Source: Lysobacteraceae bacterium
Lineage (GTDB): Bacteria > Bdellovibrionota > UBA1018 > JAGTJX01
Assembly (NCBI GenBank): GCA_023657465.1
Contig: JAGTJX010000002.1
Coordinates: forward strand, 398,136-462,135
DNA: 64,000 bases
Reading direction: 5' to 3'
Shown: piece by piece, positions 1 to 64,000 of the stretch
Layout: every line of letters begins with the position of its first letter
How positions within the stretch are numbered: position 1 is the first letter of the stretch
Translations under genes and position numbers: made by a program
Notes under the pieces: model-generated
The model's database searches: none
What the model saw: the letters and a program-made list of their open reading frames with translations, nothing else
Told to the model about the DNA's origin: nothing

Positions 1-46
1 GCTTTCATATAAGCTATCTGATATATGCATATTACAGGGAGTAATC

Positions 47-967
47 ATGCGCACTCTTAATAGCTTTGATCTGAACCTACTATTTATTGTAGAGAGTCTT
101 TATCGAACTCTGAATGTATCTAAAACAGCATCGGAGCTTGGAATGAGCCAATCGGCTGTTAGTCATGCATTAGCGAAAGTGCGGGATCATTTTAAAGACC
201 CCATGTTTGTTCGTATAGCAAAAGGGGTGAGACCCACTGATACTGCAAAAGAATTGAGATCGATCATTGAAGATTTTGTTATCAGCGCAAGAGAGCTTTC
301 AAGTCATCACAAGAAACTTGATCCAGCAACTATGCCAGGACGTATTCGCATTGCCACAACTGATTATGCAGAAGTTGTATTGATGCCAAGTTTATTGAGG
401 CGTCTTAAGAAAGAAGCTCCACACCTTCAAATCTCTATTCATCCTACTGGGGGCGCACTCCCCAAAATGGAACTAGAAAATGGGATTTATGATTTAGCGA
501 TTGCAGGGTTTTACGAAAAACTTCCTGAAGGATTTTACCAAGCGAAAGTGTTGGAAGATAGCTTTTCGACTGCTTATCGAAAGGACCATTCGGCTATACA
601 TGAAGAAATTAAGACGAAACAATATTTTGAATTAGACCATGCACTTATTACGCTTCAAGGGGACTTTAAGGATAAAATTACTAAAGTAATTGGAGGGAAA
701 AAGCGAATAAGAAATATCGTCTTTGGTTCATATAGTTTTACAGGACTCGCGTGGACAATAGCTGAGTCTGATCTTGTTTTAACAGCACCGACGCTTCTGC
801 TGGATAAATATAAAAAGTACTTTCCAATCCAAGTGCAAAAGTGCCCAATTAGCATTCCTAACATAGAAATCAAGATGGTTTGGCATGGGCTTACCCATCG
901 AGATCCAGCAAAGATTTGGATACGTGATTTGATCAAAACAGAGTTTGCAAATGTCCAGTCTCGATAA
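47..967 (+). CDS. LysR-family transcriptional regulator
   Basis: A 306-residue DNA-binding regulator. Residues about 5-65 form the classical LysR winged helix-turn-helix (the FDLNLL start, then SQSAVSHALAKVR as recognition helix), and residues about 95-300 look like the periplasmic-binding-protein-like effector domain. The length matches the family. The FDLNLL start resembles the NodD/NahR-type branch, which usually responds to small aromatic or metabolic effectors; the effector cannot be read here. The ATG is preceded by AGGGAG at a good distance. No divergent partner gene is visible because the window starts 46 bases upstream. The next genes are mobile-element debris on the opposite strand, so its target is probably outside the window. 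Confidence 0.93.
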   Translation: MRTLNSFDLNLLFIVESLYRTLNVSKTASELGMSQSAVSHALAKVRDHFKDPMFVRIAKGVRPTDTAKELRSIIEDFVISARELSSHHKKLDPATMPGRIRIATTDYAEVVLMPSLLRRLKKEAPHLQISIHPTGGALPKMELENGIYDLAIAGFYEKLPEGFYQAKVLEDSFSTAYRKDHSAIHEEIKTKQYFELDHALITLQGDFKDKITKVIGGKKRIRNIVFGSYSFTGLAWTIAESDLVLTAPTLLLDKYKKYFPIQVQKCPISIPNIEIKMVWHGLTHRDPAKIWIRDLIKTEFANVQSR

Positions 968-991
968 GATCAATTTTTATCTACGAAAGTT

Positions 992-1153
992 TTATCTGCT
1001 CGGCAATATCATTGCTTTGGGCCATTTCGATGCCTGATAATCCTTGAGGAGTTGAATTTGAGCAATGCGAATTTGATGAAGTATCTTGGGTAAATTTCCG
1101 GTCGCAACTGCTGCGAATGCAAGTATGACTGCGATTTTAATTAAACTGCTCAT
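992..1153 (-). CDS. Small putative membrane peptide overlapping a recombinase remnant
   Basis: A 53-codon ORF too short for most gene finders. It begins with ATG at 1153 after a good AAGGAG site and overlaps the stop of the upstream recombinase fragment as ATGA, the usual sign of translational coupling. Residues 4-18 (LIKIAVILAFAAVAT) are hydrophobic, so a membrane-anchored or secreted peptide is possible; the rest is basic and amphipathic. No family is recognised. It may have belonged to the mobile element that carried the recombinase. Support is the ribosome-binding site and overlap only. Confidence 0.45.
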   Translation of the reverse strand: MSSLIKIAVILAFAAVATGNLPKILHQIRIAQIQLLKDYQASKWPKAMILPSR

Positions 1154-1641
1154 TTGTTGTTCTCCTTATGGCGTTTGATGATTGAGTGAATGACAGACTT
1201 TTGCCATTTACCTTTCAATCGAGTGGGAATCTCTTGGTTGTTTAGTTCATTGGCAATGGATTGATTGGATTTGCCTGACTGGTGAAGTTTAAGAATTTTA
1301 CGAACAATCAGATGCTCCTTAGGATCCGTCACCAATTGGCCATCAAGGTAAGCAAAGCCATATGGCGTGTGTCCGCATCTTTTTGATTGTTTGCGATCAC
1401 CAGCTTTTCCACTGCCTTTGGAAAAGTTTCTCAATGCAAATCCACCGTTGTTTAGTGTTTCTCGAATGGTGGTTTTAGGTATTCCGGTGCGCTCTTCTAT
1501 ATCGCGCAGAGAGAGTCCTTTTTCGTATAAAGGGCTGCAAATCTCGTAAATTCTAGCTTTCGTTTTTGGGATAAGTTCAATAAAATCATGTGGTAGGACG
1601 GGTTCGCTTATCCCTTGGGTACGACCACCATTTAGACTATT
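1150..1641 (-). pseudogene. Recombinase fragment lacking the catalytic N-terminal domain
   Basis: The reading frame is open from 1641 to 1150 (163 codons) but has an in-frame TAA just upstream and no ATG before 1434. The translated part matches the middle and C-terminal region of large serine-type site-specific recombinases: an HTH-like segment (GLSLRDIEERTGIPKTTIRE), then the Recombinase-domain signature around GHTPYGFAYLDG, DPKEHLIVRKIL and ANELNNQEIPTR. The N-terminal resolvase domain with the active-site serine is absent, so strand exchange should not be possible. The annotatable ATG version (94 residues, 1150-1434) is only the last part of this remnant. It is evidence of a former integration event next to the LysR gene. 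Confidence 0.75.
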
Positions 1642-1647
1642 TTAGTC
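1635..1647. repeat. Short palindrome at the truncated end of the recombinase
   Basis: GACTA-TTT-TAGTC, five paired bases each side, lies exactly where the recombinase reading frame is cut off. It could be part of a former crossover site or a chance palindrome; nothing else supports either view. Confidence 0.3.
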
Positions 1648-1655
1648 AACTAATG

Positions 1656-1693
1656 AAACCGGTGTTTTTCGCGAGAGAAATACCGGTTTTTTT
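1656..1693 (+). terminator. Rho-independent terminator
   Basis: AAACCGGT (1656-1663) pairs perfectly with ACCGGTTT (1682-1689). The stem continues inward through seven pairs, two of them G-U wobbles, to a GCGA tetraloop, and a run of seven T follows on the plus strand. The hairpin is strong, but no plus-strand gene ends immediately before it, so it is probably left over from a lost gene or blocks read-through from the LysR side. Confidence 0.7.
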
Positions 1694-1728
1694 GCATTCT
1701 AAATTTTTTACACCTGAAACCAACGGCA

Positions 1729-3477
1729 TCATTTCATTAATTTTTCCAGCGCTTGATCCGGAGCTATAATACTTTTCCATCGCGCATATCCATCAAGCCC
1801 AGTCCCGTACCATAATTTTTCAGCAGATTCTTTTGACAGCTTCTCAGATGGCGAAGAACTTTTGATCATTTCTTCAATGGCACCGTCAACATCGAGTGTT
1901 TTCTGTTTTTCCTGACTTACCGCTCGCATTCCATAAACAGCTCCAGCCGAGGCAAATCCCATGTCCAATCGCAGCTTATTATTTGCAGGATCAAATCCGT
2001 CCAAAGTGAAAATCCTAGTTGGATCTCTGCCAGTAGTTTTCGATTTCATCTGATAGCCAAGCTGTGAAAGATAAGAAGCATAAAGTCCAGCTTTTGGATC
2101 TCCCGACTCCTTCCCGATTTTGCGTGCCAAAAATGCAGTTAACCAAAAATGGTATGGTTTTCCGTAACTGCACTGGGTTTGTACTTCAGGGGGATAACTG
2201 TATGGGTTCTTTTTATTTTCGATCCTGAGTTGATCTAGATATGGAGCCGCCGATGAAATCATGTGTAGAGCAAAAAGGGTGTTAAAATTTTTTGAATTGA
2301 TAAACCCCGAGAGCACACTGAGATTGGGGCCACGCGCAGCCCAAACCGCCAGAAGTTTCCACGCACGATCTTCAGCTTGAGACTTTGTGAGTCCAATCTC
2401 CTGAAATGACTTCACGAAATCAGAAAGCACATCGCCAGTAAGATCTTTTTTCTCAACTCGATCAATAATTTTCAGAGCAGCTCGAGAAGCACCCTTGGCA
2501 TAAATCTCATCATTCAAAACCTCGGCCATCACGGGCAGCGCAGTAATGTTCTCCCTAGGCGCCATTGTGTCAGCTATTTTTTTTAGTCCTTCGCCACACT
2601 TTAGGGAAGACGAAAAATCATAGGTCATACACAATTGAGTTGCTTGAAATCTTAAATTCTCTATTTCATCAGCGTTGTCTGCATTCCGTTTTTTTAACAA
2701 ATCTAAGGCATTGTCTTCGGAGTATTCTCCTTTGATTGCAAAAATTCCCTCTGGGTGTTCATAACCAGGATACTTCTTCTGAAGATTTGAAAGCATCAAC
2801 TTTGCCTGGGACTCGATATTTTTTTTCTGCTGAACAGATTTTGCCCCTTCATTAGCTTTCATTAAAGGTATGTATTGCTTCAACAACTGTTTAGTCGTGA
2901 GATGACTTGGAAACAAATAAGGGCCGTTAACCGGATCATTCAAAATTTTGCGAACATCAGAAATATTTTCGACTGCAACAAAATCGTTAAAGCCAGCTAC
3001 CTTATGGTCGTAACCGGATTTTCGAACTCTAGAATCAGGATAGGTTGAGACCATCCAGTGCATATTTATGTTGTTATCATCAGGGCCATTGCGGAAATCG
3101 CCGAAAATTCTTTCCGGAGTTGACTGAATGATTGACTCAAGTTCGGCGGCATCTTTTACACGACTCTTCCAGACGTATGTTTCTGTTTTTTTCGCATGGA
3201 AAGTCTTAAGTGTTTTTGGGATTTCAGTACCGTCAGGAACAATTCCGATGACTTGCTCCATCTGATACTTCGTAGTGTCTTTGCAGAATTTAGGAATACC
3301 GTCTTTAAGTATTTCCGCAGCGGTCGCGCCATGAAGCGCGTTTCTAATTTCATCAAGTTGCTTTTGGGGAATTAGATCGGCTAAGTTTTGGGGCAAAGCA
3401 CAATACTGATCAGAAACCGATGCTTGCACCGGTGCATGGCAAAGAAACACAGAAATTAAAATGAGTTGTAAACGCAC
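1729..3477 (-). CDS. Secreted protein of unknown function, 582 residues
   Basis: The protein starts with a short hydrophobic signal peptide (LQLILISVFLCHAPVQAS) and should be exported to the periplasm. The likely start is GTG at 3477 because the signal peptide begins there. The body is soluble, helix-rich and contains scattered cysteines (for example QLCMTYDF and SLKCGEG) that could form disulfides. No catalytic motif or known domain was recognised. It stands alone between mobile-element remnants and the AbiE pair. The preceding 240 bases up to the AbiE gene hold no ORF I can support. Confidence 0.75.
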   Translation of the reverse strand: MRLQLILISVFLCHAPVQASVSDQYCALPQNLADLIPQKQLDEIRNALHGATAAEILKDGIPKFCKDTTKYQMEQVIGIVPDGTEIPKTLKTFHAKKTETYVWKSRVKDAAELESIIQSTPERIFGDFRNGPDDNNINMHWMVSTYPDSRVRKSGYDHKVAGFNDFVAVENISDVRKILNDPVNGPYLFPSHLTTKQLLKQYIPLMKANEGAKSVQQKKNIESQAKLMLSNLQKKYPGYEHPEGIFAIKGEYSEDNALDLLKKRNADNADEIENLRFQATQLCMTYDFSSSLKCGEGLKKIADTMAPRENITALPVMAEVLNDEIYAKGASRAALKIIDRVEKKDLTGDVLSDFVKSFQEIGLTKSQAEDRAWKLLAVWAARGPNLSVLSGFINSKNFNTLFALHMISSAAPYLDQLRIENKKNPYSYPPEVQTQCSYGKPYHFWLTAFLARKIGKESGDPKAGLYASYLSQLGYQMKSKTTGRDPTRIFTLDGFDPANNKLRLDMGFASAGAVYGMRAVSQEKQKTLDVDGAIEEMIKSSSPSEKLSKESAEKLWYGTGLDGYARWKSIIAPDQALEKLMK

Positions 3478-3719
3478 TTCTTTTAATCGGAATAAACCCT
3501 AATGTTTTTGAGATCTTTGATACGATCTAAGGCAATTACTGTTCCGCTAAAGTTAGAGAAACAATAGGTGTGTCACTTATTTGGCGGCACGGTTTTTATT
3601 CAGAAATTAGCTAAGTAACTTTTCCTCAATCCCGACATTGTGCATTTTACACCGTGCTATTAACCGGCCCTCCTTCAGGTTGCTTTCCAAACGGTCCGTA
3701 GACACTTCTGTATCCTCCT

Positions 3720-4568
3720 TTATTTGAAGGCCTTCTCCAGCTTCGTCATAGTTTTTATGACCTCGTCATAGGCAGTCTTAAAGTCTGGAGCGTTCACCAC
3801 CGTTGAAACCGAGTTGGCCCATCCTTGTTCGAGTCGGGAGGTGTTGATCTTCCTTATCTCTGCTGAGATTTTTTCTGGCAGCTCCGTTGCTCTAAACTCA
3901 AAGCAGCGTTTAAGTGCAGTCCCCAATGTTAGGCCGTCGGCCTTTGGTAAAAACACCGACAGGTCGTGAACATCCTTTGAGCGGGAGTTCGCATCTCCGT
4001 GAATGAGCAAGGCATGAAGTTTTTCAGCACAGATGGTTTCAACGGGATACACCGACCAACTGATATTTTCATTCAGCTGAAAAAGTGATGGGGTTTCCGC
4101 TTTTTGTGCACCCGGTGTGATCGGGTCGCCTATGCCCAAGTCAAAATTGACGATCTGAGCACGCTTGATATCGGGCAAGATTTCGCCGATCCCAACACGA
4201 TAGACTTGGCGAATGCCCCCGTATTCACCTTGAGTAGTTAAGTTAATCTGACTTTCGAAGCGAAACCAAGTACCGTCATCAGAATTCGTCTCGGCACTTT
4301 TCTTTACCAGCTCTAAGGTTGGGTCGAGGTTTCCTTTTACGAGAAGTGCATCAAGGTCAATCGTATACCGAGGAGAACCATAAACTCTAAGGCCAACAAA
4401 GCCACCTTTAAAAACCAAATGTGTACTTAGCTTTTTGTTGGCGACCAATCGGGCAACTAGTCGCTCAATCAAAAAAACAGTCTCCACATTTCGATAGGGC
4501 ACCTTGAGCTTTTGTGCGAGGGAACTTAACTTTTTGCGAACGGAGTCGCTCTTGGCTTTTGTCGTCAT
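3720..4568 (-). CDS. abiEii: AbiEii-type nucleotidyltransferase toxin
   Basis: This is the toxin partner of a type IV-like AbiE toxin-antitoxin system, a nucleotidyltransferase-fold protein that blocks growth and is linked to abortive phage infection in related systems. The family hallmarks are visible: a KGG motif at residues 54-56 and R67-Y-T-x-D71-L-D73, the metal-binding aspartates of the nucleotidyltransferase fold, followed by a helical C-terminal half with the ETICAEKLHALL and SRSKDVHDL segments typical of this family. At 282 residues it is of usual length. Its ATG overlaps the stop of the upstream antitoxin gene by four bases (ATGA), so the two are translated together. The key residues look intact. 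Confidence 0.88.
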   Translation of the reverse strand: MTTKAKSDSVRKKLSSLAQKLKVPYRNVETVFLIERLVARLVANKKLSTHLVFKGGFVGLRVYGSPRYTIDLDALLVKGNLDPTLELVKKSAETNSDDGTWFRFESQINLTTQGEYGGIRQVYRVGIGEILPDIKRAQIVNFDLGIGDPITPGAQKAETPSLFQLNENISWSVYPVETICAEKLHALLIHGDANSRSKDVHDLSVFLPKADGLTLGTALKRCFEFRATELPEKISAEIRKINTSRLEQGWANSVSTVVNAPDFKTAYDEVIKTMTKLEKAFK

Positions 4569-5137
4569 GTTGTGATCACTTCGAAATATCTCGTCAGCAC
4601 TGAATCAAGCCCTAGTTCTTTAGCGGCCTTCCCCAGTTTACCTTCTGTCGTTTGTCTGGTTGCGAGTGCAGCTCTCGTTGCTTGAACCGCCGTTCGTTCT
4701 CCAATTTTTTTGGCCATTTTAAGACCTTCGAGTACGGCTCGCTCAACTGTCACTATGCGATATCCATTCACGCTAATTGTCCCACGATCCAATTTTATTT
4801 TTGTTCGGACTAGTCGGTACAGCTTTGAGTGTGTGGTTTGGTTAGGCTTTACAAGCACCCACACTTGTCCAGGGACTTGCTCGATGAGGTTATAGTGAAA
4901 GAGTGCGGTGATCCCACCAATCACAGATTCTGGGCCGAATTTGGTACAGGCCACTTGATAATCAATGTCTCGCCCAAGATTGCCTTCGGAATGCAGATAC
5001 ATTCCTCGGCCAACACGAGTGATTTTTTCTTCTTTTACCAGCCTGGAAAGGCTCTGATGACTGAGACCTATTGCCTCTGCTTGAGACCTAGTGAAGACCC
5101 CCATTTTCTTGAGCCGAGCGTCCTGCTTCTTGTCCAT
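4565..5137 (-). CDS. abiEi: AbiEi-type antitoxin / autorepressor
   Basis: This is the antitoxin of the pair, a winged-helix protein that in the known AbiE systems represses its own operon. Residues about 10-60 carry the AbiEi N-terminal domain (RLKKMGVFTRSQAEAIGLS, then LVKEEKITRVGRGMYL), followed by the C-terminal AbiEi region. ATG at 5137 (MDKKQDARL) is preferred over the upstream TTG at 5194, because the TTG lies inside the inverted repeat that is the likely operator. No strong Shine-Dalgarno precedes 5137. The gene overlaps abiEii by four bases. GC and codon use look similar to the flanks. Confidence 0.85.
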   Translation of the reverse strand: MDKKQDARLKKMGVFTRSQAEAIGLSHQSLSRLVKEEKITRVGRGMYLHSEGNLGRDIDYQVACTKFGPESVIGGITALFHYNLIEQVPGQVWVLVKPNQTTHSKLYRLVRTKIKLDRGTISVNGYRIVTVERAVLEGLKMAKKIGERTAVQATRAALATRQTTEGKLGKAAKELGLDSVLTRYFEVITT

Positions 5138-5149
5138 GATCTTAGTGTG

Positions 5150-5193
5150 TGGCCGAATATAACATTTTTCAATATAAATGTGAGTTTCGGCCA
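5150..5193 (-). promoter_or_regulatory. Inverted-repeat operator/promoter of the AbiE operon
   Basis: TGGCCGAA (5150-5157) and its exact complement TTCGGCCA (5186-5193) flank an AT-rich 28-base core containing TATATT-like -10 candidates, 13 bases upstream of abiEi. Known AbiEi antitoxins repress by binding paired inverted repeats in their own promoter, so this is the expected operator. That it is bound here is an inference. Confidence 0.6.
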
Positions 5194-5302
5194 AACGATG
5201 AGTCTCTTAAAATTTCGCGAGAAATAGAGCGTGAAAGAGAGCTTGGCTAATTTAGCCAGAATCACTTTGTAAGTCGCTGAAACCAGGTCAAGCGGGGCGA
5301 TT

Positions 5303-5416
5303 CCACCATTTTTTCGGTGGCGATATTTTTAAGTAAATATCGAACTGTTTTTCGCAGTTAAATTCAGTAGTTCTCAGTTTTAGACCTGAGTTCGATAATA
5401 CGAATTCGGGTCTTTT
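5303..5416 (+). terminator. Cluster of hairpins ending in a rho-independent terminator
   Basis: Four short inverted repeats follow each other on the plus strand: CCACC/GGTGG (5303-5320), CGATATTT/AAATATCG (5321-5342), AACTG/CAGTT (5343-5359), and a 13-pair stem (5382-5394 with 5401-5413, two wobbles, six-base loop) followed by T-rich sequence. CTCAG at 5373-5377 can pair with CTGAG at 5386-5390, inside the left arm of the terminator, so an alternative fold that disrupts the terminator exists. No gene is visible upstream on this strand. It could be a small RNA or attenuator leader. Confidence 0.5.
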
Positions 5417-5492
5417 TCGTTTATTTGTGAGATTCTTCGCAACTCATTGAACTCGTTTAGTTTTAGCTGAGTTCGACCACTCAAATTGAGTC

Positions 5493-5521
5493 TTTGCAAA
5501 CGATTATTTTCGGTATATACT
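5493..5521 (+). promoter_or_regulatory. brnT promoter, leaderless
   Basis: TTTGCA (5493-5498), 17 bases, then TATACT (5516-5521) fits a sigma70-type promoter. The ATG of brnT is at 5529, seven bases after the -10, so transcription should begin at or one base before the start codon. There is no Shine-Dalgarno sequence. Confidence 0.55.
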
Positions 5522-5528
5522 ATAAATA

Positions 5529-5807
5529 ATGAAATTCGACTGGGATTCCAAAAAAGCATCTTCGAATAAAAGCAAACATGGAATCCTGTTCGAAGACGCT
5601 ATTACAGCGTTTGATGACCCGTATGCCCTGATAGAGCGAGATGAGGAGCATTCAACGCCTACAGAGATCAGAGAGCTTCTCATTGGAGAATCTGAAGTGG
5701 GTGTTCTAGTCGTGATCTTTACGATTAGAGAAAAGGGCCATGTTTACAGAGTTATTAGTGCCAGGAAGGCAAACAAGAAGGAGCGACGATTATATGAAGA
5801 AGCCTAG
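5529..5807 (+). CDS. brnT: BrnT family toxin
   Basis: A 92-residue ribonuclease toxin of the BrnT/BrnA type II toxin-antitoxin family, a RelE-like fold that cuts mRNA. The N-terminal FDWDSKKASSNKSKHGI block and the C-terminal YRVISARKANKKERRLYEE block are the characteristic BrnT sequences, including the conserved arginines used for catalysis. The length is typical. The toxin gene comes first, as is normal for brnTA, and overlaps brnA by 14 bases. It appears to be expressed from a promoter abutting the ATG. It looks intact. Confidence 0.92.
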   Translation: MKFDWDSKKASSNKSKHGILFEDAITAFDDPYALIERDEEHSTPTEIRELLIGESEVGVLVVIFTIREKGHVYRVISARKANKKERRLYEEA

Positions 5808-6063
5808 AGAATTCCGATTTGAAAACGCTAGACGAGTAACTGCTAAAGAAACCGAAGCGTTCAGAAAAGCGATTGAGCAAAAGACTGGCGAGCCTCGCTT
5901 AAAGCGTGGTCGTCCACCTAAAGAAGCGGATGACAAGTTTGAGCCTATTTCTATTCGTCTGCACCCCTTGGCTCTTGAGTGGGCTAAGAAAGAAGCCAAG
6001 CGTCGTGGTGTGGGCTATCAGACCATTATCAATGAAATTCTGCTCGAAAAAGCAGCTGCCTGA
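5794..6063 (+). CDS. brnA: BrnA family antitoxin
   Basis: An 89-residue antitoxin and DNA-binding repressor. The C-terminal third (FEPISIRLHPLALEWAKKEA, then GYQTIINEIL) is the ribbon-helix-helix DNA-binding domain usual for BrnA. The N-terminal basic part should wrap around the toxin. ATG at 5794 is chosen because AAGGAG lies about a dozen bases upstream inside brnT; an earlier in-frame ATG (5740) would add 18 residues out of character. The 14-base overlap with brnT implies coupled synthesis. Confidence 0.9.
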   Translation: MKKPREFRFENARRVTAKETEAFRKAIEQKTGEPRLKRGRPPKEADDKFEPISIRLHPLALEWAKKEAKRRGVGYQTIINEILLEKAAA

Positions 6064-6385
6064 TTTTTCATTGGAGAGCCATACGGTCTAAAAAGACTGT
6101 GAATTTTCTCATGTAGATTTGTGTTTGATTTCAGCCTGTTGCATTACGATTAAAAAATACGAGGTGCAGACTCAGTCTGCAGTCATTCGTCAGTTTGAAT
6201 CTCTCATTTTTTTGAATACTCAAGAAACAAGGAATGTATTTGGATCTTTCTCAATAAGTATTCTATGAAAACACAGAAGACTTATTTGGTGTTATCATTT
6301 TGCGTTTAAAATGGGGAGGACTCCACTGCTACCACTGGAATCTAGCTCAAAAAATGTGAAGTAATAAAAGATATAGAAGAGATGA
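6064..6385. other. Non-coding stretch between brnA and the ISL3 element
   Basis: I see no supportable gene. It contains a seven-pair palindrome (TGCAGAC-TCA-GTCTGCA, near 6167-6183) and a weak GTCT/AGAC hairpin just after brnA, but neither is followed by a clear T-run. Confidence 0.5.
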
Positions 6386-7750
6386 GGTCCTCGCTCAGGG
6401 TCTGTTAGGATATTTGTACCAACAAAACGCCGTACAAACCAAGAGAAGGACCTCGAGGATGAGTATACCTAGATTTTTACGTTCTGCATTCGCTGGATAT
6501 GAAATTTTTGAAATAAAAGAGTGTTTAAGTGAACAGAGAATCTGTTTATGGGTCAAAGCGGAAGAGAATAAGGAAGCGCTTTGCCATAGATGCAGATCTC
6601 CCATCCATTGTGATGGCAAGTACCTTCAAAAAATTCAATGCATGCCAGTGATGGGACTCAGAGTGGAAGTAACGCTGACTAGGAGACGTGGGTACTGCAA
6701 GGGATGCAAGAAGTCGCGAGCAGAGCTTGTTGAATGGCTCAGTGAAGAGACCCCACATCTGAGCGATGACTACGCTCACTGGCTAGGAAAGCTAGCGGAG
6801 TTTGCTCCGATCTCAAGAGCTGCAAAACTGATGGGACTTGATTCGATGACACTGTGGAGAGTGGATTTTGAGCAAATGAAGCGGAGACTTCAGAACTATA
6901 AGATTCCATCCGTCACACATCTGTCTGTAGATGAGGTCTATGTAGTGAGAAGGCAGAGAGGAGTTCCACTACCGAGAGAGAAGCGATTTTTTACCATTGT
7001 TTCGGATCTAAAAACTAAAAAAGTGATTTGGGTGTCAGAAGGACGCTCAAAAGCCGCATTAGATCAGTTCTATATTCTGATTGGCAAAGAGGCTTGTAAG
7101 AAGATTCAAGCTGTAGCGATGGATCAGTTTGATGGGTATTCGTCGTCTACAGCAGAGCATTGTCCTAGAGCCACAATCGTATGGGACAGATTCCATCTGA
7201 TGCAGAACTTAGGTGAGATCATCAACGAGACTCGCTTGCAATTACACTCAGAGTTCGCTAGCGGTTCTCCTCTGCATCGGCTGACCAGGGGAAAATACAA
7301 GTACATCTATTTGAAAAAAGCGTCTCGACGAACACAACACGAGAAGCGACTGATTGAAGATGTCACAGCAGAGAATGAATACTTTCTACGCCTAGAGCTC
7401 ATCAAAGAGAGAATGTTTCAGTTCTTTAATGCAGCTACTGAAGAAGAAGCCAAACATATCTTTGATGAAGTAGGAGAATGGATCTATAGATCTGGGTTCA
7501 CGAGACTGATGGACTGGCACAACAGGCTCGAGAGATCCTGGAGCACACTCAAAAACTACTTCAGACACAGAATCACATCTGCGACTTCCGAAGGAATCAA
7601 CAACGTCATTAAAGCACTCATCAGAAGAGCGTACGGCTACAGAAACATGCACTATTTTAAGCTCAAAATCATGCAAGTCTGTGGCTATCTCAACTCCCAA
7701 TTCTGTCCTCTAATGAAATCAACTACTTAACAAAATGTGAGGAAGAGACC
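6386..7750 (+). mobile_element. ISL3-family insertion sequence
   Basis: The element encloses one complete ISL3 transposase. The ends are assigned from imperfect inverted repeats: GGTCCTCGCTCAGGG at 6386 and, read from the other strand, GGTCTCTTCCTCACA ending at 7750, with roughly 18 of 25 aligned bases equal. I could not find the 8-bp target duplication expected for the family, so the outer borders are approximate. Confidence 0.6.
6459..7730 (+). CDS. ISL3-family transposase
   Basis: A DDE transposase of about 423 residues from the chosen start. It has the N-terminal zinc-binding domain (CHRCRSPIHCDGK with CKGCKK further on), a helix-turn-helix region, and the DDE catalytic core with D in SVDEVYV, D in AMDQFDGYS followed by WDRFHLMQNL, and E in SEGINNVIKALIRRAYGYRN. 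ATG at 6459 follows AAGGA at a distance of eight bases; an in-frame ATG at 6414 lies upstream but has no ribosome-binding site. The gene appears intact. The start region sits in a nested inverted repeat (6384-6454) that may limit translation from read-through transcripts. Confidence 0.92.
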   Translation: MSIPRFLRSAFAGYEIFEIKECLSEQRICLWVKAEENKEALCHRCRSPIHCDGKYLQKIQCMPVMGLRVEVTLTRRRGYCKGCKKSRAELVEWLSEETPHLSDDYAHWLGKLAEFAPISRAAKLMGLDSMTLWRVDFEQMKRRLQNYKIPSVTHLSVDEVYVVRRQRGVPLPREKRFFTIVSDLKTKKVIWVSEGRSKAALDQFYILIGKEACKKIQAVAMDQFDGYSSSTAEHCPRATIVWDRFHLMQNLGEIINETRLQLHSEFASGSPLHRLTRGKYKYIYLKKASRRTQHEKRLIEDVTAENEYFLRLELIKERMFQFFNAATEEEAKHIFDEVGEWIYRSGFTRLMDWHNRLERSWSTLKNYFRHRITSATSEGINNVIKALIRRAYGYRNMHYFKLKIMQVCGYLNSQFCPLMKSTT

Positions 7751-7858
7751 TACCACTGTCTAATCCCTAGACACCTGTTCGAAGCCTATCCAGGGCACTT
7801 AAGTTCTCCTCTTATTTATCCACAGTAGGCCTAATTTAATCTGGCACGTTACGTGCTT

Positions 7859-7956
7859 GATAGCGTCCGAAAGTCCTTGGTACAATTTTCACTTAACCTC
7901 AATTCACGATAGCGTCCGAAAGTCCTTGGTACAATTTTCACTTAACATCAATTCAC
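7859..7956. repeat. 49-bp tandem direct repeat at the end of the ISH6-like element
   Basis: Two copies (7859-7907 and 7908-7956) differ by a single base. Each contains the terminal inverted-repeat sequence (GATAGCGTCCGAAAGTCC) plus the last two codons and stop of the transposase gene, so the element end has been duplicated. Confidence 0.9.
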
Positions 7957-9363
7957 AAACTGAGCTCCAGCAAATTCAATCTTCATTTTCCCGTCTAGTT
8001 TGAGTGTATCACTCCAATATTTTTCCCATTCATTTGAATTCGTAAATCTCTTCAGAATGATCTTCGTCATCTGTGCTGCTCCCTTGGGACTCCAGTTGCA
8101 TCCGATTCGTTTGAGTCGTAGTTTTATTTCTCTCATCATGCGCTCAATGATGGAGCTCACTTTCGGAGGAGCATCCCCCGTCCTGATCCAGACTCTGACA
8201 TAGTTAAAGAGCTTTGCTTTTGCATTCTCTACATATGTCGCAGTTTGAAAATACTGCTTTTCTTTCAGATCTTTCACGAGTGCATTCATTTGCCTTTCCG
8301 CATTAAATACCGAGACCTCTAGATTTAGAATTTCTTCGGTTTTTACTTTGTCTCTTGGTTCGTTGGGTAGCGGGATTCTCATGATTTCATGAAGCTGGTC
8401 TTTCACTTTTCTGGTTTCTTCGTTATTTGCTTCATCCTGGTACTTCATCACAGACTTCAGATCATACGTCAGATGCCACTGGCAGCGCTGCTGGGTCTTT
8501 GCTAGTTTTCCTAGTCCTCGTTCAATGGCTAGTTCTCCATCACTCACTAAGAGCTCTGCTATGGGCTTAGATTTCAGCTTGGGATGGTGATTAGCCCGTT
8601 TTACGAGTCTCCCAATTTCGTTCCATTTTTCTTCATTGAAGACTCCCATGGGAATCGTTTTGCCGTGCTTGTCGATCCCTAGAATCACTCGAATTTGTTC
8701 AAGAGGTCTATTGTCAGCATCTCGTTTTGGGTTTTTCTTCTCATCCTCTTTTTGAGCGTTCGTCTTGAACCTGGGATACCCAGTTCCATCTGCAACAATT
8801 GTAACGAGCTCTTTCTGTTCCAGCTTTAAGTGAGCAGAGTCAGTCTTCTGAACCCAAGTATGGATTTTACTTTTTCCGAGTGGGTTGCCACCAATATCTG
8901 TCATGTGTTTTGCTGATCGTCTGTAGCTCTGGTGACTTGCAGTCTCGCATGCAATTTTTTCGAGTTCTAACGTATGCGACGTGTAGAGCTTAACGTTTAA
9001 AAACTGTCTTAGTGGAATGAACGATTCCTTGCAGTTTTTGCATTTGAGCCTCATCCAGTGGAATTTGATTTTTCCTATTGTAGAATCAATACGTCTTGGT
9101 TCTCTGCTCGATCTGACAAAGTAGGGAGTTTTACAGCAGGGTTTTACGTTGATGCTCGCTAATGACTCTTTTGTCTGCACTCCTGTCAGTGAGTCACAGA
9201 GATCACCATCCATCCACTCTAAAATCAGCGTTATCACTGCTGGCATTCCGTTTTTATCGAACACCTCCTTGGTTCTGATCACTAGTTCATCAAACGAAAA
9301 GGTTTCTTTTTTAATATCCGCATCCAAAAACACAGCGATCCGTCGCTTCATTTTTTCCTCCAA
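7948..9363 (-). CDS. ISH6/ISKra4-like transposase (Mutator-type DDE)
   Basis: A 471-residue transposase. The N-terminal half holds a zinc-ribbon-like segment (KPCCKTPYF and RLKCKNCKESF). The catalytic half follows the Mutator-superfamily plan: first D in IVADGTGYPR, second D in LLVSDGELAIERG followed by CQWHLTYDL (the C-x-x-H motif found in this superfamily), and a late E in SSIIERMMREIKLRLKR. This matches ISH6/ISKra4-like enzymes; I am confident of the superfamily and less so of the IS family name. The stop codon lies only eight to nine codons from the element end, inside the duplicated 49-bp repeat. It appears intact. Confidence 0.82.
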   Translation of the reverse strand: MEEKMKRRIAVFLDADIKKETFSFDELVIRTKEVFDKNGMPAVITLILEWMDGDLCDSLTGVQTKESLASINVKPCCKTPYFVRSSREPRRIDSTIGKIKFHWMRLKCKNCKESFIPLRQFLNVKLYTSHTLELEKIACETASHQSYRRSAKHMTDIGGNPLGKSKIHTWVQKTDSAHLKLEQKELVTIVADGTGYPRFKTNAQKEDEKKNPKRDADNRPLEQIRVILGIDKHGKTIPMGVFNEEKWNEIGRLVKRANHHPKLKSKPIAELLVSDGELAIERGLGKLAKTQQRCQWHLTYDLKSVMKYQDEANNEETRKVKDQLHEIMRIPLPNEPRDKVKTEEILNLEVSVFNAERQMNALVKDLKEKQYFQTATYVENAKAKLFNYVRVWIRTGDAPPKVSSIIERMMREIKLRLKRIGCNWSPKGAAQMTKIILKRFTNSNEWEKYWSDTLKLDGKMKIEFAGAQFVN

Positions 9364-9385
9364 TCATTTTGACTAGAGGAAAATT

Positions 9386-9784
9386 CTACATGGAAAGTGT
9401 TCTCGACCCAAACAGCATCTCCTCGATACCCTTTGTGTTGTATTTGTGCCAGTAGTGCTCAGCTGCCATATGCAAAAAAATATCATCAGAAACGTCGATT
9501 TGTTCGTTCCCATTTTTTGCTTTGATCTCGCTCATCCATACATCCGCTAGTTCACTTGATGCTGGAATAAACTCTTTATTTACTTTCCTTGGCTGCCAAT
9601 CATCGTAAAACTTCACCACCTCATTCCAGTTGTGGGTTTTTACTCCGAGTCTTGCTAGTTCACTCAGAACCTCAAATGGCGTTGATTCTTCAATCCATGT
9701 GATTGCATCTCTCAATTCATTTGCAATGAATTCTAATCTTTCTTCAATCTCGATCTCTTGCTTCTTTTTCTTCCCCATTTTCAC
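9386..9784 (-). CDS. Accessory ORF of the ISH6-like element
   Basis: A 132-residue acidic, helical protein with a lysine-rich start (MKMGKKKKQEIEIEE). It sits 22 bases upstream of the transposase in the same orientation and inside the same terminal repeats, so it is an IS-encoded passenger or helper. No known domain was recognised. An identical but truncated copy of its 5' part occurs at 12467-12696, which confirms it moved with the element. Its role (DNA binding, target choice or regulation) cannot be read from sequence. Confidence 0.75.
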   Translation of the reverse strand: MKMGKKKKQEIEIEERLEFIANELRDAITWIEESTPFEVLSELARLGVKTHNWNEVVKFYDDWQPRKVNKEFIPASSELADVWMSEIKAKNGNEQIDVSDDIFLHMAAEHYWHKYNTKGIEEMLFGSRTLSM

Positions 9785-9995
9785 ATCACCATTAAATTCA
9801 GAGTGTCCAAAACGACACAGTGGCTATGTTCTTAAAGTCTGTAAAAACTTTAGACAGGTTGAATCTGAAAATCCACTCTCTTTTACTCTTAAATTGCTCA
9901 TAACGCCTGGCGCAAGACCTGCATTACTACTCAACTAAAGGGTCTTGAGGTTTTAACTACTGGGAAAATAACTTTCCTAGGACTTCGGGACAGTT

Positions 9996-10009
9996 ATCAA
10001 TTCACAAAC
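9996..10009. repeat. Stub of a second ISH6-like copy before IS66
   Basis: The 14 bases ATCAATTCACAAAC are identical to 7947-7960, the region around the transposase stop codon. Here they directly follow the right end of the first element and are directly followed by IS66. They are the surviving left stub of a second copy. Confidence 0.7.
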
Positions 10010-10092
10010 GTAAAACATCGATGTTCCCCGTATTTTAAATTTTCAACGAACCTATAGATTAAGATCTAAGCCCACAAGGAGGTGGCTTGAAT

Positions 10093-10467
10093 ATGGACAT
10101 GGAAATTCTAAGAAAGAAAGTCAGTACCTATAAAGGTGAAGCAGGACGGCTTCGCAAAATACCGGATGAACTTGCACTTGAGATATTAACGGCATGGGAA
10201 GCATGGACGGGTCCCATGAATGGTTTTTACTCTGCTCTTGGGGTGAGCCAGAAGAAAATGGCGAAGATTATGGGTAAAGCGAAGCGACTTAAACGGGAGG
10301 GTCGAGTACCGGTATCGGAGTTTACCGAATTGACAACACAGGTGTTGGGATCTGCTCAGAGTCCTGGGGTTACGGGCCAGGGCATCGAGCTTACGTGGGA
10401 TCAAGGTAAGGTGATTCGGTTCCCCGAGGTCTCGCAGTTGATCGATTTTTTGAAAAAAGCGGCTTGA
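10093..10467 (+). CDS. tnpA: IS66 TnpA-like accessory protein
   Basis: The first ORF of the IS66 element, about 124 residues. ATG at 10093 is chosen because AAGGAGGT (10076-10083) lies nine bases upstream; a TTG at 10087 is too close. The protein has a predicted helix-turn-helix (FYSALGVSQKKMAKIMGKAK) as in IS66 OrfA proteins, which assist transposition, and a C-terminal FPEVSQLIDFLKKA. It is followed after 28 bases by tnpB. It appears intact. Confidence 0.82.
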   Translation: MDMEILRKKVSTYKGEAGRLRKIPDELALEILTAWEAWTGPMNGFYSALGVSQKKMAKIMGKAKRLKREGRVPVSEFTELTTQVLGSAQSPGVTGQGIELTWDQGKVIRFPEVSQLIDFLKKAA

Positions 10468-10495
10468 AATAAGCCGCCTTGATGAAGGAAGTAAA

Positions 10496-10903
10496 ATGAT
10501 TGCGCTGAATCGTAGGACGAGGATCTATGTCTGTAAAGAAGTGACGGACATGCGTGCGTCCTACGATTCACTTTATTCGCGTGTCAAAGAGCAACTCAAG
10601 CTCGACCCGTATTCGGGACATTTGTTTTTATTTGTCAATCGTACGCGCACGAGCTGTAAGGTGTTGTATTACGATGGAACTGGGTTTGTAATTTTGCAGA
10701 AGCGATTAGACCGGGGGAATTTTAGTCGAGTAAATCCTCGCTACGATGAAGAAGTTATTCTTACGGAAGCTGAGTTTGGATTATTTTTTGAGGGTTCGAA
10801 TTTAGAGAAGCGGTTCATTGACTCGCCAATTGCGCGAAAAAACATACAAAAAAAAGCATTTTTAAAAAAGCGAGAGTTGCAAGAAACAGTAGTCACGATA
10901 TGA
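10496..10903 (+). CDS. tnpB: IS66 TnpB (Orf2) accessory protein
   Basis: A 135-residue protein with the clear IS66 Orf2 pattern: a start with RIYVCKEVTDMRASYDSL, a central SGHLFLFVNRTRTSCKVLYYDG and then GFVILQKRLDRG. The function is unknown but it is required for transposition in studied IS66 elements. The C-terminal tail after about residue 105 is lysine-rich and longer than the core. It follows tnpA and precedes tnpC with a small gap. Confidence 0.92.
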   Translation: MIALNRRTRIYVCKEVTDMRASYDSLYSRVKEQLKLDPYSGHLFLFVNRTRTSCKVLYYDGTGFVILQKRLDRGNFSRVNPRYDEEVILTEAEFGLFFEGSNLEKRFIDSPIARKNIQKKAFLKKRELQETVVTI

Positions 10904-10914
10904 TGTAGCTCACT

Positions 10915-12432
10915 GTGAATGAGCAAGATTATTTATTTGAGCCGATTCCGCTAAATAAACTCGATACTTTGTCCAAAGACGATTTTAAAGTTTTAGTTCA
11001 GGGCTTACAGGATACGGTTTTACAGCTTCGTAAATTCAACGAAGAACTCAAGCAACGAGAGCAGGATCGAAGTGCAAAAGAAATATTGCTGGAGCAGCAG
11101 TATATTGTTTTAAGGTCGCAGTTTTTCGGCCGAAGCTCAGAGCGTCGGCCGAGTGAGTCACTCAAGGAAGCGCATAAACGTGAACAAGAGAAGCTCCCAC
11201 CAAAACAACGAGTACAGCTCCCTTCTCTGCGATACCCGCATATTCCACTCATAGAGAAGCATGTAGAGTTAAAAGAGATCCCGGGTTGCACGTGCTGTGG
11301 AAAGATCTTGGTAGATACGGAGATGACAGAAGATAGCGAGCAGTTATCGGTCATTCCAAAAAAGTTTATTGTGATCCGGTTAAAAAAACACAAGTATGGA
11401 TGCGAGAGTTGTCACGAGACCATTGTGACCGTACCGACGCCACCGCGGATTAAGCCTGGTTCAAGTTATGGTGATGAGCTGATCATTGATGTGGCAGTGG
11501 CTAAATATGATTATTTACTGCCGATCGAGCGATATGTACGAATGGCTGAGGATCTTGGGGTGACGGGGTTACCGCAGCAGAGTCTTATTGAGACGACCCA
11601 TTATTTAGCAGATCTCTTGATGCCGATATACGAGGGTATCAAAAATGAGGTTTTAGCAGCCCAAGTGCTGCATGCGGATGAGACCCCGCACCGGATGTTA
11701 GAGGGCGACAAGAAGAAGAGCTGGTATCTGTGGGGATTCTCATGCGAAAAATCCAGTTACTTTGAGCTGCATAGCACTCGGTCGGGTGAAGTTGCGTCGA
11801 AGTTACTGACGGAAGCTTGTGCGAGGTATTTAGTGAGTGATGTTTACAGTGGATACAAAAAAGCACTGACGGATGCAAACCGAGAGCGGGCTCAAAAGGG
11901 GTTAGCGCAGATAGAGAATCTTTATTGCAATGCTCATGCGAGACGTAAGTTTAACGAGTCAAAAGACGTATTCCCGGCTGAGAGCGAGTATTTTTTAGAT
12001 CAGTACGAGAGGATTTACAAGGCGGGCGCCACGCGAGAAGAAATGCGAGTTATTTTTACCGAGATGCATGCTCGTGCGCTGGAGCTTGTGCTTGAGGTAC
12101 CGGAGAAGAGTGTGCTTGGACGGGGGTTGTCGTATTTTTTAAAAAATTACGAGGGTCTCACTCGGTATTTGGAGAGTGAAAACTTGCCGCTCGATAATAA
12201 TTCTCAAGAGCGCCAAATGAGAAACCCGGTCGTGGGGCGCAAGACCTGGTACGGGACTCACTCAAAGCGCGGGGCAAAGACGGCGGCAGTCATGTTCACG
12301 GTAATTGAGAGCTGCAAGCTCAACGGACTTAATTCCAATGAGTATCTAGAGGCACAGGTGGAAAATTTAAACTACAACCGCCAGGCGCAAACCCCTGCGG
12401 AATTCAAAATCCTAAACACCCAGATTCAATAG
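10915..12432 (+). CDS. tnpC: IS66 transposase TnpC
   Basis: A DDE transposase of 505 residues starting with GTG at 10915. It shows an N-terminal coiled-coil/leucine-rich segment, the zinc-ribbon domain (PGCTCCGK and YGCESCHETI), and a catalytic core with D in VLHADETPHRM, D in YLVSDVYSGYKKA followed by NAHARRKF, and E in NNSQERQMRNPVVGRK. The C-terminal IS66 tail (SCKLNGLNSNEYL) is present. The length and motifs are normal, so the element may still be active. Confidence 0.95.
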   Translation: MNEQDYLFEPIPLNKLDTLSKDDFKVLVQGLQDTVLQLRKFNEELKQREQDRSAKEILLEQQYIVLRSQFFGRSSERRPSESLKEAHKREQEKLPPKQRVQLPSLRYPHIPLIEKHVELKEIPGCTCCGKILVDTEMTEDSEQLSVIPKKFIVIRLKKHKYGCESCHETIVTVPTPPRIKPGSSYGDELIIDVAVAKYDYLLPIERYVRMAEDLGVTGLPQQSLIETTHYLADLLMPIYEGIKNEVLAAQVLHADETPHRMLEGDKKKSWYLWGFSCEKSSYFELHSTRSGEVASKLLTEACARYLVSDVYSGYKKALTDANRERAQKGLAQIENLYCNAHARRKFNESKDVFPAESEYFLDQYERIYKAGATREEMRVIFTEMHARALELVLEVPEKSVLGRGLSYFLKNYEGLTRYLESENLPLDNNSQERQMRNPVVGRKTWYGTHSKRGAKTAAVMFTVIESCKLNGLNSNEYLEAQVENLNYNRQAQTPAEFKILNTQIQ

Positions 12433-12466
12433 AACCCTGTCAATACGGGGAACGTCGATGTCTTAC

Positions 12467-12696
12467 CTTGATGCTGGAATAAACTCTTTATTTACTTTCC
12501 TTGGCTGCCAATCATCGTAAAACTTCACCACCTCATTCCAGTTGTGGGTTTTTACTCCGAGTCTTGCTAGTTCACTCAGAACCTCAAATGGCGTTGATTC
12601 TTCAATCCATGTGATTGCATCTCTCAATTCATTTGCAATGAATTCTAATCTTTCTTCAATCTCGATCTCTTGCTTCTTTTTCTTCCCCATTTTCAC
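12467..12696 (-). pseudogene. Truncated copy of the ISH6-like accessory ORF
   Basis: The first 76 codons are identical to the ORF at 9386-9784, then the frame runs into the IS66 right end. The last 55 residues are lost. It is a by-product of the IS66 insertion and deletion and should not be functional. Confidence 0.85.
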
Positions 12697-12910
12697 ATCA
12701 CCATTAAATTCAGAGTGTCCAAAACGACACAGTGGCTATGTTCTTAAAGTCTGTAAAAACTTTAGACAGGTTGAATCTGAAAATCCACTCTCTTTTACTC
12801 TTAAATTGCTCATAACGCCTGGCGCAAGACCTGCATTACTACTCAACTAAAGGGTCTTGAGGTTTTAACTACTGGGAAAATAACTTTCCTAGGACTTCGG
12901 GACAGTTATC
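12467..12910. mobile_element. Deleted second copy of the ISH6-like element (right 444 bp)
   Basis: This segment equals 9555-9998 with a constant offset of 2912 bases and no difference that I detected. It holds the 5' part of the accessory ORF and the right terminal repeat ending in CAGTTATC. All of the transposase gene and the left end are missing. Confidence 0.88.
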
Positions 12911-13033
12911 ACAAATCTCAGCTGCCACAGCACCTGACGAACATTTTGCAATGGTCGAGATCGCACGATAAGTGAGTACAGATTTTCGCAAAGTTCTAAT
13001 CAACTCTCTAGGGCGCTGCTTGAGTCTGCCAAA
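12911..13033 (-). pseudogene. Serine-recombinase 3' fragment, minus-strand copy
   Basis: Read leftwards, this stretch encodes FGRLKQRPRELIRTLRKS followed by LTYRAISTIAKCSSGAVAAEI, the C-terminal helix-turn-helix of small serine resolvases/invertases. It is cut by the right end of the ISH6-like remnant at 12910. The catalytic domain is absent. A homologous fragment starts almost at the same point on the other strand. Confidence 0.7.
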
Positions 13034-13237
13034 GCAAAAGGAATTCACATAGGAAGACAAAAGCAACGGCCCTGCGATTTAATTCTTGCGATGAGAAAGT
13101 CAGGACTTACCTATCGAGCGATATCGAAAATAGCGAAGTGCTCATCTGGTGCTGTGGCGGCAGAAATCAGGCAGATGAAACAAGAAATTGCAGATGGAAA
13201 ATTGCCGAGCCAGGATTTGAATAAAACCCAGGCTTGA
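13010..13237 (+). pseudogene. Serine-recombinase 3' fragment, plus-strand copy
   Basis: The plus strand encodes RALLESAKAKGIHIGRQKQR, then LTYRAISKIAKCSSGAVAAEI and a tail ending QDLNKTQA before TGA at 13237. This is the linker plus C-terminal DNA-binding helix-turn-helix of a serine resolvase. The N-terminal catalytic domain is absent and there is no proper start. It is about 70 percent identical in protein to the minus-strand copy at 12911-13033, forming a head-to-head inverted pair. Confidence 0.72.
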
Positions 13238-13344
13238 AAGTCACGATTATAGAACCGGCTATCAAAGGGTCGACTTCCGAGCAAAGGCCTGAAAAACTTG
13301 AAATTGTGCGATATGGGTAAAGCGTAGTTTTTAGAGCAAAATGA

Positions 13345-13384
13345 AAACGGGCGGTCTATCGTTGATCAGATAGATCGCCCGTTT
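13345..13384. terminator. Strong hairpin terminator
   Basis: AAACGGGCGGTCTATC (13345-13360) pairs with GATAGATCGCCCGTTT (13369-13384) over 16 positions with one weak pair, around an eight-base loop. The next gene ends on the opposite strand at 13429, so it may serve both directions; the AAAA before and TTT within the stem ends allow either. Confidence 0.6.
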
Positions 13385-13428
13385 GAAATATATTTTTGAT
13401 TGTCACTGACACATCAAAAACTAGAGTT

Positions 13429-13950
13429 TTATTCTAAATGAATTATTTTTTCCCACTTCTTATTTTCTGTGTCGATACAGGTTGTCTTGATTCTTAAGAG
13501 AGAGACGTCTAGTTGAATTCCAAATGTAGTTATGCTGCTTTTTAAAGTTATTCCGTTTTCATTAATTGCACGAAATGCGTCACCACCAGCGACTAAAGTT
13601 CCACCAATGTTTCCACCATAATAAGGAGAACAAAGACTAGATAGTTTTTGTCCATGAAGGTGATCTATTTCGATCAAATCGTCATCTGAGTAGGTCCCGC
13701 CTGAGATAATCCCAAATGAATTTGACGAAAGAATAATTTGTCCTAAAGTCTCTTTAGAATTGCCTTGCTTGAAGCACTCGATGTCATAAATTTTGTAAGG
13801 AGAGCTTTTAAAAAGTATTCCAAAATCAATATTGAATTCCGATTCACTTTGTTTTGCAGTTTTCAACTCTACTCTATTACAGGAGTCAGTTACTGTGGCA
13901 TGAGAAGCGCTGGTAATAAAAACCACTCCTAAAATAATTAACTTTTTCAT
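13429..13950 (-). CDS. Small secreted protein of unknown function
   Basis: A 173-residue protein with a clear signal peptide (KKLIILGVVFITSASHA) predicted to be cut after SHA. The mature part is beta-rich with cysteines in DSCNR, IECFK, SLCSPYYGG and TTCID, compatible with two disulfide bonds. No family was recognised. The ATG at 13950 follows a good AAGGAA site. It stands alone, with the terminator-like hairpin 45 bases downstream of its stop. Confidence 0.75.
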   Translation of the reverse strand: MKKLIILGVVFITSASHATVTDSCNRVELKTAKQSESEFNIDFGILFKSSPYKIYDIECFKQGNSKETLGQIILSSNSFGIISGGTYSDDDLIEIDHLHGQKLSSLCSPYYGGNIGGTLVAGGDAFRAINENGITLKSSITTFGIQLDVSLLRIKTTCIDTENKKWEKIIHLE

Positions 13951-14309
13951 AAACTCATTTCCTTCCGTTCACTTAACCAAAGTCTCCCAGCCGGCTTTCG
14001 ATCAGGAAACGTACTATTTAAAACCCGAGTAAGGCGATTCACCACGAATCCAAAAATCGAGTCTTGTTCAAAACAAAAGGTTATATAGCACTCGGCTTGC
14101 CAATTTCTGTCTCTTAAAATCTACTTGAGACAGCTTTTATGAGCATTAATGACTAACAACCTGAAAGCTTTGGTCACTTAAGCATATATAGAGTAAACGA
14201 GTGAACTAAAGCTCGGTAGTGTATCTTCTAAGACATACATTTCCTTTAATATCAGATGCTTGAATAAATTATTGACATTTATTAACATTATGTAATAATA
14301 TTAATAATT
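13951..14309. other. AT-rich intergenic region between divergent genes
   Basis: I see no ORF or RNA gene in this 359-base stretch. Its right edge contains the promoter of the vWA lipoprotein. Confidence 0.6.
14272..14301 (+). promoter_or_regulatory. Leaderless promoter of the vWA lipoprotein gene
   Basis: A consensus TTGACA (14272-14277), 18 bases, then TAATAT (14296-14301). The ATG is at 14310, eight bases after the -10, so the transcript should start at or within two bases of the start codon. No Shine-Dalgarno is present. Confidence 0.6.
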
Positions 14310-15746
14310 ATGAAGAACTACAGTATTGAAATACTCATTTCAAACGGACTCCTAGTAGTAGGAGCTGTGGTGTGTATGAACCTCGCAGGATGCGATTCCA
14401 TGACTACTTTCTTCGATCCAGTGGAACCTGTGCACGAGGACTACCCCGATTCGACTACTTATAATCCTTTGCCAAGCACTCCAGGCTCACCAAGCTCAGG
14501 ACCAGGATGCCCAGCTATCTCAAACAGCTTCGTATCCGATAAGGATAAGTTCATTGCTCACTTCAATAGAGCATCGTGTGCTCAGATCCAGTACTGCATC
14601 AAGCCTGAGTTCTGGAAGTCACTCCCGCAAGTTTCTTACATACCAGGAATCGACCTCGTTATCGTGTTCGACGTCACAGGTTCGATGAATCCTTACATTC
14701 AAGCGATGATCAAAAACATGCAGCAACTCATTGCGAATTTAAATGCACTTAGCCCATCACTTCGTTTGGGATTAGTGAAGTATCAAGACTTCGCTGACAA
14801 AGGCGGTGGAAAATCAGACGTACCATTCAAAGTGGTTTCACAACTCACAACTGACACTGCTCTCGTAAGTCTCGCTCTCTCTAAGCTCACAGCGGGTGGC
14901 GGTGGAGATATTCCTGAAAGTTTAGCTACTGCTGTAAAAGCTACGATTGATGGAAAAGGTTTGGGCTCGTACTTCGGCCCTTCAGATATGCAGTGGAGCA
15001 CGGATGCTTCGCGCATAAAGATCGTTCTTGGAATCAGCGATGCTTCTAACCGTGCAACCAATCTTCCAGCAGGAGCTCCGACTCTTGCAGAAACCGCGGC
15101 ACTCTTAAAAGAAAAAGGTATTCTCTTCTTAGGTATCGGACGCAAAAACGCTCCGGGTACTCCTGTGAACGCAACTTGGAGTTATGCTGATCTAGCGACT
15201 CTCGCGACTGAATCAGGCGCTCTTGTCAGTGCTCCAGGTATTGATCTAGATGGAGACTTAGTTGCCAATACTTTCGGTGAAGCGAAGACAGGCGAACCAG
15301 CGATTCTTCTCATGGATAGTTCAGGTAACCTCGTCGGTGCTCCTACATCTTCTAATCCTATTAAGATTCTAGCTGATGCAATCACTCAGATGGTGAAGCG
15401 CGTGCAGCCTTACAAGGTAGATTTAAAAGTTTTAGCTAACGGAAGATCATATTCTCCTGATGTGAATACTCTTGCGATCCCCCCAGATTATGCAAAAGAG
15501 ATTTGCTTCTCAGATGTGAAGTTCCAGATGGTAAGCTCATTTGATTCGAGCACATGTGCTGCGAATTCTCCAGTAGAAGTATCTGCTCTCGAAGAGCTCA
15601 CCGCTACGAATGTTGGTGCAGATTATGTGAAAGCTAAACTTCAAGTGAGTGACTCTTGTGGTGCACTCCCTGAGCCTACACCTGTTGAGACTCCTCCACC
15701 TTCAGAGGGCGACCTTCCCGGTGGCGGTGGCTCAGTGGGTGTTTAG
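14310..15746 (+). CDS. von Willebrand factor type A domain lipoprotein
   Basis: A 478-residue exported lipoprotein. The signal peptide ends in the lipobox L25-A-G-C28, and the +2 residue is Asp, which in enteric bacteria keeps lipoproteins in the inner membrane. After a short Pro/Ser-rich linker, the vWA domain starts about residue 115 with the metal-ion-dependent adhesion site D121-V-T-G-S, and continues with KYQDFADK and a later GISDAS. The C-terminus is Pro/Gly-rich and ends GGGGSVGV. vWA domains bind other proteins through a metal ion, so adhesion or assembly of an envelope complex is likely. It is monocistronic; the next gene is convergent and its stop overlaps. Confidence 0.88.
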   Translation: MKNYSIEILISNGLLVVGAVVCMNLAGCDSMTTFFDPVEPVHEDYPDSTTYNPLPSTPGSPSSGPGCPAISNSFVSDKDKFIAHFNRASCAQIQYCIKPEFWKSLPQVSYIPGIDLVIVFDVTGSMNPYIQAMIKNMQQLIANLNALSPSLRLGLVKYQDFADKGGGKSDVPFKVVSQLTTDTALVSLALSKLTAGGGGDIPESLATAVKATIDGKGLGSYFGPSDMQWSTDASRIKIVLGISDASNRATNLPAGAPTLAETAALLKEKGILFLGIGRKNAPGTPVNATWSYADLATLATESGALVSAPGIDLDGDLVANTFGEAKTGEPAILLMDSSGNLVGAPTSSNPIKILADAITQMVKRVQPYKVDLKVLANGRSYSPDVNTLAIPPDYAKEICFSDVKFQMVSSFDSSTCAANSPVEVSALEELTATNVGADYVKAKLQVSDSCGALPEPTPVETPPPSEGDLPGGGGSVGV

Positions 15747-16414
15747 GTTTTAATTGTGATCTTCTTCCCAAAAATCACTTCGTCGATCTCTAGTCGAGAA
15801 GAGTGTAAACAGAGTCTCTTGAACTCTGCGCCCTTATAAAGCTCATCTCCTACAATCGGTAGATTCTCATGAGCGAGATGCACACGAATTTGGTGCATGA
15901 CACCAGTGAGGATTTCAATCTCTAGTTCATAGTATTTTTCACTCGTTTTCTTGCATGAGATCACTCTTGTGTGCGCTTCCATCGCTTTTCCACGGTAGAG
16001 TCTCAACTCAGGTCGATCAATCACGAGCATACGTGACTTATGGTTGAGAGATCTTGCGATAGGGTGGGTGAGTTCAAGTGGAGGAGTCTCATCCGTCACC
16101 CAAGCGGTGTAGATCTTCCTCACTGCTTCAGTTTTCCAAAAGTTTCTTAAGCGTGTGAACGCTGCTTCGTTCTTAGCAAAGAGGAGTAAACCGCTCGTAC
16201 CCACATCGAGTCTATGGAGGAGCCCGGGTTCAAAAGAATCTGGGAAAGATTTTTTGAGCTCTCTGCAATGAGAGATCGCAAAATCTACAGCAGTTTTCTT
16301 CTCGTCATCTTTGTTCAGTGGATTAGAAGGAAGACCTCCAGGTTTGTTGATGGCTAAAATATTCTTTTCTTCATAAACAACATGTGGCTCGGATGAGGAG
16401 TGACTGAAGTCCAT
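15743..16414 (-). CDS. RluA-family pseudouridine synthase
   Basis: Isomerises uridine to pseudouridine in rRNA or tRNA. The catalytic RluA motif is present (LLHRLDVGTSGLLLFAKN, with Asp as the nucleophile), preceded by ILAINKPGGLPSNP and followed by the GVMHQIRVHLAHENLPIVGD block. No S4 domain is seen. The start is placed at 16414 because that ATG overlaps the stop of the upstream methyltransferase (TAATG); a longer frame to 16453 would run into that gene. It is the last gene of a three-gene RNA-modification operon, and its stop region overlaps the convergent vWA gene by four bases. Confidence 0.88.
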   Translation of the reverse strand: MDFSHSSSEPHVVYEEKNILAINKPGGLPSNPLNKDDEKKTAVDFAISHCRELKKSFPDSFEPGLLHRLDVGTSGLLLFAKNEAAFTRLRNFWKTEAVRKIYTAWVTDETPPLELTHPIARSLNHKSRMLVIDRPELRLYRGKAMEAHTRVISCKKTSEKYYELEIEILTGVMHQIRVHLAHENLPIVGDELYKGAEFKRLCLHSSRLEIDEVIFGKKITIKT

Positions 16415-17391
16415 TATTTTTTCCGCCCCAAGAACTTCACTTTTAAGATCCAACCTTTGAGATAAGCAGTTTCAGGCATCTTAGCGTTCACAGGGAATGA
16501 GTCGGGTTGATGAATCTCTCCCAGTATTCTGATCTCAGCATCGGCTTGACGAGCGGTTTCGCTAATCTCATCGAAATAGAACTCTCTCGTGATATTTTCA
16601 GAATTAATAGAAGTGATGAGTACGCCGTCTTGAGCGAGAAGTCCAAGCGCAGCGAAGTGAAGTTTCAAAAGATCCTTCTTCGTACTGAAGGTGCCGTTCT
16701 TAGATCTGGAGAAGCTAGGGGGATCGAGAATCACGATGTCCCACTTCTTGTTCGACTTGCTCCAGCGTTTCTGAAATTCAAAAAAATCCTGAGCATAGTA
16801 TTCGTTCATGATCTTTTCAAAACCATTGATCTCAGCGTTTCGTTTGGCCCACTCTAAAGTCACTTTCGAGAGATCAAGTGTGGTGACTTGCTTCGCACCC
16901 CCAAGAGCAGCAGCTACGGAGAGGGAGCCCGTGTACGAGAACGTATTGAGGACAGTTTTGCCTTTGGAGTTGTGAACTAGCCACTCTCTAAGAGGGGAGT
17001 GATCTAAGAAGAGTCCCGGGTGTCGCATGTCTTTGAAGTGGATTTCGACTTTTACTCCAGTGTGTTCTTCCACTACAAAAGGTGCTGGCATCTCAAGACC
17101 TTTGAGCAAACTTGGTGGCTCAGGCGATCCGCGAAACGGACGAATGGAGAGCACTGCGCTCTCGGCCTTAATCATTCGGAAGAATTGAATGAGCAGAGTA
17201 CGCAGTCCATCGCTCAGAGTCTGGTGCGATTCAGAAGCCCAGTAGTGAACCCAGTAATGATCGTTAAACCGGTCGATCGCAAGATTGTGGAGTTCTTCTC
17301 TCACAGGGTGAATGCCTGGACCATGAAACACGCGCACAGCTCTATGTGACTTCGTTTTCTCAAATTCTTTGACGAGAGATTCTAGGATCAT
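16414..17391 (-). CDS. RlmI/RlmK-like class I SAM-dependent rRNA methyltransferase
   Basis: A 325-residue methyltransferase. It shows the beta-hairpin preceding the Rossmann fold (HFKDMRHPGLFLDHSPLREW), the SAM-binding motif I (VLNTFSYTGSLSVAAALGGA), the acidic loop (VTTLDLSKVTLEWAKRNAEI), and the catalytic DPPSFSRSKNG motif typical of RlmI/RlmK-type 23S rRNA methyltransferases. The N-terminal PUA domain of RlmI is replaced by about 120 other residues, so the exact target base is uncertain. It overlaps both neighbours: its ATG overlaps the upstream synthase stop (ATGA), and its stop overlaps the downstream synthase start. Confidence 0.85.
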   Translation of the reverse strand: MILESLVKEFEKTKSHRAVRVFHGPGIHPVREELHNLAIDRFNDHYWVHYWASESHQTLSDGLRTLLIQFFRMIKAESAVLSIRPFRGSPEPPSLLKGLEMPAPFVVEEHTGVKVEIHFKDMRHPGLFLDHSPLREWLVHNSKGKTVLNTFSYTGSLSVAAALGGAKQVTTLDLSKVTLEWAKRNAEINGFEKIMNEYYAQDFFEFQKRWSKSNKKWDIVILDPPSFSRSKNGTFSTKKDLLKLHFAALGLLAQDGVLITSINSENITREFYFDEISETARQADAEIRILGEIHQPDSFPVNAKMPETAYLKGWILKVKFLGRKK

Positions 17392-17981
17392 GGTTTGATC
17401 TTAGCTTCTTTTATCCAGGTCAGAAAGTCCTCTGGAAGTGCAGCGGTGAAGGGACTCAGTTCAGGAAGTTTCATAGAATAGGAGTGAAGCGCAATGCCGC
17501 TCGACTGAGGAAGTGCGGATCCACCGTAAGTCACATCTCCTAAGATGGGGTAACCAAGAGAGCTCAGGTGTTTTCTGATTTGATGGAGCCTTCCTGTTTT
17601 AGGTTTGGCACTCACTAAGAAAAAGTGCGGTCCGCGCGCAAGCACTTTAAAAAAAGTTTCAGAGACCTTCTCATCGATCGGTTCATTGCAACGGAAAGCT
17701 GGAGTCGTAGGAGTCCCGCAAGCTATTGCCCGGTATTCCTTGTCGACTTGTCTGCGTCTGAACCATTCCTGTGCAGATTTGTGAAAAGCCTCATTTCTAG
17801 CAAAAATAATAACGCCAGAAGTCACAACATCCAGTCTATGAACAATCCACAACTCTGGAAAGCGCTCTCGTAGTTTATCGATGAGCACAGGCTGGTGAGA
17901 TCCAGGGTCACGTCCTGGGATTGTGAGCCAGCCTCTAGGTTTATCGACGACTATAAATTGAGCGGTTTCGTGCAAGATCAT
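17388..17981 (-). CDS. RluA-family pseudouridine synthase
   Basis: A second pseudouridine synthase, 197 residues, shorter than the first. The active-site segment is LWIVHRLDVVTSGVIIFARN, with KPRGWLTIPGRDP before it and KTGRLHQIRKHLSSLGYPI after it. It is the first gene of the operon and overlaps the methyltransferase gene by four bases. It is not a close copy of the downstream synthase, so the two probably modify different uridines. Confidence 0.88.
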   Translation of the reverse strand: MILHETAQFIVVDKPRGWLTIPGRDPGSHQPVLIDKLRERFPELWIVHRLDVVTSGVIIFARNEAFHKSAQEWFRRRQVDKEYRAIACGTPTTPAFRCNEPIDEKVSETFFKVLARGPHFFLVSAKPKTGRLHQIRKHLSSLGYPILGDVTYGGSALPQSSGIALHSYSMKLPELSPFTAALPEDFLTWIKEAKIKP

Positions 17982-18004
17982 CTCTTAAAAAGATACACCC
18001 TGTT

Positions 18005-18033
18005 TTGACCAAACACACGTAGCCTGTTACTTT
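18005..18033 (+). promoter_or_regulatory. Leaderless phoU promoter
   Basis: TTGACC (18005-18010), 17 bases, TACTTT (18028-18033); the GTG start of phoU is at 18041, seven bases further, so the mRNA should begin at the start codon. The sequence just before GTG (AATTAAG) has no properly placed ribosome-binding site. Confidence 0.5.
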
Positions 18034-18040
18034 AATTAAG

Positions 18041-18712
18041 GTGACACGAGCTCATAGACACATTGATGATGATATAGATGCAGTGCGTAGCCTCGTGCTC
18101 AAGATGTCAGGCTATGTGGAAGCATCCGTTGAGTCCGCTGTGCAAGCGCTCAATGAAAAAAACTCATCCAAGTTTGAACTTGTTTTCGAATACGAAAAGA
18201 AAATCAACGAGTGCCAAATTGAAGTCGATCAACTCTGTCTCCATATTTTAGGAACTCAGAATCCACTCGCAAAAGATCTCCGTCTCATTCTAGCCATAAT
18301 TAAAATCAATACGGATCTTGAACGCATGGGCGATCAAGCGAAGAACATTGCTCATCATGGGAAGTCCTATCTGGAGCATTCTTCACAACTCGCTCTCACT
18401 CCTGATCTCAAGCACATGGCGGGTATTGCTCGTGAGATGATCAGAGATGCGATGATCGCTTTTACAAAACGTAACGAAGAACTCGCAAAAGAAGTTCTCC
18501 TCAAAGACGACTCAGTCGATGAGCTCAAACGAAAAATTAACAAGTCCATGATCGAAATCATGAAATCAAAACCAGGAGCAGTCGAAGGAGCTATTGCTCA
18601 AATGTCTATCAGTAGAAATATCGAGAGACTCGCAGATCATGCGACGAATATTTGTGAAGATGTTGTGTTCTTAAGAACTGGGGAGGATATTCGCCATTCA
18701 CACCAAGGCTAG
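18041..18712 (+). CDS. phoU: Phosphate transport regulator PhoU
   Basis: A 223-residue all-helical PhoU with two repeats of the PhoU domain. The metal-binding E/DxxxD pattern is seen in INTDLERMGDQAKNIAHH (first repeat) and ISRNIERLADHATNICED (second repeat). PhoU tunes the PstSCAB transporter and the PhoR sensor kinase; neither is in this window, and the OmpR-type regulator at 34.6-35.3 kb is not linked. The start codon is GTG at 18041, giving a TRAHRHIDDDI start normal for the family. The 3' end overlaps the ribosome-binding region of the following glycosidase gene. Confidence 0.93.
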   Translation: MTRAHRHIDDDIDAVRSLVLKMSGYVEASVESAVQALNEKNSSKFELVFEYEKKINECQIEVDQLCLHILGTQNPLAKDLRLILAIIKINTDLERMGDQAKNIAHHGKSYLEHSSQLALTPDLKHMAGIAREMIRDAMIAFTKRNEELAKEVLLKDDSVDELKRKINKSMIEIMKSKPGAVEGAIAQMSISRNIERLADHATNICEDVVFLRTGEDIRHSHQG

Positions 18713-18734
18713 AAGAGTTTTAGAACTTCTTGTT

Positions 18735-20048
18735 TTGATTTCGACTCTACTTTCGCCTCGTTATGCGATCGCAGATTTTCCCAAGAACTTCCTCTGGGGT
18801 GCAGCTACAGCTGCACATCAAGTCGAGGGCGGCAATACACAGAACGATTGGTACCACTGGGAGAATAGTGGGGGAGCACGTGATCACTCAGGACTTGCTT
18901 GTGACTTCTGGCATAGATACTCTTCAGATTTTGATCTCGCTCGTGACTTAAACATGAATGCATTTCGGTTATCAGTCGAGTGGTCTCGTATCGAGCCCAG
19001 ACCAGGTGAATTTGATATCTCTGTGATTGAAACATACAGGCAGATTTTGATCACTGCACGATCCAAGGGTCTTCAGACCATGGTGACGCTCCATCACTTC
19101 ACAACACCTGAGTGGCTAGCTTCATCAGGTGGATGGCTCTCACCTGCTGCTATCGTGAGATTCAAATCCTTCACTGACAGAGTCGTTTTAGAATTAGGGA
19201 GTGAAGTCGATTATTGGAATACGATTAATGAGGCAAACGTGGTTGCTCTTATGGGCTTCGTCGTTGGAGTTTCTCCTCCAGGGCTTCAAGACATTAAACT
19301 AGGGATGCGCGCCTATTCAAACCTCATTGAAGCTCATGCGGCTGCTTACAGGAGCATTCACGCTGTATTTCCAAACGCACGAGTAGGGATTGCACATCAC
19401 ATGCGCGTGTTTGAGCCAGCGCGGAAAAATAATATCATGGACCGTACACTCGCTAGGTGGGTGGGAAACTTCTGGAATAAGCAGTTCCTAGAGGCAATCG
19501 TGACAGGTGAGATCAACTTACATATTGGTCCTCTCTTCCGAGTGAGGAAGAAAGTGGATGGACTGAAGGGTTCACTTGATTTCTTAGGAATCAATTATTA
19601 CTCACGAGATAAGATCAGATTCAAAGCGGATGAAAAAGTATTTTTCAAAATAGACACTGTACCTACTGGCACTCCACAGAATGATCTCGGTTGGGAGATC
19701 TATCCTCAAGGACTTGTTCGGGTAGTGAACTCAGTTAAGAAATACGGATGGCCGATTTATATTACAGAGAATGGAGCCGCCGATCGCGATGATGTCGTCA
19801 GACCGAAGTTCATATGTGATCACTTGATGGCCCTGGAATCATCGATTGAGAGTGGTGCTGACGTGCGCGGTTACTTCCACTGGTCACTCTCTGATAACTT
19901 CGAGTGGTCGCTAGGATTCGCACCTCGGTTCGGGCTCTATGCGATGAATTATGAAACTCAAGAGCGAACGCTTCGTCCTTCAGGCCAACTTTATGGTGAA
20001 ATTGCAAGAGCGGGTTCAGCGCGTGCAGTGTGTGGAAGAAGTAACTAG
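18735..20048 (+). CDS. Family 1 glycoside hydrolase (beta-glucosidase-like), probably exported
   Basis: The protein begins FPKNFLWGAATAAHQVEGG, the classic GH1 N-terminus, and carries the two catalytic glutamates: E166 in TINEANV (acid/base; usually NEP, here NEA) and E345 in YITENGAA (nucleophile), spaced as expected. It should hydrolyse beta-linked sugars. The annotated TTG start at 18735 has no ribosome-binding site and truncates a signal peptide. The frame is open further upstream, and an ATT at 18696 lies nine bases after GGGGAGG, giving HTKARRVLELLVLISTLLS then AIA, a normal export signal. The true start may therefore be 18696, overlapping phoU by 17 bases. Confidence 0.87.
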   Translation: MISTLLSPRYAIADFPKNFLWGAATAAHQVEGGNTQNDWYHWENSGGARDHSGLACDFWHRYSSDFDLARDLNMNAFRLSVEWSRIEPRPGEFDISVIETYRQILITARSKGLQTMVTLHHFTTPEWLASSGGWLSPAAIVRFKSFTDRVVLELGSEVDYWNTINEANVVALMGFVVGVSPPGLQDIKLGMRAYSNLIEAHAAAYRSIHAVFPNARVGIAHHMRVFEPARKNNIMDRTLARWVGNFWNKQFLEAIVTGEINLHIGPLFRVRKKVDGLKGSLDFLGINYYSRDKIRFKADEKVFFKIDTVPTGTPQNDLGWEIYPQGLVRVVNSVKKYGWPIYITENGAADRDDVVRPKFICDHLMALESSIESGADVRGYFHWSLSDNFEWSLGFAPRFGLYAMNYETQERTLRPSGQLYGEIARAGSARAVCGRSN

Positions 20049-20066
20049 TAATCAAAGGAGTGAGTC

Positions 20067-20570
20067 ATGAGAAGTATGATTGTTTTGTTGAGTGTAATTG
20101 GAATGACACCAGTTCATTCAGCTCCAGTTCATTACAGAATCACCATTGAGAAAACATCACAAGAAGCTAAGCCTGCTAAACAGAATACAGGTGCCTCTGG
20201 CAAATATGCTTATGCTGTAAGTAAAAACCTTGAAAAAATGCGAGAGCAAGCAGCGGAAGCGGATAAGACCGATAGAAAAATATGTTTCGTTAGAAAACTA
20301 AATGAGCTTGAGATTTCGCTTAAATTCTTCATCAAGGACAGCTGCGCTGGATCCGAAGGAAACAATACTCAGACAATGTACTGCAAAAAAGAAAGCGCAG
20401 AAGCATTCGCAAACGAGGTGGGCGTTCAGTTCGACAAAGCCGTAAATGATAAGAAAACATCTACGCAAACGATGGGCTACTACACCGACAAAGTCGTAGG
20501 CACGATCATGGATCAGCTTACGAGTGGTAAGTATAGTAAGGCTTGTGTAAGTCGCATTAACGGGGTTTAA
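20067..20570 (+). CDS. Small secreted protein of unknown function
   Basis: A 167-residue protein with signal peptide SMIVLLSVIGMTPVHSA and a good AAAGGAG site. It follows the glycosidase by 18 bases and is likely co-transcribed. The mature part is charged and lysine-rich with cysteines in KICFVRK, KDSCAG, TMYCKK and KACVSR, so two disulfides are possible. No family recognised. The stop codon lies in a small palindrome (GGTTTAA-TC-TTAAACC) shared with the stop of the convergent leuS gene. Confidence 0.75.
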   Translation: MRSMIVLLSVIGMTPVHSAPVHYRITIEKTSQEAKPAKQNTGASGKYAYAVSKNLEKMREQAAEADKTDRKICFVRKLNELEISLKFFIKDSCAGSEGNNTQTMYCKKESAEAFANEVGVQFDKAVNDKKTSTQTMGYYTDKVVGTIMDQLTSGKYSKACVSRINGV

Positions 20571-20572
20571 TC

Positions 20573-23110
20573 TTAAACCACAAAATTCACAAGGCGGTCA
20601 GGCACTAAGATAATCTTCTTAGGAGTTTGGCCGCCTAAATGTTTTTGGACGGACTCGTTCGACATGACTAGCTTCTCTAGATCAGGCTTAGACAATCCCT
20701 TAGGTGCTTGAATCTCATCGCGTCTCTTGCCATTGATCTGAATCACAATAGGCACTGTAGAATCGACAACGAGAGCAGCATCGTACACAGGCCAATCCGT
20801 CGCACAAATCAATTCCTTCTCGCCCAACTTCTCCCAGAGCTCTTCAGCAACGTGAGGAGCGTAAGGGGAGAGCGTGCGTAGGAAAAGCTTCGCAGTCTCT
20901 AGTGGAATAGTCTCAGTCTGATAAGCCTCATTGATGAAGATCATCATCTGAGAAATCCCTGTGTTGAAACGTAACGCTTCGATGTCTTCGCCAACTTTCT
21001 TGATCGACTTATGAAGCGTCTTCCAGAGCTCAGGCTGCGATGATCCAGGCATTGTTTTTAGCTTCGCAGTCAGACCACCGGTATTCTCATCGATGAACAG
21101 TCGCCACACGCGTGCTAGGAACCTATACACGCCCGCGCAACCTTCGGTCTGCCATGGCTTCACTTGTTCGAGTGGTCCCATGAAGAGTTCGTAGAGACGG
21201 AGAGCATCGGCTCCGTACTCAGCGATGACATCATTAGGATTCACGACATTGAGTTTCGACTTACTCATTTTCTCGATCTGAGATTTGAGTGCCTTGCCAG
21301 TGGTCTTAGAGAATGGTTTTTCGTTCTTAAGTTCCACATCTTCAGGAGAATAATATTTCCCAGCATCGTCTTGATAACTGTAAGCCAAGATCATTCCTTG
21401 ATTGAAGAGCTTGTGGAATGGCTCCTTGGTATGGACTAGACCGCAGTCATAAAGCACCTTGTGCCAGAAACGTGAGTAGAGGAGGTGAAGTACGGCGTGC
21501 TCGACACCACCAACATAAAGATCCACTGGCATCCAGTACTTCTCAAGCTCAGGAGACCAAGCTTGTTTGTCATTCTTAGGATCTATGTAACGTAGGTAGT
21601 ACCAGCATGAACCAGCCCACTGAGGCATGGTGTTGGTTTCACGGCGAGCAATCGATCCATCGGGCAACTTCACTTCTCTCCACGATGCGGGAGCGCGCGC
21701 GAGTGGCGGCTCACCATCCGTGGTCGGCTTGTATTCATCGACAGTAGGGAGTTCCACAGGGAGCTGCTCTGGCTGGAGCGCGTGAAGTGTTCCATCATCA
21801 GAAACCAAAATCGGAAACGGCTCACCCCAATATCTTTGGCGAGAGAAGAGCCAATCGCGGAGTTTGTACTGAGTCTTACCCTTGGCAGTACCCTTGGTCT
21901 CAAGGAAGGAAACCATTTTGTGTTTGGCTGCTTCAGAATCTAATCCATTGAGGAAATCAGAATTCACAAGCTTGCCATCGCCAGAGTGTGCGGCTTCTTG
22001 CACTGGCTTCTCTCCTCCGCTAATCACTTCAATGATCGGGAGCTTGAACTTCACTGCGAATTCATGATCGCGCTCATCGTGACCTGGAACTGCCATGATG
22101 GCTCCTGTTCCGTAAGTCATAAGCACATAGTCTGCGACATAGATCGGAAGTTCTTTTCCGTTTGCAGGATTGATTGCGTATGCGCCAGTGAAGACGCCTG
22201 ATTTGTCTTTTGCGAGATCGGTACGCGCAAGATCAGTCTTCTGCTTGGCTTTCGTGACATAAGCGTCGACTTCTTTTTTCAGCGCGGGAGTTGTGATTCG
22301 ATCTATGAGGGAATGTTCAGGAGCCAGTACACAATACGTAGCGCCAAACAGTGTATCCGGACGAGTGGTGTAGACCGTGAAGTCTCCGCCGCTCTTAACA
22401 CTAAACTTAATTTCTGCACCAATGGACTTCCCAATCCAATTGCGTTGCATGTCCTTCACGCCTTCTGGCCAATCCACGCCATCGAGATCTTCGAGTAAGC
22501 GTTCAGCATAGACAGTGATTCTTAACATCCATTGCTTCATGGACTTACGCTCGACGATGTCGCCTGTCTCGACGTACTTGCCGTCTTTGACTTCTTCGTT
22601 AGCAAGAACAGTGGCGAGAGCGGGGCACCAGTTCACTGGAACTTCAGCGAGATAAGCGAGACCCTTCTCGTAGAGCTTGAGGAAGATCCACTGAGTCCAT
22701 TTGTAATAATCAATGTGAGAGGTGTCGACTTCGCGGTCCCAGTCGTATGAGAACCCAATGCGCTTCAACTGCTGGCGGAAGTTATCGACGTTACGCTTAG
22801 TGATGATCGCAGGATGAATCCCATCGCGCATCGCTGCTCGTTCTGCAGGTAATCCAAACGCGTCCCAACCCATAGGATGAAGCACGTTGAAGCCTTTCAT
22901 GCGCTTGTAGCGCGCGATCACGTCAGTGGCTGTGTAACCTTCTGGATGTCCGATGTGCAGTCCCGCGCCTGATGGGTAAGGGAACATATCGAGCACGTAG
23001 TACTTAGGTTTTTTTTGAAGTTCACTGATCGAATCAGGAGTTTTGAATAGCTTCTTGTCTTCCCATTTTTTCTGCCACTTGGGTTCGAATGAATTTGGAT
23101 CGTATCTCAT
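20573..23110 (-). CDS. leuS: Leucyl-tRNA synthetase
   Basis: A class I aminoacyl-tRNA synthetase of about 845 residues that charges tRNA-Leu. The HIGH motif is seen in [14 protein letters not shown] near the N-terminus, the editing domain follows ([19 protein letters not shown]), and the KMSKS motif is [15 protein letters not shown] at 23110 ([13 protein letters not shown]) matches the family start; the GTG ten codons upstream adds residues not seen in leucyl synthetases. No Shine-Dalgarno is visible, and the start codon lies at the edge of an eight-pair hairpin (23102-23130). The upstream gene is 41 bases away on the same strand, so they may share a transcript. Confidence 0.96.
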
Positions 23111-23130
23111 AGTGTGTTTGTTTGAGATAC
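23102..23130 (-). promoter_or_regulatory. Hairpin over the leuS start codon
   Basis: In the leuS leader, GTATCTCA pairs exactly with TGAGATAC around a 13-base loop; the last two bases of the ATG begin the 3' arm. This could mask the start and control translation. It is not followed by T residues, so it is not a terminator. Confidence 0.45.
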
Positions 23131-23151
23131 AATCTACCACAAAATGTACTT

Positions 23152-24342
23152 TTACTCCGCGTAAAAAGTGCTCGTATGTCCTTCGAATAATGGGTGAGTC
23201 ATGTGTAGAATCATCTTGAGCTTGTCAGGTTGCGACTCGTTCCATTCTAAGATCATGAGGCCTGCTTCCATGCTATTGCCTGCTCGGTACTCCTGAGTTT
23301 GCTTGTTCAGTTGAGAGCAGTCATGGCCTCGGTGACAAATATTGAATTTATATTTTTTCTCGTGGGCTTTTTCAGCTGATGCCCAGTCCTTTGCGTTAAA
23401 AAACTCTTCGTTCGTCCAGAGGTAGTCAGCGCGATTGGAATCTTGATACATAGCCCAAGTATTACCCGCCATAATGGCGAACTGGTGAACGCCTGGTGAA
23501 ACTAGTTTTTCACCAAGAGCAAATACCTTTGGAATTTCTGTAAAAGGTCCGATGGAATGTGAGCCGTCAGGTCGATTAATCTTCATAGAGTAATTCATTT
23601 GATTAAACTCATTCCAAAATTCAAACTTGAGAGAATTGCTCCAAGTAGATTGATAGGTTTCTGAGGATGGAACAAATTTCTTCTCTTTTTCATCATACGT
23701 CATCATTCCAGAGGGAACTTGAAATGTAACGGTTCTTTTCCATTGGTGGTTCGAGAGGTCAGTGAGGATTTTCTTGCTCCCAGCGGAGGCCGATTGGAAT
23801 CCTAAGGGCAGGGGATAGCTCGCCTTTGTTTTGAAATCTGATGCTGCGTGATGTGAGATATTTACAATTTGATTTGGAGAATTTGATTGTAGCTCACTCC
23901 ATTTTTTATAAATCACAAAGTAGCGATCGCGGTCATATCCCCAGGAGTTGTCATCTACAGTTATAATAAAAGCGTATCTTTGATCGCCCTTGCCCACTAC
24001 GAACGGGCCGCCGTAAATACTGCCATTTGATTCAGCAGGATAGATTCCTATTTCTGATGCAAGAAGATCAGCAGGAGGGGTGAGTGTTCTCACTTCGAAT
24101 TCTGAGAAATCAGGTTGTGCGTCGGCCTTGGGATCAGGGTAGTAATGAATCGTTAATTTGCCATCCGCGAATTCCCAGTTTTTACTCAGGAGTGATTGGA
24201 GAGAAGTCTGGAACTCTATCGGATCTGTGACCCGCTCGACTTGAGATTTCTTAAGGACTCTAAAAAAATCTTTGGAGCTCGCAAAAGCGGGGAGTGATGT
24301 ACAGAGTGCTCCTAAAACCAAAATCAACGAGTACGTTTTCAT
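23152..24342 (-). CDS. Secreted protein of unknown function
   Basis: A 396-residue exported protein with signal peptide [20 protein letters not shown]. The mature part is rich in aromatic residues and beta strands (for example [19 protein letters not shown] and [16 protein letters not shown]), suggesting a beta-sandwich or carbohydrate-facing fold, but no family was recognised. Only two cysteines occur, in [13 protein letters not shown]. It lies upstream of leuS on the same strand and is divergent from the TIGR02147 regulator, whose operator-like palindrome is about 120 bases from this start. Confidence 0.75.
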
Positions 24343-24460
24343 GAGAGGGTCATAGCGCGGATATCCCTAGGTCGGCAATAGTATTGTTTCAATTGCTGCA
24401 GTGTAAATAATACTAACGATCACTCTATGGCCAAAAATAGCTCATTTTTCACAGAATCTA

Positions 24461-24479
24461 ATAGAACACTTTGTTCTAT
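24461..24479. promoter_or_regulatory. Operator-like palindrome upstream of the TIGR02147 gene
   Basis: ATAGAACA-CTT-TGTTCTAT is a perfect eight-pair palindrome placed 60 bases upstream of the regulator start, between divergent genes. It is a good candidate for autoregulation. A related palindrome (GTTTGAACA, TGTTCGAAC) at 25294-25317 precedes the downstream secreted gene and shares the GAACA/TGTTC core with a different spacing. Confidence 0.5.
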
Positions 24480-24539
24480 GAATAGAGTTAGCGGTTGCAT
24501 GAGAATGGGGCTTGTGAGACAGAGGGTGAGGTTACCTCT

Positions 24540-25331
24540 ATGGATTACTCAGATTACAGACAGCTACTCAAGTTAGAGCTAGAAAAGCGCTGCTCCCGCA
24601 ATTCGCGCTATTCGTTGCGTGCGTTCGCACGCGATTTAGGGATGGGTGCAGCACGTCTAAGTGAAGTGTTGAATTCTAGGACTGGCCTCTCAACCGAAAA
24701 AGCAGAACAAATTGCAAAACGTTTAGAGCTTCCAGGCAACGAAGCAGAATATTTCGCTACACTAGTAGAATCAGAACACGCGAGAAGTTCTATTCTAAGA
24801 GAGGCAGCTAGATCCAGGCTTGCTAAATTCAAGCAGTCTGAGTTTTCTTCGCTTGAAATCGATCATTTTATGATCATTGCGGAATGGTATCATTTTGCGA
24901 TTTTAGAACTAACGGAATTAGATGGATTCAAGAGTAATGACAGGTGGATTGCACGGCGTCTCGGCATTCAAGAAATTGAAGTCAAAATGGCAGTCGAACG
25001 ACTCATGAGGCTAGAGTATCTCAAACGCTCAAGGAATCGATACGTGCAGACGATTGATTTTGTCCAAGTCGATAGTGTTGTCCCCTCAGAAGCCTTAAGA
25101 AAACACCACCGTCAATTGATTTCAAGAGCGCTCAAATCCATTGACACTCAGTTAATCGAGCAGCGCGATCTAGGATCCATGATCATGTCGTTTGACAAAA
25201 AAGATATGAAAGCGGTTACGAAGAAAATAAAATCCTTCCGTCAGGAAATCAGTCAATTTGCATCAAAATCGAAGAACAAAAATTCTGTTTATTGTTTGAA
25301 CACTCAATTGTTCGAACTTACGTCTGCATAG
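24540..25331 (+). CDS. TIGR02147/DUF4423 family transcriptional regulator
   Basis: About 263 residues. The N-terminal part is a Cro/C1-like helix-turn-helix (SLRAFARDLGMGAARLSEVL, then GLSTEKAEQIAKRL), and the rest matches the DUF4423 domain (DHFMIIAEWYHFAILELTEL, RRLGIQEIEVKMAVERL). This family is expanded in Fibrobacter and Bdellovibrio, where its members often neighbour genes for secreted proteins. ATG at 24540 is used; a frame opening at 24495 would add 15 unsupported residues. The downstream gene starts eight bases after its stop and is probably its partner and target. Confidence 0.85.
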   Translation: MDYSDYRQLLKLELEKRCSRNSRYSLRAFARDLGMGAARLSEVLNSRTGLSTEKAEQIAKRLELPGNEAEYFATLVESEHARSSILREAARSRLAKFKQSEFSSLEIDHFMIIAEWYHFAILELTELDGFKSNDRWIARRLGIQEIEVKMAVERLMRLEYLKRSRNRYVQTIDFVQVDSVVPSEALRKHHRQLISRALKSIDTQLIEQRDLGSMIMSFDKKDMKAVTKKIKSFRQEISQFASKSKNKNSVYCLNTQLFELTSA

Positions 25332-25339
25332 GAGAAATT

Positions 25340-26203
25340 ATGAAATATTCTGACTCACTTATTTTAGGATTCAGTTTGATCCTAACCGCTATTTCAACGT
25401 TTGCTGGTGGAAAAGGAGGCGGCAATGGTGGGGATGCTGTTGCGCTAGAGTTCAAAGCAATTGCTCACAACATCACTGACCATTGGGATGAATTGGAGTT
25501 CGCCCAGACTGGCGCCACGTCAAAGCTACAGTTTAAAAAAGCAATTCGATTGGCTTATGTACATTCTGTGGAGGAGTCGCTCTATATTGAAGGAAACGAA
25601 GTGGATGCAATTAATTATCCATGTCCGAATATAGAATCGACTACTGAAAAAGTCTGCGGTGAAATCATCATTAACCGCAAACGATGGTCGTCGATCGGGG
25701 ACGACTTAGCAAAATTTGCTGCCCTAGTATTCCATGAATATCTAGGTGTACTAGGCAAGGATCATTCAAGGTTTGATGATTTCTATGAAATGAGTGCGCC
25801 TGAGTTCGTAAAGTTAAAGTCGTTCTTTAAGACGCAATACCAAATCAAAATGAGTTTTCTCTGTCTCTTGCAAAAATGGGATGAGAAAAATAGGAAAGTC
25901 CAAGTCATTCATACGATCCAAACGTCCGAAGGTTCGAATGAGTATTGGTTCGAGTTAGGTGGCAAAGAGTATTCATTAGAAATCAGGCAAGGGTTTGAGG
26001 ATTTATTCACTCGCACTCTGACGAAGAGTCTCACGTATGCGTTGTATCCTAAGGGCATAGGGCAGTTCCCGGACCGTGAGCATCCGATTTCGGGAGACAG
26101 AGTGACGTTCAGTTCAGGACGTACGTCGATCCGTATCATGGATCAGCCAGAGCTCCAGATGTCGTGTTTTCAGATTTACGAAGGATTAAAGGCTGAGCAT
26201 TAG
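25340..26203 (+). CDS. Secreted protein paired with the TIGR02147 regulator
   Basis: About 287 residues with a signal peptide (SLILGFSLILTAISTFAGG) followed by a glycine-rich GGKGGGNGGDAV linker, a pattern common in exported proteins beside such regulators. The middle contains VFHEYLGVLGKDHSRFD; the HE and downstream H recall zinc-binding sites, but a metalloprotease assignment is not justified from this alone. The ATG at 25340 follows AGGAG perfectly; a frame from 25292 overlaps the regulator and lacks a ribosome site. Function unknown. Confidence 0.78.
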   Translation: MKYSDSLILGFSLILTAISTFAGGKGGGNGGDAVALEFKAIAHNITDHWDELEFAQTGATSKLQFKKAIRLAYVHSVEESLYIEGNEVDAINYPCPNIESTTEKVCGEIIINRKRWSSIGDDLAKFAALVFHEYLGVLGKDHSRFDDFYEMSAPEFVKLKSFFKTQYQIKMSFLCLLQKWDEKNRKVQVIHTIQTSEGSNEYWFELGGKEYSLEIRQGFEDLFTRTLTKSLTYALYPKGIGQFPDREHPISGDRVTFSSGRTSIRIMDQPELQMSCFQIYEGLKAEH

Positions 26204-26221
26204 ACTCTAAATTTGAGAACT

Positions 26222-26252
26222 GCCTATAGTTCGCCAATCGCGAACTATAGGC
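26222..26252. repeat. Perfect 13-bp inverted repeat between convergent genes
   Basis: GCCTATAGTTCGC and GCGAACTATAGGC around CAATC. No T-run follows. A related sequence (TTCGC-GTTTG-GCGAACTAT) occurs 50 bases further on. It lies between the stops of the secreted protein and holA and may act as a two-way stop. Confidence 0.6.
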
Positions 26253-26353
26253 CACTTTCGATCATCGAATCCGCTCATTAATTCGCGTTTGGCGAACTAT
26301 GTGGTGGTGTCATTTTTGCTTGCGTGAGATTACCGTCAAAAAAAGCGAATGAA

Positions 26354-27325
26354 CTAGAGTGAAAATCTCGTCATGAGCTCACTCCAGAGCCCAAGAGCTA
26401 GTTTCGGTGTTTGTTTTGTTGCAAAATCAATATCGTGAAGCGCGTGTTGGAGTTCTACTGCATCTTCAAGTGACCACTTGGACTTCCAGCGGCTCAGTTT
26501 CTGAGCGACGTAGGGATTGATCTTCACTGTGCGAGATCCTGAAGTAGATTCTGCGATCACAAGAGCCAGATGACGTGCATTCCACGACAGTAAGCCTAAT
26601 AATGGAAGATGGACTGCTGGATCGGAGCTCACTGATCTTGCGAATCCCAATCCCCTCGCTGCATTACGCTCGAAGAGTGCTTCGAGATAAACATTCTCCG
26701 CTCCTGCGCTTCCATCGCCCAGTCCAAGCACTGCAATATCAGGGTTGAGTGAATATTTTTTGATTTCGTTTTCGATGAGTTCTAATGACCATGGATCTAA
26801 AGTTGCAAGCTGCGTAAGAGATTCGTTATCTAGTGAAACGCCCATTTGCTTGGCGAGATAGGAAGTCCAGTTCTCGCGCTCTTCTTCACGGACTTCTTCA
26901 CACTGTATGACAGCTGCGTTTGAAACTAATTCCTTCGTAAACTTTTTTCGTTGATCGAGCCCCTGAGAAATAAACACGCACACACAGTTCAATTCAGAAA
27001 GTGGTTTCGCTTCTCCAAATAAAACTCTGATGTCTTCTGCGTTCTTCAAATGGTCTGCGTCGCGTACGACTAAGAACTTCACGCCACCACCTAAACTCAT
27101 AGATTGAGCTTCATCGATGATGGTGCCTGCATGATTTTCGTTTCCGTTAAACTGGCTAGGTCCGCCGAAGAGTCCTGCTCCTGCGCCGTTAGCACTGACT
27201 GCGCGCTTCAATCGATCCGTGAGTTCACGGATCTTGTAAGTCTCTGGACCATAGATCCAATAGACGGGGAAAAAATTTCCGTCAGCGATCTGTTTCAAAA
27301 TGAGATTTGCGTCTAGTTTAGCCAT
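26354..27325 (-). CDS. holA: DNA polymerase III delta subunit
   Basis: The clamp-loader delta subunit opens the sliding clamp and loads it on primed DNA. The 323-residue protein shows the family start (YWIYGPETYKIRELTDRLK) and the AAA+-like body with the KFLVVRDADHLKN segment, then the C-terminal collar domain (WNARHLALVIAES and KLSRWKSKW). Its start codon overlaps the lptE stop, so both are one operon. The lptE-holA order is the same as in enterobacteria, where leuS comes directly before; here leuS is 3 kb away. Confidence 0.9.
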   Translation of the reverse strand: MAKLDANLILKQIADGNFFPVYWIYGPETYKIRELTDRLKRAVSANGAGAGLFGGPSQFNGNENHAGTIIDEAQSMSLGGGVKFLVVRDADHLKNAEDIRVLFGEAKPLSELNCVCVFISQGLDQRKKFTKELVSNAAVIQCEEVREEERENWTSYLAKQMGVSLDNESLTQLATLDPWSLELIENEIKKYSLNPDIAVLGLGDGSAGAENVYLEALFERNAARGLGFARSVSSDPAVHLPLLGLLSWNARHLALVIAESTSGSRTVKINPYVAQKLSRWKSKWSLEDAVELQHALHDIDFATKQTPKLALGLWSELMTRFSL

Positions 27326-27930
27326 TAGAACATCGACACCATGCCCTCGTGGGCATCATCTGCAATTAGATCAGTCAGCTCTGCTAGCGTGCGATCAAAC
27401 TCACTTTCGTTAATATGTGAAGCCGTCACACCATACATGCCGCCCTGGTTGTTGGATGCAAACGCCTTGGAGCGAGTGAATCCACTCGACCAGACGACTT
27501 CTGGAGCTTGTCCTAGTTTTTTGATCTTAGTTCGTGTGAGAGTGAATGAACTGGAGAGAGTGGCGAAGTATTGCAAGGTCACTTGAAGATCGGGAGTGAG
27601 AGTGTTGATAGGTTTTAAATTCGATGCAGGAGTTGTTTGTGTAAGATCGGAAGTGTAAACCGCTCCTGTGACAGTACCTTCCAAGATGGCGTCAGCAGAT
27701 TCTGGATCGGGTACGAGTTCTATAATTTTGTATGCCGAAATCTTTCTAATCATGGCGTTATAGAGACCATTTTCAGTGCCTGCCTTGAATGTTTGGTTCG
27801 TAACGGGAGCGAGATAGACTTTGTGAACTCCACGTTCTTCCAAGTATTCGTTTTTATCTCCGCGCAAGTGATAACCTGAGCAACCGGAAATCAATATAGC
27901 GCTAGCTGTTATAGTGGTTAAAAATTTCAT
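27325..27930 (-). CDS. lptE: LPS-assembly lipoprotein LptE
   Basis: An outer-membrane lipoprotein that plugs LptD and helps insert lipopolysaccharide. The signal peptide ends in the lipobox I-S-G-C followed by GYHLRGD, which is the hallmark LptE start. The mature domain contains VYLAPVTNQTFKAGTENGLY and ADAILEGTVTGAVYT, characteristic strands of this family. At 201 residues it is of normal size. It overlaps holA and is divergent from the DciA-like gene, whose start is only 40 bases away. Confidence 0.88.
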   Translation of the reverse strand: MKFLTTITASAILISGCSGYHLRGDKNEYLEERGVHKVYLAPVTNQTFKAGTENGLYNAMIRKISAYKIIELVPDPESADAILEGTVTGAVYTSDLTQTTPASNLKPINTLTPDLQVTLQYFATLSSSFTLTRTKIKKLGQAPEVVWSSGFTRSKAFASNNQGGMYGVTASHINESEFDRTLAELTDLIADDAHEGMVSMF

Positions 27931-27970
27931 TTCTCATTCTGTGTTAACAGAGTTATCCAGGATTTTGAAT

Positions 27971-28312
27971 ATGAGCTTCTCAGATTTCAAAGACGTATTA
28001 AAGAATATCGCGAAGCACAATAAAGCTTTCTCGCGGATCTTGGTTGAGAGCGCGCTCATGCAGTCATGGGACGAGATTGTGGGTCGAGGTGTTGCAATTC
28101 ATACCGAGCCTAGTCATATTCAGGACGGAGTGCTCTGGGTGAGGGTGGATCATCCTGTGTGGCAGGCCGAGCTTCATGCGAGACGCGCGCAGATCTACGA
28201 GAAGATGATCACTTATGCGAAATCAAAGTCTTGGTTTAGTGGCAGCGAAGACGATATCAGGAAGTTGCTCAAAGAAATTCGTTTCAAAGTGACTTCAGCG
28301 AGATCGAGCTAG
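27971..28312 (+). CDS. DUF721/DciA-like protein
   Basis: A 113-residue protein with the DUF721 pattern (WDEIVGRGVAIHTEPSHIQD, then LWVRVDHPVWQAELHARRAQI). The founding member, DciA, interacts with the replicative helicase and helps load it in bacteria that lack DnaC. That fits a replication role beside holA and a dnaB gene elsewhere in this window. ATG at 27971 is used because the upstream frame from 27914 overlaps the lptE start. A short CAGGA precedes it. Confidence 0.8.
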   Translation: MSFSDFKDVLKNIAKHNKAFSRILVESALMQSWDEIVGRGVAIHTEPSHIQDGVLWVRVDHPVWQAELHARRAQIYEKMITYAKSKSWFSGSEDDIRKLLKEIRFKVTSARSS

Positions 28313-28313
28313 A

Positions 28314-28757
28314 CTAGTTTTTCAAGACTAAGGCTATTCCTAGTAGTCCTACGAGAATAATAATTACTTTTACGAGTGTTCCGGGCTTGCTGCCAAAAGG
28401 TGCGGGCGGTGGGACAACTTCCGAGTTTCTAGGAGCAAGTGGAGCTGCTTTTATTTTTGCTTTTACGAGAGCAGGGTTCACTTGCATCGTGCGTGAAGAT
28501 TCTTCTGGGAAGTCTTCAGTGATCTCTCCCTGAGCTTCTTCTGGAGTTCCTGATGCTTGTGCTAGCATATGAGCAGGAAGTGTGATTCCTAATTGGGATT
28601 GTAGTTCTTCGGTCTCATGAAGATAAATCCAATATCCATTGCCAGAGCAGACTTCGAACTCAGAAGAGTATTCGCCTGCCAGGATTTTATTGATGAGGTC
28701 TTCTTTCGAAAATAATCCAGTGATCTGGTGTTGGGGAGATCTCACTAACCAACTCAT
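28314..28757 (-). CDS. GYF-like-domain protein with C-terminal membrane anchor
   Basis: A 147-residue protein. The N-terminal 60 residues (WLVRSPQHQITGLFSKEDLI, then GNGYWIYLHE) resemble bacterial GYF_2/DUF4339-type domains, which bind proteins; this is a fold-level guess. A flexible Pro/Ala linker leads to a C-terminal helix (VKVIIILVGLLGIALVL) that should insert in the inner membrane, with the domain in the cytoplasm. It overlaps mlaF by four bases and is the last gene of the alr-mlaF operon. Its role is unknown. Confidence 0.72.
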   Translation of the reverse strand: MSWLVRSPQHQITGLFSKEDLINKILAGEYSSEFEVCSGNGYWIYLHETEELQSQLGITLPAHMLAQASGTPEEAQGEITEDFPEESSRTMQVNPALVKAKIKAAPLAPRNSEVVPPPAPFGSKPGTLVKVIIILVGLLGIALVLKN

Positions 28758-29533
28758 TGCATCACCGCTTTGACGGATCTCATTTCCGCATCTAAGAATT
28801 GTTTGATCCTAGGGTGTTCAGCTTTTCTGAATTCTGCTGGAGTTCCTAAGAAAACGACTTCACCTTGGAATAAGAATGCGATTTCGTCAGCAAGAGAGAG
28901 TGCTGAGGGAATATCGTGACTGATGACGACAGAAGTGAGCTTGAGCTCTTGTTTCATCTGAGCAATGAGTTCATCCACGGTGACTCGAGTTACAGGATCG
29001 AGTCCTGTCGTAGGTTCATCATAGAGTAAGATTGAAGGTTCGCGGACAATCGCACGAGCAAGCCCGACTCGCTTCCTCATTCCGCCTGAGAGTTCATTGG
29101 GGAACTTATCAAGGCCAGTGGTGATCCCTAAGTGAGCGAGAGTTGTAGTAACTTTTTTGTCGATCTCAGACTTAGACATCTGCGTGTGTTCAATGAGAGG
29201 AAACGCTACGTTTTCAAAAATCGTGAAGTCATCAAAGAGTGCAGCGTTTTGGAAAAGCATTCCAAATTGTCTTCGGTGCGTGGCGAGATCATCCGCTTTC
29301 ATATTGGCAATGTTCTTGCCGTGAACCCAAATCTCGCCTTGGTCGGGAAGAAGTAATCCTAAAATGTGTTTGATTGTAACGGACTTTCCTGTTCCTGAAG
29401 GTCCAAGGATGTAAGTGAGTTTGCCTTTTTTGAATTTGAGGTTGATGCCTTTGAGCACCTGATCTTGGCCAGATCGGAAACTCTTGTGAACGTTTTTCAG
29501 TTCGATCGCGATATCAGAAGATGTTTCAGACAT
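28754..29533 (-). CDS. mlaF: MlaF-type ABC transporter ATPase
   Basis: A 259-residue ATPase of the MCE/Mla lipid transporter, which moves phospholipids between the two membranes. Walker A is GPSGTGKSVT, the signature is LSGGMRKRVGLARA, Walker B is LLYDEPTTGLDP, and the H-loop is VVISHDIPSA. The DEPTTGLDPVTR block is typical for MlaF-type ATPases. Its membrane partners MlaE and MlaD are encoded 19 kb away (48.5-50.7 kb), so the complex is split in this genome. It overlaps alr by eight bases and the GYF-like gene by four. Confidence 0.87.
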   Translation of the reverse strand: MSETSSDIAIELKNVHKSFRSGQDQVLKGINLKFKKGKLTYILGPSGTGKSVTIKHILGLLLPDQGEIWVHGKNIANMKADDLATHRRQFGMLFQNAALFDDFTIFENVAFPLIEHTQMSKSEIDKKVTTTLAHLGITTGLDKFPNELSGGMRKRVGLARAIVREPSILLYDEPTTGLDPVTRVTVDELIAQMKQELKLTSVVISHDIPSALSLADEIAFLFQGEVVFLGTPAEFRKAEHPRIKQFLDAEMRSVKAVMQ

Positions 29534-30677
29534 AGATTCGTTTTACCCTACCCGATAATGATGTCAGGATTTCGTATGGGATTGTAGAGGCTTTTTGGGC
29601 TTCTTGCCACCAATCCGTGTTTTTGCCCAAGATCTCGACCCATGTGCCAGGTTTGAGGAGTGTCTGGGTCTGAATCGCAATCATGTCCATGCTGATGGTT
29701 CCGAGGATTTTGAGCCCAGAATACTCGTTTCTCGAGAGGATTCTATGGACGCCATCTGCATAGCCGCTTGCGATCACTGCCATTGGATGTGACTTCTTAG
29801 CTTGATATGTTGCGCCATAACCGACGCAGTCTTTGGCTTTCAGTTGTCTTGAAGTCAGGACTTTTGATTTCAATTTCAGGGCTGGTTCGATGTCGCATTT
29901 CTTCGAAGGCTTGCCTGGTTTAGGCTGGATTCCATAGAGCGAGATTCCAGGACGGATGATGTCAGTGAGAGTTTCTGTTTCCCAGAATTTTTTCTCCATT
30001 ATGGCACCACTGTTTGCAAAGTGAGTGAGGATGCGGGGAGAGAGATTTTTGAAAGTTTGTCTCAAGTGTATCCAATGTTCTTTTTGGGTTTTGGAAAGTG
30101 GATGTTTGGGGTTCTCACTTGTTGCAAGATGAGTGAGCACACCCTGAGGGAGAGCATCTGATTCTTTGATGAGTTTGAGTGCAGTCTCAAGATCTTTCAT
30201 GCCGATACCCAGGCGATTCATGCCCGTATTGAACTTGAGATGATAGGGTACCTGTGCGGAGCTTCTGATGATGGACTTAAGATCATCTAAATTCGAAATC
30301 ACTGGAATGAACTTGTGCTGATCGCATAGTTGAATGAGATCCACTGAGATTCCTGTGACGTTTGAGAAAATGATAATCGAGGAATCATCGGTTTGAATTC
30401 CAGATTGTCTTAAAGTCATAGCTTCATCGAAACTTGCGACTCCCAGGGCGAAAAGCCCTGGCTCATCAACGAGTGCTCGCGAGACATCGGTCATGCCATG
30501 TCCGTAAGCATTAGCTTTGACCATGGGGATGACGGATTTGTTACCGACGAACTGAGAGAGAGATTTGAAATTTTTTTTGATTTGAGAGAGCGAGATTTCA
30601 GCGACTACGCGATCAGAGCTCAATACGACGTTGGTTAAGCTCGTAGGGTCTGAAATTTGCGATTTCTTGGCTTGCAT
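29526..30677 (-). CDS. alr: Alanine racemase
   Basis: A PLP enzyme that makes D-alanine for peptidoglycan. The PLP-binding lysine is K54 in VKANAYGHGMTDV, and the catalytic tyrosine is in DCVGYGATYQAKK, contributed in the dimer. Other family blocks (KFNTGMNRLG and FANSGAIMEK) are present. The annotated ATG at 30677 overlaps the upstream sensor-like gene by 65 bases; the residues before RVVAEISLSQIKKN are not conserved in the family, so a later start inside the first 20 codons is possible. The operon continues with mlaF. Confidence 0.92.
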   Translation of the reverse strand: MQAKKSQISDPTSLTNVVLSSDRVVAEISLSQIKKNFKSLSQFVGNKSVIPMVKANAYGHGMTDVSRALVDEPGLFALGVASFDEAMTLRQSGIQTDDSSIIIFSNVTGISVDLIQLCDQHKFIPVISNLDDLKSIIRSSAQVPYHLKFNTGMNRLGIGMKDLETALKLIKESDALPQGVLTHLATSENPKHPLSKTQKEHWIHLRQTFKNLSPRILTHFANSGAIMEKKFWETETLTDIIRPGISLYGIQPKPGKPSKKCDIEPALKLKSKVLTSRQLKAKDCVGYGATYQAKKSHPMAVIASGYADGVHRILSRNEYSGLKILGTISMDMIAIQTQTLLKPGTWVEILGKNTDWWQEAQKASTIPYEILTSLSGRVKRIYV

Positions 30678-32340
30678 CCTCAGATGATAAACTAATTTGG
30701 CTTAAGAGCCTAGTGAGAGCCGGTTTGTGAAGAGCGCTTTGGACTCCTGCTTGGAGAACGACTAACACTCCATGGAAATGTCCATTCTGTGAGGTCACTG
30801 CCCAGGCGTCGAAGTAAGCGACTCCTGTGCGATCCATGATGACTCTGCAAAGAGGTTGGAAGTTAGCGAGTGAAGCGACCTTGCGGTTGCGAGTGCTCGT
30901 ACTGATCGTCTGAACGGCTTCGTCAGCGATCGGGAATGACATGGCCTTGGGAGTCTTGCTTGCAGAGAATCCTGCAGTCGTTGAGAGGAGAGCGGCTTTG
31001 AATTCCTTACGGTATTCGAAGAAGAGTACTGGGCTCTCGCAGAGCTTGGATACAGAGTTTGCAACGCGGTCTAGAATCAGCTTCTTGTCCGTGAGATTCA
31101 GGATCTGAGCTTGGAGTTCGCTCAGCATTTGCTTGCCTGTATCTTCGTCTACATAGTCAGGCTGTGCTGGAATTCTGAATGTTGCAGGGCCAGCACTCAC
31201 GGCGCCTGATCCCATGAATGGAGGAGGTATAGCGACTGGTTCGACGAGTAGGGGAAGTTCTTCAGCTACTTCTTCTTGTACTTGTTCTTGAGCTTCTAGT
31301 GATTCTGCAATTTCCTCAGCAGCTACTTCAGCGGCAACTGCTGAAACAGGTGGCTCTGATGAAGCTATTGCTTCTACTTTGGGCTCTAAAAGGCCTGCTT
31401 CGAGCGTAAGGATCTTAGGAATGGAGAAAGGAACAACGATCGGAGTGGGATTCTCTAAGTATGAACTGATCGTTGCAAACGGAGGAGGCTCACTTGCTGT
31501 GAAGGTGTGAGTTTTGGTTTTTCTCTCCAGACCTCTAGCTGCAAGCCCTCCGAAGAGGAGGAGAATTCCAAACGCAGCTAAACCTTGTCCAAGCTTGGTT
31601 TCCATCGGTTGAGGAGCATGGAAAATTCCAGATGTGTCGAGTTGCTCAGTCACGATGAACCAAGGTGTTTTCTCTATGCGAATGAAAGCAGAGAGAGCAG
31701 CCTTGCCTTCGGAGAGGACTTGATAGCTCACGCCTAATTTTTGTTTGTCGTTGAAGAGGATTTTTCTCGCCTGAGAGAGGGTCCAGTGAGGAGTGGAGTC
31801 GCGAGATTCATGGAAGAGGAAAGTCTTACGGTCTTCAACATTGAGTGAGCGGAAGTTTTTGATCCACGCGACGATGACGTTTTCTCCATGAGACCAAGCC
31901 ATGCCGAGATCTTCGTTTTGAAATTGGAAAATTTGGAAACCATTACGATCGATCGATTCCACGTCGATTTGTTTTCCTAATTCCCACTGTTGTTCTTTGA
32001 GGATTTTCAGAGATTCAGGTGAAGTGTGTGGTGCAAGAACAGAGGATGCTTGAATTCCGCCGAGATCATTGCCTTGGCGCTTGAGTGCGCTCCAATAACG
32101 GATTTGCGAATTCAGAGGGGACTTGGATTGAACTTCAATCTTGATGCGATCGATTTCGCTCATGAGTGAGTCGCTTAAAATTTGTGTTTGAGCGGCGAGA
32201 GCATCGAGGCGTTCTACGAGCAATTGTTCTTCTGGAGTTTCTCTCAGAGAAAGGCCAAACCAGAGTCCTCCCACAAGCGCTAAAGCTGTGGGAATTGCTA
32301 GATAAACACCCAATCCTTTTCCTAAAAACCGGAGGCGCAT
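30613..32340 (-). CDS. Membrane protein with periplasmic region and C-terminal GAF-like domain
   Basis: A 575-residue protein. Residues about 10-30 (GVYLAIPTALALVGGLWFGL) and about 250-268 (GLAAFGILLLFGGLAARG) are membrane helices enclosing a periplasmic domain of about 220 residues, the layout of a sensor. A Pro/Glu-rich linker follows, then a C-terminal region (KLILDRVANSVSKLC and later SLANFQPLCRVIMDRTG) that resembles GAF domains. No kinase, cyclase or methyl-accepting domain is present, so it would signal through partner proteins. It heads the operon with alr, mlaF and the GYF-like gene. Confidence 0.72.
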   Translation of the reverse strand: MRLRFLGKGLGVYLAIPTALALVGGLWFGLSLRETPEEQLLVERLDALAAQTQILSDSLMSEIDRIKIEVQSKSPLNSQIRYWSALKRQGNDLGGIQASSVLAPHTSPESLKILKEQQWELGKQIDVESIDRNGFQIFQFQNEDLGMAWSHGENVIVAWIKNFRSLNVEDRKTFLFHESRDSTPHWTLSQARKILFNDKQKLGVSYQVLSEGKAALSAFIRIEKTPWFIVTEQLDTSGIFHAPQPMETKLGQGLAAFGILLLFGGLAARGLERKTKTHTFTASEPPPFATISSYLENPTPIVVPFSIPKILTLEAGLLEPKVEAIASSEPPVSAVAAEVAAEEIAESLEAQEQVQEEVAEELPLLVEPVAIPPPFMGSGAVSAGPATFRIPAQPDYVDEDTGKQMLSELQAQILNLTDKKLILDRVANSVSKLCESPVLFFEYRKEFKAALLSTTAGFSASKTPKAMSFPIADEAVQTISTSTRNRKVASLANFQPLCRVIMDRTGVAYFDAWAVTSQNGHFHGVLVVLQAGVQSALHKPALTRLLSQISLSSEDASQEIANFRPYELNQRRIEL

Positions 32341-32451
32341 CGTGCTTCCTCTCCTTAAGTATTACTCTAACATGGTTATTCAAATCGTTGCCATGTCAAA
32401 TATATGACATTTAAGGTTGTTTTTAGACTTTTATTTCCAAGGTTTTACAAT

Positions 32452-32457
32452 TATAAT
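32452..32457 (+). promoter_or_regulatory. -10 box of the RelE-type operon, leaderless
   Basis: A perfect TATAAT lies six bases before the ATG at 32464. The -35 region is weak (TTTTAT at 17 bases). The predicted transcript begins at the start codon, and there is no Shine-Dalgarno sequence. Confidence 0.5.
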
Positions 32458-32463
32458 AATGAT

Positions 32464-32679
32464 ATGGGCAAGCAAACCACATTATCTACCAATATTGATA
32501 CTGAGCTGAAAGAGGCGTTGACGCTTTTCTGTAAGAAGAAAGGTCTTAAAATTCAGAGCGTTGTCGAAGAAGGCATCCGTGAGCAAATCGAAGATGAGAT
32601 TGATCTTGCGAGTTACTTTGAACGTAAAAACGAAGAAGAAATTTCTCTCAGTGCAGTTCTAAAAAAGCTTAAAAAGTAG
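32464..32679 (+). CDS. RelB/ParD-like antitoxin
   Basis: A 71-residue protein. The N-terminus (TTLSTNIDTELKEALTLFCK, then GLKIQSVVEEGIREQ) is a ribbon-helix-helix DNA-binding domain, and the acidic C-terminus would bind the toxin. It sits six bases before a RelE-type toxin gene, in the usual antitoxin-first order. ATG at 32464 (MGKQTTL) is chosen over a frame opening at 32404 because of the -10 box directly before it. The exact antitoxin family name is uncertain. Confidence 0.85.
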   Translation: MGKQTTLSTNIDTELKEALTLFCKKKGLKIQSVVEEGIREQIEDEIDLASYFERKNEEEISLSAVLKKLKK

Positions 32680-32685
32680 ACTGTA

Positions 32686-32955
32686 ATGCAAAAAAATTTT
32701 GAAATTGTATTTAAAAAGAGTGCTTTAAAAGAGCTTCAAGACTTACCAAAACGAATCCAAGACAAAATCTTAGATGCGGTTCAGCTTTTGTTGCATAACC
32801 CCTATACTGAGTTGCTTCAGATTAAAAAACTGAAAGGGACTGATTCGCTCTACCGGATGAGAATCCAAGATTATCGTCTTATTTACTCTATAGAATCAGA
32901 GCAAATCAAGGTTCTGATCATCAAAATTGGTCACAGGAAAGATGTCTATGAGTGA
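32686..32955 (+). CDS. RelE/ParE superfamily toxin
   Basis: An 89-residue toxin of the RelE/ParE fold. The N-terminus has the classical FKKSALKELQDLPKRIQDKI helix, then LKGTDSLYRMRIQDYRLIYSI and the C-terminal VLIIKIGHRKDVYE. The R-x-R/DYR pattern and the terminal HRKDVY are those of mRNA-cleaving RelE-type members rather than gyrase-poisoning ParE. It ends 27 bases before nadB. No sign of decay. Confidence 0.92.
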   Translation: MQKNFEIVFKKSALKELQDLPKRIQDKILDAVQLLLHNPYTELLQIKKLKGTDSLYRMRIQDYRLIYSIESEQIKVLIIKIGHRKDVYE

Positions 32956-32982
32956 AAAATATGGTATTTCGCTGATACGTTT

Positions 32983-34620
32983 ATGGGTTCAAGCAGTAAA
33001 AGACTCACAACACAGGCACTGATCTTAGGCAGCGGAATCGCTGGCCTCTCAGTTGCCTTGAAACTCGCTCAAAGCGGGATGCAGGTATTAGTCGTCTGTA
33101 AAGGCAAGATCGGCGATGGATCTACAGCCTGGGCGCAAGGCGGGATCGCCTCAGTCTGGTCAGATACCGATAGTTTCGAGCAGCACGCTGCTGACACTCT
33201 GGATGCAGGAGCAGGGCTCTGTAACCCAAAAACTGTGGATATTTGCGTACACGAGGGGCCTCAGCGCGTTCAAGAGCTGATCGATTACGGTGTGCCTTTC
33301 ACTAAGTACAAGGAAGGTGACCCTACTGAAAACTTCGATCTTCACCGCGAAGGTGGACATCGCAAACGTCGCATCCTTCATGCCGACGATATGACGGGGT
33401 TTGCGATCATTCAGACTCTCTCTGCGCGCTTGAAAGAGCATCAAAACATTCGTGTGCTTGAGAACTACATCGGGATTGATCTGATCACTTCAGCCAAAAT
33501 GAAGGTCAAATCAAAAAAATTATGCGGTGAGAAGAACCGCTGCTTGGGTGCTTATGTTCTCAATACTGAGACTCAGGAAATCTTCACGATTCAATCTCAA
33601 GTCACGATGCTTGCAACCGGTGGTGCTGGAAAAGTTTATCTTTATACATCTAATCCTGATTCCTCTTCAGGTGATGGAATTGCGATGGCTCATAGAGCAG
33701 GAGCGCGTATTGCCAATATGGAATTCATGCAGTTTCATCCGACCTGCCTCTATCATCCAGATGCGAAGAACTTCCTCATCACAGAGGCACTCAGAGGCGA
33801 AGGCGCAGTATTGAAGACGATCGACGGCCTTGAGTTCATGGAGAGTTATCATCCGATGAAGTCACTCGCTCCTCGTGACATTGTCGCAAGAGCAATTGAT
33901 ATGGAGATCAAAAGATCGGGATCAGACTTCGTTCACCTCGATGCTCGAAGCCTAGGTGAAGTCGCTCTCAGAGAAAAATTCCCGAATATCTATGAGCGCT
34001 GCTTGAAGTTCGGAATCAATATCGCTCGTGATGCAATCCCCGTCGTTCCTGCTTGTCACTACACTTGCGGTGGAGTGTGGGCTGATGAGAATGCAAGGAC
34101 ATCGATCGAAGGTTTATACGCAATCGGTGAAGTGGCTTCTACAGGTCTTCATGGAGCCAACCGACTGGCGAGTAATTCACTTCTTGAAGGAGCAGTATTC
34201 GCACATCGTGCTTCAGTGGACGCGATCCCTTACATTACATCTCATCCCGAGAAACACCGTATGCCTGAGCCGCTCCCCGAATGGAACGCAGGACACGCCG
34301 TTCAGCTAGAAGAGCGCATTGATATAGCAGCGACTTGGCATGAGATTAGGACGCTCATGTGGAATTACGTGGGTATTGTGAGATCGGATAAGCGCCTTGA
34401 TCGCGCAAGAGTGCGATTAGGAATTCTGAGAGAAGAAATCAATCAGTACTATTGGGAGTTCTTACTCACCGCAGATCTCATTGAGCTTAGGAATCTTGCA
34501 ACAGTCGCTGATCTCATTGTTCAGTGCGCTTCTCTTCGTAAAGAGAGTAGGGGATTGCACTACACAGTGGATTACCCAGAAGCGAATGATTTGTTTTTTA
34601 AGCACGATACAGTGATTTAA
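32983..34620 (+). CDS. nadB: L-aspartate oxidase
   Basis: An FAD-dependent enzyme that oxidises L-aspartate to iminoaspartate, the first step of NAD synthesis. The FAD-binding GSGIAGLSVALKLAQSG motif is at the N-terminus, followed by TAWAQGGIASVW and the active-site-region block REGGHRKRRILHADDMTG, then CHYTCGGVWAD and GANRLASNSLLEG. At 545 residues it has full length. NadA and NadC are not in the window. Its stop codon overlaps that of the convergent response regulator (TTAA). Confidence 0.95.
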   Translation: MGSSSKRLTTQALILGSGIAGLSVALKLAQSGMQVLVVCKGKIGDGSTAWAQGGIASVWSDTDSFEQHAADTLDAGAGLCNPKTVDICVHEGPQRVQELIDYGVPFTKYKEGDPTENFDLHREGGHRKRRILHADDMTGFAIIQTLSARLKEHQNIRVLENYIGIDLITSAKMKVKSKKLCGEKNRCLGAYVLNTETQEIFTIQSQVTMLATGGAGKVYLYTSNPDSSSGDGIAMAHRAGARIANMEFMQFHPTCLYHPDAKNFLITEALRGEGAVLKTIDGLEFMESYHPMKSLAPRDIVARAIDMEIKRSGSDFVHLDARSLGEVALREKFPNIYERCLKFGINIARDAIPVVPACHYTCGGVWADENARTSIEGLYAIGEVASTGLHGANRLASNSLLEGAVFAHRASVDAIPYITSHPEKHRMPEPLPEWNAGHAVQLEERIDIAATWHEIRTLMWNYVGIVRSDKRLDRARVRLGILREEINQYYWEFLLTADLIELRNLATVADLIVQCASLRKESRGLHYTVDYPEANDLFFKHDTVI

Positions 34621-35294
34621 GTTTCGTACTTATATCCCACACCATAAATCGAAATAATAAACTTCGTAAGTGCGGGCATTTTTCGTCTCAAGGCTCTGAC
34701 GTGAACGTCGATCGTGCGATCGTTCGTTCCAGTGGAGTCTTCCTTCCAGACTTCTTTCAAAATCTCATCACGAGAGATGACATTGCCTGCGCGTGCCGCT
34801 AGACATTTCAATATATCAAACTCAGTCAGTGTGAGGTGAGCCTTCTTGCCAGCGAAGAATACTTCGCGGGTAGAGGGCTCTATCTTGAGCTCGCCAACTG
34901 TGATGGGCTTCGCACCTTGGTCGTCACTTTTACGGAGGCGAGTAGAGATACGGGCTTTCAATTCCTTGTAATCAAACGGTTTGGGAATGTAGTCATCTGC
35001 TCCTACACTGAGTCCTTGAGTGATGTCTGTCACCGTATTCTTAGCAGATAAGAAGATGATCGGGATATTCCTCGTCTTCTCGTCTTTCTTAAGCAGGCTG
35101 CAGGCATCATATCCACTTAAGATGGGAAGCATGATATCGAGTAGAATCAAATCAGGTGATTTGTTCCGAGCAAAATCAATCCCGATGACTGCGTTCTCCG
35201 CAGAAATGACCTCGAACTCCTTAGCGAGCATCACTTCAAGGAAACGCCGGGTATCCGGGTTATCCTCAATAATTAATATCCGACTCTTTTCCAT
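34617..35294 (-). CDS. OmpR/PhoB-family response regulator
   Basis: A 225-residue regulator with a receiver domain (acidic pair E10-D11, phosphoacceptor D53 in LILLDIMLP, K105 in DDYIPKPF) and a C-terminal winged-helix DNA-binding domain (LTLTEFDILKCLAARAGNVI, then RTIDVHVRALRRKMP). All key residues are present, so it should be phosphorylated. No histidine kinase lies next to it, making it an orphan here. The start overlaps a small gene of the same strand, so they are co-translated. Confidence 0.93.
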   Translation of the reverse strand: MEKSRILIIEDNPDTRRFLEVMLAKEFEVISAENAVIGIDFARNKSPDLILLDIMLPILSGYDACSLLKKDEKTRNIPIIFLSAKNTVTDITQGLSVGADDYIPKPFDYKELKARISTRLRKSDDQGAKPITVGELKIEPSTREVFFAGKKAHLTLTEFDILKCLAARAGNVISRDEILKEVWKEDSTGTNDRTIDVHVRALRRKMPALTKFIISIYGVGYKYET

Positions 35295-35478
35295 TTTCTA
35301 AGCTCCAGCGTATTTTTTGTGTTCGAGTGGCATTGTAAGGCGCATTTGCATTTAAATTGTTTTCTAGTTTTCTCGCAGCGACTGCGTGATCAAGGTCGTT
35401 GCGAATACTGATCAGAATGTTTTCAAATTGTTCTTCAGGTGAAGTGGGTATTGAATATGAACCGATTTCCTTGTTCAT
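35266..35478 (-). CDS. Small protein upstream of the response regulator
   Basis: A 70-residue soluble, acidic-to-neutral protein starting with ATG at 35478, 11 bases after GGAGG. It overlaps the response-regulator gene by 29 bases, which suggests coupling. No domain recognised; the helix LISIRNDLDHAVAARKLENN is the clearest secondary structure. It could be an adaptor or a partner of the regulator, but this is a guess. Confidence 0.6.
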   Translation of the reverse strand: MNKEIGSYSIPTSPEEQFENILISIRNDLDHAVAARKLENNLNANAPYNATRTQKIRWSLENGKESDINY

Positions 35479-35575
35479 TTTGCTGTTGGCCTCCGCGCAG
35501 GTTTTAAAGCTAAAAGTACAACTCTTAAGATTCTATCTGTATTTCGGGAAAATGTGATGAAAACTTTAGAGTGAG

Positions 35576-36259
35576 TCAAAGAGTTGACGGCGTGATTTTG
35601 CTACCGCAAGTTCCGCCATGGTCAGATAGATAATTGATGTAGTGATGTCCCCAGTCTTCGAGCGCTTTTTCCTCAGTTTCTTCGAGTGCTTTATCTATTG
35701 GAGAGGTCTTCAAGAAGGCTACGAATTTTTTTTCGCCTATTGCATCATAAAAACGTTTAATCGCTCGCACATGATCTTTGATGAGATGAGTAGAGTCAGC
35801 GAGCGTATTCCAATAACTCGGTCGAATGCTGTCATGAATGAAGATCATCCATTCTTCTTTTGAAAACTCAGTCAACCACTTATCCATTTCTCTTTTTCTC
35901 AGCGGAACTTCGTATTCTTTTTTAGAATATTCTCCACCGACAAGATTTCCTAAAATTTTACCTACTTCCCATGCTTGAGATAATACAACTTCTTTAGAGA
36001 GTCCTTCGGGATTGATAGATTCATAGAGCTTCAAGAATACTGTTTTTAGCTCTTCATCGTTGAGAGAATTCCAGAGTTCACCCCTGTCGTCAGTGCAAAG
36101 CATATAAAAATACTCGGAGGAATCAATTACTCCTCCGATAAACGTTTCTTTCAGGCCTTTGAATTGTCTGCAGAAGCTAGGTCTGGTTTTGCAGAAATCG
36201 GAGTATTTGAGTTCCTGGGCTTGTGCAGTTGAAGTAAGTACTAAGATAAGCAGGATCAT
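35576..36259 (-). CDS. Secreted protein of unknown function
   Basis: A 227-residue protein with a short signal peptide (ILLILVLTSTAQAQ). The mature part is helical and charged, with early cysteines in KYSDFCKTRPSFCRQF and one late in GGTCGSK. It overlaps the HD-GYP gene by four bases, so both are in one operon; no family was recognised. Confidence 0.75.
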   Translation of the reverse strand: MILLILVLTSTAQAQELKYSDFCKTRPSFCRQFKGLKETFIGGVIDSSEYFYMLCTDDRGELWNSLNDEELKTVFLKLYESINPEGLSKEVVLSQAWEVGKILGNLVGGEYSKKEYEVPLRKREMDKWLTEFSKEEWMIFIHDSIRPSYWNTLADSTHLIKDHVRAIKRFYDAIGEKKFVAFLKTSPIDKALEETEEKALEDWGHHYINYLSDHGGTCGSKITPSTL

Positions 36260-36903
36260 GCGACTCGTTTGAAGTGCGAGGCCACAAATTCTTGCGTGAT
36301 TTCCTCTTCGTATTCTTGCCAGAGCTTGTGGGATTCTAAGAATATTTTTACAAGCTGTGTATCGAACTGTCGTCCTGCAAATTTTCTGAGTTCAGCGTAG
36401 GCCACATCAATCGGTAAGCCCTTGCGATAAGGTCTGTCGGTCGTCATCGCATCGAAGGTATCCGCAATGAGGATGACACGAGCGGTGAGAGGAATCTTGT
36501 CACCTGGAATTCGGTCGGGATAACCCAATCCATCCATACGTTCATGGTGATGTTTCACGCCTGGAATGACGGCTTTGAAGAAAGCGACTTTGTTTAGAGG
36601 CTTGAGAATCTCGATACTCTTCTCAGGATGAAGGCGCATGATGGCTTCTTCCTTGGGAGTGAGTCTGCCTGGCTTAAGTAAAATGCGATCAGGGATCGCG
36701 ATCTTGCCCAGATCATGGAACATGCTGGAGTATTCGATGATAGTTTGTTGGGTTTCGTCGAGTCCCGCAGCCTTCGCCAATTGTTTGGCGTTATGGGCTA
36801 CACGTCTACAATGCCCAAATGTGTATGGGTCTCGTGCTTTCATGGATTCCATGAGAGCTTGCGCCAAATAGTTGGCCCAATCGGGCATTTTATCAAAAGC
36901 CAA
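36256..36903 (-). CDS. HD-GYP domain protein, probable cyclic-di-GMP phosphodiesterase
   Basis: A 215-residue protein made up almost only of an HD-GYP domain. The HD metal site is MFHDLGKIAIPDRILLKPG, then HHHERMDGLGYPDRI carries the GYP motif, and IADTFDAMTTDRPYR is the third conserved block. All metal ligands appear intact, so degradation of cyclic di-GMP is expected. No receiver or sensor domain is attached, which means it works alone or through partners. It shares an operon with the downstream secreted protein. Confidence 0.92.
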   Translation of the reverse strand: MAFDKMPDWANYLAQALMESMKARDPYTFGHCRRVAHNAKQLAKAAGLDETQQTIIEYSSMFHDLGKIAIPDRILLKPGRLTPKEEAIMRLHPEKSIEILKPLNKVAFFKAVIPGVKHHHERMDGLGYPDRIPGDKIPLTARVILIADTFDAMTTDRPYRKGLPIDVAYAELRKFAGRQFDTQLVKIFLESHKLWQEYEEEITQEFVASHFKRVA

Positions 36904-36962
36904 AGTGTTCTTTTAGCACTCCTCTTTTTCATTTCGGCAAGGGACGGGGTAAACTTAAAGGG

Positions 36963-38060
36963 ATGGTGTGGATAAGGATAGTTGCACTGCTATGTGCTCC
37001 TTTATCAGTTTTGGCGAGAGAAGACGTGGTCCCAGGGTCACGTTATACCTCCGCTCGTGCGGCCGGTATGGCAGATGCGTTTTTTCCACTCGCAGACGAT
37101 GGAGCATCAGCACTATTCTATAACCCTGCGGCAATTGCACGTCCCAAGGCTCCACACTTTGAAGTTCTGAATCTCACATTACAATTGAACTCAGATTATT
37201 TGGGAATGATTGATGGAAATTTTCTCAACGTCATCAATCTTCCTGGTTACACTTCTTCACTTCAAGCGAATCCAGGTGCGTTTCCAGGAGCAGGAGCGAC
37301 TTATCTTCCCAGTTTCCTGATTCCTTCTTATGCGGGGGGGTGGCTTCCTGCGATCGCAGGAGGAATTCTTTCTGAAGTTTCATTAGCTTCAAATTACAAT
37401 AATGGTGAGTATCTTTACCGAAGTCGGTACCAACTCACACCTGCAATTGGAGCGGGATGGAATCTCGCTCACGGAATTATTCGGATTGGATATGTACTTC
37501 AGTGGGTGAATATCGCCAAGGGAACTCTGCAACCTGCGCCGACACCGCTCAGTTTCACTCGTGGTCTACAGCAAGGATCAGGATTCTCTCACAATCTTGG
37601 ATTCACCATGACGTTTCCGTATCAGATGCTACCCACACTGAGCTTAGTTGCGAGAAACATGTTCGGAACTGTTTATGGCACTTCAGTACTATTACCGATT
37701 GCGACTGGGTCATCAGGTGCACCAGCAACAGATCCGATGAGTTTAGATGCCTCGTTTAGTATCACTCCTAGAATCGGACCTAATTCATTCATGAATTGTG
37801 TGTTTGCATTCCGAGATTTTCTCAATTCATCGAGTTTGAATGTGTTCACGAGGTTAGCCGCGGGTGTTGAGTTTGATTTTAAGAAGACGTTTTTTGTGAG
37901 AGCAGGTTTTGGAAGTGGATTTCCGAGTATGGGTTTAGGATTTAGGAGAGACAAAGGCGAAATCCATCTTGCATGGGTCGGAGAAGAAATCGGAAGTTCA
38001 GGATTTCAATCTCGTATCGAACGCAGATGGATTCTACAAATTCAAGCGAGGGCGTTCTAA
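36963..38060 (+). CDS. FadL/PorV-like outer-membrane beta-barrel
   Basis: A 365-residue protein with a signal peptide (VALLCAPLSVLA) and the typical start of the OmpP1/FadL/PorV group (ARAAGMADAFFPLADDGASALFYNPAAIA). Alternating hydrophobic strands run to the end, and the last residue is Phe, the usual sorting signal for barrel insertion. It may transport hydrophobic compounds or act as an assembly factor; the family does not settle which. Start at 36963 (GTG/ATG context with GGGG 15 bases before). It ends immediately before the following gene, so both form an operon. Confidence 0.82.
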   Translation: MVWIRIVALLCAPLSVLAREDVVPGSRYTSARAAGMADAFFPLADDGASALFYNPAAIARPKAPHFEVLNLTLQLNSDYLGMIDGNFLNVINLPGYTSSLQANPGAFPGAGATYLPSFLIPSYAGGWLPAIAGGILSEVSLASNYNNGEYLYRSRYQLTPAIGAGWNLAHGIIRIGYVLQWVNIAKGTLQPAPTPLSFTRGLQQGSGFSHNLGFTMTFPYQMLPTLSLVARNMFGTVYGTSVLLPIATGSSGAPATDPMSLDASFSITPRIGPNSFMNCVFAFRDFLNSSSLNVFTRLAAGVEFDFKKTFFVRAGFGSGFPSMGLGFRRDKGEIHLAWVGEEIGSSGFQSRIERRWILQIQARAF

Positions 38061-39203
38061 ATGAGAGCAATCCAGATTCAACTCGTGGGTCAATCAGCGA
38101 TCCGGTGGGCAGAAGAGCTTCGTCATCTCACCTCTGACATCAAGGACTTTGGGATTGAGATCAGTGCGGAGAGGAGTTGGTCGCACGAGTCCGAAGCGGA
38201 TATCTTGGCATTCGAAGATGAAGCAGCACTCAAGCTCTCAGTCGGTAATCTCAATCGTAAAACAAAGGCAGTGTTTCTTGTCACTTCAGATCCGAATCGA
38301 ATCCCGGATAGTTGGTCAAAGTCGCTCATAGATGACGTGCTTTGTTTTCCGTTCCGTAAGCTGGAAGTGATTTCCAAAATCAAACGGTTCGTTGATCTCC
38401 TCAAGTGGGAAGAAGTCGAGAAGCTCAATCTCAGTTATAAGAAGCTCATCGAAGAATTAAAAAACGACCTCGATCTCGCAACTCGCTTACAGAAACATCA
38501 GACACCCAATCGATTCGTAGATCTCAAGGGGCTACAAGTTTCTTCACGCTATCTTGCAGGAATGAAAGGTGGCGCAGATTACTTCGATCTTGCAGAGACC
38601 AAGGGACAAGAGGGCATGAGCCTCATTCTCTCGCATTCAAGCTCGTATGGGTTGTCTTCTCAAGTGATGGGTTTACTCCTCAAGGTTGCAAACAAGTGGT
38701 GTACGACTCAGGACTTCTCTGTAACGACTCACTTGAGGCAAATATATGATGAGATCATCCTCACGCTAGGCGATAAGGATGAACTCTCGCTCCTTCATGG
38801 TTGGATCTCTAGGCGTGATTTGAAATTCAAAATGGTGAGCTTTGGAAAAGCACATACGTTTTATTCTGAGAAAGACGAAGAATTCCGTGAACTACCGAAG
38901 CAGGGTCCTGGACTCAACAAAACATCTCAATGGCCAGTCGTTGATGAGATGGAAATCCAATTCTCGCCTGATGATCGAATGGTGTTTCTCTCTCATGGTG
39001 CTGTTACAGCTGTGGGTGGAGTGGGTAAGGTTTTGAGCCTCCTCAATCAGACACGTGAGAAGGATGTGAAGGACGCAGCGAATGAGATTACTCTTCATGT
39101 TAAAAAAGGCTTAGCAACGATGGATGATTTTCCTGAGCAAGATTGCACCATAGTCGTATTCGATGTGGATACAAGGGTGATTAGATTAGCGAGAAATCAC
39201 TAG
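38061..39203 (+). CDS. SpoIIE/RsbU-like PP2C-domain protein, divergent active site
   Basis: A 380-residue cytoplasmic protein. Residues 1-125 resemble a degraded receiver domain (EADILAFEDEAAL, VFLVTSDPNR, DDVLCFPFRK), a coiled coil follows (about 125-150), and the rest matches SpoIIE-type phosphatases (LATRLQKHQTPNRF, GGADYFDLAET, SYGLSSQVMGLLLKV). The metal-binding Asp of the usual D-x-S-GHG motif is replaced by SHSSSYG, and the late DD motif reads EQDC. It is therefore likely a scaffold or sensor rather than an active phosphatase. Its start codon follows the barrel gene without a gap. Confidence 0.72.
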   Translation: MRAIQIQLVGQSAIRWAEELRHLTSDIKDFGIEISAERSWSHESEADILAFEDEAALKLSVGNLNRKTKAVFLVTSDPNRIPDSWSKSLIDDVLCFPFRKLEVISKIKRFVDLLKWEEVEKLNLSYKKLIEELKNDLDLATRLQKHQTPNRFVDLKGLQVSSRYLAGMKGGADYFDLAETKGQEGMSLILSHSSSYGLSSQVMGLLLKVANKWCTTQDFSVTTHLRQIYDEIILTLGDKDELSLLHGWISRRDLKFKMVSFGKAHTFYSEKDEEFRELPKQGPGLNKTSQWPVVDEMEIQFSPDDRMVFLSHGAVTAVGGVGKVLSLLNQTREKDVKDAANEITLHVKKGLATMDDFPEQDCTIVVFDVDTRVIRLARNH

Positions 39204-39327
39204 CGATTACGCTAGAACAACTCTTCCGCGGCCACCTAATAGGGCCTTAATTAGGTCTCTTAACTTTTGCATAGTTATTAAGATTTAAACGGTTTATGAC
39301 TGAACTTCAAGGATAATCTCTGACTTT

Positions 39328-39783
39328 ATGAGTACAGCAAACGGTTATATCTTCAATGAGCGGCAAGATTCGCTCCCCCAAACCCTCAAACACAGGGACC
39401 ATGTCCTCGTGGAATTCCCTGATGAGCGCTTCGAAGCAGTTGTTTTTCAGTGGGATCACACTCGTCCTACGGTCGTGGTTCAGTTGAAGTTAGATGCTGA
39501 AGAACCCATCCAATTCCCTAAGAAACGGCCTAAACAAGCTGGAAACGCCGAGATGCCGGATAATCGCTATCCAGTTCTGACAGCCCAAGTCCCAGGGGTC
39601 GTGAATCCCATGAAAGCTGTGGGTTACGCAGATCCATTATACAGAGCTGATCTCGTGTTCTCAGAGCGTGCGTTCCGCGTCCTTCAGCCAGAAGATGGAT
39701 ATGTCATTCCGCTAGATAATTTGGCTGAACTCAGGGGCGAAGCAATCAAGGCGTTAGGACTGACGGATCAACCTGGATTCTGA
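39328..39783 (+). CDS. Conserved-looking soluble protein of unknown function
   Basis: A 151-residue cytoplasmic protein with no signal peptide. The first half (HVLVEFPDERFEAVVFQW and RPTVVVQLKLD) suggests a small beta domain resembling PilZ-like or SH3-like folds, but I cannot assign it. Its last codons and stop are the left arm of a 299-bp inverted repeat. ATG at 39328 has no clear ribosome site. Confidence 0.68.
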   Translation: MSTANGYIFNERQDSLPQTLKHRDHVLVEFPDERFEAVVFQWDHTRPTVVVQLKLDAEEPIQFPKKRPKQAGNAEMPDNRYPVLTAQVPGVVNPMKAVGYADPLYRADLVFSERAFRVLQPEDGYVIPLDNLAELRGEAIKALGLTDQPGF

Positions 39784-40071
39784 GCCTCTGCTACCTAGAA
39801 TCCTACATAAAACTAGTTTTCCCACTCACTTAATCTTCTTCTGAAAGAGTACAGCTCCTGCTTCACATGTCTCTCACTGCTCCTTTTCAATAAGCACGAG
39901 ATTTTATGGAGCTGGATGCGCTCCCATAAAAGGGCAGGAGCCCGTTCTAGTGCGGATTGAAAAGGAACAGGGAGCACGCATCCGCAGGCATGAGCCTCTT
40001 TCAGAAGAAGATTAAGTGAGTCTGAGAATAAATCTTAGAAGGATTCTAGGTAGCAGAGGCTCAGAGTCCAG
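39773..40071. repeat. 299-bp nested inverted repeat between convergent genes
   Basis: A perfect 25-bp arm (39780-39804 with 40040-40064), a perfect 26-bp arm (39824-39849 with 39996-40021), and an inner arm around CCTTTTCAAT / ATTGAAAAGG with few mismatches are nested in register about one centre near 39922. The outermost arm extends into the last codons of both flanking genes and includes both stop codons. It could form a very long RNA hairpin or a DNA cruciform. It has the shape of a MITE but no target duplication is evident. Confidence 0.9.
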
Positions 40072-40573
40072 AAGACTCCTCGAGTCGTTTTTCCTCAGCC
40101 GCAATCATGATCTTCGCGCAAGCAAGCGCATCGCTGAGCGCTTCATGGTGATTGAGTGGAATATCAAGCGCTCGGCACACGTCTGAAAGTTTAGTCGGGA
40201 AAATATTCCAAGCACGACGAGCGGTCACAACAGAACACGCAAATGGTTTATTGGGACGTCTAATTCCATACTTCTCGGCGCACGCATGAAGCACTCGTCT
40301 ATCAAATGAAGCGTTGTGAGCTGCGATGAAATCAATGCCTTCAAAGAGTTCAGAAATCTGAGGCCAGAGATCGCCGAAGTGAGGTGAGTCCTTCACTTGA
40401 TGCCAAGTGAGACCGTGAATGTAGGTAAACATAAATTGAGGAGAGGGAGGGCGAATGAGGTGAACTTCTTGTTTGACGATTTTGCCACTTTCGACTCGGA
40501 CGAGACCCAGTGCGCACGCGCTATCCGCTTGTGGGGTTGCGGTCTCAAAGTCGATGGCAAGGAAGTTGCTCAT
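40061..40573 (-). CDS. DnaQ-like 3'-5' exonuclease
   Basis: A 170-residue DEDD exonuclease. Motif I is FLAIDFETATP, motif II is FIAAHNASFDRRVL, and motif III is HHEALSDALACAKIM, so all four acidic residues and the histidine (DEDDh type) appear. It resembles the free-standing exonuclease domain of DNA polymerase III epsilon and similar nucleases. The last codons lie in the right arm of the large inverted repeat. It overlaps the upstream lipoprotein gene by four bases and closes that operon. Confidence 0.88.
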   Translation of the reverse strand: MSNFLAIDFETATPQADSACALGLVRVESGKIVKQEVHLIRPPSPQFMFTYIHGLTWHQVKDSPHFGDLWPQISELFEGIDFIAAHNASFDRRVLHACAEKYGIRRPNKPFACSVVTARRAWNIFPTKLSDVCRALDIPLNHHEALSDALACAKIMIAAEEKRLEESSGL

Positions 40574-41265
40574 TTGCGGCTCAGTCTGAGTTCTACATAT
40601 CCGTAAGGATTGTGTGAAGTTGTGAATCTGCCGGTGGCTTCAATTTCACCGTTCCAAATCCACTCTTTCTCAGACGGTTTGGATTCCGGTTTCAACTTCA
40701 GTTTCATTGACCATTCGTTTGCTCGAGATTGAATTTTGGTTTCTAGCCAGGAAAATACCCAGAGATCTGTTCTCGGATTGGGTTTGGTTTTATTCCATGA
40801 GCTCATGAAAAGTGGAGCATCTTGAGGAGTTTTTCTACAATTGAGTCTGAGTGCATCTGTGTGTTTGAATTCGCATTTCTCGTTTGATCCCCAATTGAGC
40901 ATATAAGATGCATGATGGTCTGAGATCTCTGAGAGTATGTCGGTGATCTCGAGGGTGACTTCATCTCGTTCGGCTTCGAGATCCTCTCCATCATGAATAC
41001 GTTTGGTCAATTCTTTCTGTGTTTGCCTCAAGCGAGAGAGGTTTTGAGTTTGTTTGAAGATGGTTTTCCATTTGTCTTGAGAGATCCCTTGTTTGAAAAC
41101 AATGAGAGTGAATTCATCGACAGTAAAACCGTTGAGATCTGAGGATTCCCAAGCTGGAGAGCGCGAATATTCAAGGAGCTTAGCAGGTTGCTCTGCAACA
41201 GGTTTCAAATCTCCACAACTGCAGAGAAAGAGACAAGTGGTGAGGAGTGTGGTCTTAAGTTTCAT
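40570..41265 (-). CDS. Lipoprotein of unknown function
   Basis: A 231-residue lipoprotein with lipobox L-C-S-C followed by GDLKPVAEQ, so it is exported and lipid-anchored. The mature part has a coiled-coil-like central segment (RLRQTQKELTKRIHDGEDLE) and a beta-rich C-terminal half. It overlaps the barrel gene by one base and the exonuclease gene by four. Because it sits in the ExbB-ExbD-TatT-barrel operon, it is probably part of an envelope system, but no known family is recognised. Confidence 0.78.
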   Translation of the reverse strand: MKLKTTLLTTCLFLCSCGDLKPVAEQPAKLLEYSRSPAWESSDLNGFTVDEFTLIVFKQGISQDKWKTIFKQTQNLSRLRQTQKELTKRIHDGEDLEAERDEVTLEITDILSEISDHHASYMLNWGSNEKCEFKHTDALRLNCRKTPQDAPLFMSSWNKTKPNPRTDLWVFSWLETKIQSRANEWSMKLKLKPESKPSEKEWIWNGEIEATGRFTTSHNPYGYVELRLSRK

Positions 41266-42530
41266 TAGAAGAACAGCGCTCCTTGCAATAAGTACGTGGG
41301 AGTATTGAGTGAGTTTTGGCTTGCGATAGGGATTCCTGCTCCTAAGCTCAACATTCCTGGGAAGAGAAACTTGCCATCAAGAAAAGCCCTGATCGTGTTG
41401 AACTCAATTCCGGCTTGAATGCTGTGAAGGGATTCTTCAGTGAGTTTAGTAAGAAGATCGTATCTTGTGGAATCAAAGAGAGAACCTGAGAATGTTTTCT
41501 GAAAACGTCTTTGGAATTGATAAGAGAGCTTGGTTCCTATGAGCGTGCTCCAATCATAACGAAACGATGTGAATGCTTGCGCAAGAATTCCACCCGAAAT
41601 CTGAGTAGAAGGATCAATATCGGAAGGCAGGAAATCAATCGAGTTTTTAGGGACTCTCACGCTCATCTCTGTTCCGAAGGGAATCATTACTGAAGTCGAT
41701 GCAAGAATCGTAGACCTGCGTAATCCGGGGGGGTTCCAAGCAGCAGTGATCTTCTGGCCAAGGGCGAATCTCTTTTCACCTCCAGAGAACCCAAAGAAAT
41801 CATCCGTGGCTGAAGGTTCAGCAGTTGGAAACACCGCTTGAGTAGACGCAATCCATTGAAGGGGTTTTGTGACTTCAGTTAATGGTACAGGGACTTCCAT
41901 TCTCAGATCACCTACGCATTGTAATTCACGATTCGGAGTGTTGGTGAATCCTGAATGTTTCAACTGAAGATCGAAACCTTGATTGAGACTTTCTGCCATC
42001 TCACTAGCAGTAGAAGACTGACCTGATGATTGTAAATTTTGAATGAGCTGCTGGGCGCTACTCGATGCTTGATATGCAGTCGAGTAAGATGTTTGGAATT
42101 TGATAATAGGAATTACAAAGAAGACTCCGATACGGTCAGTAAGTCCGTAGCCAATGAGAGGGACGAGAGTTGTTGCGCGACCGCCAAATGATCCAGCGAA
42201 CGATCCTGCAGATTGACTGAAGTCCATGATTCCGTTTGCTGAAAGCAGTCCCGCTACTTGATTCTTCCGTGCGGGTTCTGAGTCCATGAGCGTCTGCCAA
42301 GTGAGATTCCGATTGAAGAGTGAAGAGAAACTCTGTGAATCACCATTCAGAAGAGACTTGCTCTCAAGAGGTGTAACAAGATTCAATACAGAAACGATGA
42401 ATCGACCCTGAGGGAGTGAACCTGTGGTTTCACCCACAATGTTAGGGAGTAGCGCAGAGGAATTGGGGACCGGGACTTGGTCTGTCGCGCGCGCGCTATG
42501 GAGTGATAAAAAAATCCAGAGCGAGAACAT
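41265..42530 (-). CDS. Outer-membrane beta-barrel protein
   Basis: A 421-residue protein with a signal peptide ending LHSARA and a body of alternating amphipathic strands (for example GRATTLVPLIGYGLTDRIGV and WSTLIGTKLSYQFQRRF). The last residues are GALFF, the aromatic barrel-sorting signal. No specific family recognised. It is followed directly by the lipoprotein gene and preceded by the TatT-like gene without a gap. A substrate channel working with the ExbB/ExbD motor is an attractive inference. Confidence 0.8.
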   Translation of the reverse strand: MFSLWIFLSLHSARATDQVPVPNSSALLPNIVGETTGSLPQGRFIVSVLNLVTPLESKSLLNGDSQSFSSLFNRNLTWQTLMDSEPARKNQVAGLLSANGIMDFSQSAGSFAGSFGGRATTLVPLIGYGLTDRIGVFFVIPIIKFQTSYSTAYQASSSAQQLIQNLQSSGQSSTASEMAESLNQGFDLQLKHSGFTNTPNRELQCVGDLRMEVPVPLTEVTKPLQWIASTQAVFPTAEPSATDDFFGFSGGEKRFALGQKITAAWNPPGLRRSTILASTSVMIPFGTEMSVRVPKNSIDFLPSDIDPSTQISGGILAQAFTSFRYDWSTLIGTKLSYQFQRRFQKTFSGSLFDSTRYDLLTKLTEESLHSIQAGIEFNTIRAFLDGKFLFPGMLSLGAGIPIASQNSLNTPTYLLQGALFF

Positions 42531-43286
42531 TTATTTTAATGTTTCCTCAGCTTCTTTTTGATCGAGAGTTGTTTCTTGTATTCTATCTGGATCAAAAGTT
42601 TTTGGTTCTATTTCAATCAATTCTTTCATGATTTCACGTGCTTCGTCTTTGCGATCATCACTGACAAGATATTTTCCGTAGTACAGTGGGTTGATGGAGA
42701 AGCGGGGAGCTTTTTCTAGAGAAGTTTTGAAATACTTTTCTCCGAGCTCCTTGTCGCCACCGACAAGCCCGGGAACTGTCGTATAAATAATTCCTAGCAC
42801 TCGGTGAGCGCCATATCCGTGTACAGTTTCATCAAGCTCAATCGTTTTACGAAGTTTTGCTTTGATTTTGGGTAGAACTTTCAGAGTATGAGTGGGAATC
42901 AGGGCGTTTCCATCTTGGTCTTTGGCTTTTGCAGATTGAAAAATCGCACTCCAGTAATATCCAGATCCTGCTTTTTCAAACGATGCCATGAGATCGTTTG
43001 AAGCGCGTTCACCTAGAGAGATTCCTAGAGTCCGAAGCTCAAGGGTAGTACCACGTATGGCATTCCAACTAGCTGCAAGCGCTGACATCTCGAGTGCGCG
43101 TTTGCGAGTAGCAATCTCTTCTTCGGAAGTTTTTTCTTTTAAACTCTCTGAGACAGAGTAGTAGCAATTCGTAGTCTCAACTAATTTCTCTGGTCTTAAG
43201 ATGTAAGCTTGGTCACAGTCTTCGATTTTTGGTTGTTCAAGTGCTAATCCAAAAGAAATTCCCCAGACGATCAACAGTAGATTCAT
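42531..43286 (-). CDS. TatT-like TPR periplasmic protein
   Basis: A 251-residue protein with a short signal peptide (NLLLIVWGISFGLA). The C-terminal half contains the TatT (TRAP-transporter T-component) pattern: GSGYYWSAIF, HGYGAHRVLGIIYTTVPGL, GGDKELGEKYFKTSLEKAP and a final YGKYLV. In Treponema, TatT forms a trimer that feeds hydrophobic ligands to a TRAP binding protein. No TRAP transporter genes are near; the neighbours are exbD (upstream) and a barrel (downstream). It is soluble rather than a lipoprotein, since no lipobox is seen. Confidence 0.75.
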   Translation of the reverse strand: MNLLLIVWGISFGLALEQPKIEDCDQAYILRPEKLVETTNCYYSVSESLKEKTSEEEIATRKRALEMSALAASWNAIRGTTLELRTLGISLGERASNDLMASFEKAGSGYYWSAIFQSAKAKDQDGNALIPTHTLKVLPKIKAKLRKTIELDETVHGYGAHRVLGIIYTTVPGLVGGDKELGEKYFKTSLEKAPRFSINPLYYGKYLVSDDRKDEAREIMKELIEIEPKTFDPDRIQETTLDQKEAEETLK

Positions 43287-43334
43287 AGATTTAGGGTGTT
43301 AACATTAAACGAGTAGTAAGGAAATGAATGACGC

Positions 43335-43748
43335 TTAGCGTTTTTGAACTTGGATGCCGATATGAGTGATTTTAGCCGACTTGACTTGATCCATCACTTT
43401 GACCACGTCTCCATGCTTGGAATCGGTGTCAGCTGAGATCACGGCTTGGATCTCAGGATTCTGGGCAGCAAGTGTTTTTAATTCCTTTTCAATTTCAGCA
43501 TCATTAGCAAAACTTTTTGCATTGATTCTGACTTGTCCGTTTTTCAAAATTGCGACTTGTACTGAAGTAGGGACTGATTTGGAATCAGAACTTGTAGACT
43601 TAGGAAGTTGAATTCCCAATGTTTCTTTCATCAAAGCTGGCGCTGTTACCATGAAGATCACCAGCAGAACTAAGACGACATCTACGAATGGAGTGATGTT
43701 GATTGTAGAGATCGGTTCGTCGTCGTTTGTGTACTGTGATCCTGCCAT
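43335..43748 (-). CDS. exbD: ExbD/TolR family biopolymer transport protein
   Basis: A 137-residue protein with one N-terminal membrane helix (INITPFVDVVLVLLVIFMVT) that carries the conserved Asp in the FVDVVLVLLVIF segment required to conduct protons, then a periplasmic domain (VQVAILKNGQVRINAK and AVISADTDSKHGDVVKVMD). It pairs with the upstream ExbB-like protein. ExbD and TolR cannot be told apart from sequence alone; there is no TonB, TolA or Pal here. The start overlaps the exbB stop by one base. Confidence 0.9.
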   Translation of the reverse strand: MAGSQYTNDDEPISTINITPFVDVVLVLLVIFMVTAPALMKETLGIQLPKSTSSDSKSVPTSVQVAILKNGQVRINAKSFANDAEIEKELKTLAAQNPEIQAVISADTDSKHGDVVKVMDQVKSAKITHIGIQVQKR

Positions 43749-44350
43749 TAGCTATGTCTCGAGAGATAAAGATTCATGAGAGATTCGCAATCGGTGAGGA
43801 GGATCTTGATCTTCCTTGAGAGTGCGTTGTAAGCAATCCCGGCAGGAATCGCGACGAATAATCCAACTGCGGTAGCGATCAGAGCTTCAGAGATTCCCAC
43901 CATCACACTTGCTGCGGCTCCCTGAGAAGCGCCCAATGCGCTGAATGCTTGAATGACTCCAAGTACAGTTCCCAGAAGTCCAATGAATGCAGCATTAGCA
44001 GCAAGAGTTGCAAGTGTAGTCATTCCTTTTTCAAGTTTCATTCTCTCAGTGGAGAGGTAGCTGCGTACAGACTTTTCACATTTATCAATATCTTTGGTCT
44101 TGGTTTCAATCAATGTGTGGATCGTGCCTGCGCGAACTCCACTAGATGAGTTCTCTGCCCACTTCTTGAGGCCTTCCCAGTCTTGGTCTTTGATGAGCTT
44201 CTCTGCAGATTTGAAGCTCGCAGCCTTGTCTGTTTTATTCAGAGCTTTGATCCGATCAATCATGATCGAGATCGACCAGATCGAGAGTCCGATCATGAGG
44301 ATGAGTATAAATTTTGATCCAAATTGGGTTGCTAAAATGATTCCAGTCAT
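43748..44350 (-). CDS. exbB: ExbB/TolQ family motor protein
   Basis: A 200-residue proton-channel protein with three membrane helices: about residues 10-30, 110-135 and 150-175. The conserved block LATLAANAAFIGLLGTVLGVIQAF and GISEALIATAVGLFVAIPAGIAYNA are the ExbB/TolQ signatures lining the channel. With ExbD it turns proton flow into force for an outer-membrane process. It is the first gene of a six-gene run down to the exonuclease, and is divergent from the 44400 gene with about 50 bases between the starts. Confidence 0.92.
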   Translation of the reverse strand: MTGIILATQFGSKFILILMIGLSIWSISIMIDRIKALNKTDKAASFKSAEKLIKDQDWEGLKKWAENSSSGVRAGTIHTLIETKTKDIDKCEKSVRSYLSTERMKLEKGMTTLATLAANAAFIGLLGTVLGVIQAFSALGASQGAAASVMVGISEALIATAVGLFVAIPAGIAYNALSRKIKILLTDCESLMNLYLSRHS

Positions 44351-44399
44351 GTTGTATTTAGAATAAGGCTCATGTTACGATTTTACCATCATCAATTCA

Positions 44400-45287
44400 T
44401 TGACGTCCCAGCTAGGGAAGATGATGTGCGGGTTAGCGTTACTGACAGCGGTGAGCGAGTTTGCGCGAGCTGATGATTTGACGCTCTATTTCTTTCCTTC
44501 TCAAGGGATCAACTGGAAATCACCTTCGACATTATTAGGATCTGTCGCAAAAAATTTATTGATGGGCGATGAGTACCTGATCGGGCATGTCACCATCGAA
44601 GTGAAATGCGATGCGGACAATATTCGTTTTCATGCGGGTATGTCGTTTGGTGACTTCGATGAATCCAAAGATTTAATTCTCAAGCAAGGTGCAGGAGTCT
44701 CTGTGCTTCTCGTTCCGATGAAAGGTCGATTAGAGAAGTCTAGGTCCATTGAACGTTATCTTCGTGAAGATGCAGAGTACGGCGAGATGAGTTTCTTGCG
44801 CACCTTTATCTCTCGATCTACTTGTCAGAGGCTTGCGCAATATTATTCTGAATATGTGGAACGAAACTATGGAGCTTTTTACGGATTGAAGTTGAGACCT
44901 CGCTATGGTGAGGGAAGTGGTTGCTCTGCGTTTGGGATGAGTTTTCTAGAGCTTGCGGGGCTTCTCGATCCTGAGTTTGAGACAGCAGTCAGAAGACGCG
45001 TCCTCGTTCCCGAGAGTTGGATGGGATATCCTCTTACAGATAAGATGGTCAGAGTTTATGATCTTTGGAAACAAGCGAAGCAATGGGCAACTGAGAGTGA
45101 GCCGAATATAGAACTAAATTTTTGGGATCCTGACCTCATGTACAGCTGGGTTCATAGGAAAATTTCTGAGATCGAGCGTGGCGGTGAGAGACGCATGAGT
45201 TTAGCGAAGTGGGGTGCTTCCCGTGGTTTACTCTGGGATCGAAGGGATGTCCCGACTCCGAGTGGTCCTATTTGGCTCAAGGACTAG
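44400..45287 (+). CDS. Secreted protein with possible permuted papain-like fold
   Basis: About 295 residues with a signal peptide (MMCGLALLTAVSEFARA). An early histidine in LIGHVTIEVKC and a later cysteine in YGEGSGCSAFGMSFLELAG are arranged like permuted NlpC/P60 or LRAT-type enzymes, where His precedes Cys. This is a motif-based inference. The annotated start is a TTG at 44400; the ATG at 44421 is an alternative that still leaves the signal peptide whole. It lies in a convergent pair with the SDR gene. Confidence 0.7.
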   Translation: MTSQLGKMMCGLALLTAVSEFARADDLTLYFFPSQGINWKSPSTLLGSVAKNLLMGDEYLIGHVTIEVKCDADNIRFHAGMSFGDFDESKDLILKQGAGVSVLLVPMKGRLEKSRSIERYLREDAEYGEMSFLRTFISRSTCQRLAQYYSEYVERNYGAFYGLKLRPRYGEGSGCSAFGMSFLELAGLLDPEFETAVRRRVLVPESWMGYPLTDKMVRVYDLWKQAKQWATESEPNIELNFWDPDLMYSWVHRKISEIERGGERRMSLAKWGASRGLLWDRRDVPTPSGPIWLKD

Positions 45288-45304
45288 TCAGACTCCTTCA
45301 CTGT

Positions 45305-45369
45305 TATCATGTTGTGGCATGGATGTGGCACGACCAATACCAATGCCACATCCATGCCACAACATGATA
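45305..45369. repeat. Perfect 26-bp inverted repeat between convergent genes
   Basis: TATCATGTTGTGGCATGGAT continuing to GTGGCA (45305-45330) is exactly complementary to 45344-45369, with a 13-base loop. No T-run follows in either direction. It likely forms a very stable two-way hairpin between the 44400 gene and the SDR gene. Confidence 0.92.
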
Positions 45370-45404
45370 GGAGACAAGTAAGTTACAAAAGCTCGGATTT
45401 TTTA

Positions 45405-46130
45405 TTAAAGGTCTCCACCGACTGGACGCAAAACAATCTCTTCTACTGAAGTGCGCTTGGGTTGTAAGTATGCATGAATGATCGCGCTCCCAATATCCTG
45501 AGGCTTCATCATCTTCTCTTGCATCTCAGGAGTCACCGCTCCCCACATTGGAGTCTCCACTGCGCCTGGCATGATATTCGTGATCCTAATTCCGTCTTTG
45601 CGTGCGTTGATCCTTAACACTTCGATCAAGCCTTTCTGAGCAAACTTACTCATGCAATAAATCGCGCTCTGCTCAAACGGAGTTTCAGCTGCTACACTGG
45701 TTACGAAAATCATGTGACCATACTTCTGAGTCTTCATCACCTTGTATGCAGATTGAGTCAGATGGAAAAGTCCTCGGATATTGGTGTTGATAGTAAAATC
45801 CAAATCAGCACCGGTGAGTTCTAGAAAATTTCCAAATCGACCGACGCCAGCATTGTTTACGAGAAGATCAATCCGTTTAAACTTGGATACGCATTCTGCA
45901 ATGACATCGTGACTGGTATTCTCGTCTGTGAGGTCGGCGACATGAGTGTGAACGGTGGCTTTCCACTTCTCACATTCCTTCTTGACTGCTTCGAGGTCAG
46001 ACTCAGTGCGCGCTACCAAGAACAGATCGCATTCCATCCACTTAGAAAACTCCAAAGCTGTCGCTCTGCCGATACCTTTTCCTGCGCCTGTGATCAAAAT
46101 AACGGGTGTCTCACTCATGAGTTTAGTCAT
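45405..46130 (-). CDS. Short-chain dehydrogenase/reductase
   Basis: A 241-residue NAD(P)-dependent SDR enzyme. The cofactor site is ILITGAGKGIGRATALEFSK, followed by NNAGVGRFGNFLE, the catalytic YCMSKFAQKG (Tyr and Lys) with Ser in FVTSVAAETP, and the NIMPGAVETPMWG loop. The sequence resembles classical SDRs that reduce carbonyl groups on small molecules; the substrate is unknown. ATG at 46118 (MSETPV) is an alternative to 46130. Divergent from the PTPS-fold gene with a few tens of bases between the starts. Confidence 0.9.
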   Translation of the reverse strand: MTKLMSETPVILITGAGKGIGRATALEFSKWMECDLFLVARTESDLEAVKKECEKWKATVHTHVADLTDENTSHDVIAECVSKFKRIDLLVNNAGVGRFGNFLELTGADLDFTINTNIRGLFHLTQSAYKVMKTQKYGHMIFVTSVAAETPFEQSAIYCMSKFAQKGLIEVLRINARKDGIRITNIMPGAVETPMWGAVTPEMQEKMMKPQDIGSAIIHAYLQPKRTSVEEIVLRPVGGDL

Positions 46131-46133
46131 AGC

Positions 46134-46162
46134 TTGTTGATGGCTGATTTTCCAGTTATACC
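46134..46162 (+). promoter_or_regulatory. Leaderless promoter of the PTPS-fold gene
   Basis: TTGTTG (46134-46139), 17 bases, TATACC (46157-46162); the ATG at 46169 is six bases further on. The transcript would begin at the ATG, which supports ATG at 46169 over the GTG at 46163. Confidence 0.5.
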
Positions 46163-46168
46163 GTGACT

Positions 46169-46684
46169 ATGAACGAAACTCAGTCGACCTTTCTGATCCA
46201 TCTTCGTAAAGAAGCTATCAAATTTTCTTCAGCACACATGACCGTATTCTCTGACGGGGAGAAGGAGCCTATCCATGGTCACAACTACCAAGTCGAATTA
46301 TCAGTGGAGCTTGATAACGCCGCTAAAATTCTGAAGAATATGATTTCGTTTCAAGTATTTAAGGATTCTATGAAGACGATCTGCAAGGAATGGGACGAGA
46401 AGGTTTTAATTCCACTGAAGTGTCCCTACCTCACAGAGTTTAAAGAATCTTCAACTTCTGTCGATTTCAAACTCTGTGGCAAACATTACTTACTTCCTCT
46501 CGATGAAACAATCGGACTTCCTGTGGACAACATCAGCACCGAAACTCTCGCTACGGAATTCCTATCGAAACTCGTCGTCGCACTCAAACGTGACATGGGT
46601 ATAAAATACATCCACTCACTCTCGCTCAGAATCGATGAAAGTAGAGGACAGGGTGCCAGTGTTTTTTGGAGTAGCAAAAAGTGA
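46169..46684 (+). CDS. 6-pyruvoyl-tetrahydropterin synthase-fold protein
   Basis: About 171 residues of the PTPS/QueD fold. The zinc ligands are visible as the His of FSSAHMTVF and the HGH of EPIHGHNYQVELSVE; the C-terminal SLSLRIDESRGQGASVFW carries the conserved Glu of the family. The usual catalytic Cys four residues before the HGH is replaced by Lys (KEPIHGH), so queuosine or pterin synthesis is not certain; Cys-less variants such as PTPS-III exist. The next gene, exoA, starts in its stop codon (GTGA). Confidence 0.82.
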   Translation: MNETQSTFLIHLRKEAIKFSSAHMTVFSDGEKEPIHGHNYQVELSVELDNAAKILKNMISFQVFKDSMKTICKEWDEKVLIPLKCPYLTEFKESSTSVDFKLCGKHYLLPLDETIGLPVDNISTETLATEFLSKLVVALKRDMGIKYIHSLSLRIDESRGQGASVFWSSKK

Positions 46685-47460
46685 AATCAAAAACATCACA
46701 CCTCATTTCTTGGAACGTGAATGGCTACAGAGCAGTTCAGAAGTCAGGTTTTGTGGATTGGATGAAGAAAGAGAAAATGGATGTTCTTTCTCTTCAAGAG
46801 ATTAAAGTGAAGATCGACCAATTAGAGCCAGAGCTCGTCACGCCTCATGGCTACCATGCGACTTGGTTCTCAGCCGAGAAACCTGGCTACTCTGGAGTGG
46901 CGACATTCTCAAAAGAAAAACCACTTTCAGTGAAACAAGGATTGGAAATTCCAGAGTTCGATCTCGAAGGAAGAGTGCTGACTACTGAGTTTGATGCTTA
47001 TTATCTCGTGAATGCATACTTCCCCAACTCTCAGAGGGATCATGCACGTCTTGGGTACAAGCTCAACTTCTGCGAAGCGATTCTGAAGTTCCTAAAGAAG
47101 CTAGAATCTAAGAAACCCGTCGTCCTCTGCGGCGATTACAACATCGCTCATGAGGAAATCGATCTCATGAATCCTAAGTCCAATCATAAGACCGCAGGAT
47201 TTCTACCAGAGGAACGCCAGTGGATGAGTCATTATCTCAAGTCGGGGTTCTGTGATGTGTTTAGACAGCAGAATCCAGGGGCTACAGGGCATTATTCCTG
47301 GTGGAGCTATAGACCTGGAGTGAGAGAGAAGAACATTGGGTGGAGAATCGATTATCACACCGTGAGCGAAGATTTGGTCAATCGGGTAAAAAAAATCGGG
47401 CAGCGTCCGGAGATTTTTGGTTCCGACCACTGCCCGATAGAGATTGAAATTCTAAACTAA
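46681..47460 (+). CDS. exoA: Exodeoxyribonuclease III / AP endonuclease
   Basis: A 259-residue endonuclease/exonuclease/phosphatase-fold enzyme for base excision repair. The catalytic blocks are SWNVNGYRAV, LSLQEIKVK, GVATFSKEKPLSV, CGDYNIAHEEIDL, GHYSWWSYRPGVREKNIGWRIDY and FGSDHCPIEIEI, with all acidic residues and the final SDH. It begins with GTG, overlapping the upstream stop by four bases, so it is translated with the PTPS-fold gene. It should cut at abasic sites and remove 3' blocking groups. Confidence 0.93.
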   Translation: MKSKTSHLISWNVNGYRAVQKSGFVDWMKKEKMDVLSLQEIKVKIDQLEPELVTPHGYHATWFSAEKPGYSGVATFSKEKPLSVKQGLEIPEFDLEGRVLTTEFDAYYLVNAYFPNSQRDHARLGYKLNFCEAILKFLKKLESKKPVVLCGDYNIAHEEIDLMNPKSNHKTAGFLPEERQWMSHYLKSGFCDVFRQQNPGATGHYSWWSYRPGVREKNIGWRIDYHTVSEDLVNRVKKIGQRPEIFGSDHCPIEIEILN

Positions 47461-47464
47461 CTCA

Positions 47465-48388
47465 TTACTTTATGAATTCTTTATTACAAAATCCGCAAGG
47501 GCCACAAAGCTCAGGTACGTTTTCTTTTTCGACTACTTCTTTAGAAAGCTTAGTCACGTTTGCGATACTCTCAACGAGAGCTGGCTTGTAAGACGCTAAT
47601 TCTCTTCTTGGAGCGACATCTTTTAACATGTCTTCAGAAACAGTGACGCCGTTTTTGATTGCGGCTTCCTGATGAAAATCTTTCCATTCAGCGCAATCCA
47701 GTGGTCCTTGCCAGTCTTTTCCACCTGATTTTTGGATGAAAGTTAAACCGTTATCGACAAACTTATCGATGGATTCTTTCATTTCAGGCATGTCTTTTGC
47801 GACGCTTGCCCAACGAGTGATTCGCTGTTTTACAGATGCTTTGATATCAGCAGGAACAGTGTTGTATAGCTTCACTGTGTCTTGGCCGAAGAAGCTGATG
47901 GCTCCATCTGATTTCATGTCGCCAGAACCTTGTGCTTTTTCGGCAATCATTGCGTTTGCAAAAATATCTTTTGCTTCACGGAGTTGCTTCAGAGCTGTCG
48001 CTGAATTAGCAGGAGTGATGTTGAAAACTTTCATAATGCTTTTCTTGCCTTGAATTTGCTTGATGAGCTCTTCAGTTACTTTCTTCGAAAGTGTAGGGTT
48101 GCCTGCGAGCGCTTGAAAAGTTGTTCCTGCTGGGATCACTTTTCCAGAGATCATGGCTTGAACGATTTTCTGTTCAACGACTTCTGCAGTCGCTCCACTG
48201 GTGTTTGTAAAAACTCGTACGAGCTTTTGTACACCCATTTCTGCTTGTGGAGCTTGTGCGGGTGTTCGATCAGTTGATCCACCGTACGAAGAAGTATCTG
48301 TTTTTTTGCTAGTACTACAAGCCGCTAATGTGATCATTAGAGCCGCAGTGGATAATGTTTTATAATTGGTTTTCATCATGAGTTGCAA
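47465..48388 (-). CDS. Lipoprotein of unknown function
   Basis: A 307-residue lipoprotein with lipobox L-A-A-C at the end of a KTNYKTLSTAALMITLAAC signal. A disordered Ser/Pro linker follows, then a helical domain. The C-terminus ends with CGPCGFCNKEF, a cysteine-rich tail that could bind metal or make disulfides. ATG for MMKTNYK or MKTNYK, a few codons downstream of 48388, is the probable start. It is convergent with exoA, five bases apart. No family recognised. Confidence 0.75.
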   Translation of the reverse strand: MQLMMKTNYKTLSTAALMITLAACSTSKKTDTSSYGGSTDRTPAQAPQAEMGVQKLVRVFTNTSGATAEVVEQKIVQAMISGKVIPAGTTFQALAGNPTLSKKVTEELIKQIQGKKSIMKVFNITPANSATALKQLREAKDIFANAMIAEKAQGSGDMKSDGAISFFGQDTVKLYNTVPADIKASVKQRITRWASVAKDMPEMKESIDKFVDNGLTFIQKSGGKDWQGPLDCAEWKDFHQEAAIKNGVTVSEDMLKDVAPRRELASYKPALVESIANVTKLSKEVVEKENVPELCGPCGFCNKEFIK

Positions 48389-48516
48389 TCTCCCTTGGTA
48401 AGTATATCGGCACTCGTTTAGATTTCATTGAATATTTTTTGACTAATGTCAGGTATTACGCCCTGCGTTTGACTTGCTATTGCCCCTGGCAGCCACTACA
48501 CTCGGGAGACAAAATA

Positions 48517-49311
48517 ATGGCGGCATCAACTACTAAAAAACTCTTCGGAGAACTCAGCTTTATTGCAGGAGACTTCACACTCTTTGTGGGTGAGTCATTA
48601 CGTACACTCCGTAGGCTGTCCAAACGTTCAAACTTATTTTTCAAACAATGCGAAGCCATCGGAGTTACGTCCACGATGGTCGTGCTCATGGCAGCAGGTT
48701 TTATCGGTGCCGTCATGGGTTACCAGCTCTATACTGCTTTTCATCGTTTTGGTGCCGAGGCTTTAGTCGGCGGTAGCGTAGGTGTTGCACTCTTCCGTGA
48801 ATTGGCTCCAATCATGACAGCGATCATGGTTTCGGGACGTGCGGGTGCTGCGATGACTGCTGAGATTGCAACAATGCGAGTGACAGAGCAAATCGACGCT
48901 CTCGAGGTGATGGGTGTGAATCCCGTTGAGTATCTTGTCATGCCAAGAGTGGCTGCGGGATTAGTCATGACTCCGCTCTTGGGAATTATGTTTGGAGTGG
49001 CGGCGACTCTTGCAGCGGCAGGGTTGTGCAGTGGAGTTTTGGATTTAAGTCTTCCTATGTTCTGGGCTCAGTTTCGTAAGTGGGTGGATGCTGAAGATGT
49101 GCTCCTCCACTGTGGAGTGAAGAGTGCTGTGTTTGGTTTAGTGCTCACTTGGATTGCTTGCTACTGTGGCTTCAATGCAAAAGGTGGCGCAGGTTCAGTC
49201 GGTAGAGCTACTCAGACTACAGTGGTGACGACATTTTTAGCTGTACTGTTTTGTGACTATATTTTAACTACGCTACTTCCTTATGGATGGGCGATTTTGA
49301 CCCTGATGTAA
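48517..49311 (+). CDS. mlaE: MlaE-type ABC transporter permease
   Basis: The inner-membrane permease of the Mla/MCE lipid transporter, about 264 residues. Several membrane helices are visible, with the family signatures VGGSVGVALFRELAPIMTAI, GRAGAAMTAEIATMRVTEQI and DALEVMGVNPVEYLVMPRV (the coupling region with the ATPase). ATG at 48517 (MAASTTKK) has GGGAG before it; the longer frame to 48439 is not supported. MlaD follows after 22 bases. The matching ATPase, MlaF, is at 28.7-29.5 kb. Confidence 0.93.
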   Translation: MAASTTKKLFGELSFIAGDFTLFVGESLRTLRRLSKRSNLFFKQCEAIGVTSTMVVLMAAGFIGAVMGYQLYTAFHRFGAEALVGGSVGVALFRELAPIMTAIMVSGRAGAAMTAEIATMRVTEQIDALEVMGVNPVEYLVMPRVAAGLVMTPLLGIMFGVAATLAAAGLCSGVLDLSLPMFWAQFRKWVDAEDVLLHCGVKSAVFGLVLTWIACYCGFNAKGGAGSVGRATQTTVVTTFLAVLFCDYILTTLLPYGWAILTLM

Positions 49312-49333
49312 TTTCAGAAAGAACGAGGAAACA

Positions 49334-50707
49334 ATGAACGCAGATGAAGAATTGAAAGTGACCAAAGCCAGAGTAGGGATTTTTAGTTTGCTCGCTATTG
49401 GTATCGTGATTGGTATCACTGTGTTTGTGAATAGTAAGCCTTATTGGTGGAAGCATTGCTCACCGATTGAGATCACTGTAGAAGATGCAACCGGAATCAA
49501 ATCTAATGCAGCAGTGAAAACACTCGGTATTCACATTGGATATCTGAAGAACATCGATCTAAAGAATGATGGCGTCATTCTTGGAATTTGTATAACCGCT
49601 CGAGTAGAGATGCTCCCTGAAACCAAAGCTTATATTCGAGGAGAAGGATTCTTGGGTGATAAGTTCATTGAGCTGAAACCAGTCAAGTATGCAGGTCCCG
49701 CTCGTGAAGTGAGATGGAATTTTAATCTCATCAATTCCGCTTATGCAGAAGAGAAAAAGCAAATTGCAGTCGGACAATCAAATCAGGACATGACTCAGAC
49801 TGTAGAGAAGGTGAATTCTCTTGTAACTGAAATCTCAGGTCTCACCACTTCACTCAAAGAAACATTGAACCCTGCAGAGCTCAAAAAAACATTACAGCAA
49901 TTGAACACCACTCTGGAGCACGCCGGACAAACTCTCTCACCCCGTGGGAATCTCACGTCAGCAGCTCAGCGATCGATCTCTAAACTAGAAGACGCGATCG
50001 ACCAAGTCAGAGATCAGCTCACGAAGATCAATCAAGGTAAAGGCTCAGTAGGGATGTTGCTCAATGATCCTACTTATGCTGAAGAGATCAAAGTCATTCT
50101 GAAAAAGGCTTCACATCTTGTTGGCAAAGTCGATGAAGTGCAATTCATCGTTAATGCAGGTTTTGATTATTTAGGAGCTTGGGATAGTACGCGGGGTTGG
50201 TTCAAACTAGCGATTTGGCCAAATACAACACGTTATTATTTAGCAGGTGTTGCTGTTGATCCTCGGGGTCGATATACAGGAGTTCTCACGACTACAACAG
50301 TGGGCTCTGTCTCTCAGAGTTCAGTCCAAAACACATTAGATCCCAGTTCTCTTGTATTCATAGCGATGCTAGGAAAAGTAGTGTGGAAGCGTATCGATGG
50401 CAGTGTGGGTATTCTTTATAATGACTTTGCAATCTCATTGAAGCTCCTCTTAGGTCCAAGTGATAACGAGAGAATGTTCTCCATTGAAAATGACACTTTT
50501 AGTAGATTTCAGGGCTTAAATGCTTCTGGAAGTACAGTGAGTCAAATTGACAATCGTACAAAACTTGTCATTAAACCTATGGATTGGTTTTATATTTCCG
50601 GTGGTTTAGAGAGTGTGCGACAATTAAACGGTAGATTAAACTGGTTAGCGGGAGCCGGAATATCGTTTAATGACGAAGATATTAAGATTCTTTTCTCACT
50701 TATGTAG
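49334..50707 (+). CDS. mlaD: MlaD-like MCE-domain protein
   Basis: A 457-residue, single-pass membrane protein. After a short cytoplasmic N-terminus, the helix VGIFSLLAIGIVIGITVFV anchors it, and the MCE domain follows (ITVEDATGIKSNAAVKTLGI, then VKIDL-type strands and GEGFLGDKFIELKP). It is much longer than E. coli MlaD (about 180 residues): a coiled-coil stretch (residues about 150-240) and a beta-rich C-terminal part of unknown role are added. GAGGA lies upstream of the ATG. The downstream barrel gene overlaps by 38 bases. Confidence 0.9.
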   Translation: MNADEELKVTKARVGIFSLLAIGIVIGITVFVNSKPYWWKHCSPIEITVEDATGIKSNAAVKTLGIHIGYLKNIDLKNDGVILGICITARVEMLPETKAYIRGEGFLGDKFIELKPVKYAGPAREVRWNFNLINSAYAEEKKQIAVGQSNQDMTQTVEKVNSLVTEISGLTTSLKETLNPAELKKTLQQLNTTLEHAGQTLSPRGNLTSAAQRSISKLEDAIDQVRDQLTKINQGKGSVGMLLNDPTYAEEIKVILKKASHLVGKVDEVQFIVNAGFDYLGAWDSTRGWFKLAIWPNTTRYYLAGVAVDPRGRYTGVLTTTTVGSVSQSSVQNTLDPSSLVFIAMLGKVVWKRIDGSVGILYNDFAISLKLLLGPSDNERMFSIENDTFSRFQGLNASGSTVSQIDNRTKLVIKPMDWFYISGGLESVRQLNGRLNWLAGAGISFNDEDIKILFSLM

Positions 50708-51818
50708 TCTGATCGTTCTTTTATACGCTTCGACAGCGCATGCGTACGAACCAGAATTAGAAGCTTACTCACGTTTAGGAATTGGAGCAATCGAGTGGGG
50801 GTTTCACTTCTTCGATTATTTCACGGTCCCTAGTCCAGAAGAGCGTAATCCGTTCCTCTATATACGACTCCAGCAAGAACAGAACAAGATCAAACGTAAA
50901 CCCGTTCGCTCAAAACTTCACTGGAGATTAGATGCTCAGATGGTTTCGCTCACTTCGAGCATTACTAATAATATCAATGAAGTCACGGTGATTTCGGATT
51001 GGGTTCATTCTTTTAGACTTGGACTTGGGTATCGCTCAACTAGGGATTTGGACTTTGATATTCACTTGAGTGCAGAAGCGGCACCTGGAGCGAGATTATC
51101 TACAGGTGGATTAGAGTTTGATCTCACTTGGTTCATCAAACTCCCTAAAGCAGTCGATCCTTCTGAGAAAACTCGTTTGATCAACCCCTTGGATCTGAAG
51201 AAAATTAAATTTGAGCGCATTCAAGCTCAAGACTACGAAGACGAAGATCCAGAAGCTCCGAAGATTGCACGCTATCGGCCACCCAGACTCGACATCAAAT
51301 TTTCTGCCGGTACATATCTCCACCAGAAAGAACGAGGAGATATGAGAAGATTGACTTCCTATGAAAATTATTTGGCTGCAACTAGCCTAGTTACTCAAAA
51401 CAGGCTGGGTATTGAAACGACGCTGAAGTGGGACAAGCACTGGTACTCTGCACTGAATTTGGCGTATTACAATTATCCTAAGCAATCGACAGATGCACTG
51501 GCTCAAATTCTTCCTACCTACACCATGACTGGAGCCTACCTCACTGGAAGATTCTCTCGTCACAGTGGTGTACAAGGATTCCCTACTTTTGAAATCGGCG
51601 CATCGACGACTCATGTAATTAATTCTAAGAAGCAAGTCTCGCTTGAGACTTGGCTCTCGTTCTATCCATTCTTAGATCTCTCAAGTGTGGTCTGGGTCAG
51701 GCCATCAATGAAATTCGAAATCACAGAGGATTGGTTTGCTGCTCTCAGTGTGGATGCGGGAGCTACACGAGGTGGGATGCTTCTCTTAGGTGGAGCGAAT
51801 GTCAGTCGGTTGTTTTAG
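50670..51818 (+). CDS. Outer-membrane-type protein following mlaD
   Basis: A 382-residue protein with a signal peptide (RFFSHLCSLIVLLYASTAHA). Much of it is predicted as beta strands (NEVTVISDWVHSFRLGLGY, ALNLAYYNYPKQSTDALA, ITEDWFAALSVDAGATRG) and it ends in LF, the normal barrel-sorting end. It is co-translated with mlaD, so it may be the outer-membrane partner of the Mla system here. The 3' end overlaps the convergent serB gene by 33 bases. Confidence 0.78.
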   Translation: MTKILRFFSHLCSLIVLLYASTAHAYEPELEAYSRLGIGAIEWGFHFFDYFTVPSPEERNPFLYIRLQQEQNKIKRKPVRSKLHWRLDAQMVSLTSSITNNINEVTVISDWVHSFRLGLGYRSTRDLDFDIHLSAEAAPGARLSTGGLEFDLTWFIKLPKAVDPSEKTRLINPLDLKKIKFERIQAQDYEDEDPEAPKIARYRPPRLDIKFSAGTYLHQKERGDMRRLTSYENYLAATSLVTQNRLGIETTLKWDKHWYSALNLAYYNYPKQSTDALAQILPTYTMTGAYLTGRFSRHSGVQGFPTFEIGASTTHVINSKKQVSLETWLSFYPFLDLSSVVWVRPSMKFEITEDWFAALSVDAGATRGGMLLLGGANVSRLF

Positions 51819-52982
51819 CCAATCTTTTTCTGAAATCCCCAACAAGTACAAAATGTTCCTCATGTCTTGCTGATTGATTGCAAGATCTGCTTTTTCTCTT
51901 ACTTTTGGCTTGGCATTAAATGCAATCCCCAGACCTGCTTTCTGCAGCATGGGTAGATCATTGGCTCCGTCGCCGACTGCAACGACTTGCTCAAGTGAGA
52001 TGCCTTCTTGAAGAGCGATCATCACAAGGAGTTGCGCTTTTCTTTCCGCATTCACTATCGGTGGAATAACTTCTCCAGTAGCGACTCCGTTTTTCATCTC
52101 TAAAGAATTAGAGTAGGCGACGTCGACTCCAAGTTTATCTTTGAACCGGTTCACTACACAGTCGAATCCACCGCTTAAGATTGCAGTTTTCAATCCCAAG
52201 AGTTTCAGCATCTGAATGAGTTCAGCTGCTCCTGGAGTTAGCGTGATTCCAGAGTAGACTTCGTTGATCTCAGCTTGAGTGAGTCCCTTGAGTTTGGAAA
52301 CTCGGAGTTTAAGAGCAGAATTAAAATCAAGATCCCCACGCATCGCGCGCTCAGTGATCTCCCCCACGTCTTTCATACAGTTCATCTTACGTGCGAACTC
52401 GTCGATGATCTCGTTTGTAATCAGAGTTGAGTCCATATCAAACACCACTAATCGCTTCGATCTTCTGAAGAGTCCATCATTCTGCACAGCAATGTCTATA
52501 CCGTGTTCTCCTGAGAGATGGAGAATTTCGCTCTTTAAAGATTCAATGTTTAAGGGTTGTTGTCTTGAGACTCGGAGTTCTAAGCTCTTCAAGCTTGAAT
52601 GAGAGAGTCTGGTGAGTGAATCAATATTGATCTTATTGCGTACAAGTAATCCTGTGACTGCAGCAAGTGCTGTGGCCTTGATTGGATTACCGAGCAGGGT
52701 GATAGCGTACCTACTGGATGGCTTCAAAGATTTGTTATCTGCTTGATCGATGATCTCTGCATGAAGTCCTAGATTCTTTGAGATCGTGAGGAGTTGCTTC
52801 TCAAGTTCCTTCCATTCATCGTCAGGAGTCTCAATAGAAAACGTAAGAGAGAGCCAACCGCCTAGAGCGGATTGACCGACGTTCTGAATTACAGTCTTAG
52901 GGAAGAGAGCGATCAAGCATGAGATTGCGTGAGTGATTCCAGGTCTATCAGGTCCACTCAATGTGAAAAGTACCATCATCAA
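51786..52982 (-). CDS. serB: Phosphoserine phosphatase
   Basis: A HAD-family phosphatase that makes L-serine from phosphoserine. The first 180 residues are regulatory ACT-like domains (FTLSGPDRPGITHAISCLIA). The HAD core follows: VVFDMDSTLITNEIIDEFA with the catalytic Asp pair, LSGGFDCVVNRFKDKL, and GDGANDLPMLQKAGLGIAF. It is full length (398 residues). It overlaps the large secreted-protein gene by four bases and is the last gene of that operon. Confidence 0.95.
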   Translation of the reverse strand: MMMVLFTLSGPDRPGITHAISCLIALFPKTVIQNVGQSALGGWLSLTFSIETPDDEWKELEKQLLTISKNLGLHAEIIDQADNKSLKPSSRYAITLLGNPIKATALAAVTGLLVRNKINIDSLTRLSHSSLKSLELRVSRQQPLNIESLKSEILHLSGEHGIDIAVQNDGLFRRSKRLVVFDMDSTLITNEIIDEFARKMNCMKDVGEITERAMRGDLDFNSALKLRVSKLKGLTQAEINEVYSGITLTPGAAELIQMLKLLGLKTAILSGGFDCVVNRFKDKLGVDVAYSNSLEMKNGVATGEVIPPIVNAERKAQLLVMIALQEGISLEQVVAVGDGANDLPMLQKAGLGIAFNAKPKVREKADLAINQQDMRNILYLLGISEKDWLKQPTDIRST

Positions 52983-54550
52983 TCCGAAGTAGGAGGTGGT
53001 GGAAGCGGTGGAGGCTCAGTGTAGAGAAGGTCTCCTGGGCCTTGAGTCGCTGGAGCTTCCTTAATCGGCTCGCTCATAGGCGAGATCGGTGCAGTTTCGG
53101 GAGCGACTGGTGAAGGCTGTACAGCTTCCACTGGTGCTGGAGACGGAGGTGTTTGTTCAGGTGGTGGTTGAGTATCTGGAACAGGTGGTGCTTCAGCAGG
53201 AGGCGGAGCTTCTCCTGTTGGAGGATTCGCGTCTAGTGATGTTGCGCCTTCTGGTGGTGGAGGAGGAACATCAGTAGGTGCTTCAGCAGGTAATTCTGCT
53301 CCAGGTGGAACAGGAGCTACTGGCTTACTCACAGTAGGTTTCACTTCATCCGTACTTGGCTTCCACTCTTCGAGCTGTTTAATTTCTTTCTTCTCTCCAC
53401 GACCGACATCTTCACCGTGATCGAGAGTATCGAGGTCATCGAGGGTCTTCTCTGTGTTCAGTTCTTGAGTGGAGTCAACTTGCTCGATGATTTCTTTTGC
53501 GTTCATGACATCTGTGACATCTGTCATGAGCATGAGGCTTGAACCTTCAGGAATAATGGTTTGACTGTTGAGTGCAAGAACAGAAGAGAGATTCTCGCTG
53601 ACTTGGATGACTAAGAAGTCTGCATCAGGAAGCATGTCAGATTCGGTGAGTCTGCGATCGGTGAGCGGATCGAAGTATTGGTATGCTCTGAAGACCATCC
53701 CCACGCGAACACCGTCAGATGCGCCTTTGTCTACAGCTGCTGTTTTGTACTGAGCAACAGCGAATGTACTGGTCGAAGAATCCACTAAGAGAACGCTTTC
53801 AATTGATTGAGGCGCAGGAATCATAGTCACTTCACGTACTCGTTGAATGAGGGGCACGAGAATTTGTCCGCGCTTAATGATGCCGGCAGCGTGAGTGACC
53901 TTACCCATGAATACACCGTCGCGAACGCCAGTGATCTTCACTCGTCCTAAATTGGGATATGAATATCCGTAGTGTCTGGACTTAGCTGATTTGAGAATCG
54001 TTGGTTCATCAGTGATCGAGTAAGTTTCGCCGATTTGTAAGTGGTCTTTCGGTTGAATGAAGAGAATGTCACTCATCGATAATCCTGTACCGTCTGAACG
54101 TGAACCTGTGATTTCGCCCAATGGGATGAGTTCTTCACTCGTTACAAGATGGGTGAGTTCGAAGCCGCGGTTCCTGGAATAAGTAATACGAGAGTTTTTG
54201 TCGAAGCCAAGCGGATCTACATCAGGAGGAAGTTCGAATGTAGGAGGTTCCCAGCGTTGATGGGGAAGATCTTTCCATTCCTCTGATCGATCATCGCTCC
54301 AATCAGGGTCGTAGTTTCTTTTAGATTTTTTAGTCTGGGCAGCTTGAGAGGTTTTGATTGAAGGCAAGGCAGGGGCTTGTGAGAATTTAGGAGAGTTGAT
54401 TTTGTTGAGTGCAGTAAAAATCGAAGTCAATCCTTGGGTGCTACCGAAATAATATTTTGAGATATCTTCAACACGATTACTGAAGACAAGGGGATTGCTA
54501 AGTGGAGTGAATCCCAAAGCAAACATCAAGATGAGAGGTTTTTTTCTCAA
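52979..54550 (-). CDS. Large secreted protein with Pro-rich tail
   Basis: A 523-residue exported protein with a signal-like start (KPLILMFALGFTPLSNPLVF). Residues about 130-350 form a folded region with repeated strand motifs (GEITGSRSDG, DILFIQPKDHLQIGETYSI, GRVKITGVRDGVFMGKVTHAAGI), and the last 110 residues are nearly all Pro, Ala, Glu and Thr. Similar layouts are seen in cell-wall-associated proteins with a spanning linker. No LysM or known domain could be identified with confidence. It is in an operon with a CpoB-like gene and serB, with four-base overlaps. Confidence 0.72.
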   Translation of the reverse strand: MRKKPLILMFALGFTPLSNPLVFSNRVEDISKYYFGSTQGLTSIFTALNKINSPKFSQAPALPSIKTSQAAQTKKSKRNYDPDWSDDRSEEWKDLPHQRWEPPTFELPPDVDPLGFDKNSRITYSRNRGFELTHLVTSEELIPLGEITGSRSDGTGLSMSDILFIQPKDHLQIGETYSITDEPTILKSAKSRHYGYSYPNLGRVKITGVRDGVFMGKVTHAAGIIKRGQILVPLIQRVREVTMIPAPQSIESVLLVDSSTSTFAVAQYKTAAVDKGASDGVRVGMVFRAYQYFDPLTDRRLTESDMLPDADFLVIQVSENLSSVLALNSQTIIPEGSSLMLMTDVTDVMNAKEIIEQVDSTQELNTEKTLDDLDTLDHGEDVGRGEKKEIKQLEEWKPSTDEVKPTVSKPVAPVPPGAELPAEAPTDVPPPPPEGATSLDANPPTGEAPPPAEAPPVPDTQPPPEQTPPSPAPVEAVQPSPVAPETAPISPMSEPIKEAPATQGPGDLLYTEPPPLPPPPTSD

Positions 54551-55392
54551 TCGTTGATCTCCTTAGATTCTTCTTCCTCTTCGGGTTCATCGAGCTTGAG
54601 TTTAGATGCAGTGCCAGTCATCGGTGCAGTGAGCGGAGCTTCTCCGGGTGGAGTATCAAGATGATTCTTAGCAGTAGTTGCAGAAGTCGCAGAGGTTGAG
54701 TGAGTGACTCCACTGCCTCCGCTCATTCCCGCAGGGGAATGGGCGAATAATCCTTTGAGCATTTGTTTATGTTTAGAAGATTGTACGGAGTTGCCGTTCT
54801 TCTCTTCACAGACTGTCAAGCGTTCGAGAGTATCGGAGACGTGGCTTGAGCGATCGTAGCTCACGAGTACTTTTTGGAATTCAATGGATGAAAGCTTGTA
54901 TTCATTCTGTTTGAAATACGAATCACCTAAATAAAATTGCGCAGATCCTGCAAGAACATGGTCAGGATAGTCTTTTTGGAAGCGTGTCCATTCCAGGATC
55001 GCTTCAGGATACTTAGAAGTTTGGTAGAGAGCGTATGCTTTTCTGAAAACCAAAATCGCGTCTTCGTTCACAGGTGCAAGAATCGTTTCATCAGAAACAG
55101 GGGGCTTCACTTTGACGGTTTCCATTTTTGGAGCAAAGTGAGCGGCAGACAGATGAGCTTTGGGGTGCGAAGCTCCCGATTTGAGTTTAGAGAGTTCGCC
55201 TTCTAGTTCAGTAACTCTGCTCATGAGCTGATTCACTCGCTCGGTCAGTATGATGACTTTGTCAGCTGCTGTCGCAGGAGCGGTTGGGGCTGTAGTGGGA
55301 GTGACCGATCCATCTGGCACAGAGTCGACCTCTGCGCTAAAAGCGGTCTGAGACAACAAATGCAAGATGGTGAATAGTATGCTATGTGTCAA
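54547..55392 (-). CDS. CpoB/YbgF-like coiled-coil and TPR periplasmic protein
   Basis: A 281-residue protein with a signal peptide ending QTAFSA, a Thr/Pro/Ala linker, a coiled coil (VIILTERVNQLMSRVTELEG), and a TPR domain (AYALYQTSKYPEAILEWTRF, FYLGDSYFKQNEYKLSSIEF). The order coiled coil then TPR matches CpoB, which links peptidoglycan synthesis with the Tol-Pal machine. The C-terminal tail is low complexity. No tol or pal gene is nearby, so the match is structural. It heads the operon with the secreted protein and serB. Confidence 0.8.
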   Translation of the reverse strand: MTHSILFTILHLLSQTAFSAEVDSVPDGSVTPTTAPTAPATAADKVIILTERVNQLMSRVTELEGELSKLKSGASHPKAHLSAAHFAPKMETVKVKPPVSDETILAPVNEDAILVFRKAYALYQTSKYPEAILEWTRFQKDYPDHVLAGSAQFYLGDSYFKQNEYKLSSIEFQKVLVSYDRSSHVSDTLERLTVCEEKNGNSVQSSKHKQMLKGLFAHSPAGMSGGSGVTHSTSATSATTAKNHLDTPPGEAPLTAPMTGTASKLKLDEPEEEEESKEIND

Positions 55393-55431
55393 TTATTGAG
55401 CCCCCGCATAAATATAGAATAGGGAGAATTT

Positions 55432-55689
55432 GTGGATCACGCAAGTACGCAGGCAGAAAAGTTGAGAATAAGAGTCACAAAAGAGGCGTCTGCGTTCGTT
55501 TATTTCATTTTGGAGGCACAAGAAGGGGTCACGGCCTATTCCACACTGCCGAACAAGCAAGGTGACGAGCATCGAGATCTTGAGCTGTGTTTCAGTCCTG
55601 AATTCAAAGGTGAAGTGCTCAGAGTGCTTGAAGAGCTTCTCAAAAGCCAGATTACGATTCAGATGATTCAGCAAGATTCTCAAACGTAG
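55432..55689 (+). CDS. DUF4911 family protein
   Basis: An 85-residue cytoplasmic protein with the DUF4911 pattern (RIRVTKEASAFVYFILEAQEGV, then YSTLP and a final EVLRVLEELLK). The function is unknown. The start is GTG at 55432, eight bases after GGGAG. It is convergent with dnaB and overlaps it by 38 bases, and divergent from the CpoB-like gene with about 40 bases between. Confidence 0.82.
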   Translation: MDHASTQAEKLRIRVTKEASAFVYFILEAQEGVTAYSTLPNKQGDEHRDLELCFSPEFKGEVLRVLEELLKSQITIQMIQQDSQT

Positions 55690-57064
55690 TGTACTGACCG
55701 AGCCAAGCGAGTCTAATGGTCTCAGTTGGACCTGCTCGGTTTTTGGCGACGATGAATTCTGCAATCCCGCGGTCTTCAGATTCTTTGTTGTAATATTCAT
55801 CACGATAAATAAAACAAACCATATCCGCATCTTGCTCAATCGATCCTGACTCTCTTAAGTCTGATAATCCAGGGCGTTTGTCGACACGGCTTTCAACCGC
55901 ACGTGAGAGCTGAGACAGTGCAATGATCGGGACTTTGAGTTCTTTTGCGAGCTCTTTCAGACCTCGTGAAATTTCTGAAATCTCTCGTTCACGATTAGCA
56001 TCGTTGCGTGCTGCGGTCTTTGATCCGCGCATGAGCTGGAGGTAATCGATCACGATGAGATCAATCTTCTTCTCACTCGCTAACATCCTTCGGCAACGTG
56101 AACGAATATCTACGACGGATAATCCGCCAGAGTCATCCATGAGGATGCGTGCACCCGCGAGTTGATCGGCTGTGTCTGTGAGTTTTCTCCAGTCGCGATC
56201 AGTGAGTCTGCCGATTTTTAAATTTTTGGAATCTAGACGTGAAAGACCGCTTAAGAATCTGTAGCCGAGTTCGTGAGCGGTCATCTCAAGTGAGAAGAAG
56301 GCTACGACGGCTTTCTCTTTGATCGCCACGTGACTGATCATGGAGGTCAGCCACGATGTTTTTCCCATACCGGGACGAGCTGCGACGATCATGATCTGTC
56401 CAGGTTGTAATCCAGTAGTGAGTTTATCGAATGCAGTGAAGCCCGTTGCTAGGCCAATGATGTCTTTCTTGTTGAGTGCTAATTGCTCAATGTTCATGAC
56501 GTTGGCTAGAATCACGCTCTTCATGTCGATGAAGGACTTGGTTGTGGTCGAGTCAGCAACGCTTAAGATTTTGGTTTCGACTTCGTCCATGAAACTCTCA
56601 AGGACGTCTACACCTTCCATCGCTTCTGAGACGATGCCGGTGCAGGTGTCGATCATTCTGCGTAAGATGGCTTTCTCGTGGACGATCTTGGCGTAAGGGA
56701 CGGCGTTTGCCATCGAGAAGTGATCTTCGAGCAGCTGTGTGAGGGTCGCAGTTCCACCCATCGCATCAAAGTGCCCGCGGTCTCTTAGAGTCGCAGTCAT
56801 CGTGATCATGTCGATCACGTCTTTGCGTTCATAGAGGGCGAACATGGCTTCGAAGATTCTGACGTGCGCTTCCTTGTAGAAGTCGCGTGCTTCGAGTCCT
56901 GATTCTAAGACTCGGTCTAAGATGACGTTGTTGAGGAGGATTGCTCCAAGGATCGATCTCTCAGCCTCTAAGCTGTAGGGGGGAGTGCGTGGCTTGGACG
57001 CGCCTGCGCTTTCACCGCGTTCTCGGTCTCGTCTCGGTTCTTGGTTGTTAAAGTATTCCCCCAT
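55652..57064 (-). CDS. dnaB: Replicative DNA helicase DnaB
   Basis: The hexameric helicase of the replication fork, 470 residues. The N-terminal collar domain (PYSLEAERSILGAILLNNVI) is followed by the RecA-like domain with Walker A ARPGMGKTSWL, the FFSLEMTAHELGYRFL block, Walker B LIVIDYLQLMRG, and the RDANREREISEISRGLKELA helix, then SQLSRAVESRVDKRPGLSDL. All helicase motifs are present. It overlaps the DUF4911 gene at its 3' end. The DciA-like protein at 28 kb would be a candidate loader. Confidence 0.96.
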   Translation of the reverse strand: MGEYFNNQEPRRDRERGESAGASKPRTPPYSLEAERSILGAILLNNVILDRVLESGLEARDFYKEAHVRIFEAMFALYERKDVIDMITMTATLRDRGHFDAMGGTATLTQLLEDHFSMANAVPYAKIVHEKAILRRMIDTCTGIVSEAMEGVDVLESFMDEVETKILSVADSTTTKSFIDMKSVILANVMNIEQLALNKKDIIGLATGFTAFDKLTTGLQPGQIMIVAARPGMGKTSWLTSMISHVAIKEKAVVAFFSLEMTAHELGYRFLSGLSRLDSKNLKIGRLTDRDWRKLTDTADQLAGARILMDDSGGLSVVDIRSRCRRMLASEKKIDLIVIDYLQLMRGSKTAARNDANREREISEISRGLKELAKELKVPIIALSQLSRAVESRVDKRPGLSDLRESGSIEQDADMVCFIYRDEYYNKESEDRGIAEFIVAKNRAGPTETIRLAWLGQYTTFENLAESSES

Positions 57065-57266
57065 AAGTCAGACGAAAGTTCTGCCTTGTGTGGTGGGTTG
57101 CTGTCAATACACCGAGAGTTGGTTGAGTTTATATTGCGCCAAAAGCGAAGTATGAGCCACTCTCACTTAACTAGCCTAGTCTATACTACGTTTTCTGTGG
57201 AATATTGAAATGCTGCGCCAAGCGTTAATAAATATTAATTTATTAAAAGTTAAGCTGTGAACAAAA
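57065..57266. other. AT-rich gap upstream of dnaB
   Basis: No gene, RNA or clear hairpin is seen. It lies between the dnaB start and the 3' end of the broken small gene, and probably holds the dnaB promoter. Confidence 0.4.
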
Positions 57267-57607
57267 CTAAAGTTTATTGTTATCAATAGAGCAGTTTTTC
57301 TTTGATGAAATTTCAACAGAGTTTTTATCGTCTAGAGTAACTTCAAAATTGCATATTTTCATAACAGGATTCTTTGGATCAGTTCCCGGTTTAATAAACT
57401 CTTAAGACTGCAAATAAAAGTAGTTTTTGGTTTTTCCAAATCCTCTATATCGAATACCTACAAAACTGTTGGGCTTCGACTTATCAATAAATAATTTAAA
57501 TCATTAGAAGACATTATTTGAGTGATGCTTGATGCAACTTTTTGACTAAAGTCTGCATTTGCTGAAATTGAACCCATAGCAAATAGTCCAATAATTATTT
57601 CTTTCAT
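57267..57607 (-). pseudogene. Broken gene for a small secreted protein
   Basis: ATG at 57607 (after AGGGAA) opens a signal peptide (KEIIIGLFAMGSISANA) and about 20 more codons, then the frame meets a stop near 57456. A shift by one base near 57480-57500 restores coding: NSFVGIRYRGFGKTKNYFYLQ, then a TAA, and then EFIKPGTDPKNPVMKICNFE and a tail to TAG at 57267. Taken together this is a former 110-residue secreted protein with one frameshift and one nonsense change. It lies 18 bases after another small secreted gene. Confidence 0.65.
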
Positions 57608-57625
57608 TTTCAGTTCCCTTCTTAC

Positions 57626-57919
57626 TTATCTCTGACTTGGTTTGTACTTCGACTTCTGAATACGAGCGAAAGCACCGCGGCCGCGGGGATGACCTGTGAG
57701 ATTCTCTTTATATTGCCACTCTAGTGAAGCAAGGCGGTTCACGTCTGAATCGAAGTTTAAGTCACGCGTCCTCTCGGCTCTGATCTCAGAGAGGTTCTGA
57801 TAGAGGGCGGTATCATTAGTTACGTTACGGGGAATAGAACCCATAGCAGGAGCCACGAGAGAAGCGACGAAAGCTGCTCCACCTAAACCACTGACTAACC
57901 ACGAGTTGAAATACTTCAT
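57626..57919 (-). CDS. Small secreted protein of unknown function
   Basis: A 97-residue protein with an N-terminal signal (SWLVSGLGGAAFVASLVAPAMG). The mature part is basic and rich in Arg and Lys, ending in RIQKSKYKPSQR. No family recognised. It lies just before the broken small gene (57267-57607) and may have shared its transcript. Confidence 0.72.
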   Translation of the reverse strand: MKYFNSWLVSGLGGAAFVASLVAPAMGSIPRNVTNDTALYQNLSEIRAERTRDLNFDSDVNRLASLEWQYKENLTGHPRGRGAFARIQKSKYKPSQR

Positions 57920-58104
57920 ATAGGGTCTCCTTATTCAGGCAAACTGAACCCAAAAGGAGCCAGTTGCCAGACCCCTATGAGCAAGTTGTGTGCCAGTGTA
58001 GACACATGAAAAACCCTAATGATTACGTGATTTGGAGAGTAGGAGTTCAACCAGAAACTGAAGAACTTTTTGACGACTGTCTAAAGCGTAAACGGACTTG
58101 GAGC

Positions 58105-58851
58105 TTAAAATGTATAAGCGAGCTGAAGTCCTGGGGATAAGCGGACGTCAGCTTGCCCTGGCTCTTGCAAGAGAGTAGGGTTCATAGAGAACATGCCGTA
58201 AATCTTCTTCTTGTACTCCTGATGCTGATGAGCAGTCGTGATGTAGCTCGAGCGGAATACTATGGGTGCTAGAGAGAAAACTGCGCCTATACCACCTGCA
58301 ATAGCGAGAGTGGTTGAATTGATACCTTCAGCATTCGTAATATAAATCATATTTGGCACGAAGTTCGTAATGACTGAGAGCCAAGTGAGTTTCTTGGCAA
58401 GTGATGAAGCCGCAATAATTTCTTCCTCAGCGATTCTTTCTGCGATAAGCTGTTCTCGTTTGGATTGTTTTGACATTCCAGAGACTTTTTCGTTGGCCTT
58501 AGAATACGGATGATAGCTCTGAGAGAGAAAAGTGGTTGTGATGAGCCAGGCTGCGCCCATACTCACAGCAGGCCAAGTGAACACTCCCTGAGCATCTTTG
58601 TTGAAGCTTCTGTTTCCTGCATAAATCAAACCAGTTGTTATCGAAGTTAGTGCCGAAACTTGAAAAGGGATCCATCGGGTCATCCGAGAAGAGTCTTCTG
58701 ATTTTGCTTCCATCGCTAATCTCTCAGTAGCTCTGGGGGTAACTTGGAGTTCTGGGTATTCGCTAGACTGAATATCCGTCGCAGCATGAAGGCTCTGAGA
58801 TGAGTTAAAACAGATGATCACCAAAACAAACGCAGCAACGAACTTAGTCAT
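58105..58851 (-). CDS. Exported multi-helix membrane protein of unknown function
   Basis: About 248 residues with a signal peptide (KFVAAFVLVIICFNSSQSLHAA) and up to four further hydrophobic helices (for example VSALTSITTGLIYAG, AAWLITTTFLS, LAIAGGIGAVFSLAPIVF). The last residues LQLAYTF resemble a barrel end but the rest is helical, so it is more likely an inner-membrane or secreted protein. ATG at 58851 has a perfect AAGGAG site; the longer frame to 58902 does not. Divergent from the broken FecR-like gene. Confidence 0.75.
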   Translation of the reverse strand: MTKFVAAFVLVIICFNSSQSLHAATDIQSSEYPELQVTPRATERLAMEAKSEDSSRMTRWIPFQVSALTSITTGLIYAGNRSFNKDAQGVFTWPAVSMGAAWLITTTFLSQSYHPYSKANEKVSGMSKQSKREQLIAERIAEEEIIAASSLAKKLTWLSVITNFVPNMIYITNAEGINSTTLAIAGGIGAVFSLAPIVFRSSYITTAHQHQEYKKKIYGMFSMNPTLLQEPGQADVRLSPGLQLAYTF

Positions 58852-58917
58852 AAAATTTCTCCTTTTTTTATAGATGATGAACACTTCTAATAAAAACCTC
58901 AAGGAGAGAAATCTATA

Positions 58918-59418
58918 ATGAATATCAAAAAAACTTTTACTTTAGGTTTAGTACTCACTACCATCTCTATGACGCAAGCCGCAGTAGAGCCTGCAACTGT
59001 GGTCAGCATCGTCGGTGATGTAAACGTGTTTTCATTTCCATCGAAGATCCCAGAAGGGTCATCACCACGAGCCCATAATGAAGGTGAATACTACTCCGTT
59101 CACGATGCGAAGATCGGCGAGAAAGTCGGTAAGGGTAATATCGTCAGAGCGAATCCCGGAGCCAAAGCAAAAGTTGTTTATGATAACGGAGATCAATTCA
59201 AAGTAGGTGGCGGAATTGCTTACCGAATCACTTGGGATGAGTAAGGCAAGATCGAGCTAAAGGACAAAAAGCTCGCTTCTGTGTCTGAAGTGAACACCCA
59301 AGTTGCTGAGAAGTTGAGTAGCGTGGCACCAAGTGCTCCTAAGAAACTTAAGCCATTCCGTGCTGAGCTTTTGAATCTAGGCGGCGAAGAAGCTTACAAG
59401 AGATACTTTAATAATTAA
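58918..59418 (+). pseudogene. FecR-like secreted protein interrupted by an in-frame TAA
   Basis: The ATG at 58918 starts a protein with a signal peptide (TFTLGLVLTTISMTQAA), then a FecR-like domain (VSIVGDVNVFSFPSKIPEG, NIVRANPGAKAKVVYDNGDQ). After TWDE at codon 108 there is a TAA (59242-59244), but the same frame continues for 57 codons (GKIELKDKKLASVSEVNTQV and LKPFRAELLNLGGEEAYKR) to the next stop at 59418. Both halves belong to one domain, so this is a nonsense-disrupted gene or a read-through case. The first half alone is a 108-residue ORF. Confidence 0.78.
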
Positions 59419-59441
59419 AACAGTGCTGTGCACTGTTTTAA
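59415..59441. terminator. Hairpin between the FecR-like gene and the next gene
   Basis: TTAAAACAGTG (59415-59425) pairs perfectly with CACTGTTTTAA (59431-59441) around a five-base loop. The arms begin with the stop codon of the FecR-like frame. It is palindromic, so it can stop transcription of both convergent genes. Confidence 0.72.
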
Positions 59442-59446
59442 GGCTG

Positions 59447-60229
59447 TTATTTACTCGCCAGCTTTTTACTGAAGCTGAGCGCTCCATCGAGCGGAAGCTT
59501 CAAGCCTCCATCGGATGTAGAAAACTTAAACGCTGTGATGAAGTTCTCAGTGGCTGCAGGTGCAAGCGCTAAGATTTCAAGCGCTAGATCAGTGGACTTG
59601 CTGATGCTGAGATCCATTTTGTTGCCACGAATGAATTCATCTAACTTCTTGAAGTTGGAGAAAGACTCTTGATCGAATCGCTCTCCTGCCTGAGCAACTC
59701 TCTGAGCGATGCGTGCACACTCAGGACGAGGAAGATTGAGACCCGTTTGATCCAAACAATACATCAGCGCTTGTTTGAAGTCATTAACTCCGCGAGAAGT
59801 ATCGCCTTTGAATTGAATAGAGAGTGACTTCGCAAGTGAAAGGCTCGTTCCTACATCGAGAGCAAGTTGATCTTCTGAAAACGCGATATAAAAAATTTCT
59901 AAAAAATGGTTTCGAATCGCACTGTCGTAAGATGAGAGTTCGGTTGCAGTCTTGATAGCATCTCGAGTAGGAATGCCTGCTTCGACCATTACTAAAACGC
60001 TCTGAGTAAAATTTTTAGCCGCATTCTCGCAGCCGCTTGAGACTTGGTCTGAGATCCGCTGAGCGTCGCTTTCAGTCACTTGAAATGACTTCTCAGATCG
60101 GAGGAAGCTCAGCACAGCGATGTATTCCTTTGAGGCTAAGCAGGGAGCTTTTTTATTTGGATCTTTGGGTTCTACTGCAGCAAATAAATTGGTTGTGAGC
60201 AAAATGGTCGACAATAGAAATGTATTCAT
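59447..60229 (-). CDS. Secreted protein of unknown function
   Basis: About 260 residues with a signal peptide (NTFLLSTILLTTNLFAA). The mature part is helical with cysteines in KKAPCLASK, SSGCENAAK, LMYCLDQT and PECARIAQ. No family recognised. ATG at 60229 is chosen over 60253 because it leaves room for divergent promoters with uvrA; neither has a strong ribosome site. It is convergent with the broken FecR-like gene across a hairpin. Confidence 0.72.
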   Translation of the reverse strand: MNTFLLSTILLTTNLFAAVEPKDPNKKAPCLASKEYIAVLSFLRSEKSFQVTESDAQRISDQVSSGCENAAKNFTQSVLVMVEAGIPTRDAIKTATELSSYDSAIRNHFLEIFYIAFSEDQLALDVGTSLSLAKSLSIQFKGDTSRGVNDFKQALMYCLDQTGLNLPRPECARIAQRVAQAGERFDQESFSNFKKLDEFIRGNKMDLSISKSTDLALEILALAPAATENFITAFKFSTSDGGLKLPLDGALSFSKKLASK

Positions 60230-60310
60230 AAGAATAGTAAGACATGAGTTCATAAAAAAGTCATGGAAAGTCTTTTAACGCATCCTGTTTTAAGGCATAC
60301 TGACTGGCTT

Positions 60311-63244
60311 ATGGCAGGCAAGAAAAAGACTAAAAATTCAATCGAGACCGACTTAGTGATCTTGCAACCTAAACCTTCGCAACGACCAATCCGGTTGTTC
60401 GGAGTGAGACATAATAATCTTAAAAACATCAACGTCGAATTCCCGTCTAAGAAACTCACTGTAGTTACTGGGCTCAGTGGTAGCGGCAAGAGTTCGCTCG
60501 CGTTTGAAACTCTGTATGCAGAAGGACAGAGAAGATTCGTCGAGAGTCTCTCGACTTACACACGTCAATTCATGGAGAAGATGCCGAAGCCTGATCTCGA
60601 TGGTGTGGAGAATATTCCACCTTCAATTGCTCTTGAGCAACGCAATCGCATCGTGAACTCACGTATGACCGTAGGAACTCAGACTGAGATTGTGGATTTC
60701 CTTCGTATTCTGTTCGCCAAAATTGGACACACGTTCTGTATAAATTGCGGTAAGCCTGTCGTGAGTGTCGATGCTGATCTCATTCATGCTCATGCTCTTA
60801 AGTGGTTTGTCAGTCGTAAGGGTGTGATTGCGGCACCGTTCTCCAAGCCCGCCTACAAGAAGATCAAACTCGAAAATATTTTCCAAATGCTGAAGGAGCA
60901 AGGATACCGAAGACTGCTCTGGACTCCGACAAAGAATAAACGTGAACTCCTCGATCTCGAAGATTTGGGTTCTGATGTATTCCCAGCGATTCCAATGGGT
61001 GCAGTCGAGAAGGAACAGCTCTACGTTGTCACTGACAGACTCAAGTTAGGCGCTGATATCGATACTGAAACCAAAACGAGAATCCGTGATTCAGTCGAGC
61101 AAGCGCTCATGATTGGAAGACAGAACATTTACTTCATCGATCTCGACACAGGAGAGAAGAAGCATTACAAGGAGCAGTTCGCGTGTTCCGATTGCGGCAC
61201 TGAACACAGGTTGCCTGAGCCCATGCTCTTCTCATTCAATTCACCACTAGGTGCATGCAAGCGTTGCAGTGGGTTTGGATTCCTCCTCGATATCGATGAG
61301 AAGCTTGTCGTTCCTGACCTCACGAAGACTCTGAAGAACGGTGCGATTGATCCGCTCTCCAAGCCTTCATTCGCAGAGTGGCAGGACGATCTGTTTCGAT
61401 TCGTTGAGCGTCACGGGATCTCTATCGGGAAGAAGTATCAAGATCTAACGAAGGAAGAGAAGCGCCTGATCTGGCAAGGTGATACGCAGGACAAAACATT
61501 CCCTGGGATATTGAAGTTCTTCGATGAGCTTGCGAAGAAGAAGTACAAGCTTCACATCCGGGTCTTCATCCGTAGATATCAATCCCAGACTCTGTGTCCT
61601 GAGTGCGAGGGCAGCAGACTGAGTCGTGAAGCTCGTGCAGTGAAGATCGGTGAGAAGACGATGCCCGATGTGGTGAACTCTTCGATCATTGATTCACTGG
61701 CATGGCTTAAAGATCTTAAGCTTTCTCCGAATGATAAGAAAATTTCTCGTGATGCATTCGAACAAATTGAACGCAGACTGAGTTTCTTAGATGAAGTCGG
61801 TGTGGGTTACCTCACTCTCTCTCGTCTCGCTAAGACTCTCTCAGGAGGAGAGTACCAGAGGATTAATCTCGCCACTCAACTCGGTAACGGTCTCTGCGGC
61901 ACTCTCTATGTACTCGATGAGCCGTCTATCGGACTTCATGCTGCTGATACCGACAGACTCATTAAGATTTTAAAGCGTCTCCGCGATCAAGGGAACACTG
62001 TCGTCGTTGTAGAGCATGATCTCGAAGTCATGAGATGCGCAGATTATCTTATAGAAATGGGACCAGGCGCTGGACGCCGTGGAGGCGAGTGCGTAGATCA
62101 AGGAACTCGAGAGAAGTTCATCTCTTCTCAAGTTTCACTCACGAGTAAGTACCTCTCTGGCGCACTCAAGGTTGTGGAACAATACAAGATCCCGCCACCT
62201 CATGGTAAAGTTCTCAAGATCACGGGTTGCAGCGAACACAATTTGAAAAATATCACCGTCGAGTTCCCTCTGAGACGCTGGGTCGTTGTCACCGGTCCAT
62301 CTGGATCTGGCAAGAGCACGCTCATTCATCAAACGCTCTATCCAGCACTTGCTCGAGTGTACAAGTCTGAAGAAGACCTCGATTCTTTAGAGATGGGTCG
62401 ATATGACAAGCTCTATGGAGCGGAATATCTTGCTGGTGTAGTGATGCTGGATCAGAAGCCCATCGGTAAGAACTCGAGATCCAATCCTGCGACTTACATG
62501 AAAGCTTGGGATGAAATCCGTAGAATTTACGCCAACCAAGTGCTTTCCTCTCGTCGTGGATACACTCCGCAACACTTCTCCTTCAATGTTGATAGTGGAA
62601 GATGCACGGTCTGCGGTGGCGAAGGTGAGATCACTCTGGACATGCACTTCATGGCAGATATCAAGCTTCCTTGTGATGAATGCGGTGGAAAGCGATTCAA
62701 GAAGGCTATCTTGGATGTGATGTACCAGGGTAAGAATATCTCTGATCTCCTCCACACAACAATTGATGAAGCGTTTGATCTCTTCAGAAGTAATACAGTT
62801 TTGCATCGTAAGTTCTCTATCCTCCGCGAAGTGGGCTTGGGCTACTTAATGGTAGGGCAGAGTGCTCCAACACTCTCAGGAGGTGAATCTCAGAGGCTTA
62901 AGATCGCAGCTGCTCTCGATGAACGTCAGGGCGACAATCTACTCTATCTCTTCGATGAACCGACCACGGGTCTTCACTCAGAAGATGTAAAGAAGCTCAT
63001 GAGTGTGGTGAGAGAATTAGTAGAGCGTGGACATAGTGTGATCATGATTGAACACAATCTGGATATGATCTCAGCTTCGGATCATGTGATTGATTTGGGT
63101 CCTGAAGGGGGAGAGAATGGTGGATACGTCTCTGCTACCGGGGCTCCTGACCAACTCATGGAGCTTGAGAAGTCCATTACAGGCAAGATGCTTGAGCGCG
63201 CAGGATATGTATTTCCCGCGCGCCCCGAGCGACCTTTCGTCTAA
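60311..63244 (+). CDS. uvrA: Excinuclease ABC subunit A
   Basis: A damage-recognition ATPase of nucleotide excision repair, about 977 residues, with two ABC units: TGLSGSGKSSLAF with LSGGEYQRINLATQL and VLDEPSIGLH, then TGPSGSGKSTLIHQTL with LSGGESQRLKIAAAL and LFDEPTTGLH. Zinc-binding pairs are seen in CSDCG/CKRC and CTVCG/CDEC. The segment after the first Walker A region (ENIPPSIALEQRNRIVNSRM) differs from the common UvrA sequence, so this may be a second-class paralog. ATG at 60311 (MAGKKKTK) is used; a longer frame from 60263 nearly abuts the divergent gene. Confidence 0.9.
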   Translation: MAGKKKTKNSIETDLVILQPKPSQRPIRLFGVRHNNLKNINVEFPSKKLTVVTGLSGSGKSSLAFETLYAEGQRRFVESLSTYTRQFMEKMPKPDLDGVENIPPSIALEQRNRIVNSRMTVGTQTEIVDFLRILFAKIGHTFCINCGKPVVSVDADLIHAHALKWFVSRKGVIAAPFSKPAYKKIKLENIFQMLKEQGYRRLLWTPTKNKRELLDLEDLGSDVFPAIPMGAVEKEQLYVVTDRLKLGADIDTETKTRIRDSVEQALMIGRQNIYFIDLDTGEKKHYKEQFACSDCGTEHRLPEPMLFSFNSPLGACKRCSGFGFLLDIDEKLVVPDLTKTLKNGAIDPLSKPSFAEWQDDLFRFVERHGISIGKKYQDLTKEEKRLIWQGDTQDKTFPGILKFFDELAKKKYKLHIRVFIRRYQSQTLCPECEGSRLSREARAVKIGEKTMPDVVNSSIIDSLAWLKDLKLSPNDKKISRDAFEQIERRLSFLDEVGVGYLTLSRLAKTLSGGEYQRINLATQLGNGLCGTLYVLDEPSIGLHAADTDRLIKILKRLRDQGNTVVVVEHDLEVMRCADYLIEMGPGAGRRGGECVDQGTREKFISSQVSLTSKYLSGALKVVEQYKIPPPHGKVLKITGCSEHNLKNITVEFPLRRWVVVTGPSGSGKSTLIHQTLYPALARVYKSEEDLDSLEMGRYDKLYGAEYLAGVVMLDQKPIGKNSRSNPATYMKAWDEIRRIYANQVLSSRRGYTPQHFSFNVDSGRCTVCGGEGEITLDMHFMADIKLPCDECGGKRFKKAILDVMYQGKNISDLLHTTIDEAFDLFRSNTVLHRKFSILREVGLGYLMVGQSAPTLSGGESQRLKIAAALDERQGDNLLYLFDEPTTGLHSEDVKKLMSVVRELVERGHSVIMIEHNLDMISASDHVIDLGPEGGENGGYVSATGAPDQLMELEKSITGKMLERAGYVFPARPERPFV

Positions 63245-63254
63245 GCAAATACGT

Positions 63255-63692
63255 TTACTTTCTGATCAACTTAGGAATTGAGAGCGGCTTCAATGCGATG
63301 TCGACTGAGAGTTTGTCAGTGTCTACATCTTCATAGAATTCCAGCTTCGCTTTAAAGTTCAGGAGAATCTTCTTACCTACAAACTTACCTAAGTTGAATT
63401 TTGCGTTGTTTTCAATTCGATAAAAAGGAGATTTGATTCTTCTTTTATTAGCGAGCCAAGGATGATCTTTGAAGTCGATTTCTAAATAGAGATCTTTCTC
63501 ATCGAGATCGAGTACAACCGTTCCCTTGAGGTAATAGGTTTCGCCATCTGCAAGCTCAGCATGAGTGTTTGCATCTTCGAATGGGCCTGGAGATCCGCCC
63601 CCTTTTGTACTTTGTTGAGCTTGAGCGCTGACTGACACGATCAACAGCAGAATGAAGAGCATGCCCTTTGTGATTTTAATGAAACTGTTCAT
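63255..63692 (-). CDS. Secreted protein of unknown function
   Basis: A 145-residue protein with a signal peptide (GMLFILLLIVSVSAQA) followed by a glycine-rich linker. The mature part is predicted as beta strands (TYYLKGTVVLDLDEKDLYLE, ILLNFKAKLEFYEDVDTD), suggesting a small immunoglobulin- or OB-like domain. No family recognised. It overlaps the upstream winged-helix gene by 17 bases, so it is probably controlled or co-expressed with it. Convergent with uvrA. Confidence 0.75.
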   Translation of the reverse strand: MNSFIKITKGMLFILLLIVSVSAQAQQSTKGGGSPGPFEDANTHAELADGETYYLKGTVVLDLDEKDLYLEIDFKDHPWLANKRRIKSPFYRIENNAKFNLGKFVGKKILLNFKAKLEFYEDVDTDKLSVDIALKPLSIPKLIRK

Positions 63693-64000
63693 GATTTTTT
63701 CCCCCCTTATGAGATTGTATGAACCTGATTTTTTTACCGGGAGCCAGTCGGTAGCCTTCTTTCCAATTGAGAATGATCTCGGGGTGAGCTGCGCTACCCT
63801 CGATGAGTTTCCTCAATCGGTTGATGTTGTAATAAAGCTTATTGTCGTGAGCCTGAGGAATGTAGTTTTCCTTCCAGACTAGCTTGATGAGTTGGGACTT
63901 GGACATTCCGTGTTCGCCTGACTTAGCAAGCTGCTTAAGGATGTCGAGTAGAACGAATTGTTTTCTGACGAGGAGTTCACCACGACCCTTAGTGATGATC
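63676..64000 (-). CDS. Winged-helix DNA-binding protein, partial (5' end outside the window)
   Basis: The frame is open to the window edge (at least 108 codons). The visible part matches the OmpR-type winged helix: VLLDILKQLAKSGEHGMSKS, KLVWKENYIPQAHDNKLYYN and NRLRKLIEGSAAHPEIILNW, then a short positively charged tail. The ATG at 63906 is internal and not the likely start. It would be a transcriptional regulator, perhaps with its sensory or receiver part encoded beyond the window. It overlaps the small secreted gene downstream. Confidence 0.8.
   Translation of the reverse strand, partial: IITKGRGELLVRKQFVLLDILKQLAKSGEHGMSKSQLIKLVWKENYIPQAHDNKLYYNINRLRKLIEGSAAHPEIILNWKEGYRLAPGKKIRFIQSHKGGKNHEQFH

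Follow-up and report, generated by a model that had tools for sequence, protein, structure and literature searches.

A dispersed palindromic element with locus-specific inverted arms in a Bdellovibrionota genome

Introduction

How does a palindrome of almost 300 bp come to lie between two convergent genes and to reach symmetrically into the coding ends of both? This question is raised by one locus in a 64,000-nucleotide stretch of contig JAGTJX010000002.1 (assembly GCA_023657465.1), which was analysed as a whole and is called the window here. A first-pass annotation made from the sequence had considered a MITE, a stable double-stranded RNA or a cruciform stopping both transcripts. We have followed up these ideas by comparing the locus with the rest of its genome, with related genomes and with known repeat systems.

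Results

The inverted-repeat search of the window found three arm pairs around one centre near 39922, which make up a concentric palindrome (Table 1). The nested, near-perfect 299-bp inverted repeat of the first-pass annotation was thereby confirmed, with arm identities of 97%, 83% and 83% and a perfect stretch of 26 bp. When 39773-40071 was folded as RNA, as had been proposed, it reached -186.3 kcal/mol compared with -102.1 +/- 5.6 kcal/mol for dinucleotide shuffles (z -15), and 0 of 100 shuffles folded equally well. The annotation was also right that the outermost arm enters both coding ends with symmetric stop codons, since the TGA at 39781-39783 (+) and the TGA at 40061-40063 (-) occupy mirrored positions. 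The C-termini of the neighbouring proteins, which were inspected for truncation by a mirrored stop, differ among homologues.

Table 1. Coordinates of the palindrome, its parts and the adjoining genes in the window.
Feature	Position	Strand	Description
Whole concentric palindrome	39773-40071		299 bp; arm search and fold z about -15
Upstream gene	39328-39783	+	151 aa, without Pfam match; one homologue within the order (G052, 40%)
Convergent gene	40061-40573	-	170 aa, RNase_T/DnaQ-like exonuclease; orthologues differ beyond residue ~160
Outer locus-specific arm, left	39773-39804	+	32 nt, 97% with right partner; includes the final codons and the TGA stop of the 39328-39783 gene
Outer locus-specific arm, right	40040-40071	-	Includes the final codons and the TGA stop of the 40061-40573 gene
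Mismatched block between arm segments, left	39805-39823	+	Arm alignment
Mismatched block, right	40022-40039	-	Arm alignment
Arm segment pair around inner arms	39808-39849/39996-40037		42 nt, 83%, 26 perfect within
Inner locus-specific arm, left	39824-39849	+	26 bp perfect
Inner locus-specific arm, right	39996-40021	-	26 bp perfect
Dispersed core element	39847-39998	+	About 152-154 bp, GAG...CTC edges, about 14 genome places
Conserved 5' loop	39850-39869	+	TACAGCTCCTGCTTCACATG; similar motif in G039 and G295
Conserved 3' loop	39976-39995	+	ACGCATCCGCAGGCATGAGC; core alignment
Stem within core, left	39873-39901	+	29 nt, 83% with right partner; in diverged copies, both partners of pairs have changed
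Stem within core, right	39946-39974	-	Partner of 39873-39901
Tip unit	39893-39954	+	Hairpin TTTTATGGAGC-TGGATGC-GCTCCCATAAAA and hairpin GGGC-AGGA-GCCC

The centre and the arms of this palindrome have different histories. A BLAST search of the own genome with 39760-40085 gave strong matches to the middle only (query 86-240, E 1.8e-50 to 4e-7), and a covariance model of this core found about 14 places, a count that includes tip-only, tip-less and interrupted copies and leaves aside reverse-strand self-matches and the weakest hits. In pairwise BLAST comparisons, the homology between copies starts and stops at the edges of the 152-154 bp unit, and the flanks are unrelated except for one shared outer motif. 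One subfamily comprises the window copy, L030, L031 and L033 (cores 87-93% identical), another one L032, L034 and L036 (81-92%); the window copy is up to 90% identical to other copies, which among each other reach 93%. Hence, the core is a small, non-coding, dispersed unit with defined ends, as is characteristic of a MITE. The 25-26 bp arms, the search for which had been suggested as a check for a MITE, turned out to be unique to the window locus and are not dispersed. Because outer and inner arms are unique to each full copy, the whole 299 bp is not a single MITE, so that the earlier suggestion stands for the central ~152 bp and falls for the entire palindrome; the label suits the core only. 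The left flanks of the copies end in AG and the right flanks begin with CT, as inverted arms do, and a direct target-site duplication was not evident by eye.

No mobilising enzyme for the core was identified in a search of the genome for PF01797; this counts against a mobile element. The single Y1_Tnp match (PF01797, RAYT-like) lies at C2:508923, where the core model has no hit, and beside it stands another palindrome, for which about 10 matches were found; the core as the repeat of the genome's Y1 transposase was therefore ruled out by its different sequence. This transposase locus (L082, G000 C2:507500-510500) has its own palindrome GAGCGGGAAACAACGAAGTTGTTTCGTG nearby, and at L039 a copy of the latter sits inserted within the element's 5' loop. 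A phage or plasmid origin of the element found no match.

Inside the core, the 5' loop (GCTCCTGC...) and the 3' loop (GCATCCGC...) flank a stem, and the tip carries GGATGCG and GCAGGAGC, which are reverse complements of the loop motifs. Tip-like units with stems of their own stand alone at L038, L042 and L043, and L041 is a tip-less copy. Judged from the motif order, the core could be made of two units, the smaller one lying inverted within the other, and the tip-only and tip-less copies would be compatible with this.

Every full copy of the core has its own near-perfect inverted arms, which are unrelated to those of other loci. Left and right arms pair over roughly 15 to 88 nt, in one copy further at low quality, and own arms scored 26.8 on average compared with 7.2 for arms exchanged between loci. 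Only L034, L039 and L041 have arm sequence in common, because a further palindrome motif is present there: CCATACTTCACGTAGC and its partner GCTACNTGAAGTATGG occur with variation in their outer arms, concentric with the element. This shared motif suggests that a palindrome was already there before the insertion and counts against a fold-back copying of flanks. Usually, the arms in this genome consist of two near-perfect segments, the first of 20-31 bp, with a mismatched block between them, and most copies have such a block about 25-45 nt beyond the core. A single copying event does not account for this recurring block, which likewise counts against fold-back copying. A search for the source of the arm sequences elsewhere in the genome gave nothing convincing, with the exception of one related palindrome in the genome G039 (L077).

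The arms also show a relation to the adjoining genes. Among 19 copies from three genomes, with related copies pooled and stops taken from automatic ORF calls, 12 have an outermost well-paired segment whose end is no more than 10 nt away from the closest facing stop codon (median difference -1 nt, permutation p 0.014); L033, L036 and L153 break this rule. At four convergent loci the same stop triplet occurs at equal distance on both sides, namely TGA/TGA in the window, TAA/TAA at L030 and L032, and TAG/TAG at L037. Inverted copying of one gene end would be expected to leave such identical mirrored stops. According to the ORF calls, the copies L031, L034, L036, L040, L041, L048 and L058 lie beside non-convergent genes, therefore convergence is common but not required.

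The nearest genomes available for comparison belong to other families. In a phylum-wide search of 369 genomes with strict filters, matches at E <= 1e-4 were restricted to three genomes, while weaker tip-like hairpins appeared in a few further genomes of the order. A pattern scan of genome contigs gave six hits, one of them the G039 contig; the other five lack the architecture and look coding or unrelated. G039, an 'Oligoflexia bacterium' MAG of another family in the same order, harbours four related elements, and in its inner 42-bp stems 12-24 pairs changed on both sides versus 0-1 on one side per copy comparison. Likewise, the arms of L077 share homology with the L059 arms, and the differences between the two loci match on the left and right sides. 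The concerted arm changes that template switching would leave are hence found in the G039 inner stems and in L059/L077, and are not seen inside the young cores of the genome studied here. In G295, from another and more distant family of the phylum, four copies have near-identical cores of 60 nt and arms that are unrelated between loci; these arms align over 77, 44, 39 and at least 24 nt with 0-2 mismatches. This compact 60-nt version (L147-L153) has arms of up to 77 bp, and some of its contigs end close to the palindrome. The combination of young cores with long, near-perfect, unrelated arms in G295 is the strongest evidence for an origin of the arms at or after insertion.

As controls, convergent gaps of 20-500 bp (n=24) were collected from 464 kb of stretches of the same genome, the window included. 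A palindrome score of 12 or more with a short spacer was reached in 5 of the 24; none of these five is a copy of the element and none has symmetric stop distances, and the two best are members of another palindromic repeat family of an ordinary kind. In the window, another dispersed palindrome, made of TTGTGGCATGRATGTGGCA and its complement, lies between convergent genes at 45296-45378; its family is ordinary and REP-like, occupies about ten or more genome places and has short, variable outer stems. Also between convergent genes, a hairpin at 26226-26300 has a stem of 22 bp and a loop of 31 nt in which ATCCGCT occurs; it is possibly a decayed relative of the core. Other repeats of the window comprise a perfect direct repeat of 300 bp (9555-9854 and 12467-12766, 2.9 kb apart) and a 49-bp unit present twice in tandem at 7859-7956, adjoining and overlapping the end of the gene 7948-9363.

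Discussion

The explanation that we prefer, with modest conviction, is that the centre, 39847-39998, is a copy of a non-autonomous, palindromic REP/MITE-like mobile element and that its insertion, or later replication, folds back and copies the flank in inverted orientation. An inserted hairpin would make DNA synthesis fold back by template switching, at insertion or soon after, and the folded-back synthesis would copy the adjacent sequence inverted, giving rise to the arms. Where copying crosses a gene end, the stop codon would be carried over, resulting in two convergent genes with mirrored stops, and coding constraint would then limit the arm length. Template switching has been documented as maker and perfecter of inverted repeats (PMC8794818, PMC8604942), and fold-back copying as the probable source of the arms agrees with this published behaviour. 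A more specific version, in which a family of mobile elements mirror-duplicates roughly 40-80 bp of its flank upon insertion, typically up to the neighbour's stop and possibly primed by an RNA or ssDNA hairpin, is tentative and in our opinion somewhat unlikely to hold.

The chief rival, which we regard as unlikely though still serious, assumes the reverse order of events: a mobile core targets the centre of hairpins that already existed at gene ends, and the arms are older bidirectional terminators. Insertion of IS elements specifically into REP palindromes is known (PMC1525189), convergent gaps with long palindromes and without a core do exist (45305-45369, 26226-26300, L095), and the outer motif common to L034, L039 and L041 would fit as well. 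However, long palindromes are uncommon in the control gaps, the two best of which belong to the other dispersed family, and mirrored stop distances are absent among them; moreover, ordinary terminators give no expectation of mirrored identical stops, and G295 would require prior near-perfect palindromes of 44 and 77 bp.

It is less probable still, and in our judgement clearly doubtful, that ordinary compensatory selection maintains the stems of a structured RNA or bidirectional terminator here, with conservation limited to the loops. Copies adjoin stop codons, the G039 stems remain paired despite sequence drift, and both sides have changed in 17 of the 36 pairs predicted for the core. On the other hand, the recently spread cores of this genome have stem changes that are mostly one-sided (122 versus 20 both-sided, counts that are non-independent), and cores about 90% identical sit within wholly unrelated arms. 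Furthermore, selection for pairing in one RNA strand should make G-U pairs outnumber A-C mismatches, but in the arms they are no more frequent (37 versus 44, summed over arm alignments with related comparisons pooled and thus only indicative). Since G-U does not exceed A-C and the core stem changes are mostly one-sided, a DNA-level origin is favoured, yet selection on both strands would equalise G-U and A-C too. The T-run of ordinary terminators is likewise missing, as the first-pass annotation had stated: none follows the stem directly, and none occurs at either end of 39773-40071. A weak terminator-like hairpin with GTTTTTCC is located at 40074-40086, just outside the palindrome and within the second gene, and terminator-like matches were little above chance (13 found versus 9.0 +/- 3.2 expected). 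No Rfam family exceeded its gathering score, which also speaks against a conserved RNA, and a permissive Rfam scan gave chance-level microRNA and similar matches only. Integron attC sites were considered informally, and their core-site motif was not seen.

Finally, chance or an assembly artefact in the form of an inverted chimera is very improbable: amplified DNA can contain palindromic chimeras, and the G295 and G039 assemblies are fragmented with some G295 contigs ending near the palindrome, but the architecture recurs in three genomes, one of them assembled in 4 contigs, and the arms hold mismatches, run between different intact genes and fold far better than shuffled sequence.

In RNA, either strand would form one very long hairpin, by which read-through may be blocked or both mRNAs may be protected at their 3' ends. 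The palindrome could plausibly serve to end or to protect both transcripts, and the bidirectional terminator, double-stranded RNA or cruciform considered from the outset are possible forms of this role; such an effect may be a consequence and perhaps not the reason why the element persists.

The surroundings thus seem to be mirrored by the repeat or by its insertion, and this is not a behaviour of ordinary mobile DNA. If the arms arise with the insertion, a mobile element would mirror its target, which differs from the short direct duplications made by transposons, and its copies would be a natural repeated experiment on the origin of long perfect hairpins at gene ends. The disputed origin of such stems, template-switch mutation versus compensatory selection, would then become testable in a bacterium. 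If the arms predate the insertion, the element would have an extreme specificity for long hairpins.

Among known systems, several share part of these features. REPs and REPINs (PMC3116915) are likewise short, non-coding palindromes dispersed through extragenic DNA; they can fold into long hairpins as ssDNA or mRNA and are presumed to be non-autonomous. The element resembles them as a dispersed extragenic palindromic repeat, whereas REPINs are inverted doublets of conserved REPs; here, conservation lies mainly in the loops, each locus has stems of its own beyond the core, and the RAYT-like match is flanked by a different palindrome instead of the element. Bacterial MITEs such as MITEAba12 (PMC6382973) are like the core small, non-coding, dispersed units with sharp edges, but the element is flanked by sequences that mirror one another and not by short direct repeats. 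Bidirectional intrinsic terminators of convergent genes (PMC5381666) can likewise serve both genes with a single stem; in contrast, the element is far longer, has no T-run at the palindrome, contains a dispersed core and occurs also by co-directional genes. In the mitochondrial genes of Nematomorpha (PMC6649704), a single genome also contains long, near-perfect palindromes at many loci, though they lie inside coding sequence and not between genes around a shared dispersed core. Inverted repeats homogenised by template switching (PMC8794818, PMC8604942) have near-perfect, locus-specific arms with concerted changes in both, to which the element adds that such arms recur at many loci around one dispersed core and tend to end at stop codons. 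Collectively, the closest known counterpart is a combination of REPIN/MITE elements with the template-switch homogenisation of inverted repeats.

Follow-up and report, generated by a model that had tools for sequence, protein, structure and literature searches.

A run of six genes on the minus strand of a 2.83-Mb genome (4 contigs) raised the question of whether the gene products work together as one energised transport system in the cell envelope. According to the original prediction, an ExbB-ExbD motor would act on an outer-membrane barrel through a periplasmic TatT-like protein, and a lipoprotein and an exonuclease would complete the system. To answer this question, we analyzed the genes in the window (i.e., the whole 64,000-nucleotide stretch of DNA) and compared them with their counterparts in related genomes. 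The coordinates confirmed the six genes, their order, and their strand. The proposed gene identities also held; exbB, exbD, the TatT-like gene, and the exonuclease gene were matched by Pfam families, and the barrel was identified via a structure model. The TatT-like, barrel, and lipoprotein genes are referred to below as the triad, and the six genes are listed here in the order in which they are read.

43748-44350, minus strand: exbB, ExbB proton channel subunit, outside the triad (Pfam MotA_ExbB, 2.1e-31; tree)
43335-43748, minus strand: exbD, partner of ExbB, outside the triad (Pfam ExbD, 1.3e-28)
42531-43286, minus strand: TatT-like periplasmic TPR protein, 251 aa, triad gene 1 (Pfam TAtT, 2.7e-9)
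41265-42530, minus strand: outer-membrane beta-barrel, 421 aa, with a predicted COG4313/FapF-type fold, triad gene 2 (model pLDDT 80.9)
40570-41265, minus strand: lipoprotein, 231 aa, triad gene 3 (lipobox LCSC at residues 14-17; model pLDDT 73.7)
40061-40573, minus strand: cytoplasmic DEDDh 3'-5' exonuclease, outside the triad (Pfam RNase_T, 3.5e-14; DEDDh motifs)

Based on the coordinates, exbB and exbD overlapped by 1 base, exbD was separated from the TatT-like gene by 48 bases, and the TatT-like gene was followed by the barrel gene at a distance of 0 bases. The barrel and lipoprotein genes overlapped by 1 base, and the lipoprotein and exonuclease genes overlapped by 4 bases. A promoter scan yielded 2 promoter-like sites, compared to 5.6 expected from shuffles, and an Rfam search of positions 39700-44500 yielded no match.

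The triad is conserved across Bdellovibrionota

We searched 58 genomes (the host genome and 57 relatives) with the TatT-like protein and the barrel, and matches were found in 34 and 32 of the genomes, respectively. When a barrel profile was used to search 368 genomes of the phylum, 188 had a match, and the carriers included metagenome-assembled genomes labelled Bdellovibrionales, Bacteriovoracaceae, Oligoflexia, and others.

Among the order relatives, 12 carried the close type (L032-L043), and in each of them the barrel gene was immediately preceded by the TatT-like gene. This count was biased because these loci were chosen through TatT. All of the order-level loci (L032-L067) were chosen in this way and were left out of the unbiased count. 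In the 40 rows that were chosen by the barrel alone (L183, L184, and L247-L283), the TatT-like gene was directly upstream in 37; the exceptions were L183, L258, and L278. Loci L247-L283 (37 loci) covered the majority of the strongest barrel matches outside the order but not every one of them. The open reading frame caller retained the longest nonoverlapping frames and hid some genes; the TatT-like genes of L254, L279, and L260 were seen only via a six-frame scan. Two loci with incomplete TatT-like genes were counted as present, namely, L247, in which the gene was in two pieces, and L260, in which a piece was located at the contig end.

The third gene showed a similar pattern. In all 10 close loci with enough sequence beyond the barrel gene, the family lipoprotein gene came next. 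In addition, 56 triad-type rows had another gene after the barrel gene on the contig; in all 56, this third gene was on the same strand, and in 50 of them it showed a simple lipobox pattern. The flanks of the triad varied, and contig ends were close by in many loci. The mean pairwise identities in 47 triads were 26% for the TatT-like protein, 28% for the barrel, and 17% for the lipoprotein, and thus the gene order had outlived much divergence. These results indicated that the TatT-like, barrel, and lipoprotein genes form one conserved outer-membrane module across Bdellovibrionota, and the idea of a candidate envelope transport unit was borne out for these three genes.

Nine rows with weaker barrel relatives (L174, L175, L178-L182, L284, and L285) were held apart from the triad-type counts. 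No TatT-like gene was found upstream in these rows (the contig ended there in the case of L182), which counts against the triad reading.

Properties of the triad proteins

The TatT-like protein matched Pfam TAtT with 37.2 bits (cut-off, 26.5) and NCBIfam BstC with 2.8e-6, which was under that model's cut-off. A profile match to the BstC structure 7t1s was also obtained (1.7e-6). As a point against the assignment, the family is divergent, and 16 of 52 triad TatT-like homologues were matched by TAtT at an E value of 0.01. No lipobox was seen by eye in the sequence and alignment of the TatT-like protein, in which the first Cys was C24 in the context IEDC, and a protein-only scan of genome contigs found no relative of it.

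The original prediction noted that no TRAP gene was present, and this was confirmed for the whole genome. Specifically, the TatT-like gene had neither a TRAP permease gene nor a substrate-binding partner next to it, and no DctM was found anywhere in the host genome at an E value of 0.01, while control genomes gave matches. A TRAP partner for the TatT-like protein was therefore ruled out in the host genome. Of the 12 genomes with a close triad, only 3 (G006, G016, and G045) had DctM. Thus, the triad is independent of TRAP transporters.

In the case of the barrel, assignment depended on the predicted structure. No Pfam family was found for the window protein at an E value of 0.1, three barrel relatives had no Pfam match above chance at an E value of 1 (DUF560 included), and a barrel profile found nothing among the PDB sequences. 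The barrel model aligned with the COG4313 channel 4rl8 (Z of 25.4, 261 residues, rmsd of 2.7) and with FapF 5o65 (Z of 24.9, 260 residues, rmsd of 2.5), and the next fold had a Z of 19.3. As judged by this fold match of a predicted model, the barrel is of the 12-strand COG4313/FapF type, at an identity to the COG4313/FapF structures of about 10-13%. The first strand in the model began at residue 44 and was preceded by about 43 residues, helical insertions were located at residues 68-98 and 157-192, and a FapF-like N-terminal periplasmic coiled coil was absent. A P-T pair at residues 235-236 was invariant; by eye, it was similar to the PTG motifs reported for FapF (PMC5557850). As for function, COG4313 channels have been implicated in the uptake of hydrophobic molecules, which may leave the barrel laterally (PMC4493636). 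The runner-up among the fold matches, FapF, was described as secreting a polypeptide (PMC5557850), which counts against a role with hydrophobic molecules.

C17 of the lipoprotein was invariant in all homologues compared, both the 10 close ones and the 35 wider ones, and no Pfam family was found for the protein. The predicted model (pLDDT 73.7) consisted of one strand, a helical hairpin at residues 63-117, and then further strands. Foldseek yielded no match to this model under an E value of 0.001. Many of the best aligned rows were small 8-stranded barrels (designed barrels, lipocalins, avidins, fHbp, and NHBA-C), with Z values of 4.7-8.0 that were at the noise level. The lipoprotein was the fastest-evolving member of the triad; its identity was under that of the barrel in 99.3% of 1081 pairs, and its length in the 47 triads ranged from 231 to 611 aa.

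ExbB-ExbD and the exonuclease

ExbB-type proteins were found in 58 of the 58 genomes searched, and the NCBIfam tolQ, tolR, and exbB models matched exbB and exbD under their cut-offs. The window ExbB had its best matches at about 50% identity, and these included loci in which exbB and exbD were followed by genes for a TonB_C protein and a plug-domain receptor. The TonB and plug-domain receptor genes downstream of exbBD in L146 were identified via Pfam, and the other TonB-linked exbBD loci were labelled via phmmer with the L146 proteins. In all, 11 ExbB rows of relatives had TonB and receptor neighbours. Family f5 contained orthologous exbBD genes without TonB, which in L148 adjoined transketolase and ferrochelatase genes. 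In an ExbB tree of 31 rows (L145, L154, and L156 were left out because a longer antisense frame masked exbB), the window ExbB was placed, without a resolved branching order, inside a 23-row clade (92/91) that contained every one of the 11 TonB-linked rows. The host genome has three further ExbB copies, and these were located outside this clade; one was found with a TonB_2-domain protein (L176), and two were found with two ExbD genes each (L177 and L208).

The prediction that there was no TonB held within the neighbourhood, where no tonB gene was found next to the window exbBD, but it did not hold for the genome, which carries a Fur-TonB-receptor operon elsewhere (L205). The one plug-domain receptor over the cut-off in the host genome was located within this operon, and no exbB or exbD gene was found in the 15 kb around it. 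Because the L205 operon has no exbBD of its own, we infer that the window exbBD serves its TonB and most likely energises the L205 TonB and receptor. Four TonB_C proteins in the host genome passed the cut-off, which counts against a definite TonB partner.

We also examined whether exbBD was linked to the triad in relatives outside the host's genus and family. Apart from the window itself, 60 triad-type barrel rows were compared; within the fetched stretches, none had an exbB or exbD gene nearer than 6.5 kb, and the sole nearby case was in L047, where one ExbB and the barrel were 6.6 kb apart. Among the weak barrel relatives, L174, L175, and L180 had exbBD or exbD at a distance of 0.6-1.1 kb on the opposite strand.

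The exonuclease retained the DEDDh residues (DFE at 8, HNASFD at 86, and HHEALSD at 142) and resembled PRK06195-type exonucleases, under that model's cut-off. No signal peptide was seen by eye. A further 12 genomes of the order had homologues with at least 44% identity (13 rows including the window). In the 8 neighbourhoods that were fetched (L165-L172), other genes and no triad were found beside the exonuclease gene, and the exonuclease was likewise absent near all 60 of the triad-type rows counted above. The 4-base overlap suggested that the exonuclease gene is co-transcribed with the lipoprotein gene and shares the triad transcript in the host genome; the enzyme itself is an unrelated cytoplasmic protein outside the triad. 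The exonuclease was the sole ground for the proposed role in nucleic-acid uptake, and this role was not upheld, as no signal peptide was seen by eye in the enzyme and its nearest homologues, in the 8 neighbourhoods fetched, sat among other genes and not beside the triad.

The claim that all six genes form a single system did not survive the comparison of neighbourhoods across relatives, in which the triad was kept together throughout the phylum and exbBD and the exonuclease gene were not; a six-gene system was ruled out on this basis. The run is three separate things, namely, exbBD, the triad, and the exonuclease gene, and the motor and exonuclease genes are most likely accidental neighbours of the triad in the host genome. 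The reading of such loci is also corrected by this result: an exbBD pair adjoining a barrel gene is no evidence that the barrel is energised.

Proposed role of the triad and comparison with known systems

TatT was reported to have a hydrophobic pore holding a bound linear hydrophobic molecule, and a TRAP system was proposed to receive the lipids that TatT would ferry over the periplasm (PMC5812351). BstC, a T-component relative in the TatT superfamily, was reported to bind sterols (PMC10942540). Hydrophobic ligands are common to TatT/BstC proteins and COG4313 channels, and on this basis we propose, at a probability slightly short of even, that the triad provides a passive, TRAP-independent route for hydrophobic molecules at the outer membrane and that exbBD and the exonuclease are separate from it. 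In this proposal, the barrel would let a hydrophobic or amphipathic molecule through the outer membrane, and the TatT-like protein, which is from a family with a hydrophobic through-pore, would accept the molecule or pass it on at the periplasmic side. The lipoprotein may help at the outer membrane, and the triad would operate with neither a TRAP permease nor direct use of the proton-motive force. A broader version is possible but doubtful; it describes a phylum-wide, TRAP-independent machine in which a TatT-type carrier of hydrophobic molecules would cooperate directly with a COG4313/FapF-type barrel and a dedicated small-barrel lipoprotein, in the import of lipids or other hydrophobic molecules or in the export of this lipoprotein. 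In such a machine, the helical hairpin of the lipoprotein would vary in length.

The main rival is a split Slam-like export unit, in which the TatT-like protein and barrel would bring the neighbouring lipoprotein to the cell surface as cargo. The fast evolution of the lipoprotein and its range of lengths are consistent with a cargo, but fast evolution is common to many different proteins. NHBA is a Slam cargo. So is fHbp (PMC8406197), and both proteins were among the 8-stranded barrels to which the lipoprotein model aligned, but at the noise level. The parts list of Slam/NilB (TPR, barrel, and adjacent lipoprotein) is the same (PMC8406197), and polypeptide secretion was reported for FapF, a near fold match of the barrel (PMC5557850). 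In contrast to Slam and type 11 secretion (DUF560), the TPR part of the triad is an unfused, separate protein of the TatT kind, the barrel and its three relatives have no DUF560 or other Pfam match at the E values given above, and the barrel is nearest to another fold family. FapF and Slam illustrate that protein secretion, too, is within reach of barrels that have partners of this kind. We regard Slam-like export as rather unlikely.

A structural or assembly complex of the envelope that has no role in transport, like the outer-membrane GltA/B/C-CglC part of the Myxococcus gliding machine, is improbable. The kinds of parts (barrels, a periplasmic TPR protein, and a lipoprotein) do match (PMC4488436), Bdellovibrio was reported to glide and to have Glt/Agl-like sets (PMC3169522), and the host genome has two exbB-exbD-exbD sets (L177 and L208). 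However, the reported GltA and GltB are OmpA-like proteins of 256 and 275 aa and GltC has 673 aa (PMC4488436 and PMC3169522), compared to 421 aa for the COG4313-type barrel and 251 aa for the TatT-like protein, a comparison of sizes only, and no exbB-type genes were located beside the triad in the loci that were read. The reading in which ExbB-ExbD exerts force on the barrel through the TatT-like protein, as originally predicted, was not supported, and we consider it highly improbable. The triad does lie on the same strand as exbBD, 48 bases behind exbD, and three weak barrel relatives had exbBD or exbD about 1 kb away. However, these three cases involved the opposite strand (in L174, a methyltransferase-type gene also lay in between), none of the 60 triad-type rows outside the window showed the linkage within 6.5 kb of fetched sequence, and the window ExbB grouped with TonB-linked ExbB proteins in a genome that has a TonB-receptor operon lacking exbBD.

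If the broader version (the phylum-wide machine) is correct, then the triad would be the first TatT system bound to a defined outer-membrane channel. TatT proteins have so far been linked to TRAP transporters, and the triad pairs a TatT-like protein with one particular barrel. How hydrophobic molecules get from the outer membrane to TatT was described as a matter of conjecture (PMC8407342); the triad makes this question of supply directly testable, in a phylum whose well-known members are predators feeding on prey cells. In the open-licence literature, we found no title or abstract opening describing a triad of this kind, and a search pairing the T component with Bdellovibrio found no paper. 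The triad is a variant of known parts, and its phylum-wide occurrence is what is new here.

The closest known parts are shared with several systems. In the case of exbBD, the protein families are those of the TonB system, and orthologues in relatives precede tonB and receptor genes; the host tonB and receptor genes, in contrast, are located elsewhere in the genome. The barrel shares its predicted 12-strand-type fold with the COG4313 channels (Pput2725 and SphA) and FapF (Z of 25), but it is longer, has helical insertions and no Pfam family, and has a TatT-like protein and a lipoprotein as fixed neighbours. The TatT-like protein shares TAtT/BstC matches and a periplasmic, TPR-type helical character with TatT of the Treponema pallidum TPAT (Tp0956) and BstC of Methylococcus. 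Tp0956 is anchored as a lipoprotein, whereas no lipobox was seen by eye here, and TatT of TPAT is a partner of a TRAP permease, whereas the fixed partner here is an outer-membrane barrel. For T. pallidum, FadL-like barrels with TPR extensions were proposed to hand cargo to TatT (PMC8407342), and the likeness is that of a barrel for hydrophobic ligands cooperating with a TatT protein. FadL, as described there, is 14-stranded, the barrel carries the TPR as part of the same protein, and TatT acts within a TRAP system; here, the TatT-like protein and barrel are encoded by neighbouring genes in one run, without TRAP.

Inverted repeat beside the six-gene run

The following element was located at the exonuclease end of the six-gene run:

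Window 39773-40071: large imperfect inverted repeat, between two convergent genes

The arms of this repeat measured 32 nt (97%) and 42 nt (83%), and an Rfam search of window positions 39700-44500, which cover it, yielded no match. Parts of the repeat (about 63-217 of 282 bases) were found again at eight other sites in the genome, with identities of 74-90%. Based on these partial copies, the sequence looked like a palindromic interspersed element.

Weaker barrel relatives, a tandem triad, and TAtT-family and TonB_C-domain proteins

Three weaker relatives of the triad barrel had exb genes nearby:

L174 7236-10389: barrel and exb neighbourhood
L175 6685-9802: barrel and exb neighbourhood
L180 1-2692: barrel and exb neighbourhood

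These barrels were 449-514 aa in length and lacked TatT, and exbBD or exbD was encoded by the other strand at a distance of 0.6-1.1 kb; barrel and exb genes were separated in L174 by a phospholipid-methyltransferase-like gene. In two genomes of family f11 (L284 and L285), a distant barrel was followed by a lipoprotein-like protein of 855-857 aa. The gene upstream of the L284 barrel, in the place of TatT, resembled a trypsin-type protease in its sequence (GDSGGP).

One genome carried two tandem triads (L264 1156-8853). L052 9801-10307 encoded the second TAtT-family protein of its genome, a short one (168 aa, 4.5e-7), with no triad-type barrel labelled next to it. At L206 6924-9977, a TonB_C-domain protein was flanked by a subtilase and a phytochelatin-synthase-like protein.

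Further exb sets in the window's genome

Two additional loci were identified in the genome that contains the window:

L208 1-5065: exbB-exbD-exbD set
L177 5407-7272: exbB-exbD-exbD set

One of the sets was followed by a 1148 aa TPR protein. Both were similar in make-up to the AglRQS-type motors described for gliding.
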